Of a stretch of DNA of 64,000 nt, positions 1 to 64,000 are shown piece after piece. The stretch is from Cytophagales bacterium (GTDB lineage: Bacteria; Bacteroidota; Bacteroidia; Cytophagales; Spirosomataceae): positions 1-64,000 of the forward strand of contig RDXN01000060.1 in the NCBI GenBank assembly GCA_004292855.1, in the 5' to 3' direction. Made by a program: the position numbers and the translations under genes. Under the pieces are notes generated by a model. The model was not told the origin of the DNA and made no database searches. It worked only from the letters and a program-made list of their open reading frames with translations. Numbering within the stretch: position 1 is the first letter of the stretch; the number at the start of each line of letters is the position of its first letter.

Positions 1-297
1 TAAACTGGGCTGGTTTCTGACGAATTTTGAGATAATCCATCCACAAAGTTGGGGTCGCGTGCGTTCAAGAAACACTTTTACTGTTCAAAATCTCTAATGT
101 TCAACAATGCCTGCTCAATTTTAGATTCTGCAATAAATAGACACAGAGACAAGCCATACAAAACACTGTGTCGTCTTGCAGAGTTTACAGAAACTCTCAA
201 GGATGAAACCCGAAAGTTTAAACGTTAAGTCCTGATTACGGGAAATATGCAATTTTATTGGGAAATATGGACAGATTGCTTGCTGTAGCTTTTTCGT
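1..297. other. Intergenic, no gene seen
   Basis: AT-rich sequence downstream of rodA. I see no convincing open frame, tRNA or strong terminator hairpin on either strand. It may contain the 3' flank of a gene lying beyond the window edge. Confidence 0.5.
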
Positions 298-1578
298 TCA
301 CCCCCTCGCGAACGTCCCTGATCGCCTTGAGTCGAGCTTGAGGAAGATAAAGAGCAGGATCGAAAACGACCACAGCGAGGAGCCGCCGGAACTGAAAAAC
401 GGCAACGGGATGCCAATAACGGGCATCAGGCCGATGGTCATGCCGATGTTCACCATGAAGTGGAAAAACAAAATCCCCGCCACACAGTAGCCATACACCC
501 GGTTGAACTTGCTGCGTTGTTTTTCGGCCAAAAGTACAATGCGGGAAAGTAGGCCCACAAACAGGGCAATCACGACCATACTGCCCAGAAAGCCGTGCTC
601 TTCGCCGATGGTACAGAAGATAAAGTCGGTGCTTTGCTCGGGTACAAAGTCAAATTTAGTTTGTGTACCCTCCAGGAAACCCTTGCCCTGCAACCGCCCC
701 GAACCAATGGCGATTTTGGCTTGTGTCACGTTCCAGCCCACACCAAGCGGGTCGATGTTGGGGTTGACCAGTACTTTGATGCGGTTTCGCTGGTGCTTCT
801 GCAACACGTTGTTCACAAAGAAATCGACGCCCGTTACGAATACCATCATCCCCGCAATCACGACGCCCATGCTCAGGAACGTACGCGTGGTTCGGTTATA
901 GCGGGGCATGATCAGCACAAACGCCCCGGCGAATGCCACTAGTCCCAAAAAGATGTAGAGTTTAGGGAAGACCAGAGCCAGTACGAACAGACCTGCCAGA
1001 GCGATACCTGTGGCCGGAATCCAGCCGGGCAATCCCTCGCGGTAAAGCATAATGACGAACGCTGCAAAGACCAGCGTAGAACCCGTTTCGTTGGAGGCAA
1101 TGATGAGCAGAGCGGGCAGGCCAATAATACCCGCAATGGTCAACAGGTCTTTCTGTCGATTCAAGTTCATGCCCGGTACGTCGAGGTATTTGGCGAGGGC
1201 AAGGCTTGTGGCTACTTTGGCAAATTCGGCGGGCTGAATCGTAAATGACCCAAACTTGAACCATGACCGCGACCCGTTAATATTAGCTCCAAACACGAGC
1301 ACCAGAAGCAGCATTACGATCATGAAGCCATAGAAAATATAGGCAAACGAGTCGTAAAATTTATGGTGAATGGCCAGCACGCAAATCACCAGAATAACCG
1401 TTAGGCCAATCCACAGCAACTGTTTGCCAGCGTTGTTTGTCAAATCGAACAGGCTCGTTTGCGCTTCGGGGCTGTACACGGCTGCGTACACGTTGAACCA
1501 GCCCATCATGACGCAGGCCATGTAGAGCGCGACGGTGAGCAGGTCGATGTTCTGAGAAAATGGATCGTTACGGGGCAT
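298..1578 (-). CDS. rodA: Rod shape-determining protein RodA (SEDS glycosyltransferase)
   Basis: RodA is the peptidoglycan polymerase of the elongasome. It joins lipid II into glycan strands in the inner membrane together with the transpeptidase PBP2. The 426-residue product is almost wholly hydrophobic, with about ten membrane segments. It carries SEDS-family landmarks: HQRNRIKVL near residues 262-270, GSGRLQGKGF near 293-302, the FVPEQSTDFIF block near 311-321 and the C-terminal PVIGIPLPFFSSGGSS signature near 386-401. The length is normal for RodA. The ATG lies 2 bases after the PBP2 stop, so the two are cotranscribed. The mreBCD genes that often precede this pair are not in the window. 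RodA is preferred over FtsW because of the PBP2 neighbour. Confidence 0.95.
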   Translation of the reverse strand: MPRNDPFSQNIDLLTVALYMACVMMGWFNVYAAVYSPEAQTSLFDLTNNAGKQLLWIGLTVILVICVLAIHHKFYDSFAYIFYGFMIVMLLLVLVFGANINGSRSWFKFGSFTIQPAEFAKVATSLALAKYLDVPGMNLNRQKDLLTIAGIIGLPALLIIASNETGSTLVFAAFVIMLYREGLPGWIPATGIALAGLFVLALVFPKLYIFLGLVAFAGAFVLIMPRYNRTTRTFLSMGVVIAGMMVFVTGVDFFVNNVLQKHQRNRIKVLVNPNIDPLGVGWNVTQAKIAIGSGRLQGKGFLEGTQTKFDFVPEQSTDFIFCTIGEEHGFLGSMVVIALFVGLLSRIVLLAEKQRSKFNRVYGYCVAGILFFHFMVNIGMTIGLMPVIGIPLPFFSSGGSSLWSFSILLFIFLKLDSRRSGTFARG

Positions 1579-1580
1579 GT

Positions 1581-3545
1581 TTACTGTTCTCTGCTCACTG
1601 TAGATGCCATCAGGGGCTTGAGCTTCTCAAATTTGCGAGTTGTATCTTTTCGAATTGAGTCGGCTTTGCGGGGCTGGGGCTTTGCGGGGAGCACTTTGGG
1701 GCCTTTGTAGCCGGGCAACATCGACACGGGTGGCATCAAGTTCTGCTTCTTCACGTTGGCGTCGAGTTTGGTGGCCTCGGTTTTGCGTTTCAGGTAGCGT
1801 TCGGCAATGAGAGCTGCTACGGGGCCGGCCGCCGTTCCACCCCAGCCGCCGTATTCGACAAACACCGCAATGGCGATTTTGGGGTTGTTCATGGGCGCAA
1901 ACCCGATGAAAATCGAGTGGTCGAACTTGTGGCCAAACTTGTTGTTTTGCGAGGTCCCGGTTTTTCCGCAGAGGTCGATACCCTGAATATCAGCCATTTT
2001 GGTGACCGTGCCGGCCATTACAGCCATCCGCATACCCTCAATTACGGGCAGGTAATGCTTATAGTCGATGTCGGTCTGATGCTTTTGGAAATACTCCTGG
2101 GGAATTCCCTGCCCGATCCGACCAAACCCTTTGACGTAGTGGGGCGTAATATACCAGCCTCGGTTAGCGATGGTTGCGGCCAGATTAACCAGCTTGAGCG
2201 GGCTTATGAGCAGCTCTCCCTCACCAATGCTGAGTGAATAGATGTTCGAGAATTTCCAGCGATTTTCGCCCCCATACACCCGGTCGTAGGTATTCACGTC
2301 GGGTAGGTTGCCTTTGAGTTCACTGGGGAGGTCTACACCGAGTTTCTGACCGATGCCGAACTTAACAACGGCGTCGTGCCACTCGTGCAAGCCAATAGCC
2401 GATGCTTTGAACGTGTTCGGGTTATTGTTGTGATAAATGTATTTTCGAAACACGTTGTAGAAATAGGGGTTGCAGGAGTTTTGAACAGCCCCACGCAGGC
2501 TATTGCCCCCCCGGCAGTGGCATCGCATGGGCGAACCACCGTGGCCATAGAACGTATGCGTAAACAAGGTGCCCTGTTGCTGGGCAATCAGAGCCTGAAT
2601 TAGCTTGAACGTGGAGCCTGGTCGGTAACTCGCCATGATAGGCCGGTTGATGAGCGGCTTATACGGGTCCTTGACAAGCTTGGTGTAGTTTTTCGAGAAG
2701 TGACGACTCGACAGCAGGTTGGGGTCGTATGTCGGGGCCGACACCGACGCCAGGATCTCGCCCGTAGCGGGGTCAACGGCCAACACAGCCCCAATCCGGT
2801 TTTGCATCAGGCTGTCGGCGTAGCGTTGCACCTCCACGTCGATGCCCGTGTAGAGGTTTTTACCGGCCACGGCGGCTGTGTCGTACAACCCATTCTTGAA
2901 CGAGCCTTTGGCTACCCCCCGCACGTTTTGCATCACGAATTTTACCCCTCGCCTGCCGCGCAGTTCGACCTCATACTGCTCTTCGAGGCCATTATGACCC
3001 ACATAATCGCCCTGTCGGTAGTAGGGGTAGTCCTGATTTTCGAGCTGTTTTTTGCCTATCTCCGACACGTAGCCGAGCGCGTTGGCGAGTGTGTGGGCGG
3101 GGTAAGTCCGCATCGAACTCATGCGCGGTTCAAACCCCCGGTAGTCCACGAGGGCGTCCTGAATACGGGCGAAGTCTTCTTTGGAGAGTTGCCGCACAAA
3201 CAGCGAGGGCTTCACCGGCGAGTAATCTTTTGCCAGTTGCAAAATGCTGTCGAACTCCGGGCGGGTCATCTCCATCATTCGCAGAAAGGCCGTCGTGTCG
3301 GGAATCCGTACCTGCTTGGGCGTTACATACAGGTCGTACACGGGGGTGTTATACACGATCAACTTGCCCGTTCGGTCGTAGATCTGCCCCCGGTAGGGGA
3401 TCTCGATGACCCGTTTGATCGAGTTGTTCGACGACTCGAGCGAGTAGCTGTCGTCTAGAATTTGCAGGTAAAACAAACGGGACAGATATACCAGTCCGAC
3501 GAGGCAGAAAACGCCGATGATGATATACTTACGGTTCTCTAACAT
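1581..3545 (-). CDS. mrdA: Penicillin-binding protein 2 (elongasome transpeptidase)
   Basis: This is a class B PBP that cross-links peptidoglycan during cell elongation and works with RodA. An N-terminal membrane anchor (about residues 7-28) is followed by a pedestal domain and a transpeptidase domain. The catalytic motifs are all present: S311-T-F-K314 with the nucleophilic serine, S357-C-N359, and K528-T-G-T. A basic, Pro-rich tail of about 70 residues follows the catalytic domain. The 654-residue length fits PBP2 of Bacteroidota. It is the first gene of a two-gene unit with rodA. A TAACTTTG -7 box lies about 75 bases upstream of the ATG. Confidence 0.95.
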   Translation of the reverse strand: MLENRKYIIIGVFCLVGLVYLSRLFYLQILDDSYSLESSNNSIKRVIEIPYRGQIYDRTGKLIVYNTPVYDLYVTPKQVRIPDTTAFLRMMEMTRPEFDSILQLAKDYSPVKPSLFVRQLSKEDFARIQDALVDYRGFEPRMSSMRTYPAHTLANALGYVSEIGKKQLENQDYPYYRQGDYVGHNGLEEQYEVELRGRRGVKFVMQNVRGVAKGSFKNGLYDTAAVAGKNLYTGIDVEVQRYADSLMQNRIGAVLAVDPATGEILASVSAPTYDPNLLSSRHFSKNYTKLVKDPYKPLINRPIMASYRPGSTFKLIQALIAQQQGTLFTHTFYGHGGSPMRCHCRGGNSLRGAVQNSCNPYFYNVFRKYIYHNNNPNTFKASAIGLHEWHDAVVKFGIGQKLGVDLPSELKGNLPDVNTYDRVYGGENRWKFSNIYSLSIGEGELLISPLKLVNLAATIANRGWYITPHYVKGFGRIGQGIPQEYFQKHQTDIDYKHYLPVIEGMRMAVMAGTVTKMADIQGIDLCGKTGTSQNNKFGHKFDHSIFIGFAPMNNPKIAIAVFVEYGGWGGTAAGPVAALIAERYLKRKTEATKLDANVKKQNLMPPVSMLPGYKGPKVLPAKPQPRKADSIRKDTTRKFEKLKPLMASTVSREQ

Positions 3546-3618
3546 GAGACAAACTTCCGAAAATCCAAGCTACGCAATCCTTAATGATAAACTGAAGGAT
3601 TTCCCTTCCGTATCTACA

Positions 3619-3626
3619 CAAAGTTA
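3619..3626 (-). promoter_or_regulatory. Putative -7 box for mrdA-rodA
   Basis: The minus strand reads TAACTTTG, an exact match to the Bacteroidota -7 consensus TAnnTTTG, upstream of the PBP2 start. No clear -33 TTG is seen at the usual distance. The box overlaps the end of the preceding kinase-gene intergenic space. Confidence 0.4.
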
Positions 3627-3647
3627 AGCGATGAAGCAATGGTTTCG

Positions 3648-5258
3648 TCACGCACACGGCAAATAAACGCTGAACGTGCTGCCTTTGCCGACTTCGCTCC
3701 GCACGGTAATGGCTCCGTCGTGCCGCTCCATGATTTTTTTGCAGATGGCCAGTCCGATACCAGTGCCCTCGTATTGGCTACGGTTGTTGAGCCGTTGAAA
3801 AATTTGGAACACCCGATCTTCATGCCGAGGGTCGAACCCGATGCCATTGTCGGTAACGTCGATTTGGTAATAGCGATCAGAAACAACGTTCTGATCAGTC
3901 TCCGCCGATAGGGGCGAAAGCAAACCTGCCGGAACCTCGGACCGGTCGAGTAGTTGGCTCTTGATGCGGATAGCGGGTGTGGTTCCGGGCGATGTAAACT
4001 TGATGGCGTTGGAAAGGAGATTCTGAAACAACTGCCGCATCTGAAATGGGTCGGCCTTCACAACGGGCAGGTCGACGAGATCCAGTTGGGCTTTGCTCCG
4101 GTAAAAAGCCTCCCAAAGTTCGTTTTCGCGCAACTCATTGGTGAGCTTCACCAAGTCGACTGGGCGGTGGGGTTCGCGGTGAGTCTCCACGCGGGAATAC
4201 ATGAGCAGGTCCTGAATCAGTTGGCGCATCCGCAGGGCGGAGTCGTTCATGCGCCGGAGCAGGTCGGTTGCATTGGGGTCGAACTGTGCGGCATATTTAT
4301 TGAACAGGATGTCGGAAAACGAGGTGATCTTGCGCAGGGGTTCCTGCAAATCGTGGGAGGCAAGGTAGGCAAACGATTGAAGGCTCTCGTTTGAGCGTTT
4401 TAGCTCAAAATTAGCCAGTTCGAGTTCTTCGGCTTTTTCGAGTTTGTCGCGCTCGGCCCGGCGGAGTTCGGTGGTTTCAAGAACGTTCACTAAAATGCCC
4501 CCATCGAAGGGTTGGGCCGTAATATCGTACCAACGTTCAACACCACTTTTGACATGGTGATGCTCAAACTGCAATGGTTGTCCGCTCTCCATCACTTCCT
4601 TGTACCGCTCAATCAGGCTTGTTTGCTTCAGCGTTGGCATTAGCTCGGCAATCGGAACGCTCTGTGCGTCGGCTTCCGAAGCCCCCGTCATGCGGATCGA
4701 CTCAGCGTTGCGCCAGATAGGTTTAAAGTCGATGATGGCCCCGACCTCGTCGCGTATGGCACTATACGCGGCAATACCCAGTTTAGAGATGTTTTGAATA
4801 TTACCCAGCAAATCGGCCTGCTGTTTGGCCCGAAGCTCAGCTTCTTTCAAGGCCGTTACATCGAGGTATGTGTAGAGGACACAATCGTCGACACGGCTGA
4901 ATGACCCATCGAACCAGCCCTTAATGCCCTGATCATCAAACGGAAACACCGATTGTATGGTCTGTCCCGTTTGGGCAACCCGGACGAATATTTGGAAAAA
5001 GTCGGTTGCCTGCCAGCCCGGAAATACGTCGCCAATTAAGGCATTGTTTAGTTCGGCCATTGTGCGCCTTGCTATATGGGCATTCTGGGCGTTGGTCAGC
5101 ACATACCGGAAATCGACTATTTGCCCTTCAGCATCGCAAATAGGCCGAGCCAACACCAAGCCCGCCTTGGTATGGTCGATTATCGACTGTAACAGGATCT
5201 GTTGTTCCTTATTTTGTAGGCGGGCAAGTTGGTCAAATTCTTGGTATATCTTGGCCAT
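3648..5258 (-). CDS. PAS-domain sensor histidine kinase
   Basis: This is a probably cytoplasmic two-component kinase: no signal peptide or membrane segment is visible in its 536 residues. Two PAS-like sensor domains occupy about residues 20-140 and 145-270. A short coiled linker and a HisKA domain follow, with phospho-acceptor His302 in the S-H-D-L-Q-E-P-L H box. The HATPase domain has N413/N417 in the N box, D470 in DNGIGF, and GTGIGL near 498-503. About 30 residues are inserted between the N box and the DNGIG box. The next gene is a clear paralogue with the same insertion. No response regulator is adjacent, so the partner must be elsewhere. The ligand or signal cannot be read from the sequence. 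Confidence 0.9.
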   Translation of the reverse strand: MAKIYQEFDQLARLQNKEQQILLQSIIDHTKAGLVLARPICDAEGQIVDFRYVLTNAQNAHIARRTMAELNNALIGDVFPGWQATDFFQIFVRVAQTGQTIQSVFPFDDQGIKGWFDGSFSRVDDCVLYTYLDVTALKEAELRAKQQADLLGNIQNISKLGIAAYSAIRDEVGAIIDFKPIWRNAESIRMTGASEADAQSVPIAELMPTLKQTSLIERYKEVMESGQPLQFEHHHVKSGVERWYDITAQPFDGGILVNVLETTELRRAERDKLEKAEELELANFELKRSNESLQSFAYLASHDLQEPLRKITSFSDILFNKYAAQFDPNATDLLRRMNDSALRMRQLIQDLLMYSRVETHREPHRPVDLVKLTNELRENELWEAFYRSKAQLDLVDLPVVKADPFQMRQLFQNLLSNAIKFTSPGTTPAIRIKSQLLDRSEVPAGLLSPLSAETDQNVVSDRYYQIDVTDNGIGFDPRHEDRVFQIFQRLNNRSQYEGTGIGLAICKKIMERHDGAITVRSEVGKGSTFSVYLPCA

Positions 5259-5295
5259 ACCTTGATTGAAAGAGGTGTATACGATACAGCAAACC

Positions 5296-5303
5296 CAAAT
5301 GTA
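5296..5303 (-). promoter_or_regulatory. Putative -7 box for the first PAS kinase
   Basis: The minus strand reads TACATTTG, an exact TAnnTTTG match about 40 bases upstream of the kinase ATG. It suggests the kinase has its own promoter and is not cotranscribed from the paralogue upstream. Confidence 0.45.
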
Positions 5304-5406
5304 CTAACCCCCGTTGAAAATACTTAGATGCAAAACCCCCAGGGCCAAAAAGTGAGGGAACGGTCAGGCCTGATAGTGAGCTAATTACTTTCCAGTCAGG
5401 AGGTAA

Positions 5407-6969
5407 TTAGACTGGTAAGTACACACGAAAGGTGCTGCCTGTGCCTAACGTACTAACAGCCGTAATGGCACCACCGTGTCGCTCCACTATTTTTTGGCAA
5501 ATGGCCAGCCCAATACCAGAGCCAGCGTATTGAGCGCGACCATGCAGCCGCTGAAACACTTGGAAAATGCGCTCGGCATACTGCTCTTCAAACCCAATGC
5601 CATTGTCGGCTACGCTTATCTCATGAAAAGCCTGCGCTGTTTCCCCGCTAGCCGCCGAAACAACTGGTGTCAAGAGGCCAGGGGGTATCTCCGTCCGGTT
5701 CACCATACGGCACTTTACCGTTACAACAGGGACCTGATCTTTCTGGCTGAATTTAATCGCGTTTGAAAGCAGATTCTGAAACAACTGTCGCATTTGCGAG
5801 GGCGTTGCCGAAACAACCGGCAACGCACCAATATGCAGTTGGGCATTGGTACGGTCGATAGCCCCCCACAGCTCTTCGTCGGCAAGTCCCTGAACCAGGG
5901 TGCCTAGATCAACAGGTTCGACTGCGTCGCGTTGGGCTTCAACCTGCGAGTAGGCCAGCAAGTCCTGAATAAGCGTTCGCATACGCTCAGCCGATTCGCC
6001 CATGCGCCGGATAATGTCGAGTGTACCGGCTTTGATGCCATCGGCCAGCCCATTCTGGAGCAGATCGGCAAAGGAGGTGATCTTGCGGAGGGGTTCCTGA
6101 AGATCGTGGGAGGCAATGTAGGCGAACGATTGCAGGCTCTCGTTCGAGCGTTTGAGTTCGTGGTTAGCCAGTTCGAGTTTTTGGCGGTACTCGTGCATGT
6201 GAGTTATTTCCTGCACCACCACCACAAGCCCGTTGCCAAAGCGTGTCACCGACAAATCGTACCACCGTTTGTGAAAGGGCAACTCCAGGCGTGTCGGTTT
6301 GCCGGTTTCGATTACGCGCCGGTATTTCTCGAATACGGGCGTTTGCCCAATGCCCGGAAAATAGCGTGACAACAACTGATTCTGAACTTGTCCAATCGAC
6401 CCGCCCAGGATATCCGCGGCCATCTGATTCAATTGCGTCAGCCGGAAGTCGATCAGTGTACCGGCCTCATCCAGAACGGGTTCGTGTACGACAATGGCCG
6501 TCAACGTGGCATTCATCACCTGCTCGAGCAATTCGGCTTGCCGTTGCTGGGCTAATTCGGCTTCTTTCAGGGCTGTAACATCCGTGTATGAATACAGGAT
6601 ACAACCATCTACCCGCGAGAAACTCCCATCGAACCAACCGTTTATGCCAAAGGCCTCGTAGGGAAAGGTGACACGCTGACTCTCGCCTGTTTCGACTACC
6701 TGCACGTAGTTCTGAAACAAGTCGGAATGTTGCCAGCCCGGAAACAAATCGCTCACCAACGAGCCCGTCATTTCGCTCACGGTGCGACCTGTCAGGCGGG
6801 CGTTGTAATCGTTGGTCAGTACGTACTGAAAATCGGTAATAGTGCCCTGCTCGTCACGAACAGGCCGGGCTAGCAAGAGTCCGGCCTGGGTGTTGTTAAC
6901 AACTTGTTGAAAAACAGATGGCTGCCCATCCTGCGAGGAGCCAGATGGGCTGTATGAACGGGTCGGCAT
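5407..6969 (-). CDS. PAS-domain sensor histidine kinase (paralogue)
   Basis: The 520-residue protein has the same architecture as its downstream neighbour: two PAS-like domains (about 15-135 and 145-255), a helix, and a HisKA domain with the S-H-D-L-Q-E-P-L box at His288. The HATPase domain has N398/N402, an ADNGIGF box and a GSGIGLAI box. The ELKRSNESLQSFAY stretch before the H box is identical in both except for the start of the helix, so this is a tandem duplication. The PAS regions have diverged more, which implies different inputs. No transmembrane segment or receiver domain is present and no response regulator is next to it. Confidence 0.9.
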   Translation of the reverse strand: MPTRSYSPSGSSQDGQPSVFQQVVNNTQAGLLLARPVRDEQGTITDFQYVLTNDYNARLTGRTVSEMTGSLVSDLFPGWQHSDLFQNYVQVVETGESQRVTFPYEAFGINGWFDGSFSRVDGCILYSYTDVTALKEAELAQQRQAELLEQVMNATLTAIVVHEPVLDEAGTLIDFRLTQLNQMAADILGGSIGQVQNQLLSRYFPGIGQTPVFEKYRRVIETGKPTRLELPFHKRWYDLSVTRFGNGLVVVVQEITHMHEYRQKLELANHELKRSNESLQSFAYIASHDLQEPLRKITSFADLLQNGLADGIKAGTLDIIRRMGESAERMRTLIQDLLAYSQVEAQRDAVEPVDLGTLVQGLADEELWGAIDRTNAQLHIGALPVVSATPSQMRQLFQNLLSNAIKFSQKDQVPVVTVKCRMVNRTEIPPGLLTPVVSAASGETAQAFHEISVADNGIGFEEQYAERIFQVFQRLHGRAQYAGSGIGLAICQKIVERHGGAITAVSTLGTGSTFRVYLPV

Positions 6970-7031
6970 AATGAAAAATAACCTTCCAGAGTGGTATTTG
7001 GCTCAAGTTAGGTTATTTCTGGCTAAATACG

Positions 7032-8597
7032 TTACCGAACCACCATCAACCGATTTGCCAATTTTCGTTTATTGGCCTCCACCGATACTACGTAGTTCCC
7101 GATAGGCAATGCCCGCACGCTCAGTCTATACGCATCGTTGTTAAGCTTCTCCACCGGAACGGGCACGAATCGCCCTGCCATGTCGGCCACGCGCAACGAC
7201 TGAACACCGCCCGGCCCGAACAACTCAGACTCGATCATCACCTCGCTATCGGCGGGGTTCGGATACATGCGGAACGTAACAAACGGGTCTTCGGTAGCGG
7301 CCACAATCTGCCGGAACATGGGTGCCGGTTCGTAGTCTTTACCCAATACGTTGTTGGCGGTGGCGGTGGTTTCGCCGAGCCAATCGGTGAGCAGGGCCGA
7401 GTACACCTGCCGGAAGTCGGTCTGCATTCTGATGGTGTTATTATCGAGGTCGGAGAGGTTGGGGTTTTTGCCCACAAACTGCGTTTTGATGCCCTCGCCC
7501 GCAAACACAAACAGGGGCGCGGCCTGCCCGTGGTCGGTGCCGCGCGCGCTGTTGGACCCCGCTCGACGGCCAAATTCCGAAAACGTCATACCGGCTACGC
7601 GCTTTTCCATGCCCATCAGTTTGAGGTCGTCCATAAAGACTTTGACACCATCTGAAACCATTTTCAGCAGGTTGGCGTGTGCCCCAATCGTGTTGTCGCT
7701 GGCATCGGTTTGGGTCGCGTGTGTATCGAACCCGCCAATCGAGACGTAGTAGACTTTAGTACGCAGGCCCCCGTTAATCAGGCGGGCCACAATCTTGAGC
7801 TGATCGGCCAGGCCGTTGCCCGTCGGGTACACCGCCATGTTCTTGCCCTTGCCAGCCGCCGTTTTGATAATCCCGGCATACTGCACCGAAATGGTTTGCT
7901 GTTGCCGGATATACGAGATGCTTCGCCCGGCCATCGTGTTGGCCGTTGCTGTGGGATCGATGCTCACCTTGTCGCCCACGAGGGTGGCGAAGGTGTCGGG
8001 GTTTTGCACCGCAAGTGCCATCGACTGTGCCGGTCCCAGCAGGGCTGTCGAAGTGATGAAGTTGATCTGAATGGCGAGCGGATCGGGCATGGCCGTGGTC
8101 GGGTAGGCCGCCGGATAACCGGGATATTCTTTGTCGAGATAGCGGCCCATCCAACCCGTTGTGAGCACTTGATTGCTGCTCGCTCCCGTAAACCAGATAT
8201 CACTGGCCCGGAAGTGCGACTGCGACGCCGACGGATACGATACCGAATGCACAATAGAGACTTTGCCCTCGTTGAACAGATCGCGCATGCCCGTCATGGC
8301 GGGGTGAATACCCGTCACGAGCGTGTTGTTAAGGCGACCCACCTTGCTTTCGGGCAGGGCAATGTTGCTGCGGATGTTGGTGTATGTGCTCATCTGATCG
8401 AGCGGAATCACCATGTTCAGGCCGTCGTTGCCGCCGTTGAGCTGAATGATTACTAACACCCGGTCGTTGACGTCGGCCACGGACGCCAGTGCATTCAGAA
8501 ATTCGGTTTGACCATAGGCCTGGGCACTAACCCCCCCAATGGCAACCGGAGTCATGACCCCGGCACTTGCGTATTGTATAAAGTCGCGACGGTTCAT
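7032..8597 (-). CDS. DUF1501 family protein with Tat signal and T9SS sorting domain
   Basis: The 521-residue protein opens with MNRRDFIQYASAG, a twin-arginine signal. The body matches the DUF1501 family (sulfatase/alkaline-phosphatase-like fold) with VIIQLNGGNDGLNMVIP near residues 49-65, and further conserved stretches GGFDTHATQ, FSEFGRRAGSN and GTDHG. The last 75 or so residues start at FRMYPNPADSEV and look like a type A Por secretion sorting domain. This predicts transfer through Tat and then T9SS to the cell surface. The start codon overlaps the stop of the DUF1800 gene by 4 bases (ATGA), so the two are translationally coupled. The biochemical function of this widespread pair is unknown. 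Confidence 0.9.
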   Translation of the reverse strand: MNRRDFIQYASAGVMTPVAIGGVSAQAYGQTEFLNALASVADVNDRVLVIIQLNGGNDGLNMVIPLDQMSTYTNIRSNIALPESKVGRLNNTLVTGIHPAMTGMRDLFNEGKVSIVHSVSYPSASQSHFRASDIWFTGASSNQVLTTGWMGRYLDKEYPGYPAAYPTTAMPDPLAIQINFITSTALLGPAQSMALAVQNPDTFATLVGDKVSIDPTATANTMAGRSISYIRQQQTISVQYAGIIKTAAGKGKNMAVYPTGNGLADQLKIVARLINGGLRTKVYYVSIGGFDTHATQTDASDNTIGAHANLLKMVSDGVKVFMDDLKLMGMEKRVAGMTFSEFGRRAGSNSARGTDHGQAAPLFVFAGEGIKTQFVGKNPNLSDLDNNTIRMQTDFRQVYSALLTDWLGETTATANNVLGKDYEPAPMFRQIVAATEDPFVTFRMYPNPADSEVMIESELFGPGGVQSLRVADMAGRFVPVPVEKLNNDAYRLSVRALPIGNYVVSVEANKRKLANRLMVVR

Positions 8598-10138
8598 GAC
8601 ATTTGGAATTCCGCCATGCGGAACATAAAAATAAGAAGGTTGTCGAGTTTGGTTTTAACACTCGTTTTGCGGGTGGCAGTGGGGTTTTTCAGGAATCCGG
8701 TCCATTCGTTTTCCCACTCGTAGCGCGGCAGGCCGGGAATGAGCACTTGATCGACCAGAAAATCTTTTTGCGATTTGATCAACGGCACGGCAAACAGGTC
8801 CTTGGTCAAATCCTCGATTATCTTAACCGGGTCGGTCGGGGCCGAGAGCGTCTTTATAAGCTCGACCGAATCGAATGAAAACGTTACGCCGTTTGGCCTG
8901 ATTTGTCCCCGAACGAGTTGATCGGTGTAAAGCGAACGGAGGGCTAAAGTGTTGGTACTGATCCAGATTCGGTCGAGGCCGGTGTCGTAGTAAGGTCGGT
9001 AGCCAAACACCGTTGTCTGCTCGTAAACATCCATTTGTTGCTCACGCGACCGCGCACGGATGTAATCGCCGAGGGCGTTGAACGTGGTTGTGCCCGATTC
9101 GGGGGCACGCAGGCCAAAATACTTAAACGTACCGATCATCAACTCCAGCGGTGAGCGGATAATGGCCCCCCGCACAGCTTCGTCGTAGAAATGATCGCTG
9201 CTAAACAGGGCATTCAGGACGGGCTTGATTTCGTATTTATTGTCGCGGAGAATCTTGGCCAATGGCTCAATCATGTTTGTCTCCACGTCGGGTGTGATGT
9301 CGTTGGCCACGTAGAACCGATACAGTTTGCGCACCAGGAAACGGGCTGTTTCAGCCTGACGCAGAATCATGTCGACCATGTCGGCCAGTTCTTCATCGCC
9401 AGCGGTGGCTCCGGTGCGGCCTTTCACGGTGTAGCCGCCATAAGCCGCCGAAAACTTCTTGTCGGTGGTGTCGTGCTGATTAGCGCGGAACGTTACGGTG
9501 ATGGCCGCGTTTGCTACGTCACGGAACCCGTTATCAATCCAGCCCGTGAGTACGCGGGTGGCGGCTTTCACGTCGTCTTCGGTGTAGTTACCGCCCAACC
9601 CGATGGTAAAGAGTTCCTGTAATTCGCGCCCGTAGTTCTCCTGCGGTTTCACGGCCACGTTCAGGCGACCGTCCAGATACCGCAACATAGCCGGGTCTTT
9701 GGTCATGTCGATCACGAATTGCCGAAAATTACTCATGCCATGTTGCCGAATCAGGGCTAACTGCCGATACAGATAGCGGGCATCGGGCACAACGGCGTAG
9801 GTCGAAACGAAGTGGTTCTGCCAGAACAAGGTGAGCTTTTCAGTCACGTTAGGCTCCTCGTTGATCATGAGACCTAACCACCAGTTCTTAAAAAAGCTCT
9901 GATGCTGCCCCTGCATATCGAGGTTGAAGGGCAAGTCCACGAAGGTTTTCGTGGTACTCACGTCGACCGGTGGGGGCGGGGCGGGCTGATTAGCCAGCAG
10001 AATTTTAAGGGCAGCATCGGGTTTCAGGCCCGTGAACTGCTTCGTGAGCGCGGGCGTCGGCCCGAAGGTTGCCCGCCGAAGCAGGTGCGTGGCCTGATCG
10101 GCCGTGAGTGGTTGGGAATATGGGGATAGCCAGGGCAT
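8594..10138 (-). CDS. DUF1800 family protein
   Basis: The 514-residue protein is a typical DUF1800 member. It has the N-terminal HLLRRATFGPT motif near residues 18-28, a WWLGLMINEEPNVTEKLTLFWQNHF block near 86-110, and GRELQELFTIG near 169-179. No classical signal peptide is visible: it begins MPWLSPYSQPLT. DUF1800 and DUF1501 genes are almost always adjacent in Bacteroidota and Planctomycetota and their products probably act together. Here this gene is first in the operon and overlaps DUF1501 by 4 bases. The function is unknown. Confidence 0.9.
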   Translation of the reverse strand: MPWLSPYSQPLTADQATHLLRRATFGPTPALTKQFTGLKPDAALKILLANQPAPPPPVDVSTTKTFVDLPFNLDMQGQHQSFFKNWWLGLMINEEPNVTEKLTLFWQNHFVSTYAVVPDARYLYRQLALIRQHGMSNFRQFVIDMTKDPAMLRYLDGRLNVAVKPQENYGRELQELFTIGLGGNYTEDDVKAATRVLTGWIDNGFRDVANAAITVTFRANQHDTTDKKFSAAYGGYTVKGRTGATAGDEELADMVDMILRQAETARFLVRKLYRFYVANDITPDVETNMIEPLAKILRDNKYEIKPVLNALFSSDHFYDEAVRGAIIRSPLELMIGTFKYFGLRAPESGTTTFNALGDYIRARSREQQMDVYEQTTVFGYRPYYDTGLDRIWISTNTLALRSLYTDQLVRGQIRPNGVTFSFDSVELIKTLSAPTDPVKIIEDLTKDLFAVPLIKSQKDFLVDQVLIPGLPRYEWENEWTGFLKNPTATRKTSVKTKLDNLLIFMFRMAEFQMS

Positions 10139-10197
10139 AACAATACACCATCTATGCGATTAATCTGTATGACAGCACTATAGGTGTGGAAGTTGCA

Positions 10198-11904
10198 TTA
10201 TTCCCAAACGATTGTTTCGGGTCGTTCGTACCAATTCTCCATAAACGGCGCGTAGTGTTTCTCAACCACGTTCCGTTTTGTTTTCATGGTGGGCGTGAGC
10301 ATGTTGTTATCAACGGTCCAGGCGTCGCGAACAACAACCACTTTCTTCACCCGCTCATAGGAGTGGAGTTTTGGATTCAGGCCTTCCATAGTAGCCGTGA
10401 GGCTTTGGGTCACGCTGTCGCGGTCGGCAGAGCGACCCAGGTCGGAGAGTACTACCAGAGCAACGGGCTGTGGCAATTCCTGACCGGCCACGCAAATTTG
10501 CTCAATTAAATTGTTATCTGAAAATCCGAACTCAATTTGTGCAGGAGCCACATATTCACCCTTCGCGGTTTTGTACATCTCCTTCACACGACCCGTGATT
10601 TTCAAGTAGTTATCATTGTCGAGTTCGCCGACATCGCCTGTGTAGAGCCAGCCATCGCGGAGGGTTTGGGCGGTCAGGTCGGGTTCGCGGTAATAGCCGG
10701 TCATGTTCCAGGGCGCACGAGTAGCAATCTCGCCCGTGATGGGGTCGGTTTTCACCTCCATGTTGGGATAGAGCTTGCCTACGGTGCCATCTTTAATGTT
10801 GTCGGTAGGCATCATCGACACGGCCCCGAGGTTCTCGCTCATGCCGTATGCCTCCTGAATAATAATGCCTAACCGCCGGAACCAGCGAATCAGGGCGGCA
10901 GGCATAGGCGCGGCCCCGGTCAGGATCAACTGGGCGTCGTTCAGGCCCAACCCCTCGCGGATTTTCTTTTTCACCAGGCTCGACAGGATCGGAATGCGCA
11001 GAAGCAGGTCCATTTTTTTCTGGGGCATTTTGGCCAGAATACCTAGCTGAAACTTAGTCCAGATGCGCGGCACGGCCAAAAAGTGGGTTGGGCGGGCTGC
11101 TGCGAGGTTCTTGCCGAACGATTCAAGCGTTTCGGCAAAGTAAATAGTGCCGCCCGTCATGAGACAGGTGGATTCAACCAGGTTACGCTCGGCAATGTGG
11201 CAAAGGGGCAGATAGGAGAAGAAGCGCGTTTCGGGCAGGTCGTGCTTCATAATCGGGCGAGTAGCTTCGAGGGCTGTTGTCATGGCCCTGAACGGCATCA
11301 TGACGCCCTTGGGGTTACCCGTCGTACCCGACGTATAAATAATTGTAAACAGGTCGTCGGGCTGGGGTCTAAAGGTGCCGGTCATTGGCTCGTGTTCCTC
11401 CTGAACGGTGTTCCATTGCACCAGATCGGGATCAGCGGCTTCGTAACCCGGAAACTGAACCGACACCACCCCCGCCGGAACGCCCGGCTTCATACCCCGC
11501 CAGTCGTCGAGCTTGCCCACAAACAAAACAGGGCAACCGCTGTGCGAGAGTACCTGATTCAGTTGCTCGTGGGTGAGTGTGGCGTAGAATGGTACGGATA
11601 CATGGCCACTCATCATGATGGCCAAATCGGCAATGATCCAGTGGGCACAGTTTTTCGAAACAAGCCCGATGTTGCTACCGGGGGCTAACCCTAACGAGTG
11701 CAGATACGTAGCCACTGCCCGCGCCTGACGGCCCGCTTCGGCGTAGGTGAAGTCGATAAATGAATCGCCGACAGGTTGCCGTAAAAAGATTTTGGTGGGG
11801 CGGGTTTGCTCAAACTCGAAAAACTTGTCGAGCAGGGTTGCCTGTGCCAGCTCATGCTGTGCCAGCTCATGCTGTGCCGATTTGGTGTTAACGGTGGTCT
11901 CCAT
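10198..11904 (-). CDS. Long-chain acyl-CoA synthetase (AMP-binding)
   Basis: This adenylate-forming enzyme probably activates fatty acids to acyl-CoA at the membrane. In its 568 residues the P-loop-like signature TIIYTSGTTGNPKGVM lies near 187-202. The acyl-AMP motif is seen as YGMSENLGA, the adenine contact as YTGDVGE, and the hinge as KITGRVKEMYKTAKGEYVAP. The N-terminus contains a perfect repeat, HELAQHELAQ, caused by a 15-bp tandem duplication in the DNA. Length and motifs fit the FadD/FadD15-like clade. The chain-length preference cannot be deduced. It stands alone: downstream lies a divergent-strand region, upstream a 50-bp inverted repeat. Confidence 0.9.
   Translation of the reverse strand: METTVNTKSAQHELAQHELAQATLLDKFFEFEQTRPTKIFLRQPVGDSFIDFTYAEAGRQARAVATYLHSLGLAPGSNIGLVSKNCAHWIIADLAIMMSGHVSVPFYATLTHEQLNQVLSHSGCPVLFVGKLDDWRGMKPGVPAGVVSVQFPGYEAADPDLVQWNTVQEEHEPMTGTFRPQPDDLFTIIYTSGTTGNPKGVMMPFRAMTTALEATRPIMKHDLPETRFFSYLPLCHIAERNLVESTCLMTGGTIYFAETLESFGKNLAAARPTHFLAVPRIWTKFQLGILAKMPQKKMDLLLRIPILSSLVKKKIREGLGLNDAQLILTGAAPMPAALIRWFRRLGIIIQEAYGMSENLGAVSMMPTDNIKDGTVGKLYPNMEVKTDPITGEIATRAPWNMTGYYREPDLTAQTLRDGWLYTGDVGELDNDNYLKITGRVKEMYKTAKGEYVAPAQIEFGFSDNNLIEQICVAGQELPQPVALVVLSDLGRSADRDSVTQSLTATMEGLNPKLHSYERVKKVVVVRDAWTVDNNMLTPTMKTKRNVVEKHYAPFMENWYERPETIVWE
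11843..11872. repeat. 15-bp tandem duplication inside the acyl-CoA synthetase gene
   Basis: Two perfect copies of TGTGCCAGCTCATGC are in tandem, with a partial third. The duplication is in frame and adds five residues near the N-terminus of the synthetase. Confidence 0.9.
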
Positions 11905-11962
11905 AGGTAGCGTTCGATTTAGACGGGCTAAATATAACTTTCTGGCGATGGAAAAGCAATAT

Positions 11963-12105
11963 AAAAAGTTTTAGACACAGAGTTGCACGGTGATGCACGG
12001 AGGTACACAGAGGTTTTTTTAAGGAAAAGAAGTATCATCACTTTCCTGTATTTTTCTCTGTGTAACTCCGTGTATCACCGTGCAACTCTGTGTCTAAAAC
12101 TTTTT
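11963..12105. repeat. 50-bp inverted repeat element
   Basis: The left arm is 11963-12012 and the right arm 12056-12105. They are reverse complements over 50 bases with about two mismatches, and flank a 43-base loop that holds a smaller hairpin (GGAAAAG..CTTTCC). Both ends carry A/T runs, so it could terminate transcription in either direction. The CACAGAG/CACGGAG theme inside the arms resembles dispersed intergenic repeats in several phyla. It fills the space between the acyl-CoA synthetase 5' end and the 11-mer-repeat gene 3' end. Confidence 0.9.
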
Positions 12106-12127
12106 GTGAGGGCTTTAGCCCGAACTA

Positions 12128-12637
12128 TTATTTACCAAACAGCCTTCCCCAGAAGCCCTTGGCCTTTTCGGTGACGGCGGCAACCTGCTCGGCAGCTTCA
12201 CCTTTGAGTTCGTCAAATTTCTGGCTTGCGGCTTCGAGTTGCTCGGCGGCTTCGGCCTTCAGTTCGTTCAGTTCTTCGGCAGCCTCGGCTTTCAACTCGT
12301 TTAGTTTTTCGGCTCCACCGGCGAGTTGCTCCCCTGCCGTTGCTTTCAGGGCGTCGAATTTAGCCGACGCTTCACCAGCTACTTCGTCTAACTTGGCCGA
12401 TGCCTGAGCGGCTACTTCGGTTGCTGATGCCTGCAAATCGGCCAGTTTCTCGGTGGCCTGCGCCTTGATCCCGTCAACGTCGACGCTCGCTGAGAGTTCG
12501 GCAATCTTGTCGGAAGCCTGCTCTTTGAGTTCGTTTAGCTTCGCCGATGCTGCGTCGATTTGTTCGGTGGCAACGGCTTTCAATTCGTCAACTTTTTGGC
12601 TCGCCTGATCGCCCAGGCTGCTGTTCTGCTCGCTCAT
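12128..12637 (-). CDS. Amphipathic 11-mer-repeat helical protein (apolipoprotein/LEA-like)
   Basis: The 169-residue protein is rich in Ala, Glu, Lys and Leu and has no signal peptide, Cys or Pro. Residues from about 90 to 160 follow an 11-residue period, for example EKLNELKAEAA followed by EELNELKAEAA. Such periods form long amphipathic helices in apolipoproteins, LEA proteins and alpha-synuclein. The tail is short, aromatic and basic (KGFWGRLFGK), which suits membrane contact. The likely role is stress protection or membrane binding, but this is inferred from composition only. It is divergent from msrA with about 100 bases between them. Confidence 0.7.
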   Translation of the reverse strand: MSEQNSSLGDQASQKVDELKAVATEQIDAASAKLNELKEQASDKIAELSASVDVDGIKAQATEKLADLQASATEVAAQASAKLDEVAGEASAKFDALKATAGEQLAGGAEKLNELKAEAAEELNELKAEAAEQLEAASQKFDELKGEAAEQVAAVTEKAKGFWGRLFGK

Positions 12638-12741
12638 CTGTGTTAGTAAGTATAGTAACGGTTTGTGAATGAGCCGGTAAGTACTGAAAAATACAGGCGG
12701 TTTGCAAATGAATTATGCAAGAAAGTTGTTAGATAGATACT

Positions 12742-13398
12742 ATGAAACGACTCTTTCTCGCTTTCCTGAGCCTGCTTTTGCTGGCCGGATGCGCCCAACA
12801 ATCGACCACCCAAACCAGCTCGCCCGCGAAAGATACCTCGCTTGCCAAACTGCCCGCCCTCAAACCCGGCGAAGCTGTAGCCACTTTTGCCGCTGGTTGT
12901 TTCTGGTGCATCGAAGAACAATTTGAGAGCCTCAAAGGGGTGCGCGAGGTGGTATCGGGCTATGCCGGGGGCGAACTCGAAAACCCAACCTACGAACAGG
13001 TGGGTACCGACCAAACCGGCCATGCCGAGGCCGTACAGATTTACTATGACCCAACCGTGATTCCGTACGACACGCTGCTGACGGCCCTGTTCGCCGGTCA
13101 CGACCCTACCACGCCCAACCGGCAGGGCCCGGACATTGGGACGCAATACCGCTCAATGGCCTTCTACCGGACCCCCGAAGAAAAAGTGGCTATCGACGCG
13201 GCTATAAAACGTACGAACGCATCGGGCCATTTCGATAATCCTGTGGTAACGGAGGTGGTATCCTTCAAGGCGTTTTACCCCGCTGAGGTTTATCATCAAG
13301 GCTACTATCGGGCGCACCCCGAAAACCCGTACGTCGAAAACGTTTCGAAACCCAAAGTAGAGAAGTTCCGAAAGGCGATGGCGGGGTGGCTGAAGTAA
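12742..13398 (+). CDS. msrA: Peptide-methionine (S)-S-oxide reductase, lipoprotein form
   Basis: MsrA reduces methionine-S-sulfoxide in proteins. The catalytic motif GCFWC is at residues 52-56, with Cys53 the sulfenic-acid-forming nucleophile. Further family marks are GYAGG, the GHAEAVQ block, GTQYRS and YHQGYY. The 218-residue protein is longer than cytosolic MsrA because of an N-terminal lipoprotein signal with lipobox LLAGC (Cys17), so it should act in the periplasm or outer envelope. The stop is followed at once by a perfect 33-bp hairpin. Confidence 0.95.
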   Translation: MKRLFLAFLSLLLLAGCAQQSTTQTSSPAKDTSLAKLPALKPGEAVATFAAGCFWCIEEQFESLKGVREVVSGYAGGELENPTYEQVGTDQTGHAEAVQIYYDPTVIPYDTLLTALFAGHDPTTPNRQGPDIGTQYRSMAFYRTPEEKVAIDAAIKRTNASGHFDNPVVTEVVSFKAFYPAEVYHQGYYRAHPENPYVENVSKPKVEKFRKAMAGWLK

Positions 13399-13399
13399 C

Positions 13400-13480
13400 G
13401 CGGTCGGTTCGGCGTTCCGAGTCCTCAACCGCTGTGAAAAGCTAACGGCGGTTGAGGACTCGGAACGCCGAACCGACCGC
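13400..13480. terminator. Perfect 33-bp hairpin between convergent genes
   Basis: The arms 13400-13432 and 13448-13480 are exact reverse complements over 33 bases, with a 15-base loop. The hairpin occupies the whole gap between the msrA stop (13398) and the stop of the facing gene (13482). There is no T-run, so it is unlike a classic intrinsic terminator, but it would block transcripts from both sides or stabilise their 3' ends. Confidence 0.85.
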
Positions 13481-13481
13481 C

Positions 13482-14051
13482 TTACCCGCCTAGTCTTCTC
13501 ATAATCAGCCCATCGACCAGTGTAAATAGCCCAACGGGTTTCAGGGTACGCCAGTTTTCGAGGTGGAGCGTGCCGCCGAAGTTGATGTAATAGTCGAGGT
13601 GGTACTTTTTCCACTCGCTCTCGATGAATTCGGGAAAGTTGAGACCTACGATCCAGCCATCTTCTACGTCCTCAAACCACTCCTCGTAGTAAGAGTCGTC
13701 GGAGCCGTGGAAGTTCAGTAAGTTCTCGCCGATCAAAATAAAGTGGTTGATTCCCTCTTCAACGAGGGGGTCAACCACTTGTCGTTTCAGGAACATGATA
13801 TCGTTGTGGAGCGTGTCGTTCCACTCGCCGAATAACTCGATGACGGTGTAACGCCGGTCGTAGTCGGTAAAGAGGATTTTGCAGTACAGGGTTTCGGAGC
13901 CAATCTCGTCCCAAAGCGGGTGAATATAGTAGCCGTATATATTGTTTTCGTACTGGGTCAGGTTGTACTCCCGCTCGTGAAACGGTGAGCGTTCGTCGTC
14001 GGAAGCGACGTAGTATTTTTCCCAGCCGTAGTAGGGTTCAATGTCTTGCAT
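13482..14051 (-). CDS. Conserved hypothetical protein
   Basis: I do not recognise a named family for this 189-residue protein. It is acidic and aromatic-rich (many Tyr, Trp, Glu, Asp), has no signal peptide or membrane segment, and looks soluble and cytoplasmic. The pattern of a long helix near HNDIMFLKRQVVDPLVEEG followed by beta-like stretches suggests an alpha/beta fold. Codon use resembles the neighbours, so it looks like a resident gene. It converges on msrA across the 33-bp hairpin. Confidence 0.7.
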   Translation of the reverse strand: MQDIEPYYGWEKYYVASDDERSPFHEREYNLTQYENNIYGYYIHPLWDEIGSETLYCKILFTDYDRRYTVIELFGEWNDTLHNDIMFLKRQVVDPLVEEGINHFILIGENLLNFHGSDDSYYEEWFEDVEDGWIVGLNFPEFIESEWKKYHLDYYINFGGTLHLENWRTLKPVGLFTLVDGLIMRRLGG

Positions 14052-14393
14052 AAAAGGATTTACGAACCAACGCTACGGGCCGGTTTCGGTGAGTTTAACG
14101 CCGAGATGAACGGGTTTGTTTCATTGCATTAACTCTCGATTTCGTATGCCAGAAATAGCGGTTTGGTTTTATTTTAGAAAAAAATGCTTATGGTAATAAT
14201 ACTCAATTCCGAGTCAAAACAGCTCTATACTACTTGCTAGGCACATTTTTCGTATCAGTATATAAAATTCGGTAACTAAAAATCGCTAGATGACAAATTG
14301 AGAAGGCATACACATGTTAAAATGGCATTGGATTTGTAAGGATTAGCGAGTCAACGAGTAATATTCTCTGATTCCCATCAATTCTCTGAGTCT
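14052..14393. other. Intergenic 342 bp, AT-rich
   Basis: This is the divergent region between the unknown gene and the SdrD-repeat gene. It is clearly more AT-rich than the flanks. It must hold the promoters of both, but I find no exact TAnnTTTG box; the nearest is GGATTTG around 14331-14337. No open frame or stable hairpin is seen. Confidence 0.5.
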
Positions 14394-17300
14394 ATGGACA
14401 AGAACTACAGTTTTTTGGGTCGTTTATTAGCGCATTTCGGGTCAGTTTCTACAGGCTGTTTGTTGTTGCTAATGACTTTATTTTCATTTTCAGCACAAGC
14501 GCAAATTACTGGGAAAGTATACCGGGATTTTAATGCCAACGGCACGCAGGATACGCCCATTTCCTCGACGGCTTCGGCCACGGGCGAACCGGGTTTTCCG
14601 GGCATTGTGGTTATGGCCTACCCCGCAACAGGCAGTCCGGTTTCTGTGACGACCGGGATCGATGGGAGTTACAGTTTCCCGAATTCGGGCGCGACCGCGT
14701 CGGGAGCCAAACTTCGGCTCGAATTTTCGGGCTTACCGTCGGGCGTATATAGTGCCGCTTATGGCACCGCTACCACGGGTAGCGGCACCTCGGTGCAGTT
14801 TGTTACGGCAGGCGGCACGGCAGTAGCCAACTACGGCATTCATTATCCTGGTGAATATTGCGATAGCAGCCCTCAATTGGCTACGCCTTGTTTTGTGAGT
14901 GGAACACAGTCGGCAGCGAGTGTTGCCAATGAACACGTGCTTGTCACGTTTCCCTACTCTGCACAAAGTACTAACAGTGGTACACTGGCCAACCCTGTTG
15001 CTTCGAACACCGTGAACCCTACCCCCATTGCCGATGCCGGCCATGTGGGTAGTGTGTGGGGAATGGCCTATCAGCGCGAAAGCAACAAACTCTTCACGAC
15101 GGCCCTTCTTAAACGCCACGTGGGCCTGGGATCGGGTGGTTTGGGCGGTATCTACTCGACCTCAAACGCGACCGGGAGTACAGTCAACGGTTCGCTTTAC
15201 GTGGATCTTGAAGCGGCTCCTTTCTCACTGGATTTAGGGCAAAGTTTGTTGGGGACGCGCACGTTGCCCGCTACGCCAACCGCGAGCAGCACCGATCCTA
15301 ACGCGTTCAGTTTAATTGGAGTGGTTGGTTTGGGTGGCCTGGCTATTTCGGACGATGGTACCAAACTCTATACCGTTGACCTGTACAACAAAAAACTGCT
15401 GATTCTGAACATTGGAACCCCCGCCAAGGCATCGCCGTCGGCAGACGATTTAACGCAGGTGCTCATCCCGACACCGAGTTGCACCAACGGCGTTGCTCGC
15501 CCGTTTGGGGTGTCGGTGTATCACGAGAAAGTGTATGTAGGCGTGGTATGTACGGCTGAAAGTGCTAGCGGTGTGGCCGCGAACCTAACCATGAGTGTGT
15601 TCGAGATGGACGGGGCCACGCAGACCTTCAACCCCACGGCGGTTCTGAATGCCCCTCTCAATTACCCCAAAGGCTATGTACACGCCCAGCAGATCGCTTT
15701 GGGCGACCGTTGGGAACCCTGGACATCGTCGTTCAGTACGATGAACACAACCCAATTAACGGCTAGTCCTCTCGTCTTCCGCACGGCGCAACCGCAACCT
15801 ATTTTATCAGATATTGATTTTACCGACAACGGCGACATGGTTCTTACGTTGATGGACCGGGCGGGTCATCAATTAGGCTACCGGCAGGCGTCGCCCGCTG
15901 GTGGTACTACGCTCTACAGCGGCTATATTGGTGGTGACCTGCTCCGCGCCCGTAAGCAGGGGACTACATGGGTGCTGGAATCGGCTGGCAGGGTTAGTTC
16001 GTCTACCTCTGGAACGCTTACTGGCGGGTCTACAAACAACGCGCAGGGACCGGGCAGCGGTGAGTTCTACAGCAATGATAATTATGTAGGAGATAATGAT
16101 GCTAATGGTGTTGCCGATGAAATTCACCAGGAAACCTCGCAGGGTGGATCGGTGATTGTTCGGGGTACAAACCAGACTGTTACTATTCACATGGACCCAA
16201 TGGCTACGTGGTCGGGCGGGACCATCTGGCACAATAACACAACCGGTTTGCGCTCGAAGGTATACCAACTCTACCGCACCATTGATAACTCGGGTTCGCA
16301 GGTGAACGGTACTTACGGCAAAGCCAACGGCCTCGGCCTGCCGGTTGCCTTGTGCGACCCGGCTCCGGTCGAAATTGGCAACCGGATTTGGTTAGATACT
16401 AACAAAGATGGTATTCAAGACCCCGCTGAAACGCCCATCGCGAGTGTGTCGGTAGGGTTGTATAACAGCGGAACGCTGGTGGCCACGGCTGTCACGAACG
16501 CAAAGGGCGAGTATTACTTCTCGTCGGCACCGGGTACGAGTTCAACTGCTGTTCGCTATAATTTAGCCTTGATTCGGGGCGGGGCGTATGAGTTACGGAT
16601 TTTGAGAACACAACCCGCGCTGGCCAACTTTGAAACGCTTTCGCCAACCGATGCCAACACCAATGGCACCGATGCCATCGACAATGACTTTGCCTTGTCG
16701 GGCAGTAACCTTGTCACATCGCTCACAGTGGGCATGTCGGGCAATAACCTGCACTTATTTGATGCAGGTGTGACCCCGGTTCCACCCTGTTCGCTCACGT
16801 TGGCAGCTCTGCCGGGAGCCTGCGACCCGTTAACCAACACGTACGCTCTGTCGGGAACGATCACGCTGACAAGTAACAATACGGCTGGTACGGCAACCGT
16901 TACCGACGGTGCCCGCAGCACAACCGTTTCGGTGCCATCGGGTGCCACGTCGGTCGTTTGGTCGTTAACGGGTTTTGCTTCTAACGGAGCCAACCATACG
17001 GCCATCGTGACGCTGACAAACTGCGGCACGGCCAGCACAACCTATGCAGCTCCGGCTTCCTGCACGGCCTGCTCACTCAGTATCACCACAACGAGTTTGC
17101 CCGATGGTCAGGTAGGCGCGGTCTATTCACAAAGCATTGCCGCTACGGGTGGGACGGGTTCGCTTACCTACACCGTGAGTGGAGGCAGTTTGCCAACCGG
17201 GTTAAACCTGGGGGCCAGTACGGGCGTCATCGCAGGTACACCCACTGTAGCCGCTACGAGTTCGTTTGCCGTTAAAGTGACTGATACCAAAGGGTGTACG

Positions 17301-17879
17301 GCTGTAGTGCCGCTCACTATAATGACCTCGGCGTTGCCTGTTTGTTCGCTCACTCTCTCGGCGATTCCCGGCCCTTGCGTACCAGCTACAAACACATATG
17401 CGATTACTGGCACCATTAGCCTCACCAACAACACGGCGGGCGGTACGGCAATCATCACCGACGGAAGCGCGACAACAACCGTTGTTATTGCCCCCAACGC
17501 TACCTCGGCTAACTTCACCCTGTCGGGCCTTCTGTCGAACGGAACCACGCACCTCGTTTCGGTTAGCCTGACGGGTTGCGGAATAAGCAGCACGACCTAT
17601 TCGGCCCCTGTTTCGTGTTCGGCGGCTCCGCTGAAAGCTTCACTGGGCGACTACGTCTGGCTGGATACGAACAAGAACGGGCAACAAGACGGGGCAGAAT
17701 CCGGTGTACCAAGTGTGACGGTGGTCTTGTGTGATGCCACTTCTGGTTCGGCTATCTCAACGACGCTGACTGACTCACAAGGTAAGTATCTCTTCTCGAA
17801 CCTTGACCCCGGCAGCTACACGGTGAAGTTCACGGCTCCCGATGGGACGACCTTCACCACGCCCAACTCCGGCACCTAG
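14394..17879 (+). CDS. Giant SdrD-like repeat surface protein, 5' part (interrupted)
   Basis: The 1161-residue product starts with a signal peptide ending near SFSAQAQ, then an SdrD B-like module (GKVYRDFNANGTQD). A central region of about 550 residues follows and resembles a beta-propeller (VWGMAYQRESNKLFTT, LGGLAISDDGTKLYTVDL). Next come a second SdrD module (IGNRIWLDTNKDGIQD), two Cys-containing Ig-like modules, a putative-Ig domain (about 910-985) and a third SdrD module. The frame ends in a TAG at 17877-17879, created by a 23-base deletion relative to the next repeat copy. It should be read with the 18150-20735 part as one surface adhesin of about 2,100 residues. SdrD modules are Ca-binding spacers in Gram-positive adhesins; here the role is inferred. 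Confidence 0.85.
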   Translation: MDKNYSFLGRLLAHFGSVSTGCLLLLMTLFSFSAQAQITGKVYRDFNANGTQDTPISSTASATGEPGFPGIVVMAYPATGSPVSVTTGIDGSYSFPNSGATASGAKLRLEFSGLPSGVYSAAYGTATTGSGTSVQFVTAGGTAVANYGIHYPGEYCDSSPQLATPCFVSGTQSAASVANEHVLVTFPYSAQSTNSGTLANPVASNTVNPTPIADAGHVGSVWGMAYQRESNKLFTTALLKRHVGLGSGGLGGIYSTSNATGSTVNGSLYVDLEAAPFSLDLGQSLLGTRTLPATPTASSTDPNAFSLIGVVGLGGLAISDDGTKLYTVDLYNKKLLILNIGTPAKASPSADDLTQVLIPTPSCTNGVARPFGVSVYHEKVYVGVVCTAESASGVAANLTMSVFEMDGATQTFNPTAVLNAPLNYPKGYVHAQQIALGDRWEPWTSSFSTMNTTQLTASPLVFRTAQPQPILSDIDFTDNGDMVLTLMDRAGHQLGYRQASPAGGTTLYSGYIGGDLLRARKQGTTWVLESAGRVSSSTSGTLTGGSTNNAQGPGSGEFYSNDNYVGDNDANGVADEIHQETSQGGSVIVRGTNQTVTIHMDPMATWSGGTIWHNNTTGLRSKVYQLYRTIDNSGSQVNGTYGKANGLGLPVALCDPAPVEIGNRIWLDTNKDGIQDPAETPIASVSVGLYNSGTLVATAVTNAKGEYYFSSAPGTSSTAVRYNLALIRGGAYELRILRTQPALANFETLSPTDANTNGTDAIDNDFALSGSNLVTSLTVGMSGNNLHLFDAGVTPVPPCSLTLAALPGACDPLTNTYALSGTITLTSNNTAGTATVTDGARSTTVSVPSGATSVVWSLTGFASNGANHTAIVTLTNCGTASTTYAAPASCTACSLSITTTSLPDGQVGAVYSQSIAATGGTGSLTYTVSGGSLPTGLNLGASTGVIAGTPTVAATSSFAVKVTDTKGCTAVVPLTIMTSALPVCSLTLSAIPGPCVPATNTYAITGTISLTNNTAGGTAIITDGSATTTVVIAPNATSANFTLSGLLSNGTTHLVSVSLTGCGISSTTYSAPVSCSAAPLKASLGDYVWLDTNKNGQQDGAESGVPSVTVVLCDATSGSAISTTLTDSQGKYLFSNLDPGSYTVKFTAPDGTTFTTPNSGT

Positions 17880-19160
17880 TTTGACAGGCCAGAAAGGCAG
17901 CACAGGCGTATACTCACTCTCAGCCGGTGAGCAGAACCTGACCGTTGACGCGGGCTTGGTGCCGACCTCGGCCAGCCTGGGCGACAAAGTGTTTGTCGAT
18001 AACAACAAGAACGGCATTCAGGATGCGGGCGATACGCCACTGGCAGGCGTAACGGTCACGTTGATTAGCAACGGGACGCGGCTACCACGCCGAATTCCGG
18101 CACCAACGATGCAGCCGATTCAGACCCTGTTAACGGCATCACGGCTCCCGTGACGCTGACGGCGGGTGAGAACAACCCAACGTTGGACGCGGGCTTCATT
18201 CCGCTGAAAGCTTCGTTAGGTGATTATGTCTGGCTGGATACGAATAAGGATGGTCAGCAGGCTGGCGAGTCAGGCGTACAAAACGTAACGGTGGTCTTGT
18301 GTGATGCCACTTCTGGTTCGGCTATCTCAACGACGCTGACTGACTCACAAGGTAAGTATCTCTTCTCGAACCTTGACCCCGGCACGTACACGGTGAAGTT
18401 CACGGCTCCCGATGGGACGACCTTCACCACGCCCAACTCCGGCACTGATGCTACTGACTCTGACGTGGCTAGTTTGACGGGTCAGGAGCAGAACCTGACC
18501 GTTGACGCGGGCTTGGTGCCGACCTCGGCCAGTTTAGGCGACAAAGTGTTTGTCGATAACAACAAGAACGGCATTCAGGATGCGGGCGATACGCCACTGG
18601 CAGGCGTAACGGTCACGTTGATTAGCAACGGGACGCCTTACTCAGTGAGCTTTACCACACCCCCGAACCACACGGCTACCACGCCGAACTCCGGCACGAA
18701 TGACGCGGCTGATTCGGACCCCGTCAATGGCATCACGGCTCCCGTGACGCTGACGGCGGGTGAGAACAACCCAACGTTGGACGCAGGTTTCATCCCGCTG
18801 AAAGCTTCACTGGGCGACTACGTCTGGCTGGATACGAACAAGAACGGGCAACAAGACGGGGCAGAATCCGGTGTACAAAACGTAACGGTGGTCTTGTGTG
18901 GTGCCACTTCTGGGTCGGCTATTAGCACCACGCTGACTGACTCGCAAGGCAAGTACCTGTTCTCGAATCTCGATCCGGGCAGCTACACCGTGAAGTTCAC
19001 GGCTCCCGATGGGACCACCTTTACCACGCCGAACTCGGGCTCCGATGCAACGGATAGCGATGTAGCCAGCTTGACGGGCCAGAAAGGCAGCACGGGTGTG
19101 TACTCGCTCTCGGCAGGTGAGCAAAACCTGACCGTCGATGCGGGTCTGGTGCCGACAACA
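17628..19160 (+). repeat. 633-bp tandem repeat of SdrD modules with indels
   Basis: Two near-identical units start at 17628 and 18201, and a third partial unit starts at 18795. Unit A is 573 bases and unit B is 594. Adding back the missing segments (23+37 in A, 36+3 in B) gives 633 bases, or 211 codons, for both. Each unit encodes two SdrD modules (SLGDYVWLDTNKNG and SLGDKVFVDNNKNG types). The third copy keeps only its first half before diverging. Confidence 0.9.
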
Positions 19161-20735
19161 ACACCGCTGGGCAGTATTGGTGATTTTGTTTGGAAAGATG
19201 CAAACAAGAATGGTATCCAGGACGATGGCCCCAACAGTGGAATGAGCAACGTGCGGGTGAATCTGTTACGCGAAACGACCCCCGGTCAGTTTACGGTGGT
19301 GGCGACAACAACAACCTCAACGTCGGGCTTGTACAGCTTTACGGGTCTGACTGCCGGGAACTACGTGGTGCGGGTCGATTTGACAACGGTGCCGTTCTAC
19401 TGTGAGCCGACTGCGCAAACCGTAGTCACGCCGAACGATGCGACCAACAGCAAGATCGACGCTAGCGGTACTACGCCTGTGATCGTGATTAACCCCGGCA
19501 ATCCCGCTCAAACCGACTACCCCAAAGCGGATGCCGGATTTAGTCCCGTACAGTTTGGTAGCATTGGCGACTACGTTTGGAAGGACACCAACAACGATGG
19601 CATCCAGAACGATGGGGCAACGGCTGTGGGTGGTGTAGGGTTGAAACTGCTCAACTCCGACGGATTCTACATTATTCGGGGTACGTTGAGCGGAGCGCAG
19701 GAAAACCCCGCCGTGACAACTAACGGCACCGGAATGGCCTATGCTGGCTTCAATCCAACTACGAACGAATTGTTGCTGGAGGTTGGCTTCAACGGTCTGT
19801 CGGGTAGTGTGACAATGGCGCACATCCATACGGGTGTGACCGGCACCAATGGCCCCGTAACGATTGATCTGGTGCCACAGGGCTTCCCCACGGGCGTTCA
19901 GGCGGGTAATTTTGCCGCCAGCCTTACCCTGACAGCCGCCCAGAAGACCCTGTTGATGAGCAATAAATTGTACGTGAACGTGCATACGAGTACCAATGGT
20001 GGGGGCGAGGTACGGGCGCAGTTAGTAGCCTGCGAGTTCACCAATTCGGCGGGGGCTTACCTGTTCGATAAACTACCGGAAGACACCTACAAAGTGGCTG
20101 TTGATACGCCAACGTTACCAACAACCTGTGTGGTAAGCTCGATGCAGAACAGCACGGCCGCCACCGAAGCAACCGATAGTGATTTTGACCCCGCAACGGG
20201 CCAAAGCGGGTTTGTGTCGATCATTCCGAGCGACCCCGATTACCGCGATATTCGCACCGTCGATTTGGCCCTGACTGGCCCAACGAAGGGAACGATTGGC
20301 GACATGGTCTGGAAAGATATCAACAACAACGGACAGTACGACGTCACCGAGTCTGGAGCTTCGGGTGTTCGGGTGCGGTTGCTCCAGGTAACGAGTCCGG
20401 TGGGTTCTACGGCGATTTCGACCTCGCTGGTTTCGTCGACCACAACCGGAACCGATGGCAAGTATGTCTTTAGCAGTGTACCCGCCGGTCGTTATGTATT
20501 GGAGGTTGATAAAACAACACTGCCTACCAACTGCACCATCTCGCCGAAGGTGCGACGCCCAGGCGTTCCCGATGCGCTCGACAGCGACGCTGATCCTGTA
20601 ACAGGCCAAACGCCCGTGTTTGAGATCAACCCCGCCGATCCGGCTACATTGAATAGGCTGACGCTCGACGTTGCGTTGATCAACCCCGATTGTCAACCGG
20701 TTTGCTTGCCAATAACGATTCAGCGGATACGCTAA
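18150..20735 (+). CDS. Giant SdrD-like repeat surface protein, 3' part with nested CHRD domain
   Basis: This is the continuation of the gene that starts at 14394, in the same frame. The frame is open and homologous to the intact repeats from about 18081; the GTG at 18150 is unlikely to be a real start. Six SdrD-type modules are seen (SLGDYVWLDTNKDG, SLGDKVFVDNNKNG, SLGDYVWLDTNKNG, SIGDFVWKDANKNG, SIGDYVWKDTNNDG, TIGDMVWKDINNNG). The fifth is split by a CHRD domain. The protein ends in a short Cys-containing tail (CQPVCLPITIQRIR) and not in a recognisable Por sorting domain. A strong terminator follows directly. Confidence 0.8.
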   Translation: MTLTAGENNPTLDAGFIPLKASLGDYVWLDTNKDGQQAGESGVQNVTVVLCDATSGSAISTTLTDSQGKYLFSNLDPGTYTVKFTAPDGTTFTTPNSGTDATDSDVASLTGQEQNLTVDAGLVPTSASLGDKVFVDNNKNGIQDAGDTPLAGVTVTLISNGTPYSVSFTTPPNHTATTPNSGTNDAADSDPVNGITAPVTLTAGENNPTLDAGFIPLKASLGDYVWLDTNKNGQQDGAESGVQNVTVVLCGATSGSAISTTLTDSQGKYLFSNLDPGSYTVKFTAPDGTTFTTPNSGSDATDSDVASLTGQKGSTGVYSLSAGEQNLTVDAGLVPTTTPLGSIGDFVWKDANKNGIQDDGPNSGMSNVRVNLLRETTPGQFTVVATTTTSTSGLYSFTGLTAGNYVVRVDLTTVPFYCEPTAQTVVTPNDATNSKIDASGTTPVIVINPGNPAQTDYPKADAGFSPVQFGSIGDYVWKDTNNDGIQNDGATAVGGVGLKLLNSDGFYIIRGTLSGAQENPAVTTNGTGMAYAGFNPTTNELLLEVGFNGLSGSVTMAHIHTGVTGTNGPVTIDLVPQGFPTGVQAGNFAASLTLTAAQKTLLMSNKLYVNVHTSTNGGGEVRAQLVACEFTNSAGAYLFDKLPEDTYKVAVDTPTLPTTCVVSSMQNSTAATEATDSDFDPATGQSGFVSIIPSDPDYRDIRTVDLALTGPTKGTIGDMVWKDINNNGQYDVTESGASGVRVRLLQVTSPVGSTAISTSLVSSTTTGTDGKYVFSSVPAGRYVLEVDKTTLPTNCTISPKVRRPGVPDALDSDADPVTGQTPVFEINPADPATLNRLTLDVALINPDCQPVCLPITIQRIR
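19667..20030 (+). other. CHRD domain inserted in an SdrD module
   Basis: The encoded segment runs from IIRGTLSGAQENPAV to GGGEVRAQL. It has the CHRD hallmarks: GAQENPAV at the start, a central MAHIHTG motif, and the C-terminal YVNVHTSTNGGGEVRAQL-type stretch. CHRD domains occur in chordin and in bacterial secreted proteins. Here it interrupts a beta-sandwich module, whose strands resume at FTNSAGAYLFDKLPEDTYKV. Confidence 0.8.
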
Positions 20736-20737
20736 AC

Positions 20738-20771
20738 AAAAAAGGGCTGGCCTAATCGTCAGCCCTTTTTT
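20738..20771 (+). terminator. Rho-independent terminator after the SdrD gene
   Basis: The stem AAAAAAGGGCT / AGCCCTTTTTT closes on a loop of about 12 bases and ends in a T-run. It starts 3 bases after the SdrD-gene stop. Its symmetric A/T flanks would work in both directions. Confidence 0.85.
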
Positions 20772-20806
20772 GTTGCAAAATAAATTCAAAATTTTAGATG
20801 AATTAG

Positions 20807-20838
20807 TTGCGAAACCCCAAACGTATAGTCTACCTTTG
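20807..20838 (+). promoter_or_regulatory. Bacteroidota-type promoter for the methyltransferase
   Basis: A TTG at 20807-20809 is separated by 21 bases from TACCTTTG at 20831-20838. This fits the -33/-7 promoter of Bacteroidota. The ATG at 20860 lies 21 bases after the -7 box. Confidence 0.6.
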
Positions 20839-20859
20839 TTTTGGAACAATCATTCTAAA

Positions 20860-21471
20860 ATGAAATCATTTCAAGCTACTCAGTTTTGGGAGGAAAGGTA
20901 CGGTCAGCAAGAATATGCATACGGCACAGAACCAAACACTTTCCTCGCAGAAGTATTGCCCCAGGTTGAATCAGGTGCCATTCTGTTCCCGGCGGAAGGA
21001 GAAGGCAGGAACGCGGTTTTTGCTGCCTCATTAGGCTGGCAGGTTGACGCGTTCGATTTCAGCGCGGAAGGTCGCCGAAAGGCACTGGCTTTAGCCGAGA
21101 GTAAAGGTGTTTCGATTCGGTATATTCTCGCTGATCTGATGACATTTACGACCGAGGTCCGCTACCAGGCCATTGCGTTGATCTTCGTTCACTTGCCGCC
21201 CGACGCTCGTCTGAATATGTTGCGGCAGTGCATCGAACTCCTTGAACCGGGCGGGGCATTGATCATTGAGGGCTTTCACCCATTACAAATTGGCAAGCCA
21301 TCGGGTGGGCCTAACGACGCTTCATATTGCTATACCCAGACCGAACTGGAATCACTCCTTGAATCGGGCTTTAACATCATTCAATTAACCGATCAGGCCG
21401 TTACGCTAACCGAGGGACCGCACCACACGGGGCCTGCTCACACCTTACGATTACTTGCCACAAAAAAATAG
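20860..21471 (+). CDS. Class I SAM-dependent methyltransferase
   Basis: The 203-residue protein has a glycine-rich SAM-binding motif in PAEGEGRNAVF (residues 44-54), an acidic residue after the second strand (VDAFDFS) and a post-II region ADLMTF. The overall pattern is closest to TehB/thiopurine-type small-molecule methyltransferases. The substrate is not evident. The ATG at 20860 was chosen over one at 20770 because the upstream one lies inside the terminator and ahead of a good promoter. The downstream SDR gene follows by about 20 bases and may be cotranscribed. Confidence 0.85.
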   Translation: MKSFQATQFWEERYGQQEYAYGTEPNTFLAEVLPQVESGAILFPAEGEGRNAVFAASLGWQVDAFDFSAEGRRKALALAESKGVSIRYILADLMTFTTEVRYQAIALIFVHLPPDARLNMLRQCIELLEPGGALIIEGFHPLQIGKPSGGPNDASYCYTQTELESLLESGFNIIQLTDQAVTLTEGPHHTGPAHTLRLLATKK

Positions 21472-21493
21472 TTTTTCTCCTAATCAGTACTTT

Positions 21494-22252
21494 ATGAACC
21501 GCTTACAAGGAAAAGTTGCCCTCATTACGGGTGGCAATAGCGGCATTGGTTACGCCAGTGCCCAGCAATTTTTGGCCGAAGGAGCCAGTCAGGTTATTAT
21601 CACGGGGCGCAACGCCGAAGCCGTTGAACAGGCTGTGCATACGTTGGGGCCGAAGGCCACGGGCCTCGTATCGGATACGGGCAACATGGTGCATATCGGG
21701 CAGTTGGCCGAACAGGTAAAAGCCAGTACAGACCACATTGATATCTTGTTTATCAACGCCGGAACGGGTAAGTTTTTGCCGATTGAGTTTATGACCGAAG
21801 ACGCATTCGACCTGAATATGGATGTGAACTTCAAAGGCGCGTATTTCACGATTCAGGCCCTGTTGCCCCTGATGACCGAAGGCGGTTCTATTGTGCTCAA
21901 CACGTCGATCAATGCCCACATCGGCATGCCTACGGCGAGTGTGTACTCGGCCAGTAAGGCGGCTTTGATCTCGCTGGCGCGGAACCTGTCGGCAGAGTTA
22001 TTACCTCGCCGGATTCGGGTCAACGCCATTAGCCCCGGTCCGGTTGTGACGCCGTTTCACTCCACGCAGAAACTGGGCATTACTGAAGAACAATTGGGGC
22101 AAATGGGGGCCGGGATTCTGTCACAAATTCCCGTGGGCCGATTCGGAACGATGGACGAGATTGCCAAAACGGTCGTGTTCTTTGCGTCAGACGAGTCGTC
22201 GTTTGTGTTGGGGGCCGAGCTAATTGCGGATGGTGGTATGAGTACACTTTGA
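21494..22252 (+). CDS. SDR family NAD(P)-dependent oxidoreductase
   Basis: This is a classical short-chain dehydrogenase of 252 residues. It has the cofactor motif TGGNSGIG (12-19), NAG (88-90), a catalytic Ser in NTS near 138, and the Y151-x-x-x-K155 pair. The C-terminal block PVGRFGTMDEIAKTVVFFASDESSFVLGAEL is typical. ITGR after the second strand lets it accept NADP(H) as judged from the basic Arg. The gene ends one base before the TetR gene, and such SDR-TetR pairs are often autoregulated detoxification units. The substrate is unknown. The start at 21494 removes 13 residues that do not match the family. Confidence 0.9.
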   Translation: MNRLQGKVALITGGNSGIGYASAQQFLAEGASQVIITGRNAEAVEQAVHTLGPKATGLVSDTGNMVHIGQLAEQVKASTDHIDILFINAGTGKFLPIEFMTEDAFDLNMDVNFKGAYFTIQALLPLMTEGGSIVLNTSINAHIGMPTASVYSASKAALISLARNLSAELLPRRIRVNAISPGPVVTPFHSTQKLGITEEQLGQMGAGILSQIPVGRFGTMDEIAKTVVFFASDESSFVLGAELIADGGMSTL

Positions 22253-22253
22253 C

Positions 22254-22850
22254 ATGGCTCGTCCGCGTGTATTTGATGAAGAAACGGTTCTCGACCGGGC
22301 CGTAAATCTGTTCTGGTGTCGGGGCTATGAGGCCACGTCGGTGCAGGATTTGGTGGATGGATTGGGCATTAACCGGGCGAGTTTGTACGACTCGTTCGGC
22401 GATAAGTACGCGCTCTATCGCAAGGCTCTGGACCGTTACCGGCAGACCCATCAGGCGGGCCTCTGCACCTTGCTGACCACCGACCAACCGGCCATCGACA
22501 TCCTGCAAACGCTGTTCGACCAGACCATTGCGGCCACGGTCGACGACCCTGACCATAAAGGGTGTTTTATGGTTAACTCGGCCATTGAACTGGCTCCCCA
22601 CGATCCGGCCGTAGTCCAGGTAGTGGCTGATAACCAACGCGTATTTGAGCAAAACCTGACTCAACTTATTGAGCGCGGACAGCGCGAAGGCAACATCCGC
22701 GCAACGTTCCCCGCCGATCACCTCGCCCAGTTTGTATTCAATACGCTCAACGGACTTAAGGTTCTGGGTAAAGTGCAACCTGAACAAAACTCGCTGATGG
22801 CTGTGGTGAGGGTAACTATGGAGACGTTACGCGCCCCGACAACATCCTAA
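22254..22850 (+). CDS. TetR/AcrR family transcriptional regulator
   Basis: The 198-residue protein has an N-terminal helix-turn-helix of TetR type (FDEETVLDRAVNLFWCRGYEATSV, then DLVDGLGINRASLYDSFGDK). This is the form with Trp-Cys-Arg-Gly and Leu-Tyr-Asp-Ser-Phe seen in the AcrR-like subclass that controls SDR enzymes. The C-terminal ligand domain is alpha-helical. The ATG is one base after the SDR stop, so it probably represses its own operon in response to an SDR substrate. Confidence 0.9.
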   Translation: MARPRVFDEETVLDRAVNLFWCRGYEATSVQDLVDGLGINRASLYDSFGDKYALYRKALDRYRQTHQAGLCTLLTTDQPAIDILQTLFDQTIAATVDDPDHKGCFMVNSAIELAPHDPAVVQVVADNQRVFEQNLTQLIERGQREGNIRATFPADHLAQFVFNTLNGLKVLGKVQPEQNSLMAVVRVTMETLRAPTTS

Positions 22851-22894
22851 CAAAACCTTATTCTGGACAGGGCCAGATTCATCGCATAGACAAG

Positions 22895-22902
22895 TACTTT
22901 TG
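22895..22902 (+). promoter_or_regulatory. Putative -7 box for the phosphatase gene
   Basis: TACTTTTG matches TAnnTTTG exactly and lies 25 bases upstream of the ATG at 22928. No clear -33 TTG is present. Confidence 0.45.
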
Positions 22903-22927
22903 GGGGTGCATTTCTCTTTTCGGTGAT

Positions 22928-24235
22928 ATGAAGCCCTCTCGAATTTCTCTTTCGTACTTGTTGCTGCTTGTCGTTCTGGCCACCTGCCGCGTATCGGCGC
23001 AGTTGCCCCAGGTGGTGCGGGGGCCGTATTTGCAGGTGGTTACGCCAACGAGCATTGTGATTCGCTGGCGCACCGATGTTCCCACCGACAGCCGCGTTCA
23101 GTTTGGGGCAAGCCGAAGACGACTGTCGCAGGCTGTTACGGGCGACTCGCTCACAACCGAACACGAAATTACCCTGACGGGCCTGAAACCCGCTACCCGC
23201 TACGCCTACGCCGTTGGGCCGAAAACGGGTAAGCTCCCCAAAGACGTCGATCAGTTTTTCCAGACGGCCCCCGCGCCCGGCTCTACGGATTTTGCGCGAC
23301 TGTGGGTGCTGGGAGACTTTGGTTGTAGCTCGCAAACACAGTACGACGTGCGCGATCAGATTATCAACGCCACCCGGGACCACCGGCCCGACGTTTGGGT
23401 GATGCTGGGCGACAACACGTACAATGTGGGGAAAGACGAGGAGTATCAGAAACATTTCTTTGCGCACTACCAAAGCCAGTTTTTCAAGAACACGCCGTTT
23501 TATCTCACCCCCGGCAACCACGACTACGGCGGGCAGATCACCAACCTGAACATTCCGTATTTTAAGAACTTTACGATGCCTACCAAGGGCGAAGCGGGCG
23601 GAGTGCCGTCGGGTTCGGAATCGTTTTATTCGTTCGATTATGGCAACGTGCATGTCGTTTCGATGGACTCCTACGGACGCCTGAGCGATGGCAAGCGCAT
23701 GTACGAAGCGGGCAGCACCCAAATCGACTGGCTCCGGCGCGACCTCGCGGCCAACAAACAGCCCTGGACGCTGGTGTTCTGGCATCATCCGCCCTATTCT
23801 AAAGGCTCGCACGATTCCGACACCGAGCGACTTATGGTGAGTATTCGGGAGCAGATGTTGCCCATTTTGGAGGAGTACAAAGTCGATATGGTGTTGGGCG
23901 GACACAGCCACGTGTATGAACGTACGCACCCACTGAAGGGCCATCTTGGCAAAAACGACACGTTTGATCCCGCTAAACACATCGTCAGCGCGGCCTCGCC
24001 CGACAGCCCGAACCGATATAAGGTGGGCCAAAACGGGCAGGGCATTATCTATGTCGTGGCGGGTTCGGGTGGGCAGTTGGGTGGTCAATCACCGGGGTAT
24101 CCGCTCAAATCGGCGGTATATTCCAACAACAAAGAGGGTGGTTCGCTGCTAATCGACGTAAAAAACAAGTGGCTCGAAGTCCGCATGATCGGCACGTCGG
24201 GGCAGGTGCTGGATCAATTTACGATTGAGAAATGA
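22928..24235 (+). CDS. Purple acid phosphatase-like metallophosphoesterase
   Basis: The 435-residue protein has a signal peptide ending near RVSAQ (25). A fibronectin-like N-terminal domain (about 28-115, RGPYLQVVTPTSIVIRW) precedes the catalytic domain. The binuclear metal ligands are all present: GDFG (D130), GDNTY (D162/N163), GNHD (N197-H198-D199), WHHPPY (H286/H287) and GGHSHVY (H326/H328). This is the complete purple acid phosphatase set. It should act outside the cytoplasm on phosphate esters. There is no C-terminal sorting domain. It is monocistronic and converges on the moxR gene. Confidence 0.9.
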   Translation: MKPSRISLSYLLLLVVLATCRVSAQLPQVVRGPYLQVVTPTSIVIRWRTDVPTDSRVQFGASRRRLSQAVTGDSLTTEHEITLTGLKPATRYAYAVGPKTGKLPKDVDQFFQTAPAPGSTDFARLWVLGDFGCSSQTQYDVRDQIINATRDHRPDVWVMLGDNTYNVGKDEEYQKHFFAHYQSQFFKNTPFYLTPGNHDYGGQITNLNIPYFKNFTMPTKGEAGGVPSGSESFYSFDYGNVHVVSMDSYGRLSDGKRMYEAGSTQIDWLRRDLAANKQPWTLVFWHHPPYSKGSHDSDTERLMVSIREQMLPILEEYKVDMVLGGHSHVYERTHPLKGHLGKNDTFDPAKHIVSAASPDSPNRYKVGQNGQGIIYVVAGSGGQLGGQSPGYPLKSAVYSNNKEGGSLLIDVKNKWLEVRMIGTSGQVLDQFTIEK

Positions 24236-24280
24236 GCAACCACGAAAACACTCGTCTCGTTGTTTGCCTACGAACTGGTC

Positions 24281-25255
24281 TTACCGCCCAATCGCGACTT
24301 TCCGCAATATCGAACTGATAATTTGCCCTGGTGTAACGCCGTCGGCCTCGGCCTCGTAGTTGAGCATAATGCGGTGATTGAACACGTCGGGCACCACCTC
24401 CTTAATATCTTCGGGTAATACGTAGTCGCGCCGGTCGAAGTAGGCGAGAGCTTTTGCCGCACGGTTCAGGTTGATACTCGCGCGGGGCGATACCCCAAAT
24501 TGCATGTAGCGGGCCTCGTCGCGCAGGTTGTAGTCGAGCGGTCGGCGGGTGGCAAAAACAAGCTCGATAATGTACCGTTCGAGACTGTCCGACATGTTTA
24601 CGGCGTTGATCTCCTGCCGAATACCTACAATATCGTCGCGGTCCAGCACCGGCTGCACGTCGTAATCGAAGCTCATATCGGCCATCCGGCGCATCACCAG
24701 TAGCTCGTCGTCTTTGCTGAGATAATCGACAAACACTTTCATCATGAACCGGTCTACCTGCGCTTCGGGCAGGGGGTAGGTTCCCTCCTGCTCCACGGGG
24801 TTTTGGGTGGCCAACACCAGAAACGGTGGGTCGAGCAGAAAGGTCTCCTCGCCAATGGTCACCTGTTTCTCCTGCATGGCCTCCAACAGGGCCGACTGCA
24901 CTTTGGCGGGTGAGCGATTGATCTCGTCGGCCAGGATCAGGTTGGCAAAAATTGGCCCCTGTTTTACCTCAAACTCCGACGTTTTCTGGTTGAAAATCAT
25001 CGTCCCGATTAAGTCGGCAGGCAACAGGTCGGGCGTGAACTGGATACGCTGAAAATCCAGTTGCAGTACCTTCGCCAGCGTGTTGATGGTGAGCGTTTTG
25101 GCCAGACCCGGCACGCCTTCGAGCAGGATATGACCGCCGGTAAACAGGCCAATGAGCAGGCGGTTCAGCAGTCGATCCTGCCCCACCACCACCCGGCCCA
25201 CTTCCTCGCCTACCTGACGAATTTTTGTATGATATTGAAATTGAAGAGTTTGCAA
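24281..25255 (-). CDS. MoxR family AAA+ ATPase
   Basis: The 324-residue protein is a MoxR chaperone-like ATPase. Walker A is GVPGLAKT (47-54), Walker B ends in D110-E111 (LILADEINRSP), and sensor 1 is in VLATQNP. MoxR proteins usually sit with DUF58 and von Willebrand factor A genes, which are absent here. No ATG exists in a reasonable place: the frame starts at TTG 25255, 17 bases from the prmC stop. Coupling with prmC is likely. Its client is unknown. Confidence 0.9.
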   Translation of the reverse strand: MQTLQFQYHTKIRQVGEEVGRVVVGQDRLLNRLLIGLFTGGHILLEGVPGLAKTLTINTLAKVLQLDFQRIQFTPDLLPADLIGTMIFNQKTSEFEVKQGPIFANLILADEINRSPAKVQSALLEAMQEKQVTIGEETFLLDPPFLVLATQNPVEQEGTYPLPEAQVDRFMMKVFVDYLSKDDELLVMRRMADMSFDYDVQPVLDRDDIVGIRQEINAVNMSDSLERYIIELVFATRRPLDYNLRDEARYMQFGVSPRASINLNRAAKALAYFDRRDYVLPEDIKEVVPDVFNHRIMLNYEAEADGVTPGQIISSILRKVAIGR

Positions 25256-25272
25256 TTGAGAGTTGTAGAGTT

Positions 25273-26142
25273 TTAAAGAGTTGCGCGAACACTGCGATCT
25301 TTTCCGTGTATGTCTTTGTAAACCTGTACATTATTGAACCCGCGCTCGGTAAATACCTGCCGGGTGTCGCTACCGAATCGCTCGTTGATTTCGACGTAAC
25401 AGGCTCCGTCGGGTGTCAGGTGATGGGCGGCAAAATCGGCCACGGCTTTGTAGAAAATAAGCGGGTCGGCATCGTCGACGAATAGGGCCAGATCGGGTTC
25501 GTAGTCGAGCACGTTACGGTCCATTTGGGCGGCTTCGGAGCGGGTCACGTAGGGCGGGTTGCTCACAATACAATCGAATCGTTGGGTGTAGCTGCCGGGT
25601 ACGTTCAGAATATCCTGAATGGCAAACTGAACGTCGGACGCCCCCAAATTATCAGCGTTGCGCCGGGCCATCGCCAGGGCACCCTCCGACACGTCCCAGC
25701 CCGTAATCGAAGCCGAGGGCAGAAACCGCGCCAGTGTCACGGCCAAACACCCGCTGCCCGTACCAATATCGAGCACTTCGACCGGGGCATTTTCGCCCGG
25801 CTCGGCGTTGCGACTGGCAAAATCGTGCATAATGAGCCGGACAAGGTCTTCGGTTTCGGGACGGGGAATCAGTACGTCGGGCGAGACTTCAAATTCAAGC
25901 CCGCAAAAAATGGTCGTACCAATCACGTGCTGAATGGGTTCCTGCCGGTTGAGCCGCTCCAGAATTCGGAACCAGTCGGGTTCGGTGCGGTTGGGGGGCA
26001 GGGGTTTGTCGGCCAGCACGTCGGTTTTGCGGAAGCCGAAATAATGATCGAGGAGCATAAACGCCATTTCACGGGCCTCCTCGGGGGAGTAGGCCGTGAT
26101 ATTGCGAGACAGTTGTTGATAAAGCGGGCGGGCCGTAGCCAT
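25273..26142 (-). CDS. prmC: Peptide chain release factor N5-glutamine methyltransferase
   Basis: PrmC methylates the Gln of the GGQ motif in RF1 and RF2. The 289-residue protein has the N-terminal helical domain, the linker LIPRPETEDLV, the SAM motif LDIGTGSG (124-131) and the catalytic N195-P-P-Y198. Length and motifs are typical. The ATG at 26142 was preferred over an upstream TTG. It is followed closely by moxR. Confidence 0.95.
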   Translation of the reverse strand: MATARPLYQQLSRNITAYSPEEAREMAFMLLDHYFGFRKTDVLADKPLPPNRTEPDWFRILERLNRQEPIQHVIGTTIFCGLEFEVSPDVLIPRPETEDLVRLIMHDFASRNAEPGENAPVEVLDIGTGSGCLAVTLARFLPSASITGWDVSEGALAMARRNADNLGASDVQFAIQDILNVPGSYTQRFDCIVSNPPYVTRSEAAQMDRNVLDYEPDLALFVDDADPLIFYKAVADFAAHHLTPDGACYVEINERFGSDTRQVFTERGFNNVQVYKDIHGKDRSVRATL

Positions 26143-26215
26143 GAAGCGTGCGTTTTGGCAAAACTTTATCTGCAAAATTCCAAAAATATACGCAGAAAGA
26201 GCAGACTAGATGCGT

Positions 26216-28267
26216 TTAAATCACTGATTTTTCTGGTTGACCAACCAAGGCAGTACCAGATTCTATAGTGTGTGGCGACGGCCAGCGAAGGCGAACCACC
26301 GTTCCCGACCTGTCGGTGCGGAGCGCAAACGTAGCGCTCCCCCCGTTGCGGCTCATCAGGTCGCCAACCACCTGCAAACCCAGCCCCGTGCTGGTTTTGG
26401 TTTGGGGACCACTGCTCAATTGCCCCTCAAAACCCGGCCCCTCGTCGATCACCAGCAGGCTCTGGCTATCGCCCTGTTGCTCCACCTCGAACCGAAGTTC
26501 TCCCCCAACGGGCGAGAACTGGATGGCGTTCTGGATGATGTTGCGCAACACAATCTCGGCCTGATTTTCGTCGGCCAGGATCGACGCTGCCCGCTGCAAA
26601 TCGGGCGAGATCACCACCCGCAGGTTCTTCTGGGCAATGGCCGGGGCATACAAGGTCAGCACATCCTCGACCACCTCCACAACACCGAACGGCTGGGGGT
26701 GGGTCCGCAGCCCGCCCATTTGGGCCAGCGACCAACACAGCACGTTGTCGGTGAGCGAGGCCACCGCATTGACCGACTGCCGGAACCGGGGCAGCGCGTC
26801 GCTACTAGCCTGCGTGGCCGATTCGAGCCGGTCGAGGCCCTGTTGCAGGCTCATCACGGGGCCGCGCAAATCGTGACTAACGATGGAGAAAAGTTGGTCT
26901 TTGATGCCGTTGATCTCGGCAAGCTGGCGAGCCTGTGTTTCGATCTCGGCTTTCTGGCGTTGCAGAAGCTGGCTCGTTTTGCGGGCGCGATACCAGAAGA
27001 AGCCCACCGTCAGGAAGCCCAACACGAGTGAAGCGATCACGATTAGGGCTGTTTGTTTTTCCTGTTGAGCCTGTTGCTGACGGAGGGCCATGTTTTTGTT
27101 GAGCAGGTCGATGGTGGCATTTTTGGCCTTGACGTTAAAACGGGTTTCGGCGGTGGCAATGGCCTCGGCTTTGTTAATCTGGTTGAGGCTATCGGTGAGA
27201 GCGGCCAACTGGCGGGTGGCTTTGAGGGCGGCTGTGGGGTTGCCCATTCGTTCCTGAGCTTCGCTAAATAACTTTAGAGCCGTTAAACGCGCTATGGGGG
27301 GAACACCAACTTCGTTGGAAAGGCGTAAGGCGCGAGTGGCCATTACCAGACTAGCTTTGTTGTTTTTTAGCATCGCCTGAACGCGTACCAAAGTTAAACT
27401 CGACTCAATTTCGGTGGCTAAATCGCCATATAAACGGGCTTCTTCTGTCGCTTTGGTTGCCCATCTGTAGGCCTCGTTTGGTTGGTTATTTTGTTCGAAC
27501 GCCTGGGCTAATCCAACAGAAGCCCCGGGCCCATAGACCGTCAATGCAGGGTCTGTTTCGATAATTCGCAAAACCGTATTGTACGACTCTATCGCTTTTT
27601 TGAATTGCCCTTTTGCAAGTAACAACTCACCTTCGTTCAAAAATGAGACAGTCCTGATGTTCGTTCGCTCGGCCAATTTACCATGACGAACACTCAGGGT
27701 AGTGTACTGATTAACCCGTGCGGAATCCCCTTGTTCTTGGTAAGCTCTTGCTAAGACAGTGTACGTAAGAGCAAGTATATCGTGGTTAGGCGGTTGTTGA
27801 AATAAGCCAATAGTGTAGAGTGCCTCTGTGATACATTCCTGAAACATACCAAGATTGGAATAGGCTGTACAAAGCCCATAGCGAACACGACCTTCCATCG
27901 GTTTATCGTTAGCTTGCCGACAAGACAGGATCAACGGCTTCGCAGTTTTGATAACTGCGTGAAAGTTTCTCTGCTGTAGATACATATTAATCACCTCAAC
28001 CCGAAATGCCCGTCCAACTAACGCTGTATCCGAAACCTGTTTTAACAACGGCATCCCAAGTTTTAGAGCTTGTTGCCAAGTGCTATCGAGCTGCTGACGG
28101 GCCAGCAGTTGCTGGGCCAGCTGGGTGTAGGCCTTTAATTGGCTGGCCGGGTCGTTATTGGATAAAGGCGTAGAATGGGTGCTAATACTAAACGAAACCA
28201 GACAGAGCGTCGTCAGGAAAAACTTATGGAACCTATATAGGTTCTGAAAGGTAAAAGTTTGTATCAT
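26216..28267 (-). CDS. TPR-domain sensor histidine kinase
   Basis: The protein has a signal peptide or N-terminal membrane segment, then a periplasmic region of about 350 residues built of TPR-like helical pairs, one transmembrane segment (ALIVIASLVLGFLTVGFF), a coiled linker, and a kinase core. The H box is IVSHDLRGPVM (His465 from this start). The N box is NIIQNAIQFS, followed by DEGPGF and TGLGLQVV. ATG 28267 gives 683 residues; ATG 28285 and GTG 28330 are alternatives. This architecture usually works with LytTR or other response regulators. Two LytTR regulators lie divergently 0.5 and 1.4 kb away, and a truncated copy of this gene's 5' end sits between. Confidence 0.85.
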   Translation of the reverse strand: MIQTFTFQNLYRFHKFFLTTLCLVSFSISTHSTPLSNNDPASQLKAYTQLAQQLLARQQLDSTWQQALKLGMPLLKQVSDTALVGRAFRVEVINMYLQQRNFHAVIKTAKPLILSCRQANDKPMEGRVRYGLCTAYSNLGMFQECITEALYTIGLFQQPPNHDILALTYTVLARAYQEQGDSARVNQYTTLSVRHGKLAERTNIRTVSFLNEGELLLAKGQFKKAIESYNTVLRIIETDPALTVYGPGASVGLAQAFEQNNQPNEAYRWATKATEEARLYGDLATEIESSLTLVRVQAMLKNNKASLVMATRALRLSNEVGVPPIARLTALKLFSEAQERMGNPTAALKATRQLAALTDSLNQINKAEAIATAETRFNVKAKNATIDLLNKNMALRQQQAQQEKQTALIVIASLVLGFLTVGFFWYRARKTSQLLQRQKAEIETQARQLAEINGIKDQLFSIVSHDLRGPVMSLQQGLDRLESATQASSDALPRFRQSVNAVASLTDNVLCWSLAQMGGLRTHPQPFGVVEVVEDVLTLYAPAIAQKNLRVVISPDLQRAASILADENQAEIVLRNIIQNAIQFSPVGGELRFEVEQQGDSQSLLVIDEGPGFEGQLSSGPQTKTSTGLGLQVVGDLMSRNGGSATFALRTDRSGTVVRLRWPSPHTIESGTALVGQPEKSVI

Positions 28268-28504
28268 TGTGATTAGTAAGACCATTGTTACGTAGTACAC
28301 TGGCTTTAGTATTATCGTTTTATGTTTCACTTTACATTCTTATACCATGATATACTTCTTTCTTCCAATGGTTCTAAGTTCATGGCCTTGGCAAGTACTC
28401 TACTAAAAGAAAACCCTCGATTATTGATTCATTGTTAGTATTATCTCAATCGGAGAATAGAATCAATGAATTAAAAATCAGGTCTGAGTCAAGCTCTCGT
28501 ATCC

Positions 28505-28547
28505 AAAAGTTTTCTTGCGACTTGCATTAAGTCGCAAGAAAACTTTT
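28505..28547. terminator. Perfect 19-bp hairpin beside a gene remnant
   Basis: The arms 28505-28523 and 28529-28547 are exact reverse complements with a 5-base loop (GCATT) and a following T-run on the plus strand. It lies between the TPR kinase start and the truncated kinase remnant. It may terminate leftward transcripts from the remnant or rightward ones. Confidence 0.85.
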
Positions 28548-28571
28548 TTTGTTTTACGTATCAATCTTCTT

Positions 28572-28736
28572 TTATCCACTGTCGAGTTGCTGACGAGCTA
28601 GCAATTGCTGGGCTTGTTGGGTATATGCCTTTAACCGAGTTACCGGGTCTTGAGCCGTTTGGGCAGAAGCGGGTTGGGATACAAATAGACTGGTTACAAA
28701 TGCGAGTACTAGGGAGATGGTAAACCGTCGGGTCAT
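28572..28736 (-). pseudogene. Truncated 5' remnant of a TPR histidine kinase
   Basis: The 54-residue frame has a full signal peptide (MTRRFTISLVLAFVTSLFVS, cleaved near SAQ) followed by DPVTRLKAYTQQAQQLLARQQLDSG and stop. That stretch matches residues just after the signal peptide of the intact kinase (SQLKAYTQLAQQLLARQQLDS). The homology then stops. It is most simply the 5' end of a duplicated kinase gene whose body was deleted. It is divergent from the first LytTR regulator, as the lost kinase would have been. Confidence 0.75.
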
Positions 28737-28845
28737 AAGGCTGTGGTTGCTGTTACCTGTGCTGGTAGATAAGAGATGTATGAAGAGGGATGCTGAAATG
28801 CGGCTCAATATACCCTATTTCAAAAATAATTGTACACCTTTCGGC

Positions 28846-29559
28846 ATGAAACAACACCGGGTTGTATTGGTCGAAGATAATCCCGACGACCAGGAGACAC
28901 TCCTTGCCTTTGTGGCGCGAACGCCTTTTCTGACGTTGGCTGGTTCATTCGACGGAGCCGTGGCGGCTTTGCCGTTTCTCACAACGCAATCCGTCGATCT
29001 GTTGCTGCTCGATCTGCACCTGCCGGGGCTGTCGGGGTTCGATCTGCTCCGCTCGTTGCCCAATCCACCCGCCGTTATCCTGACCACCTCGTCGCTGGCT
29101 GACTCGCTCGAAGCGTTCGACGTGGGTGTGGTCGATTATCTGGTGAAACCCATCCGCTACGAACGCTTTCTGCGGGCCGTGAGCCGGGTGTTGGCCCGCC
29201 AACCTGCGCCCGCTGCCCCGCCGGGCGACGTTCGGGCCACGCTGCTGCTCAAACAGGGGCGCGATTCGGTGGCCGTTCGGCCCGACGATATTGTGTTTGT
29301 AGAGGCTTCGGGGCCAAATTCACTCGTCTATCTGACCCACAACCGCAGTCTCATGGTGAGTCATTTGCTGACCGATTTGCTCGACCAATTACCGCCCACT
29401 CAGTTTGTCCGCGTACATCGGGCGTTTGCGGTGGCCCTGCCCCGAATCAGTACGATTTCAAACCGGCAACTGACAGTTGGCACCCGGTCGGTTCCCGTTG
29501 GCCGGGCCTATCACGACGATGTGTTTCGGTTGCTGAACGACCTGAAAAAGGGCGGGTAA
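28846..29559 (+). CDS. LytTR-family response regulator (first copy)
   Basis: The 237-residue protein has a receiver domain with acidic pocket E10-D11, phospho-acceptor D56 (LLLLDLHLPG) and K101 (LVKPIRYE), then a LytTR DNA-binding domain from about residue 135 (VFVEASGPNSLVYL, FVRVHRAFAV). The ATG at 28846 was chosen because family homology starts there; upstream codons run through intergenic sequence. It is a tandem paralogue of the next gene, and near-identical around VVDYLVKPIRYERF. LytTR regulators bind pairs of direct repeats about two helical turns apart. Such repeats follow this gene at 29561. Confidence 0.95.
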   Translation: MKQHRVVLVEDNPDDQETLLAFVARTPFLTLAGSFDGAVAALPFLTTQSVDLLLLDLHLPGLSGFDLLRSLPNPPAVILTTSSLADSLEAFDVGVVDYLVKPIRYERFLRAVSRVLARQPAPAAPPGDVRATLLLKQGRDSVAVRPDDIVFVEASGPNSLVYLTHNRSLMVSHLLTDLLDQLPPTQFVRVHRAFAVALPRISTISNRQLTVGTRSVPVGRAYHDDVFRLLNDLKKGG

Positions 29560-29560
29560 G

Positions 29561-29620
29561 CAGGTCGTTCATTCGTTCAGCAGGTTGTCTATTCGATAAC
29601 CTGGTTGTTCACTCGTTGGG
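29561..29620 (+). promoter_or_regulatory. Three 20-bp direct repeats, probable LytTR operator
   Basis: Units start at 29561, 29581 and 29601: CAGGTCGTTCATTCG, CAGGTTGTCTATTCG and CTGGTTGTTCACTCG, each at an exact 20-bp step. The array begins just after the first regulator's stop and ends 56 bases before the second regulator's ATG. A very similar array lies at 31439. The spacing of two helix turns and the GTT core fit LytTR binding sites. Binding is inferred. Confidence 0.75.
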
Positions 29621-29645
29621 TAGTATGATTCTCGAAATGGCCCTC

Positions 29646-29653
29646 TACTTTTG
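29646..29653 (+). promoter_or_regulatory. Putative -7 box for the second LytTR regulator
   Basis: TACTTTTG matches TAnnTTTG exactly. It is 25 bases downstream of the direct-repeat array and 22 bases upstream of the ATG. The array would therefore sit where an activator contacts RNA polymerase. Confidence 0.55.
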
Positions 29654-29675
29654 GTGGTTTAACCCTACTTGTGCC

Positions 29676-30398
29676 ATGAAAACGTACCGGGTTGCCCTGC
29701 TCGAAGACAACCTCGAAGACCAGCAGATTTTACTCGAATTTGTCCAGCGAACACCGTTTCTGAAGTTGGTAGGCTCCTTCAACGACCCCATGAAGGCATT
29801 GCCGTTTCTGAGCACGCAACCTGTCGATCTGTTGTTGCTCGATCTGTATTTGCCGGGCTTGTCGGGTTTCGACGTGTTGCGGTCGCTGCCCCGCCCCCCG
29901 GCGGTGATTCTGACCACTGTTTCGCTGGCCGACTCGCTCGAAGCCTTCGACGTGGGCGTGGTCGATTATCTGGTGAAACCCATCCGCTACGAACGCTTTG
30001 TGCGGGCCGTGAATCGGGTGCTGGGTCGCCAGACTCCACAGGAACCCAAAGCCGGAAAAACTTCCGAAAACCAGGCGTTCGTTTCGCTCCGGCAGGGGCA
30101 TGTGCAGGTGCGGGTAGTTCTGCATGAGGTGGCCTATATTGAGGCTTTCGGAGCCTATTCGCGCATTCACCTCAACGACGGGCAGATTTTGCTGGTGGGG
30201 CATTTACTGAACGACCTCGAAACCCTGCTCTCATCCCCTCAGTTTGTGCGGGTGCATCGGTCGTTTCTGGTGGCTTCCGAGCAGATTCTGAGCTTTGCCA
30301 ACCGGCAAATCACCCTCGGTGAGCTGACGATTCCCGTTGGCCGAACCTATCAGGCCAAACTGCGGCAGGTGCTTCGGGAGCGACGGAACACAACCTGA
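29676..30398 (+). CDS. LytTR-family response regulator (second copy)
   Basis: The 240-residue protein has the same layout as the previous gene: receiver with E10-D11, D56 (LLLLDLYLPG) and K101, then a LytTR domain from about residue 140 (VAYIEAFGAYSRIHL, FVRVHRSFLV). The ATG at 29676 is at the homologous position of its paralogue. It has its own promoter and repeat operator, so it may be controlled by itself or by the first copy. The likely phosphate donor is the TPR kinase at 26216. Confidence 0.95.
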   Translation: MKTYRVALLEDNLEDQQILLEFVQRTPFLKLVGSFNDPMKALPFLSTQPVDLLLLDLYLPGLSGFDVLRSLPRPPAVILTTVSLADSLEAFDVGVVDYLVKPIRYERFVRAVNRVLGRQTPQEPKAGKTSENQAFVSLRQGHVQVRVVLHEVAYIEAFGAYSRIHLNDGQILLVGHLLNDLETLLSSPQFVRVHRSFLVASEQILSFANRQITLGELTIPVGRTYQAKLRQVLRERRNTT

Positions 30399-30409
30399 CC
30401 AAAGGTGCG

Positions 30410-30417
30410 TATCTTTG
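30410..30417 (+). promoter_or_regulatory. Putative -7 box for the Rpn-family gene
   Basis: TATCTTTG matches TAnnTTTG exactly, 25 bases ahead of the ATG at 30443. A -33 element is not clear. Confidence 0.5.
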
Positions 30418-30442
30418 CTTGTAAACTACCCCTACATTACCA

Positions 30443-31342
30443 ATGGCCAAGACCCTGGTGCGCTTCGATTGGGCCATGAAACGGCTCCTGCGGCAGAAAA
30501 GTAACTTCGATATTCTGGAAGGTTTCCTGTCGGAACTGCTTAAAGAGGACATCAAAATCGAGCAGATTCTGGAATCGGAGTCAAATCAGGAGATGGCCGG
30601 GCTGAAATTCAACCGCGTGGATATGCTGGCTCAAAATAGCAAAGGTCAGTTGATAATCATCGAGTTGCAGGCCGATAGCGAGAAGGATTATTTCTATCGC
30701 ATCCTGTTTGCCACCTCAAAAGCCGTCGTTGAACACTTTCAACTGAGCGAACCCTACCACTACATTAAGAAAGTCTATTCTATTAACATTGTCTATTTTA
30801 ACCTCGGCCAGGGCAAAGACTATGTGTATCATGGGAAGACTGAGTTCCGGGGGATGCACACCAATGACGTATTGGGCCTGTCGGCAAGGCAACGGAAAGG
30901 GTTCGCGCTCAATCAGGTTTATGAAATTTACCCGGAATATTACATCCTCAAGATCGACAAGTTTAACGACCTGGCCAAAGACACCCTCGACGAGTGGATT
31001 TACTATCTAAAGCACAACGAAATAAAATCGGGTTCGGTAGCGAAAGGGTTAGTAGAGGTTCAACAAAAATTAGAGTTCTACGCCCTGAGTGAGAGTGACC
31101 GGGCGGCTTATCTGAAGGCGATTGAGAACACGACCATCGAGCGGGATGTGATGGATACCAAGTTTGAGGATGGTTTTGATAAAGGGCGGCAGGAAGGCGA
31201 GCAAATTGGCCTGGAGAAAGCCACCCGACAAGGCATCTTGCGTGCCCTGCAACAGGGCAAATTAACACTTGACGAAATTGCTGAATTGTTCGGCGTATCA
31301 CTCCAAACGGTGCTCGACGTCCAGACCACCCTGCCCGACTAG
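30443..31342 (+). CDS. Rpn family PD-(D/E)XK nuclease
   Basis: The 299-residue protein belongs to the Rpn/PDDEXK_2 family, formerly called YhgA-like transposases. The nuclease core shows D60 (FNRVDMLAQ) and E74-x-Q76 (LIIIELQAD). The C-terminal part has a glutamate-rich helix and a helix-turn-helix-like end (LTLDEIAELFGVSLQTVLDV). Rpn proteins are DNA endonucleases that promote RecA-independent recombination; some act in defence or as toxins. Copies are often numerous in one genome. No terminal repeats flank it, so there is no sign that it mobilises itself. Confidence 0.85.
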   Translation: MAKTLVRFDWAMKRLLRQKSNFDILEGFLSELLKEDIKIEQILESESNQEMAGLKFNRVDMLAQNSKGQLIIIELQADSEKDYFYRILFATSKAVVEHFQLSEPYHYIKKVYSINIVYFNLGQGKDYVYHGKTEFRGMHTNDVLGLSARQRKGFALNQVYEIYPEYYILKIDKFNDLAKDTLDEWIYYLKHNEIKSGSVAKGLVEVQQKLEFYALSESDRAAYLKAIENTTIERDVMDTKFEDGFDKGRQEGEQIGLEKATRQGILRALQQGKLTLDEIAELFGVSLQTVLDVQTTLPD

Positions 31343-31371
31343 TATTCCGTTTCGCTTACATTAGTTCTTTT

Positions 31372-31402
31372 AAACGCCCGGCCATGTTGAGCCGGGCGTT
31401 TT
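31372..31402 (+). terminator. Rho-independent terminator after the Rpn gene
   Basis: The stem AAACGCCCGGC / GCCGGGCGTTTT surrounds a short loop (CATGTTGA) and ends in T6. Nearly the same hairpin follows the giant secreted gene at 38429. Confidence 0.85.
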
Positions 31403-31438
31403 TTGTATCCAATGAACGACCCGATTTTAGCCTAAAAA

Positions 31439-31498
31439 CAGGTCGTTCATTCGCTCAGATGGTTGTCTATTCGATAACCTGGTTGTCTATTCGTTTTG
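31439..31498 (+). promoter_or_regulatory. Three 20-bp direct repeats upstream of the giant secreted gene
   Basis: Units start at 31439, 31459 and 31479: CAGGTCGTTCATTCG, ATGGTTGTCTATTCG and CTGGTTGTCTATTCG, at exact 20-bp steps. The array matches the one at 29561 over most positions, including the text between units 2 and 3. It ends about 96 bases ahead of the giant gene's ATG. It points to control by the nearby LytTR regulators. Confidence 0.75.
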
Positions 31499-31594
31499 TA
31501 GTATTTTTTACAAAACAGCTATTTTCTTTGGGGTTTCAAACAAACCGTTTTTCTCCTGTTAACAACCAATTAACCGATTTCCAATTTGCCCAGT

Positions 31595-34500
31595 ATGTAC
31601 CCTCTCTCTTCATTCAGTTCTCTCCCGGTGTCTCATAGGCAGACACCCGCCGGGCCGCCGTGCGTGGTCCCCGCTCCTGTTTCATCCGGGCCACGCTTGG
31701 CCGCGCCCACCGAGGCCGGGTTCCCGATCCCCCTCCGGTTGGGGTGGGTTGTCTTGTTGTTGTGTTGGCTGGGCAGTTTGCCCGGCATGGCCCAGACCGT
31801 GCGAACCTTCAACTACACGGGCGATGTGCAAACCTTTGTGGTTCCGGCGGGCGTAACCACGCTGAGTGTGGTAGCCAATGGCGCGCAGGGGCATAGTGAT
31901 GGTGGTAGTGGTGGCTTAGGCGGCCAGGTGACCGCTACGTTGGCCGTTACGCCTAGACAGTCATTAAGTATTTATGTGGGTGGCAGCCTGGGGTTCAACG
32001 GTGGCGGTGGCGGTGTCAATACGGGTGGTGGTGCCACCGATATTCGTATTGGTGGTTCACAGAATAGCAATCGGGTAGTGGTTGCTGGTGGTGGTGGCGG
32101 TAACGGGTATGGTGGTGGCGGTGGGGCCGGCGGTAGCGGTGGGGCTGGTGGTGGCCTTACTGGCGGGAGCGGTGGAGACGGAGCCAATGGCATTAACAAA
32201 GGTGGTGCTGGCGGTACCGGGAATGGTGGTGGTACTGGAGGCACTGGTAATAGTGCTGGTGGTGCTGGTATCAGTGGTGAGGGTGGTGGCGGTGGTAGTG
32301 GTTATTATAACGCTGGTGGTGGTGGTGGTGGTTACTTTGGTGGCGGTGGCGGTGCGGCTTCTTCCGCCAGAGATAATGGTGGTCCTGGCGGGGGTGGGGG
32401 TGGCTCGTCCTACACCAGCCCGTCTATTACCAGTTTCTCGCACACTCAGGGAGCCAACACGGGCGATGGTAGTTTGACCCTAAGCTACGTGATTCCTCCC
32501 CCTCCCCCCACCCGGCTTTACGTCAACGCTGCGGCCACAGCTCCCGGCGATGGCCTAAGCTGGGCCACAGCCTTCCCCGATCTGCAACAAGCCCTGACCT
32601 ACACCAACGTCAGCAGCCTGACGGCCATCTGGGTAGCTGGGGGCGTGTACAAACCTACGAGCGGTAGTGACCGCACCATCAGCTTTGCCATGCTGCCGGG
32701 CGTAGCCATCTACGGCGGCTTTGCCGGGACGGAAACCAGCCTGAGTAGTCGTACATTGACCTACCCCAGCAGCAGCACGCTCAGTGGCGATATTGGCGGG
32801 GCCGGAAACGGCGATAATAGCTACAATGTGATTGAAAACCCGACGGGTCTGGGTCTGACCACAACGGCCATTCTCGATGGGTTTGTGATCACGGGTGGGA
32901 ATGCCAATGGGAATGGGAATGGCCCTGATGGTCAAGGGGGTGGAATGTATAACAATGGCAGCAGCCCAACCGTTCGCAACTGTCTGTTTCAGGGTAATTC
33001 AGCGAGTCAGTACGGCGGGGCTATGTACAACGTAAGTAGCAGTAACCCGGTATTGACCAATTGCGCGTTTATAGCTAATTCGGCGACTGACGGCGGTGGG
33101 GGGATATACAACCAGGGCACTAGTCCGGTGCTGACCAACTGCTCGTTTCAGGGTAATACGTCTTCTAATCAACCTGGTCAAGCCTTAGGCCAAGCGTATG
33201 GCGGCAACTCGGTTCTAACCAACTGCGTTTTCTTTGACAATGGTGGCGACCGAACGTTTACAAGGAATGCTTTTGGTGACATCGCAGTCAGCTACAGTTT
33301 GTTCGACCAGGCCGCCTACAGTCCGTTCGCTCTATCATATGGAGGCTTTGTCGGAAGTCCAACCAACCTGACAACCTCAGTCTCACCCTTCGTAGATGCT
33401 ACCTCGGTGGCGTTAAGCAACTGTTCACCAGCTATCAACGCGGGGGATAATGCGGCCTACACCACAGCCAACGGCCCGGCAACGGATTTGGCAGGCCAAC
33501 CCCGGCTCTTCGCGGGTGGGCAAGTAGACATGGGGGCATTGGAATTGCAATCACCGCCGGTTTCGGTGAGCATTGCGGCCACCCCCTCGCTCACCATCAC
33601 GGTCAGCACCATCAGCGCGACCCTCACCGCGTCGGGAGCGAGTAGCTACACCTGGTCGACAGGGCAAAGCACATCGGCTATCTCGGCCAGCATCGCCGGG
33701 ACCTATTCCGTTACCGGAACAACCAGCAATGGCTGCTCGGCAACGGCTTCGGCCATTCTGAGTACAACGGGTACGCCCGTCAACGCGGTCAGCGCGTTGG
33801 TGGTGGGCACGTTCGCAGCCCCTGCCAATTGCATGGTCCGGGTGGCCTTCGTGGGGTCGGGACGGCAGTTTTTGCTTACCGGGCCGGGTGGCTATTCGGC
33901 AGTAGCTACTTACCGTAGCCCCATTACCAACCGCAACATCGAACTGGTCGGAATTTCGCAGCCCGGCGTGTACACTCTCGTAGCCAGTGGTGTAGCGGGT
34001 CAGCTAACCTCCACTACGTTTATCACCGTAACGGGTACGCCCTGTCAGGCGGGCACCTTTGGGGTAGCCCCCAACGCCCGCCCCGACAGCCGGCAGGCAC
34101 GTCTGGCTGCGGGGCTGACAGTTACCCTCGACCCGGTGGCCAGCGTCTATGGCACCAATCGACGGGTACGGGCCACCATCACAGGCGGCACCCCTGGCAC
34201 ACTGTATTCAGTAGCCTTGTATGACGGCGACCCGGCCACGGCCAACGACATTTCGTCGGGTTTTATCAGTACCAGCACCAGCGCGGGGTCGGGCAACATT
34301 CTGACGTATACGGGCACTGGCACCGAATTTTTCGAGGTAAACTTTGGGGTAAGCCAAGTCGGTACGGGCCGGGTGCTGGAGGTGTACGACATCAACGGCA
34401 ATTTTGCAACGGGTACGTTTGCCGATACGGCCCCCTTCGAGATTCAGGATTGCACGCCAGTGTCGGTGAGTATTGCGGCCGCGCCTTCTGCTACGATTTG

Positions 34501-37500
34501 CGCAGGTAGCAGTGCCACCCTGACGGCATCGGGAGCCGACAGCTACGCCTGGTCGAACAGCCAAAGCACGACGGCCATTACCGTTAGCGCGGCAGGGGTT
34601 TATTCGGTTACGGGCACCACGGGCGCGTGTTCGTCGGCAACGAGCGTAACGGTGGCGGCCAATCCGGCCCCGACTACTCTCTACGTGAACGCTGCGGCAA
34701 CAGGAGCCAACACGGGCCTCAACTGGACCGATGCCTTCACCGATCTGCAAAGCGTACTGACCAACCCCTGCGTGAGCAGCCTGACGGCTATCTGGGTGGC
34801 CCAGGGTACCTACAAGCCCACCGGCACAGCCGCCCGTACAGAGAGTTTTCGAATGTTGCCCAACGTGGCCGTATATGGCGGGTTCCCCAACACGGGCAAC
34901 CCGGCCTTTGGGGATCGTAATCCGGCCAGCTTCTCCACCATTCTGAGTGGCGACATTGGCACAGCAGGAAGCATCAGCGACAACAGCTATCACGTGGTGG
35001 TCTATGGCTCTGGCGTAGGTACGCCCATTCTGGATGGCGTAATCATCACGGGGGGCAATGCGAATGGAAGTTCTCCAAATAATTTGGGTGGGGGAATGCT
35101 CATCCGAACCAACAATGGCCCCAGCAGCCCCCGCTTAAACCAGGTGACAATTACCCAAAACTCGGGTCAAAATAATGGGGGAATTGCGGTGTATGCTAAC
35201 GGGGCGGCCCCAACGAATGTTGCCAGCCCAACCCTCACTAACTGCGTCATTGCCAGCAATACATCAACCTCTAGTGAAGGTGGAGGCATCAGCCTGGAAG
35301 ACGATGGCAATGCTATTGTTGGTATGACCCTTACGTCCTGCACATTAGTTGGTAATATAGCGCAGGGAGATGATGCCGGTGCGCTCTTTTTCGATGTCCA
35401 TGGACAGGTGGTGATCCACAATAGTTTGTTCGAAAATAACTATTCCGACGACGAGGGCGGGGCTATTTTTGCCTATGCTGGTTCCTTCACCATTACGAAC
35501 AGCCAATTTTTACGCAACACTGCCGACTACGGAGGGGGCGCACTATTTACGGAGAGTGATCAGTATGGGCTGATCGACAACTGTTTGTTCGATGGCAACA
35601 GCGTACCGAACAGCAGAAACGCAGGAGCCATTCTGTATGATGGTGATGATGATTATGGGTTCGATTTGCGTAACTCCGTGTTTCAGAACAACACGGCTGG
35701 GACTGGCGGAGCACTCTACGTGGATGACAGGGGCCTGAAAACAACCAACTGTCTGTTTATCAACAACACGGCTACCAACCGGGGCGGAGGCATTTATGCA
35801 GCGAGTGCGTCTTCTTTTATCAATTCGGTGTTTACGGGTAACCGCGCATCATCGGGCGGGGGTCTCTACATCAACTCCTCGCTCACAATGGTCAACAGCA
35901 CCGTGGCCAGTAATTCGGCTACGGGTGTTCAGGGGGGTGGTATCTATGCAACCTCAGACGTGTCGCTCATTAACGCCATTATCTGGGGCAACACGACAAC
36001 AGGTACGGCTACGGACGCGCAACTGTTCCGGTCAGGCGGTACCACCTCTATCCAGAATTCATTGATTCAGGAGGGGCTACCCACGGGGGCAACCGACGGG
36101 GGCGGAAACTTGCTGGCTGTCACGGTGTCGCCGTTTGTGAGTGCTACCAACCTGCAACTCAATGCCTGCACCCCCGCCATCGACGCAGGCGACAATGCGG
36201 CTTACGCGTCGGCGGGGGGCAGCACCTCCGATGTCGCCGGGAATGCCCGCACAGTCAACGCCCTTATCGACATGGGTGCCTATGAGTTTTCGGGGACGGC
36301 TAGTCAGCCAGTGGGCATCACGGCGCAACCTGTGGCTTCGTCGGTGGCTTGCTCAGGTACCGCCGTTACGGCCACGGTCAGCGTCACGGGTTCGGGGGCC
36401 ATCACTTACCAGTGGTTCCGGGGAACAACACCCGTTGCGAGCCAGACCACGGCTACACTTTCGCTAACGAACGTACAATCGAGCGATGCCGGGAGTTATT
36501 CGGTGGTGGTGACGGGGGCCTGCGGGAGCGTGACCAGCACCGCGTTTAGCCTGACGGTCAATCAGTCTATCGGCGTTACACAACAGCCTGCCGCCACCTC
36601 GGTGGTCTGTACGGGGGCCAGCGTCACGGTCTTCATCAGTGCCACGGGCGATATTTCGGGCTACCAGTGGTTCAAAGGCACCACCGCCCTCACGGGCCAA
36701 ACCTCGGCCACGCTTACCTTGAGCGGATTGCAACCGGGCGATACCGACGGATACACGGCGATGGTTCTCAGCACCAGTTGCGGCATTGTGCTGTCGAACG
36801 TGTTCAACCTGACCGTGCAACAGAACGTGGGTATTACCATGCAGCCAGCCACCGGAACGCTTGTCTGTTCGGGGGCAACCGTTACGGCCACCGTTAGCGC
36901 GAGCGGCACGGGGCCACTTGCCTACGAGTGGATCAAAGGGCAAACCCTGATTCCGGGCCAAACCACGGCCACCCTCACCCTTACTAACGTTCAGCAAGCC
37001 ACCGATGCCGACGATTACCGGGTGCGGGTCTTTACCGGGTGCAACAACGTACTGTCTGACCCATTTGGGTTGAGCATCAATCAGGCCGTAGCCATCACGG
37101 CGCAACCGGCGGCTTCCTCGGTGGTGTGTGTGGGGAGTGATGTGACGGCCACGGTGAGCTTCTCCGGCAGTGGGCCGTTTACCTTTGAATGGTACAAGGG
37201 GGCCACCCGCGTTGCCAGCCAGACCACGGCCACCCTCTCGCTGACCAACGTACAAACGAGCGACGCGGGCAGCTACTCAGTGCGGGTTATCACGCCCTGC
37301 AACACGGTGTCGTCCACAGCCTTCAGCCTGACGGTTCAGCAACCCGTTACCACGGCCAGCCTGTTGAGCAGCGGCACGCTCACCTGTGGCAATCCGAGCG
37401 TGACGCTTACGACCACAGCCGCCAACGCCACTAACTTTACGTTGGTCAACACGGGGGACAGCAACGGCACGGGCCAGTTTGTGGTGGCCGCCCCCGGCTC

Positions 37501-38362
37501 CTACACCGTCCGGGCGGGAGCCATGACCTCCTGCACCAACACGGCTTTGGCCAGCGTGTCGGTAAGCCAGAACACGGCCATCGGCGCGGCCACCCTCACG
37601 GCCAGCAGCCCCGGCATCTGCCCCGGCGCAGGCAACAGCGTCACACTGACGGCAGGCACGGGCAGTACATACACCTTCCTCAACACGAGCGGAATGGTGT
37701 TGCAAACCGGGTCGGTGAACACCTACGCCATCAGCACGGCGGGCACCTACTCGGTGGTGGTTTCGGAACCCAACGGCTGCACGGCGGGGGCAGTGGTGAG
37801 CGTTTCGCTCAACCCCGGTGCAGTGGTGTTAGGGCCAGTCCCCATGGGCGGGGGCGTGTGCGAGGGCCGCGCCCTAAGTGTGCCTGTGTCTGTTACAGCC
37901 ACAGGCAACGTAAGCTTCCAGTGGTTGCGCAATGGTGTTGCTACGGGCCAGAACACGGCTACGCTCACCCTGGGTGCGGTAACGGCCAACGATGCGGGCA
38001 TTTATGTGCTGGTAGCCACAGGGGCCTGCAACAGCCAGACCAGCACGGCTTACCAGTTGAGCGTGGGTACGGTGACACCCTCGGTGGTGATCACCTTCCC
38101 CAGCGGCTCAAGCGTGACGGTATCGGGGTCATTGCCCACCATCACGGTGCCGTCGGTGGCGGGCGCGAACTTCCTCATCAGCGGGGGCGATTCGTATGAG
38201 CACACCCGGATTCTGGACCGTATCAACGGGTATGAGTTCCGGCAGTTCAACCAGAACACGTCGGGTCTGTTCCCCATCAACGGGGGTGGGCCTTACCGGA
38301 TACGGGTGGTTCGGAGTGGCTGCGACAAAACGGTGGAGGGCGTGATTGTGGTCAGGCCGTAA
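31595..38362 (+). CDS. Giant secreted protein: Gly-rich, beta-helix and Ig-like domains
   Basis: The 2255-residue product has an unusual N-terminus: about 47 residues precede the hydrophobic signal core (WVVLLLCWLGSLPGMAQ). A mature region of about 25 residues leads to a glycine-rich domain (about 95-290) with GGGATDIRIGG and RVVVAGGGGG motifs, like the glycine-rich domain of ALK-type receptors. Two right-handed beta-helix regions follow (about 310-640 and 1025-1560), each beginning LYVNAAATxxGxGLxWxxAFxDLQ and ending in DMGAxE. Then come at least five Ig-like modules (about 1565-1990, SDAGSYSVVV pattern) and two further Ig modules. The C-terminus (YRIRVVRSGCDKTVEGVIVVRP) is not a known sorting domain. 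The ATG at 31595 is preferred over a TTG nine bases earlier. It is most likely a cell-surface adhesin under LytTR control. Confidence 0.8.
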   Translation: MYPLSSFSSLPVSHRQTPAGPPCVVPAPVSSGPRLAAPTEAGFPIPLRLGWVVLLLCWLGSLPGMAQTVRTFNYTGDVQTFVVPAGVTTLSVVANGAQGHSDGGSGGLGGQVTATLAVTPRQSLSIYVGGSLGFNGGGGGVNTGGGATDIRIGGSQNSNRVVVAGGGGGNGYGGGGGAGGSGGAGGGLTGGSGGDGANGINKGGAGGTGNGGGTGGTGNSAGGAGISGEGGGGGSGYYNAGGGGGGYFGGGGGAASSARDNGGPGGGGGGSSYTSPSITSFSHTQGANTGDGSLTLSYVIPPPPPTRLYVNAAATAPGDGLSWATAFPDLQQALTYTNVSSLTAIWVAGGVYKPTSGSDRTISFAMLPGVAIYGGFAGTETSLSSRTLTYPSSSTLSGDIGGAGNGDNSYNVIENPTGLGLTTTAILDGFVITGGNANGNGNGPDGQGGGMYNNGSSPTVRNCLFQGNSASQYGGAMYNVSSSNPVLTNCAFIANSATDGGGGIYNQGTSPVLTNCSFQGNTSSNQPGQALGQAYGGNSVLTNCVFFDNGGDRTFTRNAFGDIAVSYSLFDQAAYSPFALSYGGFVGSPTNLTTSVSPFVDATSVALSNCSPAINAGDNAAYTTANGPATDLAGQPRLFAGGQVDMGALELQSPPVSVSIAATPSLTITVSTISATLTASGASSYTWSTGQSTSAISASIAGTYSVTGTTSNGCSATASAILSTTGTPVNAVSALVVGTFAAPANCMVRVAFVGSGRQFLLTGPGGYSAVATYRSPITNRNIELVGISQPGVYTLVASGVAGQLTSTTFITVTGTPCQAGTFGVAPNARPDSRQARLAAGLTVTLDPVASVYGTNRRVRATITGGTPGTLYSVALYDGDPATANDISSGFISTSTSAGSGNILTYTGTGTEFFEVNFGVSQVGTGRVLEVYDINGNFATGTFADTAPFEIQDCTPVSVSIAAAPSATICAGSSATLTASGADSYAWSNSQSTTAITVSAAGVYSVTGTTGACSSATSVTVAANPAPTTLYVNAAATGANTGLNWTDAFTDLQSVLTNPCVSSLTAIWVAQGTYKPTGTAARTESFRMLPNVAVYGGFPNTGNPAFGDRNPASFSTILSGDIGTAGSISDNSYHVVVYGSGVGTPILDGVIITGGNANGSSPNNLGGGMLIRTNNGPSSPRLNQVTITQNSGQNNGGIAVYANGAAPTNVASPTLTNCVIASNTSTSSEGGGISLEDDGNAIVGMTLTSCTLVGNIAQGDDAGALFFDVHGQVVIHNSLFENNYSDDEGGAIFAYAGSFTITNSQFLRNTADYGGGALFTESDQYGLIDNCLFDGNSVPNSRNAGAILYDGDDDYGFDLRNSVFQNNTAGTGGALYVDDRGLKTTNCLFINNTATNRGGGIYAASASSFINSVFTGNRASSGGGLYINSSLTMVNSTVASNSATGVQGGGIYATSDVSLINAIIWGNTTTGTATDAQLFRSGGTTSIQNSLIQEGLPTGATDGGGNLLAVTVSPFVSATNLQLNACTPAIDAGDNAAYASAGGSTSDVAGNARTVNALIDMGAYEFSGTASQPVGITAQPVASSVACSGTAVTATVSVTGSGAITYQWFRGTTPVASQTTATLSLTNVQSSDAGSYSVVVTGACGSVTSTAFSLTVNQSIGVTQQPAATSVVCTGASVTVFISATGDISGYQWFKGTTALTGQTSATLTLSGLQPGDTDGYTAMVLSTSCGIVLSNVFNLTVQQNVGITMQPATGTLVCSGATVTATVSASGTGPLAYEWIKGQTLIPGQTTATLTLTNVQQATDADDYRVRVFTGCNNVLSDPFGLSINQAVAITAQPAASSVVCVGSDVTATVSFSGSGPFTFEWYKGATRVASQTTATLSLTNVQTSDAGSYSVRVITPCNTVSSTAFSLTVQQPVTTASLLSSGTLTCGNPSVTLTTTAANATNFTLVNTGDSNGTGQFVVAAPGSYTVRAGAMTSCTNTALASVSVSQNTAIGAATLTASSPGICPGAGNSVTLTAGTGSTYTFLNTSGMVLQTGSVNTYAISTAGTYSVVVSEPNGCTAGAVVSVSLNPGAVVLGPVPMGGGVCEGRALSVPVSVTATGNVSFQWLRNGVATGQNTATLTLGAVTANDAGIYVLVATGACNSQTSTAYQLSVGTVTPSVVITFPSGSSVTVSGSLPTITVPSVAGANFLISGGDSYEHTRILDRINGYEFRQFNQNTSGLFPINGGGPYRIRVVRSGCDKTVEGVIVVRP

Positions 38363-38428
38363 ACCGACAAGTATATGGGAGTAGGTTAGTAGCTTCTTCA
38401 CACCATTGAGGCTAATTATGCAGTATTG

Positions 38429-38462
38429 AAACGTCCGGCCTTGTTGAGCCGGACGTTTTTTT
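38429..38462 (+). terminator. Rho-independent terminator after the giant gene
   Basis: The stem AAACGTCCGGC / GCCGGACGTTT surrounds loop CTTGTTGA and ends in a T7 run. It is close in sequence to the terminator at 31372, with a compensatory change in the stem (C-G to T-A). Confidence 0.85.
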
Positions 38463-38522
38463 GTTTAAACTAGACCCGTTAAATTCACCAACAGGCCCGC
38501 TCTGCAATCTCCCTCTGCCCAT

Positions 38523-39245
38523 ATGCCCCCCGAACTGCCAATCCTATTTCGTTCTGCCGAATTTGTCGCCATCAACAAACCCCACGGCTTGCTCGTGCAT
38601 CGTTCACCCATGGCCGCCGATGCGAGCGAGTTTGCCGTGCAACTCCTTCGCGACCAGTTGGGGCAGCGCGTGTATCCCGTCCATCGACTCGACCGCAAAA
38701 CGGGGGGGGTGTTGCTCTTTGCCCTCGACGTGGCCACCAACGCGGCCATGCAAACGCAGTTTATGAACGGGCAGGTCGACAAAACGTATGTGGCCCTCGT
38801 GCGCGGCCACACGCCCGACGCGCTGACTATAGACTACCCCCTCCGACGCGACGAGGCCGACGGCAAACCGGGGCCTCTGCAAGACGCCGTTACGCATCTG
38901 AAAACCATTGCTCAAACCGAAGTGCCCATTGCCCACGGCAAACACGCCACCTCGCGTTACTCGCTCGTGGAGCTAACGCCCGAAACAGGCCGCATGCACC
39001 AACTCCGCCGACACACGGCCCACATCATGCACCCGATCATTGGCGACCGGCCCCACGGCTGCAACAAGCAAAACAAGCTGTTTTTGGAGCAATTCGCCAT
39101 GAATACCATGCTGTTGCACGCCCGGAAACTTCGGTTTAACCACCCTGTTTCGGGGGAGGAAATCCAGATTGAAGCCTCTATTCAGGCCGAGTTTGCGCGG
39201 ATGATGCACACATTATTCGCTACACCCGATTCCCTCCTGACATAG
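38523..39245 (+). CDS. truC: RluA-family pseudouridine synthase (TruC-like)
   Basis: The 240-residue enzyme converts uridine to pseudouridine. The catalytic motif is HRLDRKTGG with Asp57. Further marks are INKPHGLLVH, TYVALVRG and the RMHQLRRHTAHI block. The short length, lack of an S4 domain, and the HPIIGDRPHGCNKQN segment fit TruC, which modifies U65 of tRNA, better than RluA, RluC or RluD. The symbol is therefore probable, not certain. The gene stands alone between the giant gene and dinB. Confidence 0.85.
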   Translation: MPPELPILFRSAEFVAINKPHGLLVHRSPMAADASEFAVQLLRDQLGQRVYPVHRLDRKTGGVLLFALDVATNAAMQTQFMNGQVDKTYVALVRGHTPDALTIDYPLRRDEADGKPGPLQDAVTHLKTIAQTEVPIAHGKHATSRYSLVELTPETGRMHQLRRHTAHIMHPIIGDRPHGCNKQNKLFLEQFAMNTMLLHARKLRFNHPVSGEEIQIEASIQAEFARMMHTLFATPDSLLT

Positions 39246-39297
39246 GGCTGTCACTACCGGCCCGGACCTTTGTGGGGTAAACAAATCGCCTACAAAC

Positions 39298-39795
39298 ATG
39301 ACACAGGTAGAAGCCCTCCGCAAAGAGATGGAGCAAGAGGCCGTCACGACCCACAAGATGCTCGAACGTATTCCCGACGACCGGCTCGACTGGCAACCCC
39401 ACTCCAAAAGCATGACCATCCGGCAATTGGCCACTCACATCGCCGAGATACCCACCTGGACGCCCATGACTTTTACGACGGACGGGATCGATTTTGAGCA
39501 AATGGACTACAACCCAACGGTTGTTAACAGCACCGCCGAGTTGGTAGCCCTGCACCAGAAGTCGCTTCAGGCGGGCCTGGCCGCGCTAGCCACCGCCACC
39601 GACGACCAACTCGACCCTATCTGGACGATGCGTTCGGGGGATGTAATTCACAGTCAGGAGACCAAAGGCGAAAGTATTCGCATGGCCTTCTGCCAGACGG
39701 TCCACCACCGGGCGCAGTTGGGCGTGTACCTGCGCCTGCTCGACATCCCGATTCCCGGCAGCTACGGCCCTAGTGCCGACGAACCCTGGGTATAA
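39298..39795 (+). CDS. DinB family protein
   Basis: The 165-residue protein has the DinB four-helix layout with three metal-ligand histidines: IRQLATHIAE (first) and QTVHHRAQLGVYLR (second and third). DinB-like proteins are often thiol-dependent metalloenzymes or stress-induced proteins of unclear role. The gene is followed 4 bases later by the convergent membrane-protein gene, leaving no room for a separate terminator. Confidence 0.85.
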   Translation: MTQVEALRKEMEQEAVTTHKMLERIPDDRLDWQPHSKSMTIRQLATHIAEIPTWTPMTFTTDGIDFEQMDYNPTVVNSTAELVALHQKSLQAGLAALATATDDQLDPIWTMRSGDVIHSQETKGESIRMAFCQTVHHRAQLGVYLRLLDIPIPGSYGPSADEPWV

Positions 39796-39799
39796 GAGC

Positions 39800-41158
39800 T
39801 TACTCTTCGATTGGGTTGCCCTGCTCGTCGATGTCGTACGTACGGCCCTTGAGCACCACCGTGGCCCGGCCATCGCGGAAGGTCGTGATGTCGTCGTAGA
39901 TAGGCAGAATCATCCAGTCGTTATTGCGCCAGAGGCCCCACCGGCGACCCAATTTGGCGGGCCGCTCCCCAAACTGACCGGTTGTTTCGAGCAGCCGGTC
40001 ATACTTTTTTGGGGGTTCCACAACGGGAGGGGCGTCAGAAATCGGAGTCGATTGGGATTCGGCAACGGGTTCGCGGGAGCGGTCGTCGGAGGCAACGGTC
40101 TCGCTGGGGGCAGTTTCGTTAGCAGCCTCTCGCTCCCGACGCAACCGGTTCCGTTCAGCGCGTGATGGGCGGTCGCTCCTGCGCGACTCCCCAGTTTGTT
40201 CGGTACGTTCCGGTTCGCGCTCAGGTTTGTCGTTTTTATTCTGATTGGGTTTGATCAGAAAATACAAAATCAGCAACACCGCCACGGCAAACACGGCTCC
40301 CCACAGGCCCGCGTTCCCGCCCGATTCTTGTTCGGGTTGAGAGGGAACCGGGGCGGGGTTGTATGGGGGCGGTGGCGTATAGGCCGGTTCGGGCGTTGCG
40401 AGTGGCACATAGGCGGGCGTGGGGACTGGCTCTGGTTCGGGGGGAGTGTCCCAATGGCTCAGGTGCCGCCAATCGGTCGAGAGCAGCTTTTCGGCCAGCG
40501 TTGCCCCCGTCGGTTCCGTTACCGACGCGTAAAAATTAGCCGACAGATAGGCCAGAATTTCCTCGGCCAACGTGCGCTCATCGGTGGGCATCGCCCGAAA
40601 CAACAAGCGCAGGTCGCGGGCCGAAATATGCCCGTTGTACTCATCCAGAATGGCCTTCACACGCTCGGGTGGGGCGGACTGGGCCTCTACACGAGGGTTT
40701 TCAGCCGGAACCACAGGCGCGACCGGAGGAGCGGGCGGGCTAATGGGTGGTGGCGTTACCTCCGCCACCGAACCGGCGGGGTCCGTGGGGGCAGGGGTTG
40801 CCGGAGCTGCTTTTTTGAGGTCGGTAATAATAAGCGGCAGCCAACGATCACGCACAAACGGGGCCGAGAGGCCCATGCGTTCGGCCTCGGTTACGAACTC
40901 GTCTTGCTGGGTTTGGTGCATCTCGAACTGGGGCTGGGCCATCAGGGCGTCTTCGATACGTCGGTGGAGGTCAGCGAGTTTCTCGAAATTAACCTGGCGG
41001 CTCACCTCGTTCACCAACCGCCTGAATTCCTCTGCCCCAATGCCCTCGCGGGCAGCTTCGTCGGGTAGGCCGGTTTGTCGCCATTGGCGATCTTTCACCT
41101 GCCCGCGCCGTACGACAATCTCCTCTTTTATGCGTTCCTGTAGTGTTGCTCTGTTCAT
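39800..41158 (-). CDS. WG-repeat membrane protein, function unknown
   Basis: The 452-residue protein has no signal peptide. An N-terminal helical region (about 1-115) is followed by a Pro-rich linker, a second helical region (about 165-240), another Pro-rich linker, one membrane segment (LWGAVFAVAVLLILYFLI, about 285-302), a charged low-complexity region, and a C-terminal WG-type beta repeat (RRWGLWRNNDWMILPIYDDI). Topology suggests that the N-terminal two-thirds are cytoplasmic. No family name is certain. It is divergent from the symporter. Confidence 0.75.
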   Translation of the reverse strand: MNRATLQERIKEEIVVRRGQVKDRQWRQTGLPDEAAREGIGAEEFRRLVNEVSRQVNFEKLADLHRRIEDALMAQPQFEMHQTQQDEFVTEAERMGLSAPFVRDRWLPLIITDLKKAAPATPAPTDPAGSVAEVTPPPISPPAPPVAPVVPAENPRVEAQSAPPERVKAILDEYNGHISARDLRLLFRAMPTDERTLAEEILAYLSANFYASVTEPTGATLAEKLLSTDWRHLSHWDTPPEPEPVPTPAYVPLATPEPAYTPPPPYNPAPVPSQPEQESGGNAGLWGAVFAVAVLLILYFLIKPNQNKNDKPEREPERTEQTGESRRSDRPSRAERNRLRREREAANETAPSETVASDDRSREPVAESQSTPISDAPPVVEPPKKYDRLLETTGQFGERPAKLGRRWGLWRNNDWMILPIYDDITTFRDGRATVVLKGRTYDIDEQGNPIEE

Positions 41159-41183
41159 GAGACTGCAAATTTAAAATTTCCTC

Positions 41184-41191
41184 TATTTTTG
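41184..41191 (+). promoter_or_regulatory. Putative -7 box for the symporter
   Basis: TATTTTTG matches TAnnTTTG exactly, 23 bases upstream of the ATG at 41215. Confidence 0.45.
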
Positions 41192-41214
41192 TGCATTCTC
41201 CTTTCAGCAACAGA

Positions 41215-42471
41215 ATGAAATTAAACATCACGACCAAAATTGTTATCGGCTTCGCGCTTGGCGTCATTATTGGTCAGATTCTACACAGCACCACCGACCC
41301 TGAAACAGCTAAGGCGGTATCGGATAAGTTTCAACTTCTAAGCAAAATATTCCTTAAACTCATCAAAATGATTATCGGGCCGCTGGTGTTTTCAACACTG
41401 GTGGTAGGCATTGCCAAACTGGGCGATTTTAAAGTAGTTGGCCGTATAGGTATCAAAACGCTTGGCTACTTTTACTTTGCCACCATCCTGTCGTTGATTA
41501 TTGGTCTCGTGGTAGTAAACGTCACCCGGCCCGGCGAAATTCAGGAGTGGCCGCGCCCTACTGCTGGCACCACGACGGGTATCGAAGGCAAAAAGCTGAA
41601 TAGCCTCGAAGATTTTATTCTCCATATCTTCCCCGACAGCGCGTTCCGTGCCCTTGCCGAAAACGAAATCCTGCAAATTGTGGTGTTTGCCCTTTTCTTC
41701 GGCGTCGCGCTGGGAGCCATTGGCGAGAAAGGCAAAAGTATCACGAAAGCTCTCGATGCCCTGAGCGAGTTGGTGTTCAAAATGGTGGGCTATGTGATGC
41801 AAATGGCCCCATTTGCTGTTCTGGGGGCAATGACTGCCGTTGTGGCCGCCAAAGGGCTGGGCATCCTGGTATCGTACGCCTACCTGCTCGTGTGTTTCTT
41901 CGGAGGATTGTTGTTCTTTATTTTCGTGGTCCTGTTTGCCATCTGCACGGTGATGGGTATTCCGTTTTTCAAGCTCATGGCACAGATAAAAGACCCCCTG
42001 CTCCTGTCGTTCAGCACGGCGAGTTCAGAAGCCTCGCTGCCGCAGCAGATTAAAGCACTGGAAAACTTCGGTATTTCATCGCGGATTATCGGGTTCGTGT
42101 TGCCGCTTGGCTACTCGTTTAACCTCGACGGCTCCATGATGTACATGACCTTCGCGACGGGCTTCCTGGCGCAGGCCTACGGGGTGCCACTCACACTCGA
42201 ACAGCAAATCCTGATGCTGCTCACCCTCATGATCACTTCCAAAGGCATCGCCGGAGTGCCACGGGCCTCGTTGGTTGTTATTGCAGGCACAATGGCCCTC
42301 TTCAACTTACCACCCGAAGGCCTCGCCCTGATTTTGGGCATCGACCCATTTCTCGATATGGGCCGTTCGGCTACGAGCGTGGCGGGCAACGCCGTTGCGA
42401 CCGCCGTTGTAGCCAAGTGGGAAGGCGAATACGACCCCAACCGGGCAGTGCCGGTTGATACGGGGGTGTAG
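41215..42471 (+). CDS. Dicarboxylate/amino acid:cation symporter (DAACS family)
   Basis: The 418-residue inner-membrane carrier imports C4-dicarboxylates or acidic amino acids with Na+ or H+. It has eight or so membrane segments and the family hairpin-loop motifs: SSEASLPQQIKALE (HP1 serine-rich), GYSFNLDGSMMYM (TM7, NxDG) and SKGIAGVPRASLVV (HP2). RSATSVAGNAVAT in TM8 supplies the substrate-binding Arg/Asp region. The ATG at 41215 is used because the eight extra residues upstream overlap the promoter. Glutamate/aspartate versus dicarboxylate cannot be told. Confidence 0.9.
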   Translation: MKLNITTKIVIGFALGVIIGQILHSTTDPETAKAVSDKFQLLSKIFLKLIKMIIGPLVFSTLVVGIAKLGDFKVVGRIGIKTLGYFYFATILSLIIGLVVVNVTRPGEIQEWPRPTAGTTTGIEGKKLNSLEDFILHIFPDSAFRALAENEILQIVVFALFFGVALGAIGEKGKSITKALDALSELVFKMVGYVMQMAPFAVLGAMTAVVAAKGLGILVSYAYLLVCFFGGLLFFIFVVLFAICTVMGIPFFKLMAQIKDPLLLSFSTASSEASLPQQIKALENFGISSRIIGFVLPLGYSFNLDGSMMYMTFATGFLAQAYGVPLTLEQQILMLLTLMITSKGIAGVPRASLVVIAGTMALFNLPPEGLALILGIDPFLDMGRSATSVAGNAVATAVVAKWEGEYDPNRAVPVDTGV

Positions 42472-42483
42472 TTAGGCTAAAAA

Positions 42484-42867
42484 TTAGTCGAACGACAAGG
42501 CCGGAAGCTCGGCCAGAATTTCGCGCATCCGTCGGCGGGCAATAACTACGTCTTCGCCAGTAATTAGCCGCACTACCTGCTTCCCCGGAATTACGCCTGC
42601 TACATATTGACGATTTATGGCATGCTTGCTATGAATTCGGATGTATTCGGTGGGGCTAATGCGGGTAAGGAGTTGCCCCAACGTGATGGAGACAAGCAGG
42701 CGGGAACCATCCTGAAAAATGCAGTTGGTGTAGTTGCTGTCGGCTTCGAACCGGACAAATCGGTTTAGTTCGACCTGCCGACGGTGACCATCGGCAAATT
42801 GCAGTTTCAGCGTTGGCTCGGGGCATACGCCGAAGCGTGCCCGATCCGACATCGAGAGAGGATACAT
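42484..42867 (-). CDS. LytTR DNA-binding domain protein without receiver
   Basis: The 127-residue protein is just a LytTR domain: RFEADSNYTNCIF, LLVSITLGQLL, YIRIHSKHAINRQYV and VVRLITGEDVVIARRRM. There is no receiver, so activity would not depend on direct phosphorylation. ATG at 42855 is an alternative start. It is on the same strand as, and downstream of, the NatAB-like exporter genes, with a hairpin between. In Bacillus subtilis natAB is controlled by NatR, also a LytTR-type regulator. Three 21-bp direct repeats lie ahead of the exporter ATPase gene. Confidence 0.85.
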   Translation of the reverse strand: MYPLSMSDRARFGVCPEPTLKLQFADGHRRQVELNRFVRFEADSNYTNCIFQDGSRLLVSITLGQLLTRISPTEYIRIHSKHAINRQYVAGVIPGKQVVRLITGEDVVIARRRMREILAELPALSFD

Positions 42868-42956
42868 GGCCTAAAGAGTTTATGGTTAAAAAGATGCGTC
42901 AAAGTAACAGGTTAAGATTTGATTAACCAAACGCACGACCAATCATCTATAAACAA

Positions 42957-42987
42957 CGAAGCACCGCTCGTGGTGAGCGGTGCTTCG
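42957..42987 (-). terminator. Hairpin after the ABC permease gene
   Basis: A perfect 13-bp stem CGAAGCACCGCTC / GAGCGGTGCTTCG with a 5-base loop lies 28 bases past the permease stop. On the minus strand it is followed by GTTGTTT, a weak T-run, so termination may be partial, with read-through into the LytTR gene. Confidence 0.7.
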
Positions 42988-43014
42988 ATCAGGCAAACGA
43001 TAAGGACGAATATG

Positions 43015-44370
43015 TTACGCCTTATAAAATACCCACTTCGCCAGCTCGGCGTAGGTCGGTTTCTTGCCATACATGAGGATACCCACGCGGTAGATACGAG
43101 CCGCTACCCAGGCAATGCCTATGAAACCACCAATGAGCAATGCTACCGACAAGGCAATTTCCCAGATCGGAACACCAAATGGAATTCGGACGAGCATAAC
43201 AATGGGCGAGGTGAGCGGAATCATCGAAAACCAGAAAGCCACGGCCCCGTCAGGGTTCAGCACCACCGTTTGTGCAATAATAAATCCGAGAATTAGGGGA
43301 ATGGTTATGGGAAACATGAACTGTTGAGAGTCGGTTTCGTTGTCTACAGCCGCTCCCACAGCCGCAAACAAAGCACTATAAAGCAGATATCCACCTACAA
43401 AATAAATAAAGAAGCAGGTCAGCAACAGCGGCCAATTGACTGTGCTTAACGCGCTCTGAACTTTAGCCATCATGTTGGCGTCGTTGGCTGCTTTGGCTTT
43501 GGCCTGCTCACCCTTCACAGACATGCCGGGGGGCGTTGCGGCTCCGGGAGAAGCCGACCGAACAGCCGATTGCTCTACACGCTCCTTGAGGGCATCGCTC
43601 CCAATTACTGCCGACAAGCCGGTGGAGAGGCCAATTGTGAGTAAAATCCAGAGCATAAATTGGGTCAAACCGACCAAAGCCACACCCAGAATTTTGCCGG
43701 CCATGAGCTGAAATGGCTTCACCGACGAGATAATAACCTCGACAATCCGGTTCGTTTTTTCTTCCAGCACACCCCGCATCACCTGCGCCCCGTATAGGAA
43801 AATAGTGAAGTAAATAAGGCCCGCCAACACATAGCCCAAGATGGTTGCCGCCCCCGAACTACTGTCTTTTTCGCCCTCTTCGCTCAGGTTGTAGGTGCGG
43901 GCCGAAACATTCACTTTGGTGTTTTCGAGCACTTTCCGGTCGATGCCCGCCGAAATCAACTTCTGGTTTTCGATTTCATTCTCCACCACGTTTTCGATGT
44001 CCCGTACAACACCCAGACTGACGTTCTTTTCGGCATAAATCTTCAGACCCTTCGGATCGTCGATAATATTGGCCGGAACGTGGGTGAGCACATCGTAGCC
44101 GCTTTTCGCAAACTTACGCTTAGCCTCGTCGATGGTCTGGTTGCTCGACTCAAACTTTAGCTCCTCCGTCGATTGAAACACCGATGCGAATCGCTTGGTA
44201 TCATCAACCACCTGCACCCGCTTTAAATCGGTTTTGCGCGTGGCCAGATAAGCGGGCAAGAGCCAGAGTGCCGACATCAGAATCGGCGTCAGGAGCGTCA
44301 TGACGATGAATGACTTTTTCTTCACGCGAACCAGATATTCGCGTCGCATGATCAGGAAGATGGTTTTCAT
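43015..44370 (-). CDS. ABC-2 type exporter permease (NatB-like)
   Basis: The 451-residue membrane protein has one N-terminal membrane segment (SFIVMTLLTPILMSALWLL), an extracytoplasmic domain of about 130 residues, and five or so membrane segments in the C-terminal half. VLEEKTNRIVEVIISSVKPFQLMAGKI is the ABC-2/NatB signature region. NatB exports Na+ in Bacillus; other members export different solutes, so the substrate is open. It overlaps the ATPase gene by 4 bases (ATGA). Confidence 0.85.
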   Translation of the reverse strand: MKTIFLIMRREYLVRVKKKSFIVMTLLTPILMSALWLLPAYLATRKTDLKRVQVVDDTKRFASVFQSTEELKFESSNQTIDEAKRKFAKSGYDVLTHVPANIIDDPKGLKIYAEKNVSLGVVRDIENVVENEIENQKLISAGIDRKVLENTKVNVSARTYNLSEEGEKDSSSGAATILGYVLAGLIYFTIFLYGAQVMRGVLEEKTNRIVEVIISSVKPFQLMAGKILGVALVGLTQFMLWILLTIGLSTGLSAVIGSDALKERVEQSAVRSASPGAATPPGMSVKGEQAKAKAANDANMMAKVQSALSTVNWPLLLTCFFIYFVGGYLLYSALFAAVGAAVDNETDSQQFMFPITIPLILGFIIAQTVVLNPDGAVAFWFSMIPLTSPIVMLVRIPFGVPIWEIALSVALLIGGFIGIAWVAARIYRVGILMYGKKPTYAELAKWVFYKA

Positions 44371-45281
44371 TGTCCGTTTACGGCTTTAATAAAGATGTCG
44401 TTCATACTGGGAATATTCTCGCCAAAACTGCGGATGGCCACGCGGTCGAGCAGGTTACGGATGAGGTCGTTGACCGAGGCATCGGGCGGAATCCTGATGT
44501 CGACACGGGTGAAGCCTTCATCGAGCGGCTGACTGTCGACTACGGTAAACACCGGAGGCAGGTCGGTCAACTCGCCCTGAAATTCGGCGCGGTAGGTGTG
44601 CGTTTTGAATTGCTCTTTGATCGCTTTCTTGGGGCCGTCCAGAATCTTGTGCGAACGGTTGATGAGCGCGATGTAGTCGCACAACTCTTCAACCGACTCC
44701 ATCCGGTGCGTAGAGAAAATAATCGTGGACCCGTTCCGGCGGAGTTCCAAAATCTCGTCTTTGATTAGATTCGCGTTGATGGGGTCGAAGCCCGAAAACG
44801 GTTCGTCCAGAATAATCAGGTCGGGTTCGTGCAGTACGGTGGCCACAAACTGAATTTTCTGTTGCATACCCTTCGAGAGGTCCTCAACGGCTTTGTTCCA
44901 CCAGGGCTTAATGTCGAACTTGGTAAACCAGATTTTCAGTTTGTCCATAGCCTGCTTCTCGCTCAGGCCTTTGAGCTGGGCCAGGTAAAGCAGTTGCTCG
45001 CCTACCTTCATTTTTTTGTAGAGGCCGCGCTCTTCGGGCAGGTAGCCGATACGCCCGATGTGTTCGGGGCGGAGGGGGTCGCCCCCCAGAAACACCTCAC
45101 CCTCGTCTGGGGCCGTGATCTGGTTGATAATGCGGATGAGCGAGGTTTTTCCGGCTCCGTTAGGGCCAAGTAGCCCGAAAATGCAGCCACGCGGCACGGT
45201 CAGGCTGACACCGTCGAGTGCCCGATGCTGGGCGTACTGCTTAACAATGTTGCGTGTTTCGAGTATAGCGGTTGAAGTCAC
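44367..45281 (-). CDS. ABC transporter ATP-binding protein (NatA-like)
   Basis: The 304-residue ATPase has Walker A GPNGAGKT (39-46), signature LSKGMQQK, Walker B LIILDEPFSG, and an H loop in FSTHRM. A C-terminal extension of about 80 residues is typical of NatA-like proteins (DUF4162). The start codon is GTG at 45281. Together with the overlapping permease it forms an exporter. Three direct repeats of GGGAC(A/G)AA type at 21-bp steps lie 60-110 bases upstream. Confidence 0.9.
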   Translation of the reverse strand: MTSTAILETRNIVKQYAQHRALDGVSLTVPRGCIFGLLGPNGAGKTSLIRIINQITAPDEGEVFLGGDPLRPEHIGRIGYLPEERGLYKKMKVGEQLLYLAQLKGLSEKQAMDKLKIWFTKFDIKPWWNKAVEDLSKGMQQKIQFVATVLHEPDLIILDEPFSGFDPINANLIKDEILELRRNGSTIIFSTHRMESVEELCDYIALINRSHKILDGPKKAIKEQFKTHTYRAEFQGELTDLPPVFTVVDSQPLDEGFTRVDIRIPPDASVNDLIRNLLDRVAIRSFGENIPSMNDIFIKAVNGQ

Positions 45282-45342
45282 AAGATGGTTTCGAATGTTC
45301 TAGCTCAAAGATACACCCTGTAAGCGAATCCCGTTACTACTT

Positions 45343-45394
45343 GGGACAAACCCCTGAAACTTCGGGACGAACCCCCGTTTGAAAGGGACGAATC
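45343..45394 (-). promoter_or_regulatory. Three 21-bp-spaced direct repeats upstream of natA
   Basis: Units start at 45343 (GGGACAAACCC), 45364 (GGGACGAACCC) and 45385 (GGGACGAATC), exactly 21 bases apart. On the minus strand they read GGTTTGTCCC, GGTTCGTCCC and GATTCGTCCC. The array sits between the upstream gene's stop and the natA start. The geometry is that of LytTR operators, and a LytTR-only protein is encoded in the same cluster. Binding is inferred. Confidence 0.7.
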
Positions 45395-45395
45395 T

Positions 45396-48074
45396 TCACA
45401 GCCGCACATGCCTCACCAGTACAAGCCGCTTGCCGTTGGTCGTGATCCCCTCGCACACGAGCCGGTAGGTGCCACGTCGGGCGGGGCGCGGGAAGGTCAG
45501 CTCCCAGTGCTCGCCCCGGTCCGTGGGGACGGGTTGCCAGTAGACGCCCGTTTGTCGAGGGGCCACGATTGAGTCGGCAGCCCAGCCCGTTAGCGTGACC
45601 TGTTTGATGGCCGGGTCGGTTTCGATGGCGCGGGTTTCCTCGTCCGACATTTGTTTGGTGTACACGGCAATGACGCCCAGATACCCCCGCAAGCCCATCA
45701 GGGCCTCAGCCCGGTTCACAATCTCAATACGGTCAATGCGACTTGGCGGTATGGCCTGCAACTCGTTCACGTCGCCGAAGGGCACACCATCCACCAATAA
45801 CAGCGGTTGCGTAGGCTCACCCTGCCGGAAACCCCCGCCCGTGACACCCCCGCGCAGCGTGATGATGAGCTTGCGCAGGCCGTCTTCACCGAATTTCTCC
45901 ACCACCCGCAGGCCGGGTATGCGCCCCTGCAAGGCCACCAGAATGTTCTCACCCACAGCGTGTTCGGCCAGATCTTTACCCTTCACTACATAGTCGGCCT
46001 GCCGGTATTGCGAGCGGGCAGCGGGGGGCGTTTTGGCCGCTTTCACCTTCACCTCGCGCAGTTGCACCGAACCGTCGGCTTTTGTGCCGGGTGTGGAGGT
46101 TCCGTACCAGTTGGGCACGGGGTCTTGTCGGATGACTAACGTGGGCGGAGTCCGGGCGAAGACTGTCAGAGCGGGTGCGGTTTCGGGAAGCACCGTGACC
46201 GTTTCGACCGACTTACCCCGGCTGTTCGTTGCTTTCAGCAGAACGGGCTGTTGACCTTCCAGCGGTAAGTCGGTAAAGGAAAAACGCCCCATTGAATCGG
46301 CGAGGGCCACAAAACTCGCTTTGGTTTTGGGCACTACCAACAACACTTGTGCGCCCTCGGCGGGTTGACCTTTCCGGTTCGTAGCCTGTCCCGACAGCCC
46401 AATGCCCCGCTCAATGGTGAATTGGGGTGCTGGCAAGGTGGTCGATATGGGGAACCCAAACGCCACCTGGGTAGCCAACTGACTCACCACCGACGTATCC
46501 GTCAGCGATGCGACCAACCACCGGAATCGGCCCGTCGGGCTGTCCCGAACCCGAACCTGAACGGTGCTGTCGACTATGGAAATCTCCAGATTTTCGGCTT
46601 CGGGCGAAGTGCTGCCAACGGGCTTTTGCCCAAACGCGACAACCGGGAGCCACCGATACGCCACCGCGCTATCGCTCCAATTGCGTTGCCAGTTTGTGTA
46701 GGCACGAAGCAAATACGGCTTGGTTTCGAGCGAGTCGGGCAACACAAAGGCGGTTTGGAACTGCCCTTGTTCGATGGCAATATTCTGATTTATAAGTATT
46801 TTTCCGGTATTCGGGTCGAGCAGTTGCAGGTGTAGTCGGGCACTGAGCGAGTCTTGTTGGGCGGGGTTGGCATACTGCATGGTTCCGCTGATCTGCACTA
46901 GATCGCGGGGGGAATAGTAGGTTCGGTCGGTCACGAAAAACGGGGCTTCGGTCCGGCTCGTCCAGCGGTTCGAGGGCGTTTTAGGCTGGGCCGCAAATGC
47001 TTCGGGATTGGTGGGCTGGTAGTCGGCGGGGAGCATGACCGATAGCCGCCGACTCGCTAGAAACCCCGACACCGACCACGCCTGTGGGTTCAGCAATAAC
47101 CCCTGTTCGTTTACGAGCAAAGGCTGGGCCGTATCGATCCAGGTAAGCGGACATGGCTTATCGCGGTAGATCGCAAATGGCCCTTCGGCCCGCGTGTGGT
47201 GCAGCTCGAACCGGCGGGGCAATACTACCCGAAACGAAGGGCCGTTGACCTGCCGACGGGCGAGCGTGTCGAGGTCGATGCGCTGGAGTTTTTTGACCTG
47301 ATCGCCATAGAAATTGTTGCTCCGGTTGGCGGGGTTGGCGTTGAGCCGGTCGATGTAAGCTTCGAAGCCATTGATTGCCGTTTTGCCCGCCAGCAGCGAT
47401 TGCAGAAAGTACAGGTCGGAATCGCGGAAGGCCAATTGCCGTTGGGCGTCCCAGGCGGTTTCGTCGCTTGCCTTCCCCGACCAAAGGGGCATAAATTGGG
47501 CGTATCCGCTGAAATTTACCTCGCTTTCCGTGGCCCGAAACGATTGCAGCACATACGTCAGTTGGTAGCCCAAATATCGGTTTTCAATCTCGATAGGCTG
47601 ACTCGCCCGTGCGGTCAACGCGCCGTTTTCGTTGGCGAAGTCAATAACCCAGGGGTTCGTGATGCGGCACAGACGGGCGGGAGCTTCGGAGCCAATCAGG
47701 TGGCGGGTAAACTGTTTCAGGTTACTCTCCCACGCCTTGTCTCGCTTAGCTTTGGCGGTCACCTCGTTCAGCGTGTTCTTGTCGGCCACGAGCGAGAAAT
47801 CGACCCGCGCCGTCTTTCCTGCTTCCACCACAACAGCCTGATTCAGGGCTACATAACCCACCAATCGGGCAATCAGTTGGTAGCGACCGGGCGGCAAATT
47901 GTTCAGCGCAAACCGCCCCGTCGAATCGGCGTTGGTGGCGAAAGACGTGTTGTTGATGAAGACCGTCGCGAAAGGTAACTCGGCCCCGGTAGCGGCATCG
48001 GTCACTCGGCCTTCAATGCGTTGGGCGAGGGTTGGGAAAGCGAAGAGCAGGAGAAGGAGCGTTAGGCGGGGCAT
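45396..48074 (-). CDS. Carboxypeptidase-regulatory-like and TonB-plug-domain protein
   Basis: The 892-residue protein has a signal peptide (MPRLTLLLLLFAFPTLAQ). A CarboxypepD_reg-like beta-sandwich (about 19-100, RIEGRVTDAATGAELPFATV) follows. The middle part is beta-rich and resembles large secreted proteins with MG2-like domains (PYLLRAYTNWQRNW). A TonB-receptor plug-like domain lies at about 690-800 (ENILVALQGRIPGLRVV, LLLVDGVPFGDVNEL). No 22-strand barrel follows, so it is not a transport receptor. It may act at the outer membrane as an adaptor. The two genes downstream are the NatAB pair. Confidence 0.75.
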   Translation of the reverse strand: MPRLTLLLLLFAFPTLAQRIEGRVTDAATGAELPFATVFINNTSFATNADSTGRFALNNLPPGRYQLIARLVGYVALNQAVVVEAGKTARVDFSLVADKNTLNEVTAKAKRDKAWESNLKQFTRHLIGSEAPARLCRITNPWVIDFANENGALTARASQPIEIENRYLGYQLTYVLQSFRATESEVNFSGYAQFMPLWSGKASDETAWDAQRQLAFRDSDLYFLQSLLAGKTAINGFEAYIDRLNANPANRSNNFYGDQVKKLQRIDLDTLARRQVNGPSFRVVLPRRFELHHTRAEGPFAIYRDKPCPLTWIDTAQPLLVNEQGLLLNPQAWSVSGFLASRRLSVMLPADYQPTNPEAFAAQPKTPSNRWTSRTEAPFFVTDRTYYSPRDLVQISGTMQYANPAQQDSLSARLHLQLLDPNTGKILINQNIAIEQGQFQTAFVLPDSLETKPYLLRAYTNWQRNWSDSAVAYRWLPVVAFGQKPVGSTSPEAENLEISIVDSTVQVRVRDSPTGRFRWLVASLTDTSVVSQLATQVAFGFPISTTLPAPQFTIERGIGLSGQATNRKGQPAEGAQVLLVVPKTKASFVALADSMGRFSFTDLPLEGQQPVLLKATNSRGKSVETVTVLPETAPALTVFARTPPTLVIRQDPVPNWYGTSTPGTKADGSVQLREVKVKAAKTPPAARSQYRQADYVVKGKDLAEHAVGENILVALQGRIPGLRVVEKFGEDGLRKLIITLRGGVTGGGFRQGEPTQPLLLVDGVPFGDVNELQAIPPSRIDRIEIVNRAEALMGLRGYLGVIAVYTKQMSDEETRAIETDPAIKQVTLTGWAADSIVAPRQTGVYWQPVPTDRGEHWELTFPRPARRGTYRLVCEGITTNGKRLVLVRHVRL

Positions 48075-48118
48075 TGGTGGTTGGCGAACGGCTTGGCAAG
48101 CAAGTTAGCCAAAACCAC

Positions 48119-48204
48119 TCACAACACCGTTTGCAATGTCTGCCAGACCGTCTCAGCTACAATCCGGTGGCCCTCGGCGGTGGGGTGAATGCCGTCGGGG
48201 AGAA
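48119..48204 (-). pseudogene. 3'-end remnant of an SGNH hydrolase
   Basis: The minus strand encodes LPDGIHPTAEGHRIVAE, then TVWQTLQTVL and stop. This is nearly the same as the last 27 residues of the intact hydrolase at 49126 (LPDGIHPTAQGHRIVAETVW...). The DNA matches over about 85 bases at close to 88 percent by eye. The D and H are the catalytic pair. Upstream coding sequence is absent and the similarity ends abruptly near 48204. Confidence 0.85.
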
Positions 48205-48274
48205 CTAAGCTAAATATTACCAATTTATTATATTCAATTAACATCGTTGACTCTTCGCAGACCTTACCCCAACT

Positions 48275-48529
48275 TTGGAGAGCTTGCATACAAGATTGAA
48301 ATGCACCCTAGAAATTACAGCTCAACATGCTGATGTGGTTACACTTTATGTGGGTGAAACGGCATCAGCCCGTCAACGTATCCTGCGTCAGGCGGTAATT
48401 ATTCAGCCAGGTCAGAACAAAATTCTGATACCCCGCCATGAGTTGAACGAGTTGGCAAATAAGGGGCTGCTGTACTTGAATTGCCAAGGGAGAAACGAAT
48501 CCGTCACCATTCGATTATTTATCAAATGA
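48275..48529 (+). CDS. Small unknown ORF, possibly 5'-truncated
   Basis: The 84-codon frame has no ATG; the possible start is TTG at 48275, and an in-frame stop lies at 48248. It encodes a hydrophilic, beta-looking segment (DVVTLYVGETASARQRIL). I recognise no family. The stop overlaps the next gene's ATG as ATGA, which argues for real coupled translation. It begins about 70 bases from the remnant junction, so it may be the 3' fragment of a larger gene. Confidence 0.4.
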   Translation: MESLHTRLKCTLEITAQHADVVTLYVGETASARQRILRQAVIIQPGQNKILIPRHELNELANKGLLYLNCQGRNESVTIRLFIK

Positions 48530-49131
48530 AAACTGTATCCTCGTTCATTATTGGGTTTGTTGTCCTTCTGAATAGTTGCTCAAAAGATCCCACAGAGCCA
48601 GCTCAATCCGCTCAACCAACGCCTATCGGACAGGGTGTCGAAATCTATCGTGCGCGTCTGGATTGGGAAAAAAACGACCGAGGTCGTAACATTCGGGTTA
48701 AAGGGGCTAGTCTGTTAAGTACCACTCCATTGGTCAGATACGACGAGATCACCACCTACTACCGATCTAAAACCGCGCCCAGCATCCACTGTTTGTTTGA
48801 TCTAACCAAACCCGTTAGCGGTCCAAAAGGCGAGTCACCTATATTTGGTTATCCAACGTTGCTTCATGCAACGGCCTCAGATACAGGACTCTGTGTAACC
48901 GTAGACCGACAGGTTATCTTCGCCGGTATATGGGGGCAGATCGCCACACTCCATTATAGCGATCTGATCTTCCGAACGGCCTATGAAACAAATAGGCAAA
49001 ACTCAATTGTGGTAGCTTGGGACAGTGTGTATAGCATACAAGGGCAAGAAGTTAGGCAAACTGGACCAGACCCTCGGTTCAACACTCGCTTACTGGACCG
49101 TTTACGACGGGATGGTAAGCTCAAGCTATAA
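48526..49131 (+). CDS. Putative lipoprotein, function unknown
   Basis: The 201-residue protein begins MKTVSSFIIGFVVLLNSCSK, a lipoprotein signal with Cys18 after LLNS. The rest is soluble, without recognised domains. The gene overlaps the small frame before it by 4 bases. Both lie in the segment flanked by the two copies of the SGNH hydrolase 3' end and run against the strand of all neighbours. Its stop overlaps the last bases of the intact hydrolase gene (49126), so the genes converge tail to tail. Confidence 0.7.
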   Translation: MKTVSSFIIGFVVLLNSCSKDPTEPAQSAQPTPIGQGVEIYRARLDWEKNDRGRNIRVKGASLLSTTPLVRYDEITTYYRSKTAPSIHCLFDLTKPVSGPKGESPIFGYPTLLHATASDTGLCVTVDRQVIFAGIWGQIATLHYSDLIFRTAYETNRQNSIVVAWDSVYSIQGQEVRQTGPDPRFNTRLLDRLRRDGKLKL

Positions 49132-49839
49132 CACCGTCTCCAGCGTCTGCCAGACCGTTTCGGCCACAATCCGGTGGCCCTGTGCGGTGGGGTGAATGCC
49201 GTCGGGGAGGTTCAGGCGGGGGATGCCGCCCACGCGGTCGAGGAGAAACGGGATCAGGGGGAGTTTGTTTTTGCGGGCGAGGTCGCCGTAGATGCCCTTG
49301 AACTCCGCTGTGTATTGAGTGCCGAGGTTAGGCGGAACCTGCATACCGGCCAACACGATTTTGCAGTCGGGGTACTTGGTCCGAACGGTGTCGATAATGG
49401 CTTGCAGGTTCTTGCGGGTATCGGCTAAGGGGAGGCCACGCAGACCGTCGTTACCGCCCAGTTCCAACACAAACACATCGACGGGTTGGCGCAACACCCA
49501 ATTGATGCGGCTCAGTCCACCGGCGGTGGTCTCGCCACTCAAACCCGAATTCACGACTTTATAATCCATCTTGAGCGAGTCGAGCCGACGACCAATCAAG
49601 GCCGGAAACGCCTGCGCGGGATCAAGGCCGTAGCCCGCCGTGAGGCTATTGCCGTAAAACAAAATGGTCTTTTTGCCGGCTGCTGTCGACGACGATGCAG
49701 GGGCCGACGCCGTGGTTGCAGCCGGAGCATTGGCCGATTGAGTGGCTTGCTCTTTTTGCGAGTCGGACGAGCAGGCTTGCAGGCTAAGCGAAATTATCAC
49801 GAAAGAGGCTACCCAGCCCAGAATACGAAATCGGGTCAT
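49126..49839 (-). CDS. SGNH/GDSL hydrolase, TesA-like arylesterase lipoprotein
   Basis: The 237-residue enzyme has a lipoprotein signal (LQAC, Cys23), a Thr/Ser/Ala-rich linker, and the SGNH blocks: FYGNSLTAGYGL with Ser65, the Gly in SGLSGET, GGND with Asn130, and D213-x-x-H216 in PDGIHPTAQGH. This is the TesA type: multifunctional esterase, thioesterase and lysophospholipase. It lies near a YbbA/YbbP-like transporter, as tesA does in Escherichia coli, but with a TonB receptor in between. Confidence 0.9.
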   Translation of the reverse strand: MTRFRILGWVASFVIISLSLQACSSDSQKEQATQSANAPAATTASAPASSSTAAGKKTILFYGNSLTAGYGLDPAQAFPALIGRRLDSLKMDYKVVNSGLSGETTAGGLSRINWVLRQPVDVFVLELGGNDGLRGLPLADTRKNLQAIIDTVRTKYPDCKIVLAGMQVPPNLGTQYTAEFKGIYGDLARKNKLPLIPFLLDRVGGIPRLNLPDGIHPTAQGHRIVAETVWQTLETVL

Positions 49840-49891
49840 GACGAACGGAGTTACGTTGGGAGTAACACCGAAGCATCAGCGATTTGTTCAA

Positions 49892-49927
49892 CAAAAAAGC
49901 CCCCGCTCCTGATTTGGAGCGGGGGCT
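49892..49927 (-). terminator. Rho-independent terminator for the TonB receptor
   Basis: The 12-bp stem AGCCCCCGCTCC / GGAGCGGGGGCT has a 6-base loop and is followed on the minus strand by a T6 run. It lies about 40 bases past the receptor stop and separates it from the hydrolase gene. Confidence 0.9.
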
Positions 49928-49969
49928 GTCATTAGCTGTCAGATTTTTATAATTCCAGATAATGCGCCC

Positions 49970-52900
49970 TTACTCAAACCGATACCGAACGCCGATCTGC
50001 ACCTGATAGGGGTTGCCCTGACGGACCGTCTGCCCGAAGTTGGTATTGGCCCGGTAGGCATATTGCGTGCGGCCCTGCCGGAGAGCAATCGGGTCGATGC
50101 CCAACGCCTGCAATAACACTTGATTGCCACCCGGCACCACAATCTGCGCACCGTTGTTGCGGTTCACGAGGTTACCAAAGTTGAAGACCTCGGCCAGAAG
50201 CTCCAGGCTGTTTTTGCCTAAGCCCTTGATCGTCTTGCTATCGAGCGTGTACGACAACCGAAGGTCGATGTTGTGGTACATGCGGTTGTAGATGGCATTG
50301 CGCGGGGCAACCTGACCCAAATTATCGAGGAGCAACTCGCGGGCCACGTTGTTTTCGTTGCTCAACACCTGCTGCATGCCGTTGGCCAGAGCGGTTTCAA
50401 ACGCTGTTGCGTTGGGGTTGGCCCGGAGCGTGGCGGGGTCGAACACAAACGCCCGTGCGCTGTTGTTTACGAGCAGGCCCGTTCCGACGCCCGTGATGTC
50501 GCCGAAGACCACTGGCGAGAACGGCTGACCACCGAGCCCCAAATACCGGAAGCCCAACCGGAAACCTGCCACCTGGGGCGAAGTGCCATACACCACGATC
50601 TTCTGCCGGAAATCAGTGTCGGCAGCACCCCGGTTTTCGTCGAGAGCGCGCGGATCACCCACCACCCGCGTCAGCATCGACGTGCGGGCAATACAGCAGT
50701 TGTAGGAGTTGTTGTCTTCGGTGCGGTTGATGGTGTAGGTCGCGTTGATGTTACCGCCTTTGGGCAACACAACCCCGGCTTCGAGCACCAAACCGCGCTG
50801 CCAGATGTCCGAACGACCGTTCAGTTCGAGGGTACGACCCAGGCTAGGATTTTGGTTCACAGCCAACGGGTTAGGCACCGGATACGCCCGAACTGCCGCC
50901 GTAGCAGGGTTCTCGTTCGAGGTCCGCAGGATCTGATCAAGCGGGGCATAAACCGGGCGGTTAGCTTCGTTGGCCAGCGTAAAGGTCGGTTGCTGACGCA
51001 GGTTCAGGTCCACGTACTGGTAGTTGTCGGTCGTGCGGGCCAGGTACGCGTTGAAGCCCACATAGAACCGATTCAGGAAAAATTGGCGGAACGCAAGATT
51101 CGCTTTCCAGGTCATGGGAGCCTGGAAATTCTCGCCGATCAGGTTCAGATAGGGTGCGCCCCGAACGCCTGAAGCGGGTGCGCCCGGCACCGTGAGTGGG
51201 TCGCGCCGATACGAGACAAAATCGGGGCGGGGGATGGCGTTACCCTGAAGCGCGATGTCGGTCAGGTTCATGCCCGATTGCAGGATGTTGCTCAACTGCG
51301 CCCAGTGAACGATGTTGGCCGAATAAGCCCCGGCCCCCAACCGCACGGTCGACTTCTGATCGCCGAACACATCCCATTTCACCTGCAAACGCGGCTGAAT
51401 ATTGTTCCAGTCGCGGGCAACCACGTCGGTCCGGCGGTTCAGCACCTCCTCAACAAGTGGGTTGCGGGTGGGCGTCCGCAAAAACGCCGTAGCGTCGTAA
51501 CGCAAACCAGCCAGGATATTCACGTTGGAGAGCGGGTTGAATTCAGCCTGCGCAAACGCCGAGAGATCGAGGGCCGTCGACCGAAGCCGGGGTGCAAACC
51601 CGTTGGCTTGTGGGTTCAACGGAGCCAGTCGGGTGTACTGCGAGGGCGTCAGGTTGTCGAGCGCGTCGAGGCTGGGGAACTGGAACAAACCGCCCTGCTC
51701 ATTGGTGTTCAGGGTGTTCGTTACAGTCAGGATGTTGTCGGTTCCGAACGTAAAAAAGAACCGCCCCTTTTGCAGATAGGTCGTGTTGATGAGCTGATAC
51801 TGCCGCTCGCCCTGCTCTTCAGGCGCGATGCGGTTACCCCCAAACTGAAATTGCCGCGATACGTTGGAGCCGTTGGCGAGCGTCGATTGAATGGTCACGA
51901 AACCACGGGGCGCGTAGGAGTTGGGCAGAAAATCGCGCTCGGCGCGTTGCACCTGGAATTTAAACTCGTTGGTCAGGCGCGAACTAAACGACGACCGCAA
52001 CGACAACAGGCTCGAATAGGACCGGATTTCGGTGTTCCCCCACGACTCCCACAAACCGCCCTGATCGGGGCCGACCGTCAGCGGAGCGCGGCCCCACAAC
52101 ACGTTGTTGCGAAACGTGAGCCGGTGGGTGTTGTTGATCTGCCAGTCGAGCCGCCCGAAAATCGTGCGTTGCGCGGGTTGGCGGGTAAACAAACCCGTTT
52201 GCTGCCGACTGCCGTCGAGACCGTACTTGTTGCTCAGAATCTGCTGGAAACGAGCGAGGTTGGCCGACGTAATGTTTTCGATCTGCTCGGTTTCGGGCCG
52301 AACGTCGAGGATGGGGAACGGCTCGGTGCGGTCTTCAAAATCGAGGGCCGTGAAGAAGTGCAGTTTGTCTTTGATGATCGGTCCGCCAAGCGAGAAACCG
52401 TATTGGTTGATACGGAAGTCGCGGATTGGCTGGTTCACGTAGTTGGCGTCGCGAGTGCCCCGGAACAGTTCTGTGCCAAACGCCCGGAACTGCTTCGAGC
52501 GGTTGAACCAGAACGCCGATCCCGTCCAGTTGTTGGTGCCCGACTTGGTAATAACGTTCACCGAGCCGCCCCCCTGACGACCTTCCAACACGTTGTATTC
52601 GTTGGTCGTCACTTCGTATTCGCGGATGGCCTCCATCGAAACGGTGTATTGCGAGATCAACCCACCGTTCATCATGAACCGTTGATTGGCCCCGTCGAGC
52701 GTGATGGCCGTGGAGCTTTCACGAGTACCGCCAATCGAAAACGGACTACCAAGATTACCCCCAACAAGCGGACTCAAGTTCGCCAAATCCTGAAAACTAC
52801 GCCCGTTCGTAGGCATGTTACGCACTTCCTGCACACCCAATCGCGTGGCCGCACCAATCGGCGAAACCCGGCTGATGTTGTCGTCCTGCGCCCGCACAAC

Positions 52901-53266
52901 CACCTCCGAAAGGTCCTGCGTTTTGTCTGAAAGGGCATAATCGACCTGCAAACGCTCACCAATTCGGAGCGTGTAGCCGGTCCGACGTTGCTGCCCGAAA
53001 CCGACGTACTGCGCGGTGATCGTATATGGACCACCTAACGGCAACTGGTTAATCACATACCGGCCCTCGGCGTTGGTTGTTACACCCGTCGAGAAGCCCG
53101 TCGATTCGTTACGAATTTGAACGGTTGCGCCTGGCAGAGCGTCACCTTTTTCGTCGCGGACAAGCCCTGAAATCGTCGCGATGGACTGGGCTTGTGCGAT
53201 CTCGCCTGCCAAAAAGAGCAGCAGCACAAGTTGCCAAAGTGAGTTGATAAGTACGATTCGTTTCAT
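49970..53266 (-). CDS. TonB-dependent receptor (Oar-like)
   Basis: The 1098-residue outer-membrane receptor has a signal peptide ending near EIAQAQ (about 27) and a CarboxypepD_reg domain (about 30-115, SGLVRDEKGDALPGATVQI). The plug domain (about 130-245) includes NMPTNGRSFQDLANLSPLVGG and AITLDGANQRFMMNGG. A long barrel follows, ending in QVQIGVRYRFE. The plug sequence and length match the Oar-like class of Bacteroidota and Myxococcota rather than SusC. The ligand is unknown and no SusD-like partner is adjacent. Confidence 0.9.
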   Translation of the reverse strand: MKRIVLINSLWQLVLLLFLAGEIAQAQSIATISGLVRDEKGDALPGATVQIRNESTGFSTGVTTNAEGRYVINQLPLGGPYTITAQYVGFGQQRRTGYTLRIGERLQVDYALSDKTQDLSEVVVRAQDDNISRVSPIGAATRLGVQEVRNMPTNGRSFQDLANLSPLVGGNLGSPFSIGGTRESSTAITLDGANQRFMMNGGLISQYTVSMEAIREYEVTTNEYNVLEGRQGGGSVNVITKSGTNNWTGSAFWFNRSKQFRAFGTELFRGTRDANYVNQPIRDFRINQYGFSLGGPIIKDKLHFFTALDFEDRTEPFPILDVRPETEQIENITSANLARFQQILSNKYGLDGSRQQTGLFTRQPAQRTIFGRLDWQINNTHRLTFRNNVLWGRAPLTVGPDQGGLWESWGNTEIRSYSSLLSLRSSFSSRLTNEFKFQVQRAERDFLPNSYAPRGFVTIQSTLANGSNVSRQFQFGGNRIAPEEQGERQYQLINTTYLQKGRFFFTFGTDNILTVTNTLNTNEQGGLFQFPSLDALDNLTPSQYTRLAPLNPQANGFAPRLRSTALDLSAFAQAEFNPLSNVNILAGLRYDATAFLRTPTRNPLVEEVLNRRTDVVARDWNNIQPRLQVKWDVFGDQKSTVRLGAGAYSANIVHWAQLSNILQSGMNLTDIALQGNAIPRPDFVSYRRDPLTVPGAPASGVRGAPYLNLIGENFQAPMTWKANLAFRQFFLNRFYVGFNAYLARTTDNYQYVDLNLRQQPTFTLANEANRPVYAPLDQILRTSNENPATAAVRAYPVPNPLAVNQNPSLGRTLELNGRSDIWQRGLVLEAGVVLPKGGNINATYTINRTEDNNSYNCCIARTSMLTRVVGDPRALDENRGAADTDFRQKIVVYGTSPQVAGFRLGFRYLGLGGQPFSPVVFGDITGVGTGLLVNNSARAFVFDPATLRANPNATAFETALANGMQQVLSNENNVARELLLDNLGQVAPRNAIYNRMYHNIDLRLSYTLDSKTIKGLGKNSLELLAEVFNFGNLVNRNNGAQIVVPGGNQVLLQALGIDPIALRQGRTQYAYRANTNFGQTVRQGNPYQVQIGVRYRFE

Positions 53267-53295
53267 AGTTGTGTGTTGAACGTTTGTTGAACACG

Positions 53296-53303
53296 CAAAG
53301 CTA
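53296..53303 (-). promoter_or_regulatory. Putative -7 box for the Oar-like receptor
   Basis: The minus strand reads TAGCTTTG, an exact TAnnTTTG match, 30 bases upstream of the ATG at 53266. Confidence 0.45.
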
Positions 53304-53513
53304 AACGCCCCAAAACTGCCCCCGGAACCGCTCGCGCAAGCTTTATGAACTCTTCACATTGGCGAGACACAGGGGTAACATTGGGGCAATGTTTATTATC
53401 ATTTGGTAAAATTTTAGGCCCAGCCAAGACCACTCAGTCGGAGGTAAGCCCGCTCGTCATTTTAAAAGTTGCCTGGGGAGACATTTCGCCAGAAACGGGG
53501 TTAGCCTTTTACA

Positions 53514-53671
53514 AACCTCACCCCCGGCCCCTCTCCTTGTGAAGGAGAGGGGAGGCTTACCAGTCATCCCTTGATTATATTGGGTAGTTTTTCACTCACA
53601 AAGTTGACGTTTTCGTCTCCCCTCTCCTTGCGAAGGAGAGGGGCCGGGGCCGGGCCGCCGGTGCGGTGAGG
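53514..53671. repeat. REP-like palindromic pair in inverted orientation
   Basis: The left copy (53514-53554) and right copy (53617-53671) each contain the hairpin CCCCTCTCCTTnnGAAGGAGAGGGG and are inverted relative to one another, with GGCCGGGG tails. They are about 60 bases apart. The layout is that of a REP doublet or REPIN. It lies in the 420-bp space between the divergent TonB receptor and ABC ATPase genes. The rest of that space shows no gene. Confidence 0.8.
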
Positions 53672-53686
53672 TAGAACAGCATTGTT

Positions 53687-54367
53687 ATGAGCATCTTACG
53701 CGTCGAAAATCTTACGAAAACATACCAGAGTGGCAGTGGTCCGCTCACCGTGCTCCACGAAGTCTCATTCGACATTCAGGCGGGCGATACCTTCTCCATC
53801 GTCGGGCCGAGCGGCAGCGGCAAAACCACCCTGCTGGGCCTGTGCGCGGGCTTGGACCGGGCCACGTCGGGCAGCGTGTATCTGAACGACATCCGGCTCG
53901 ACAACCTAAGCGAAGACCAACGGGCCGCCGTCAGGAATCAGCACGTGGGCTTCATTTTTCAGAATTTCCAGCTTTTGCCCACCCTTACGGCCCTTGAAAA
54001 CGTGATGGTGCCGATGGAATTGCAGGGTGCCCGCAACGTCGAGAAAACCGCCCGCGAACTGCTCGAACGCGTCGGGCTGGGCAAGCGCGGGCACCACTAC
54101 CCTACCCAACTGTCGGGCGGGGAACAGCAGCGGGTGTCGCTGGCGCGGGCGTTTGCCAACCGACCTAAAATTCTGTTTGCTGATGAACCCACGGGCAACC
54201 TCGACACCGACACCGGCAACACCGTGGAGCAGCTCCTGTTCGATCTCAACCGCGAAGCTGGCACTACGCTCGTTCTTGTCACCCACGACCTCGACCTCGC
54301 CCAACGCACCGGACGGATCGTTAAGATGCGGGGCGGGGCGGTGGTGACTGATACGGTTGTGGCTTAG
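53687..54367 (+). CDS. ABC transporter ATP-binding protein (LolD/YbbA-like)
   Basis: The 226-residue ATPase has Walker A GPSGSGKT (40-47), Q loop in FIFQNFQLLPT, signature LSGGEQQR, Walker B ILFADEPTGNLD and the H loop VTHD. This is the LolD/MacB/YbbA group that drives mechanotransmission permeases. The permease is 235 bases downstream, separated by a palindromic repeat cluster. With a TesA-like hydrolase nearby, YbbA is the best guess. Confidence 0.9.
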   Translation: MSILRVENLTKTYQSGSGPLTVLHEVSFDIQAGDTFSIVGPSGSGKTTLLGLCAGLDRATSGSVYLNDIRLDNLSEDQRAAVRNQHVGFIFQNFQLLPTLTALENVMVPMELQGARNVEKTARELLERVGLGKRGHHYPTQLSGGEQQRVSLARAFANRPKILFADEPTGNLDTDTGNTVEQLLFDLNREAGTTLVLVTHDLDLAQRTGRIVKMRGGAVVTDTVVA

Positions 54368-54386
54368 GTTTAATTGGCTTTTAGCC

Positions 54387-54600
54387 GTTTCAATGCCTTT
54401 GGCGTTTCAATGGCTACGCCGTTTCAGGTTTCAATACCTACGGTGTTTCATTGAGCCATCGAAAGCGTTGAAACTGGGCGGGCCGTGTACATTGAGACGC
54501 GCACCGGCGGACTGGCGCAGCAGTGAAACTTGAAACGGCGTAGCCATTGAAACGCGCAGCAATGAAACCTGAAACGCCGTAGGCATTGAAACTTGAAACT
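54387..54600. repeat. Cluster of short palindromic repeats inside the ABC operon
   Basis: At least four copies of a unit with core GGCTACGCC or GCCTACGGC flanked by GTTTCA/TGAAAC alternate in direct and inverted order. The left group is 54387-54453 and the right group 54522-54600. They can fold into one large cruciform. The cluster sits between the ATPase and permease genes and stops 3 bases before the permease ATG, so it occupies the position of the ribosome-binding site. Confidence 0.8.
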
Positions 54601-54602
54601 AA

Positions 54603-57143
54603 ATGAATTTCCTCCTCCGCATGGCCTGGCGCGATAGTCGCCGGAGCCGACAGCGATTACTCCTGTTTATGTCGGCCATCGTGTTGGGCATTGCCGCCCT
54701 CGTTGGCCTCAACTCGTTTGGCGACAACCTCGCCCGCAGTATCGACGCACAAGCCCGCGAACTGCTGGGGGCCGACCTTGTGCTGTCGTACGCCAAAACC
54801 ATCGACAAACCCACCGAAGCCTACCTCAAAAGCATTGGCAAAAGCCGGACCTACGAGGTATCGTTTGCGTCGATGACCCTCTTCCCACGCACGGGCGGCA
54901 TCCGGCTGGCCCAAGTAAAGGGACTGGACGGACCGTTTCCGTATTACGGCGAGTGGGATGTACAACCCCGCTCGGCCATCGAGCAGTTCAGGCAGGCGTC
55001 GGGTGCCGATGGGCGCGTGGCCCTGGTCGATGATGCCTTATTGATTCAGTTTGGAGCCAAACCCGGCGACTCGGTGCGGCTGGGTTCGCAGTCGTACTAC
55101 ATTGCCGGTCGAGTGCTGAAAACGCCCGGCCAGTCGGCGGTGACGACGAGCGTGGCCCCCACCGTGTTTGTATCGGCGAAGTCGCTGAACGGCACGGGTT
55201 TGCTGGCGCGAGGAAGCCGCGTTCAGTACAAACAGTATTACCAGTTTGCGCCCAATTACGACGTTGACAAGTTTGTGAAGGCCAACGAAAAGCGATTCGA
55301 CAAGGCGGGCATCAATCAGGACACCGTCAGCGAGCGCAAGGAGCAAACAGGCCGGGCTTTTTCGGACCTGACCAAGTTCCTAAATTTGGTGGCGTTTGTG
55401 GCCCTGTTGCTCGGTTGCGTGGGCGTGGCGAGTGCAGTGAGTTTGTACGTAAAAGAAAAGGTAGCCTCGGTGGCCGTGCTGCGCACGCTGGGCGCGAGCG
55501 GTCGGCAGGCGTTTTTGATTTTCCTCATTCAAACTACCTTGATGGGCTTCATCGGGGCCGTGATTGGGGCCGTTGCCGGGTCGCTGGTGCAGGTGCTGTT
55601 GCCGAAGGTCTTTGCCGGATTCCTGCCTGTGACGGTCGAAACGGCCATTTCGTGGTCGGCGGTGGCGCAGGGCGTGGGGGTGGGCTTGCTCGTCTCGGTG
55701 CTGTTTGCGTTGTTGCCCCTGCTGATGATTCGGAACGTGTCGCCCTTGCGTACGTTGCGAGCTTCCTACGAAGACGACACCGCCGGACGTGATCCGTTCC
55801 GGTTCGGTGTGTACGGCCTGATCGTGCTGTTTATCATGGCGTTTTCGTACTGGCAAACCCGCGACTGGAAAGTGGCACTGGGCTTCACGGGTGGCCTTTT
55901 GGTGGCCTTCGGGCTGCTCACTGGCCTGGGGCTATTGCTCATCAACGCGGTGCGCCGGTTCTTCCCCCGAAGCTGGAGTTTCGTCTGGCGGCAAAGCCTG
56001 GCGAGCCTGTACCGGCCCAACAACCAAACCGTTATCCTAATTACGTCCATCGGCCTCGGCGCGTTTCTGATTGCCACCCTCACCCTCACCCAGAACCTCC
56101 TGCTCGACCGGGTCGCGTTTTCGGGGGATGGCTCGTCGGGGGGCAAGCGGCCCAACATGGTGTTGTTCGATATTCAGAACGAGCAACGGGCGGGCGTCCG
56201 GGCGTTGGCCGCGCAATACAAGTTGCCCGTCGTGCAGGAAGTGCCCGTGGTGACCATGCGACTGGCGACCATCAATGGCCGCACGGTCGAAGCCATTCAG
56301 GCCGACACCTCCGCCAAAATTCCCGAGTGGGCACTCACCCGCGAGTACCGTGTTACGTACCGCGATACCCTGATCGACTCCGAAAAACTGGCGACCGGCA
56401 AAATCATGGCGACCGTCGACGGAACCCCGCGCATCAGCGTCGAAAAGGGCTATCTGGAGCGGATGAAGCTCAAACTGGGCGACACGCTCACCTTCAACGT
56501 GCAGGGTGCGTTGATCCCGACCATTGTGGGCGGCACCCGCGAGGTCGACTGGAACCGGGTTCAAAGCAACTTCCTCGTCGTGTTCCCGAACGGTGTTCTG
56601 GAGCAGGCCCCGCAATTTGCTGTGCTCATGACCCGCATCGGCGATACCCAACAGTCGGCGGCTTTTCAGCGCGATCTGGTGGCTCGTTTCCCCAACGTCT
56701 CGGCCATCGACCTCGGCCTGATTCTCCGCACAGTGGATGAAATTTTGAACAAGGTCTCATTTGTAATCCGGTTTATGGCCCTGTTCAGCATCCTAACGGG
56801 CCTGCTGGTGCTGGCGAGTTCGGTAATCATCAGCCGGTATCAGCGGATGCAGGAGAGCGTTTTGCTCCGAACGCTGGGTGCGAGTCGGGCGCAGATTTTG
56901 CGGATTCAGGCTATCGAATACCTGATGCTGGGGATGTTGGCGGCCTTGTCGGGCATTGTGCTGGCCCTCGGCGCGACCTGGGCGTTGGCGTATTTCGTGT
57001 TCGAGACGCCCTTCACGCCCAACCTGTGGCCGTTGGCTGCGGTGGCTGGTGTGGTCACATTGCTCACCCTGCTCATTGGCCTCCTCAATAGCCGCGCCGT
57101 ACTGACGCGTCCCCCGCTGGAGGTGTTGCGGGCCGAGGGGTGA
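54603..57143 (+). CDS. FtsX/MacB-family ABC permease (YbbP-like)
   Basis: The 846-residue permease has the duplicated FtsX layout: one N-terminal membrane segment, an extracytoplasmic domain (about 40-255), three membrane segments (about 260-390), a pair in the middle (about 400-460 and 480-500), a second extracytoplasmic domain (about 510-700), and three C-terminal segments. FtsX signature motifs VAVLRTLGASGRQ and SVLLRTLGASRAQI occur in both halves. Ten segments fit YbbP. It probably works with the ATPase upstream on a lipid or lipoprotein substrate. Confidence 0.9.
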   Translation: MNFLLRMAWRDSRRSRQRLLLFMSAIVLGIAALVGLNSFGDNLARSIDAQARELLGADLVLSYAKTIDKPTEAYLKSIGKSRTYEVSFASMTLFPRTGGIRLAQVKGLDGPFPYYGEWDVQPRSAIEQFRQASGADGRVALVDDALLIQFGAKPGDSVRLGSQSYYIAGRVLKTPGQSAVTTSVAPTVFVSAKSLNGTGLLARGSRVQYKQYYQFAPNYDVDKFVKANEKRFDKAGINQDTVSERKEQTGRAFSDLTKFLNLVAFVALLLGCVGVASAVSLYVKEKVASVAVLRTLGASGRQAFLIFLIQTTLMGFIGAVIGAVAGSLVQVLLPKVFAGFLPVTVETAISWSAVAQGVGVGLLVSVLFALLPLLMIRNVSPLRTLRASYEDDTAGRDPFRFGVYGLIVLFIMAFSYWQTRDWKVALGFTGGLLVAFGLLTGLGLLLINAVRRFFPRSWSFVWRQSLASLYRPNNQTVILITSIGLGAFLIATLTLTQNLLLDRVAFSGDGSSGGKRPNMVLFDIQNEQRAGVRALAAQYKLPVVQEVPVVTMRLATINGRTVEAIQADTSAKIPEWALTREYRVTYRDTLIDSEKLATGKIMATVDGTPRISVEKGYLERMKLKLGDTLTFNVQGALIPTIVGGTREVDWNRVQSNFLVVFPNGVLEQAPQFAVLMTRIGDTQQSAAFQRDLVARFPNVSAIDLGLILRTVDEILNKVSFVIRFMALFSILTGLLVLASSVIISRYQRMQESVLLRTLGASRAQILRIQAIEYLMLGMLAALSGIVLALGATWALAYFVFETPFTPNLWPLAAVAGVVTLLTLLIGLLNSRAVLTRPPLEVLRAEG

Positions 57144-57150
57144 TTTTTGC

Positions 57151-57158
57151 TATCTTTA
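57151..57158 (+). promoter_or_regulatory. Putative -7 box for the small gene and kinase pair
   Basis: TATCTTTA matches TAnnTTTG at seven of eight positions, with TTG at 57126-57128 in the -33 region. It overlaps the end of the permease gene by a few bases of intergenic space and lies 27 bases upstream of the ATG at 57186. Confidence 0.4.
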
Positions 57159-57185
57159 CAAAGCAGTAACCAGTTGACCAAGAAA

Positions 57186-57401
57186 ATGGAAGCGACTAAA
57201 GAAGCAATCCGGGAAGGGTATCAGGGCATGATGACCAAACGAATCATCGACATGACACCCGACGAGCGAAAAGCCTATTACAAGCAGGGTGCCCGCGTCA
57301 TCCGCGAACGACTGTTTGCTATTGGGCAACCGTTCGTCACCAAGAAAGGCGATAAAGTGGTTGCAGAATATGCTGATGGCAGGGTTGAAATTGTTCGATA
57401 A
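57186..57401 (+). CDS. Small basic protein, candidate antitoxin
   Basis: The 71-residue protein starts MEATKEAIREGYQGMM. It is charged (Lys/Arg/Glu) and has no membrane segment or signal. I recognise no named family. The next gene, a zeta-toxin-like kinase, begins at the base after its stop (TAA/ATG), which is the arrangement of many toxin-antitoxin pairs. It does not resemble the epsilon antitoxin. The antitoxin role is inferred from context. Confidence 0.55.
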   Translation: MEATKEAIREGYQGMMTKRIIDMTPDERKAYYKQGARVIRERLFAIGQPFVTKKGDKVVAEYADGRVEIVR

Positions 57402-57983
57402 ATGCCAACCCTGTATATAGTTGCTGGCCCACCGGGTGTTGGTAAAACTACAAGCACTTCTTTATTTATTGATCAGCGAATTTTTGTTGAAAATTCGGAT
57501 GTCACAGCAATTGCTCTGAAAAGCCAAGGCGAGGACAATTACCAGGAAATTGCTTTCGAGCAACTTCGACAAAAGGCGGAGAAGAATTGTCAATCAAGTA
57601 TTGATTTCGGGATCGAACTAAACTTGGGGTGCCAAATTCCTCACTACAGCTACGCCAGATACTGGCAGAATAAATACCGCTACGATCTTGACGTAACGCT
57701 GTTTTTTACAGATAACTCTTCAATCTGTCTTGAACGTGCGGCTCTGCGCCAAAAAGCTGGCGGGCATCGCGTAGCGGAGTCTGTGATTTTGGACATGCAC
57801 GCGCAAACCATCCCGTTGCTCCGCAAGAACATCCAGTTAATCAACCACTTGCAGTTCGTTAACGTCACCGATGAGGGTGTAGAGCTAGTCTATTCTGGCT
57901 ACTATCCGACCGGTTTCCACGAGTTTATTAATCCGATTTTACCAGATTGGGTAACGAAGAACTTTCCAGAGATTCGACAGTGA
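57402..57983 (+). CDS. Zeta-toxin-like P-loop kinase
   Basis: The 193-residue protein has a Walker A motif GPPGVGKTT at 9-17 near the N-terminus, as in zeta toxin and related small kinases. The core and LID region (CLERAALRQKAGGHRVAES) matches this group. Zeta toxins phosphorylate UDP-N-acetylglucosamine and block wall synthesis, whereas many relatives phosphorylate other targets. The start is directly after the stop of the small gene, so they are translationally coupled. No full epsilon-like antitoxin is present. Confidence 0.7.
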   Translation: MPTLYIVAGPPGVGKTTSTSLFIDQRIFVENSDVTAIALKSQGEDNYQEIAFEQLRQKAEKNCQSSIDFGIELNLGCQIPHYSYARYWQNKYRYDLDVTLFFTDNSSICLERAALRQKAGGHRVAESVILDMHAQTIPLLRKNIQLINHLQFVNVTDEGVELVYSGYYPTGFHEFINPILPDWVTKNFPEIRQ

Positions 57984-58016
57984 AACCATGCTCGCAACGG
58001 TCCTTCGAGCACCTCG

Positions 58017-58688
58017 CTACTCCTCTTTCCTGAACACATACGCCTGATAATCGGGACTCTCCTTGGTCACGGTTTCGTGCCGGAGAAGCTGAAAACGATG
58101 CTTTTTCAACAGATCGACCAGGGTTTGGTGGGTAAACAACAGCCGTTTGCAGCCCTGATGGCGTTGGCCTTCCTGCGTGGCAATATTCTCCAAAATATAC
58201 AACTCGCCGGTTGGTTTCAGAACATCCCGGATGTCGCGCAGCATATCGTCTGCTTCTGTGAACTCGTGCAAACTGTTCTCAATCATTAACTTGTCGATAC
58301 TGGCGAGGGGCAGGTTCGTTTTGTTGATGGCACCCAGAACCGGAATAAACCGGGCGGTATTGGTCTGGTTGGCTCGTCCGTACAGCGTTTGGGTGGTTGC
58401 TCCGATGGCTTCGGGCGAAAGGCAACCCATGTCGATGTCGCCCAGATAGAACGTAAGGCTGTCGGCTCCCATTGAATAGATCACCTCCTTGCTACCCGAC
58501 CCTGCCCCTACTGAGGCCAGTGTTTCGCCTTTCTTTAACCCGTAAATGCGTTGCCCCTGCTCTCTGTAAAACAAGATCGCTTTGGTTTTCATCAGGTAAG
58601 GCTCCACGCATGATTTGGCCCTGCGCTGGGCAAAGTTGCTCAGTGAGACAAGCATCAACAGCAGGAACAGGCCAGTAAATAGTCGCAT
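58017..58688 (-). CDS. Class I methyltransferase with an export signal
   Basis: The 223-residue protein begins with MRLFTGLFLLLMLVSLSNFAQ, a classic signal peptide. It continues as a methyltransferase: SVGAGSGSKE near 59-68 is the SAM motif, DIDMGCL the acidic second motif, and IENSLHEF-TEADDMLRDIRDVLKPTGELYILENI the core. A signal peptide on a SAM-dependent enzyme is odd because SAM is cytoplasmic. The ATG at 58688 replaces a TTG at 58709. Only 23 bases separate it from the divergent glycosidase gene. Confidence 0.8.
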   Translation of the reverse strand: MRLFTGLFLLLMLVSLSNFAQRRAKSCVEPYLMKTKAILFYREQGQRIYGLKKGETLASVGAGSGSKEVIYSMGADSLTFYLGDIDMGCLSPEAIGATTQTLYGRANQTNTARFIPVLGAINKTNLPLASIDKLMIENSLHEFTEADDMLRDIRDVLKPTGELYILENIATQEGQRHQGCKRLLFTHQTLVDLLKKHRFQLLRHETVTKESPDYQAYVFRKEE

Positions 58689-58711
58689 AAAAAGTGATTT
58701 AGAATTCAACT

Positions 58712-59575
58712 ATGATTCGCTACCTGATTGTTTTGTTTTTCCCGGTTTTCACCTTCGCGCAATCGCCTGACTCACTCCGGTTTTCTCAAGCGCGTTGGGA
58801 TGATAAAAAGTTGAACGCCGACGTTGTATGGCGAGAGAGTCGCTTTGATACGCTATTCGGAGCGAAGCAAAATATCAACCTGGTAATCTTCCGAAACAAA
58901 CCCCGCCGGATGCAGATTGCCTTTGCGTCGGCAGGGGACAGCCTGCGGAAAACAAGCTGGTTTGGACAAAAACACGGGGCAACGGTTGCCCTCAATGGCA
59001 CGTTTTTCGACGTTAAAAAAGGCGGCTCCGTCGATCTGATTCGCGTGGACGGACAAACCCTTGATACCACCCTGCTCGACAAAACCGGCAAGCGTGCCGA
59101 ACATCGACAAGCCGCCATTACCATCCACCGAAACCGCCTGAATATCGTGTATGGCGGAACCGCCCCGCGCTGGGATCAGGAACTCCGCGCCCCCAATGTG
59201 ATGGTCACGGGGCCGCTGTTGCTGCTGGACGGAAAGCCGCATCCGTTGCTCAAAAATCCGTTCAACGACAACCGGCACCCACGTTCCTGCGCCTGCGTGA
59301 CCCACGACCGGCGCGTGATCTGGCTCACCGCCGACGGTCGGCACGCGAACGCTGCGGGCCTTAGCCTGCCCGAACTAACCCGCCTGATGCAGTGGCTCGG
59401 TTGCCGCGACGCCATCAACCTCGACGGGGGCGGCTCCACCACCCTTTGGCTCGCCGGACAAGGTGAAAACGGCGTGGTCAATTACCCGTCCGACGGCCGG
59501 AACTGGGTCCGCACTGTGGAGCGACCCGTGAGCAACGTGTTGTTGTTGAGGTCAAAACGCTTCGCCGATGGTTAG
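58712..59575 (+). CDS. Phosphodiester glycosidase family protein (NAGPA-like)
   Basis: The 287-residue protein has a signal peptide (MIRYLIVLFFPVFTFAQ) and the NAGPA fold: a VALNGTFFDVKKGGSVDLI block near residues 90-108, a TADGRHANAAGLS block and DGGGSTTLWL near 242-251. The human homologue is the uncovering enzyme that removes GlcNAc from mannose-6-phosphate. Bacterial members cleave phosphodiester-linked sugars, for example on wall or surface polymers. The 3' end overlaps the convergent barrel gene by 24 bases. Confidence 0.85.
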   Translation: MIRYLIVLFFPVFTFAQSPDSLRFSQARWDDKKLNADVVWRESRFDTLFGAKQNINLVIFRNKPRRMQIAFASAGDSLRKTSWFGQKHGATVALNGTFFDVKKGGSVDLIRVDGQTLDTTLLDKTGKRAEHRQAAITIHRNRLNIVYGGTAPRWDQELRAPNVMVTGPLLLLDGKPHPLLKNPFNDNRHPRSCACVTHDRRVIWLTADGRHANAAGLSLPELTRLMQWLGCRDAINLDGGGSTTLWLAGQGENGVVNYPSDGRNWVRTVERPVSNVLLLRSKRFADG

Positions 59576-60709
59576 GTAGAAGCCGCTGTTGCCGATGCCG
59601 TTTTGGGGCAGGCCCCGGCCATAGTCGGCGCGGATGTTGAGTTTGTCGTTGTTGATTCGGACACGTAACCCGGCCCCGTAAGACCCTTTTGGCTGGTTAA
59701 ACCGCAAAAACTGATCGCGATAGGTCGCCCCCCGGATGGTTGTACCCAATATTCCCACCGACCCGAACGCTACCACGCCCAGCCGTTTCCAGACCTGCTG
59801 CCGAACTTCGGCCTGTAGCAGGGCCAGATTGTCGTCGCGGTAGCGGCCCTCATAAAAACCCCGCCCGCGTTTGGTGCCCCCCAACAACGACATCGCGCTG
59901 AACGGCGCATTGCCCGATGTGAGACTCAGTACGTAGTTCATAGCCAGCACGGTATGATCGGTGAGGGGGTGATAGGAGGCAATATCGGCTTTGTAGCGGC
60001 TGTAATTGCTGCTACTGCCGAGAATCCGGCTGTGGGGCATCACGTATAAATCGGCAAAAATGCCCCGCGTCGGATACAGTACGTTGTCGCGGGTGTCGTA
60101 GAGCAAACCCGGTCCCCCGCCCGATACCCGGTTGCCCAAACCACCCGGTACGGTGCCGGTAGCCAGCAGGCCGTCGGGGGTAGTGGATGTAATCGCGTAG
60201 TTTTCGTACTCATAGCGCAGGCCAACATACAGGCCCCGCCCGTCGGGGCTACGCGAAAGTCGACGATAAAAATTGATACGAATGCGCGGAAAATCAACGC
60301 CGTAGAGTTCGGCGGGTGCGTCGCGGTCGCGCAGGCCAAACAGGAAATAGTTGTACTGGTAATACCCAGCTTCGCCAAAAGCAAAATAGCGGTTGTTATT
60401 ATAGAAAACCTGGAACGGGACGTAGAGCAACAACTGCCGATTTTGGGTGTAAACTACGCCCAGTGTTGTTTGCGAAGGTCGCACGGTACGGGCTGTGTCG
60501 CCCCGAAACCGGAACGTGATGGCCGCCCCCACGCCATAGCCAAACCGCGTTTCGGGCGTATAGTACAGAATCGGTAATGGAAATAACGAGAATCGTTTTA
60601 TACGCGCCGAATCGTCGGCCACGACCGTTTCGGTAGGCATAGCTATACCAATTGCGGCACGAGCACAGAGCAGTATTCCAACAATCAATCCCCGTTTTAT
60701 CATCTCCAT
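59552..60709 (-). CDS. BamA/TamA-type outer-membrane barrel (surface antigen D15 family)
   Basis: The 385-residue protein has a signal peptide (about 1-25), no POTRA domain, and a 16-strand-like barrel of alternating residues. The C-terminal part has GGTKRGRGFYEGRYRDD, the R-G-(F/Y)-Y-(E/D)-G-R-(Y/F) motif of the Omp85 barrel, and the last residue is Phe. It looks like a small outer-membrane pore or assembly factor. No POTRA partner is nearby. The ATG at 60703 is an equal candidate for the start. Confidence 0.8.
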   Translation of the reverse strand: MEMIKRGLIVGILLCARAAIGIAMPTETVVADDSARIKRFSLFPLPILYYTPETRFGYGVGAAITFRFRGDTARTVRPSQTTLGVVYTQNRQLLLYVPFQVFYNNNRYFAFGEAGYYQYNYFLFGLRDRDAPAELYGVDFPRIRINFYRRLSRSPDGRGLYVGLRYEYENYAITSTTPDGLLATGTVPGGLGNRVSGGGPGLLYDTRDNVLYPTRGIFADLYVMPHSRILGSSSNYSRYKADIASYHPLTDHTVLAMNYVLSLTSGNAPFSAMSLLGGTKRGRGFYEGRYRDDNLALLQAEVRQQVWKRLGVVAFGSVGILGTTIRGATYRDQFLRFNQPKGSYGAGLRVRINNDKLNIRADYGRGLPQNGIGNSGFYLTIGEAF

Positions 60710-60786
60710 TAGAAAAGGGTTATGTATCTATACGGTCAAAAGGGGTATTTGGTTTGGAAATTGAGTGTGGAGAAGGGGCAAAACAA

Positions 60787-60813
60787 AAAGCCTGAGCAAT
60801 TTGCCCAGGCTTT
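60787..60813 (-). terminator. Terminator of the SusCD operon
   Basis: An almost perfect stem AAAGCCTGAGCAA / TTGCCCAGGCTTT with a 1-base loop (effectively a 4-base loop) and one mismatch lies about 20 bases past the DUF4397 stop. The minus-strand flank is TTTTTGTTTT. Confidence 0.8.
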
Positions 60814-60832
60814 CAGTCTAAACCTATTTCAC

Positions 60833-61564
60833 CTACTTATTTGTCACAATCGCGAATGCGGGGGCGTTTGGCGCGGCAGAACCAACGGCTCCGCGAACCA
60901 CCACCGTCACCTTACGACCTACGACCAGCGAATTGTACGTTATACCTCCCAACGATGTGGTTGTGCTTGTGGGGCGGGCCTGAAACGCATACGCTGCCGT
61001 TGCTGCGTTCGGGTCAAGGGCCACATAGGCCGAGGCCGTGCGTGGGGCTACATTGCTCACCAACGGAGCCGACGTGCCAATGGCCAAATCAATCGACTGC
61101 CCGGTTGTGAGCAGGTTGAGCACTCGAACGTAGTTTTTGCCGGGAGCGGGTAGGCTCAGGTCGTCGGGGATGAGCACACCCGCCGGGGCTGCTGCCGTAC
61201 CTGTAGCCGCCAGTGTGTAATACTTATCGGCTTCGAGCGCGAGCGGAGCCGTGAGTATGGTGGCCCCGGTTACTGAACCCGACGTAGGCGTGGCTACGCG
61301 AAAATTGGGTGTGCCGGGCGTCAGGGCAACGTATTCCGTTGGGAAAGCGGCTCCGTAAGCAAGTGAGACACCTGTGATTTTGGCGTCGTTCGCAAATACG
61401 TCGACTGCCGGACCACCCACCACCGTGTGCAGGATCTTCACGCGGGCGGTTCCCGCAGCCGGGACCTGATTCCGCAAAATGTCGTTCTCGTCGCCACAGC
61501 CCAAAACCGTTGCCAGCAGGGCTGCCGATCCGAGGAAATAAGTAATTGATTTTTTAAAAAGCAT
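60833..61564 (-). CDS. DUF4397 domain lipoprotein
   Basis: The 243-residue protein has a lipoprotein signal with lipobox VLGC (Cys23) and two DUF4397 repeats: ARVKILHTVVGGPAVDVFAND near 40-60, and NYVRVLNLLTTGQSIDLAIG near 140-160. DUF4397 proteins are surface lipoproteins of Bacteroidota and often accompany Sus-like systems. The ATG at 61564 lies 8 bases after the SusD stop, so it is the last gene of the SusCD operon. The function is unknown. Confidence 0.85.
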   Translation of the reverse strand: MLFKKSITYFLGSAALLATVLGCGDENDILRNQVPAAGTARVKILHTVVGGPAVDVFANDAKITGVSLAYGAAFPTEYVALTPGTPNFRVATPTSGSVTGATILTAPLALEADKYYTLAATGTAAAPAGVLIPDDLSLPAPGKNYVRVLNLLTTGQSIDLAIGTSAPLVSNVAPRTASAYVALDPNAATAAYAFQARPTSTTTSLGGITYNSLVVGRKVTVVVRGAVGSAAPNAPAFAIVTNK

Positions 61565-61571
61565 AGCGAAA

Positions 61572-63089
61572 TTATTTTTTAGAGAACCACATCTCGACCG
61601 TATGGTAATCGGGTTTGTCGGCACCGATACTAGCCAGTGAAGCCGCGTTCCACATGTATTCCGAGTTGAAGCGGGGCCGCACGCGCTGCACGGTCCTGTT
61701 GCTGTTGTCGGGGAACAAACTGGCTGGCACCACAAAGCCCGTGTAAATGTCGGGGCTGTAATTGAACCGGCGCAAGTCGACCCAAGTTTCGAGCATTCCG
61801 TGACCGTACATAGCGATGTACTTTTGGAGCATAATGTTGCTCAGAGTCAGGTCGGCAGCAGTTTGGGCTACGGCTTTGCTCGCCAGATAGGTGGTGCGTT
61901 GGGCCGCTGTAACGCGCTTGGCCGCGTCGAGTTCGAGGCTGTTGAGCAGATCGAAACTCGCATTGATACCGTTGCGGTAGGCCGTCAGAGCCGTTGCGCG
62001 GTCGCCTTTACGGAACGCGGCCTCAGCCTTGATAAACTGCATCTCGCCGTAGGTCATGATCGGGTAGGGCGCATTGTCGCGGAACATACCCCGGCCTGTT
62101 CCCGACAGGGCAATGGTGTTACCCCCCCAAAACGTTGGGATAATCACGGCTGCGGCTGTATTTGGATCACCTGCGCTGGGCACGATAGCCCGGAACTGCC
62201 CGTCGGCCGATGCGTTGAATAGCAGGCTTTGGCGAGGATCGGGTGCCCCCATTGTGGCCCCACTCACGAGGCTCATCGAGAACACCGTGGGCCGGAAACT
62301 ACCCAAGTTATTGCGCAAAGGACCGAAGAAGTTAGCATCGTCGGTGTTGCTGCCCGTGTGCGGGGCCATAAAATTGTCGGCGTTGCTCGCCAGCGCCTTG
62401 TCGACAAACGCGATCACGGCGTCGGGGCTGTAGCTCGCCTTGTTGCTCAGGTGGTTGGCGTTGCGGGCCAGTACACCATTTACAAAACGCGTCCATTTAG
62501 CCCGGTCGCCCCCGTACACCGCATCGGCGCGGGCCACGGTTCCGGTTGTGATGGCGTCTTCTTTGGCCAGATCGGCAAGGGCTTCGTTGGCCCATTTCAC
62601 AGCTTCGGCGTAGGCGGTCTCCTGTGAGTCGAAATCGAATGCGTAGCGACCAAACTCAAACACCTGCTTCACAATCATGTCGCCGTGCCAGTCGGTAGTC
62701 GATTGGAGGCTCCAGGCCCAAATCGCCTTGGCAATACCGCCGTAGGTGGGGCGGTTAGTGGCCGTAGCGTCGTCCATCATCAGGAACAGGTTTTTGCCAT
62801 TCCCGAAATAGTGCGACCGCCATTTTTCGGCCCCGGCATCGGAACTTGTCGCATAACCATGTCGGTCCCATACGCTGCCCGACAAGTTGCTGGCCCAGTT
62901 CTGTGTGTACGAACCAGCATAGCGACTGTCGAACTGCTCACCCCGTACCATTTGCGCAATCATCGGCGGCAAAATCGTTTGCGAAGCCGCAATCTGGGGT
63001 GTACTCGGATTTTTATTGACGTCCAGGTAGTCGTCGCAGCCTAGCAGACCAACGAGCGCGAAGACGCTTAGAAAGATGTATTTTTTCAT
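61572..63089 (-). CDS. SusD/RagB family outer-membrane lipoprotein
   Basis: The 505-residue protein has a lipoprotein signal (LLGC, Cys18) followed by DDYLDVNKNPSTPQIA, the typical SusD_2 start. Helical TPR-like repeats and a C-terminal WVDLRRFNYSPDIYTG segment fit SusD-like partners. It binds a nutrient at the cell surface as the lid of the SusC channel. The ligand is unknown; no glycoside hydrolase or peptidase is adjacent. It follows SusC by 13 bases. Confidence 0.9.
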   Translation of the reverse strand: MKKYIFLSVFALVGLLGCDDYLDVNKNPSTPQIAASQTILPPMIAQMVRGEQFDSRYAGSYTQNWASNLSGSVWDRHGYATSSDAGAEKWRSHYFGNGKNLFLMMDDATATNRPTYGGIAKAIWAWSLQSTTDWHGDMIVKQVFEFGRYAFDFDSQETAYAEAVKWANEALADLAKEDAITTGTVARADAVYGGDRAKWTRFVNGVLARNANHLSNKASYSPDAVIAFVDKALASNADNFMAPHTGSNTDDANFFGPLRNNLGSFRPTVFSMSLVSGATMGAPDPRQSLLFNASADGQFRAIVPSAGDPNTAAAVIIPTFWGGNTIALSGTGRGMFRDNAPYPIMTYGEMQFIKAEAAFRKGDRATALTAYRNGINASFDLLNSLELDAAKRVTAAQRTTYLASKAVAQTAADLTLSNIMLQKYIAMYGHGMLETWVDLRRFNYSPDIYTGFVVPASLFPDNSNRTVQRVRPRFNSEYMWNAASLASIGADKPDYHTVEMWFSKK

Positions 63090-63102
63090 GAGTAAGTCGT
63101 AC

Positions 63103-64000
63103 TTAAAATTGAACCTGAACACCAAACGTGTACCCACGTGGAATCGACAACGCGCCGAAGTCGAAGCCCTGTGCGCCACTGCCGCCTACGGAGGCATTCA
63201 ACCCGTTGATCGAGGGGTCGGCACCGGTGTAGTTCGTCATCAGGAATAAGTCGGTTCCGGTGAAGAACAGGCTGGCTCCGCGCACCAACTTCTTGGCTCC
63301 CAACATGCTGGCTGGCAGTGTGTAGCGCAGCGTTACGTCGCGCAGGCGCATCCAGTTGATGTCTTTTTCGATGAAATCCGATTCGACAAAGTTCAAATTG
63401 TAGAAGTCATTGCGCGTGATGGGTGTTACCTGGATCGTGTTGACAGTTGGGTTGGCCGTGTTTTCCAGACCATCGCGCAATACGCCCGTAACCACGCGGG
63501 GCGTCTCGCGGTCGAGAGTGCGGGAGCTGAGACCATTCACGTAGAAGAACAACTCGTTGCCATTGAATACGTCGCCACCACGCCGGAAGTCGAGCAGGGC
63601 CGACAGACCCCAGTTCTTGTACCGGAAGGAGTTCGTCAGGCCCACTGTAAAGAGCGGATTCCGATCACCGATGTTTGTGAACACCAGGTTTTTGACCGGG
63701 TAACCCGTTGTGGGGTTAATCAGGATGTCGCCCCTGGTGTTGCGCAGGTAATCGTAGCCACCGATAGTCGTGGCCTCGCTACCTACAAACAAACTGTTCC
63801 GCACGTTCTGATACAGCCACGTGTCGGACAGGTAGAACTCGGGCTGATCGGCAGGCAAGCTCAACACGGTGCTATTGTTGCGCGTGAAGTTGGTCGTGAT
63901 ATCCCAATTGAAATTGGCCCGACGAACAGGGTTACCCGTTATGAGCAGTTCGACACCCCGGCTCTCGATAGTCCCGCTGTTGATATACTGAAGAATAAAG
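63103..64000 (-). CDS. SusC/RagA family TonB-linked outer-membrane protein (5' end outside window)
   Basis: This is the C-terminal barrel of a SusC-like transporter. The frame is open to the window end; the GTG at 63867 is an internal codon, since coding continues upstream as the typical SusC phrases SGTIESRGVELL and RANFNWDITTNF. The end has YNLNFVESDFIEKDINWMRLRDVTLRYTLP and the final RGYTFGVQVQF, a barrel C-terminus with terminal Phe. Plug and carboxypeptidase-regulatory domains lie beyond position 64000. It forms an operon with SusD and the DUF4397 protein. Confidence 0.9.
   Translation of the reverse strand, partial: FILQYINSGTIESRGVELLITGNPVRRANFNWDITTNFTRNNSTVLSLPADQPEFYLSDTWLYQNVRNSLFVGSEATTIGGYDYLRNTRGDILINPTTGYPVKNLVFTNIGDRNPLFTVGLTNSFRYKNWGLSALLDFRRGGDVFNGNELFFYVNGLSSRTLDRETPRVVTGVLRDGLENTANPTVNTIQVTPITRNDFYNLNFVESDFIEKDINWMRLRDVTLRYTLPASMLGAKKLVRGASLFFTGTDLFLMTNYTGADPSINGLNASVGGSGAQGFDFGALSIPRGYTFGVQVQF

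Follow-up and report, generated by a model that had tools for sequence, protein, structure and literature searches.

The closest described systems to the gene considered here are the SdrD_B surface proteins of the Spirosomataceae type, represented by Rudanella and Fibrella and by the open reading frames (ORFs) in L031, L032 and L033. With these the gene product shares a signal-like N-terminus, an N-terminal region (56–69% identity in tblastn), SdrD_B domains and a CVPIT-type C-terminus, and a CHRD-like stretch is also visible in the translations of L031 and L032. The gene differs in two respects: the single D1 of L031 corresponds here to a D1-D2-D1-D2-D1 array, and a TAG codon interrupts the gene in the assembly. 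The SdrD protein of Staphylococcus aureus has the B-like domain fold (Pfam PF17210) in common with the gene product, which comes from Bacteroidota and has a different N-terminus, and no staphylococcal architecture (SD repeat, LPXTG) is seen in the translation. The initial annotation of a "giant SdrD gene" is apt at the domain level (PF17210), but the gene is not a staphylococcal sdrD gene. A literature search on SdrD_B domains in Bacteroidetes returned no reports for the terms used.

A further point of comparison is the assembly of repeat-protein genes. De Bruijn assembly resolves repeats only if they are shorter than k, and short-read data misjudge repeat proteins (PMC6868369). Such errors, reviewed in PMC6868369, have in common with the gene described here that repeats within a gene are nearly identical and no shorter than the k-mer, and that losses are located exactly at repeat edges; the typical cases drop whole units, whereas here parts of domains are lost, out of register and out of frame.

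The gene and its relatives

The gene, which encodes a secreted SdrD_B-repeat protein, lies at positions 14394–20735 on the forward strand of the window, i.e., the 64,000-nucleotide stretch of contig RDXN01000060.1 that was analysed. In the deposited sequence it consists of an ORF from the ATG at 14394 to an in-frame TAG at 17877–17879, followed by a second ORF in the same frame that ends at 20735 with the C-terminal sequence CLPITIQRIR. The score of PF17210 (SdrD_B) is 155.6 bits for the upstream part, over two stretches, and 482 bits for the downstream part, over eight, against a gathering cut-off of 29.7, which identifies the product as a family member; He_PIG (PF05345) is found in the upstream part and CHRD (PF07452) in the downstream part. 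Even with its D2 domains as assembled (see below), the gene as a whole is still a family member through its other SdrD_B domains.

The closest relatives of the N-terminal part identified by tblastn are from "Flavobacterium sp. SUN052" (69%), Fibrella aquatilis (66%) and Rudanella paleaurantiibacter (56%). The Rudanella ORF has 1583 codons, equal to the ORF in G001, a genome of the same genus as the window, which makes Rudanella or a near ally of it the probable host. Uninterrupted homologues are present in L031, L032, G001 and G002. The C-terminal sequence at 20735 closely resembles the CVPIT-type C-termini of intact relatives. Because the genes of the relatives are uninterrupted and the C-terminus is similar, the two ORFs are parts of one gene. 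Two separate genes were considered and rejected: the downstream ORF has its start within a domain, the gene is a single ORF in the relatives, and no promoter- or terminator-like site was scored near 17880–18150 by a scan whose models lie outside the promoters of Bacteroidota.

The window also contains an intact ORF of 2258 residues at 31586–38362 with several Ig-like domains and a weak match to the CHU_C-associated Ig_7 domain, possibly another giant surface protein.

Repeat units, gaps and the stop codon

The central part of the gene is a tandem array of a two-domain unit (D1 + D2). Copy A (17628–18200, forward strand; D1A + D2A) begins with CCGCTG and is 573 bp long as assembled; copy B (18201–18794, forward strand; D1B + D2B) begins with the same hexamer and is 594 bp long, with a D1B of 101 residues and a D2B of 87 residues. 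They are followed by a half copy (18795–19160, forward strand), D1C, which is a normal SdrD_B domain of 114 residues. Exact matches of 100, 97 and 82 bp place the repeats far above chance.

A gapped alignment of the three copies bears out the gaps that had been proposed in the initial annotation. In copy A they measure 23 bases, at 17875/17876, and 37, at about 18078/18079; in copy B they measure 3 bases, near 18265/18266, and 36, at 18485/18486. With these bases restored, both units reach 633 bp (573 + 60 for A, 594 + 39 for B), also as proposed. The TAG at 17877–17879, which arises at the 23-base junction, is indeed in frame with the ATG at 14394. The sequence is frame-shifted between the two gaps of copy A, and the original frame returns after the second one and stays open to the stop at 20735. 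The 3-bp difference in copy B was rejected as an error; it is a natural variant, since another contig of the same assembly, C61, carries the identical variant (QQAGESGV).

A larger loss had been overlooked. Set against the intact D2 that the same genome carries on contig C50, D2A and D2B each lack a further 66 bp (22 residues), at about 18636/18637 in copy B. The loss in D2A amounts to 66 + 37 = 103 bp, i.e., 37 bp more than in D2B from an identical left breakpoint, and both gaps open at one base, the end of a 100-bp stretch that is identical in the two copies (17980–18079 in A and 18537–18636 in B, both on the forward strand). Judged from the alignment, the 633-bp unit is itself short, and a family-typical unit would measure about 699 bp. 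Used as a protein query, D2B matches its homologues only as two separate pieces, consistent with 22 missing residues.

The missing 66 bp encode the Y-x-F-xx-L-xx-G core of the domain, which is absent from D2A and D2B as assembled. This core is kept by all 39 of the 39 other distinct domains collected from this genome and its relatives, which range from 97 to 128 residues with a median of 114, and D1B and D1C are full length with the core present. All four domains of units A and B are short of sequence, each pair in one neighbourhood, and the rest of the sampled family is not.

Substitution pattern

In the frame-shifted middle of copy A, comparison with copy C in the domain frame gives 13 synonymous and no non-synonymous changes; in the other two frames, 12 of the 13 changes would be non-synonymous. 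Past the second gap, copies A and B differ by 12 synonymous and no non-synonymous changes. The 13:0 pattern implies that conservation of the frame ended only very recently, unless the frame is intact to this day. Relative to L031, pN is 0.182 in the downstream half and 0.193 in the N-terminal part, indicating about equal constraint. Neither the affected segments of copy A nor the downstream half bears the mark of relaxed selection after the lesion, a picture that a very young pseudogene would share.

Repeat blocks and contig ends

The assembly consists of 108 contigs. Among the 59 contig ends sampled, many share exact sequence with one another, mostly over 91–99 bp and never over more than 99 bp. 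Contigs built from a de Bruijn graph look like this when k is near 99, and we infer the approximate k from these overlaps. Within the window, no exact direct repeat other than the 100-bp block shared by copies A and B exceeds 99 bp; an identical block at or above the inferred k is thus present at the site of the presumed fault (100 bp against overlaps of at most 99 bp). Elsewhere in the window, a 42-bp exact direct repeat occurs at 29128 and 29958, near genes for a LytTR response regulator and a PD-(D/E)XK transposase-family protein, and many imperfect direct and inverted GTTTCAATGGCTACGCC-like motifs are found at 54384–54599, between genes for an ABC transporter ATPase and a MacB/FtsX permease.

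Identical blocks between copies A and B span 47–100 bp. The 23-base gap of copy A is preceded by a near-identical A/B stretch (17718–17875, forward strand; exact matches of 97 and 59 bp with a 2-bp difference between them) that ends at the junction, and is followed by divergent sequence. The 36-base gap of copy B runs the opposite way, from divergent into near-identical sequence.

Contig C61 (L055:1-480) carries another SdrD_B gene, with an out-of-frame deletion at the very point where an 88-bp exact block ends, and this block is the same as the first 88 bp of the contig end C50. The break in C61 is probably the same assembly fault as that in the present gene. At L135 (G001:C12:880000-892000), in a relative that is better assembled, an SdrD_B array contains a 1238-bp exact internal repeat. 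This repeat points to recent homogenisation of the units, and shows that long identical units are natural in the genus.

A search of the same assembly for a second allele or a stray repeat contig found none, the best other matches being 68–79% identical. Likewise, a search of 39 genomes and a scan of GTDB, the latter possibly omitting the species of the window itself, turned up neither a near-identical strain nor a second genome carrying this array.

Origin of the interruption

The initial annotation had listed phase variation, decay and assembly error without ranking them. We consider short-read misassembly of near-identical SdrD_B repeats in an ordinary, intact gene to be the most likely explanation, with a probability of roughly 0.84. 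It is favored by the contig-end overlaps of at most 99 bp, the opening of the D2 gaps at the end of the 100-bp repeat, the break in C61 and the purely synonymous divergence. The coincidence of repeat edges with gaps carries little weight by itself, because any indel between two copies necessarily ends an exact block; the weight comes from the breakpoint shared by the two D2 domains, the change between near-identical and divergent sequence that falls at the junctions, the second contig with a fault and the pattern of selection. With k near 99, an assembler would have been unable to tell the A and B blocks apart, and wrong joining of paths or gaps may then have dropped 23 + 103 bases from copy A and 36 + 66 from copy B. 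In the real genome the frame would probably run uninterrupted between 14394 and 20735, and each domain would have close to 114 residues. Counting against misassembly, the classic collapse artefact is the loss of a whole unit; small out-of-register gaps that leave no Ns need faulty gap closure or a faulty path join, which we assume to have taken place.

Alternatively, the deletions could be real and very recent, leaving a young pseudogene that encodes a product truncated after residue 1161. The stop is, after all, present in the deposited sequence, the mosaic of identical and divergent A/B blocks is one that gene conversion could yield, and the repeats of such arrays are expected to undergo unequal exchange. 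This reading nevertheless calls for at least four separate losses in about 1 kb, of 23 and 103 bases from copy A and of 36 and 66 bases from copy B, with an identical left breakpoint for two of the four, or else for one shared 66-bp loss followed by a 37-bp loss that began precisely there. Homology at the junctions, where judgeable, amounts to only 0–1 bp, there is no other decay (no further in-frame stop occurs from the second gap to 20735), the divergence in the frame-shifted segment is purely synonymous, and the similar break in C61 also lies at the end of an exact block. Real deletion is accordingly unlikely in our view.

A reversible switch, in which repeat-mediated recombination toggles the gene by losing and regaining segments, might be suggested by the near-identical tandem units and by the two out-of-frame gaps in copy A that jointly restore the frame. 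The TAG survives the second gap, however, so that the protein is not rescued by the pair of gaps. None of the gaps corresponds to a whole unit, their junctions lack flanking direct repeats of useful length (0–1 bp where judgeable), and the frames of close relatives are uninterrupted; neither a simple-sequence tract nor a tandem repeat array was reported at the site, which therefore does not class as phase-variable. Phase variation is left without support, and we regard it as extremely improbable. Scarcely more credible is a combination of these ideas, in which real deletions at the borders of gene-conversion tracts would reflect recombination that repeatedly trims domains within giant SdrD_B genes out of register and so silences the surface protein in a fraction of the population.

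Implications

Misassembly would make this locus a clear example of a deposited repeat-gene "pseudogene" that the rest of its own assembly speaks against. Before an SdrD_B-type gene from a short-read assembly is called broken or phase-variable, the reads should be consulted. Had the break been true, it would have pointed to a mechanism by which Bacteroidota switch giant surface proteins.
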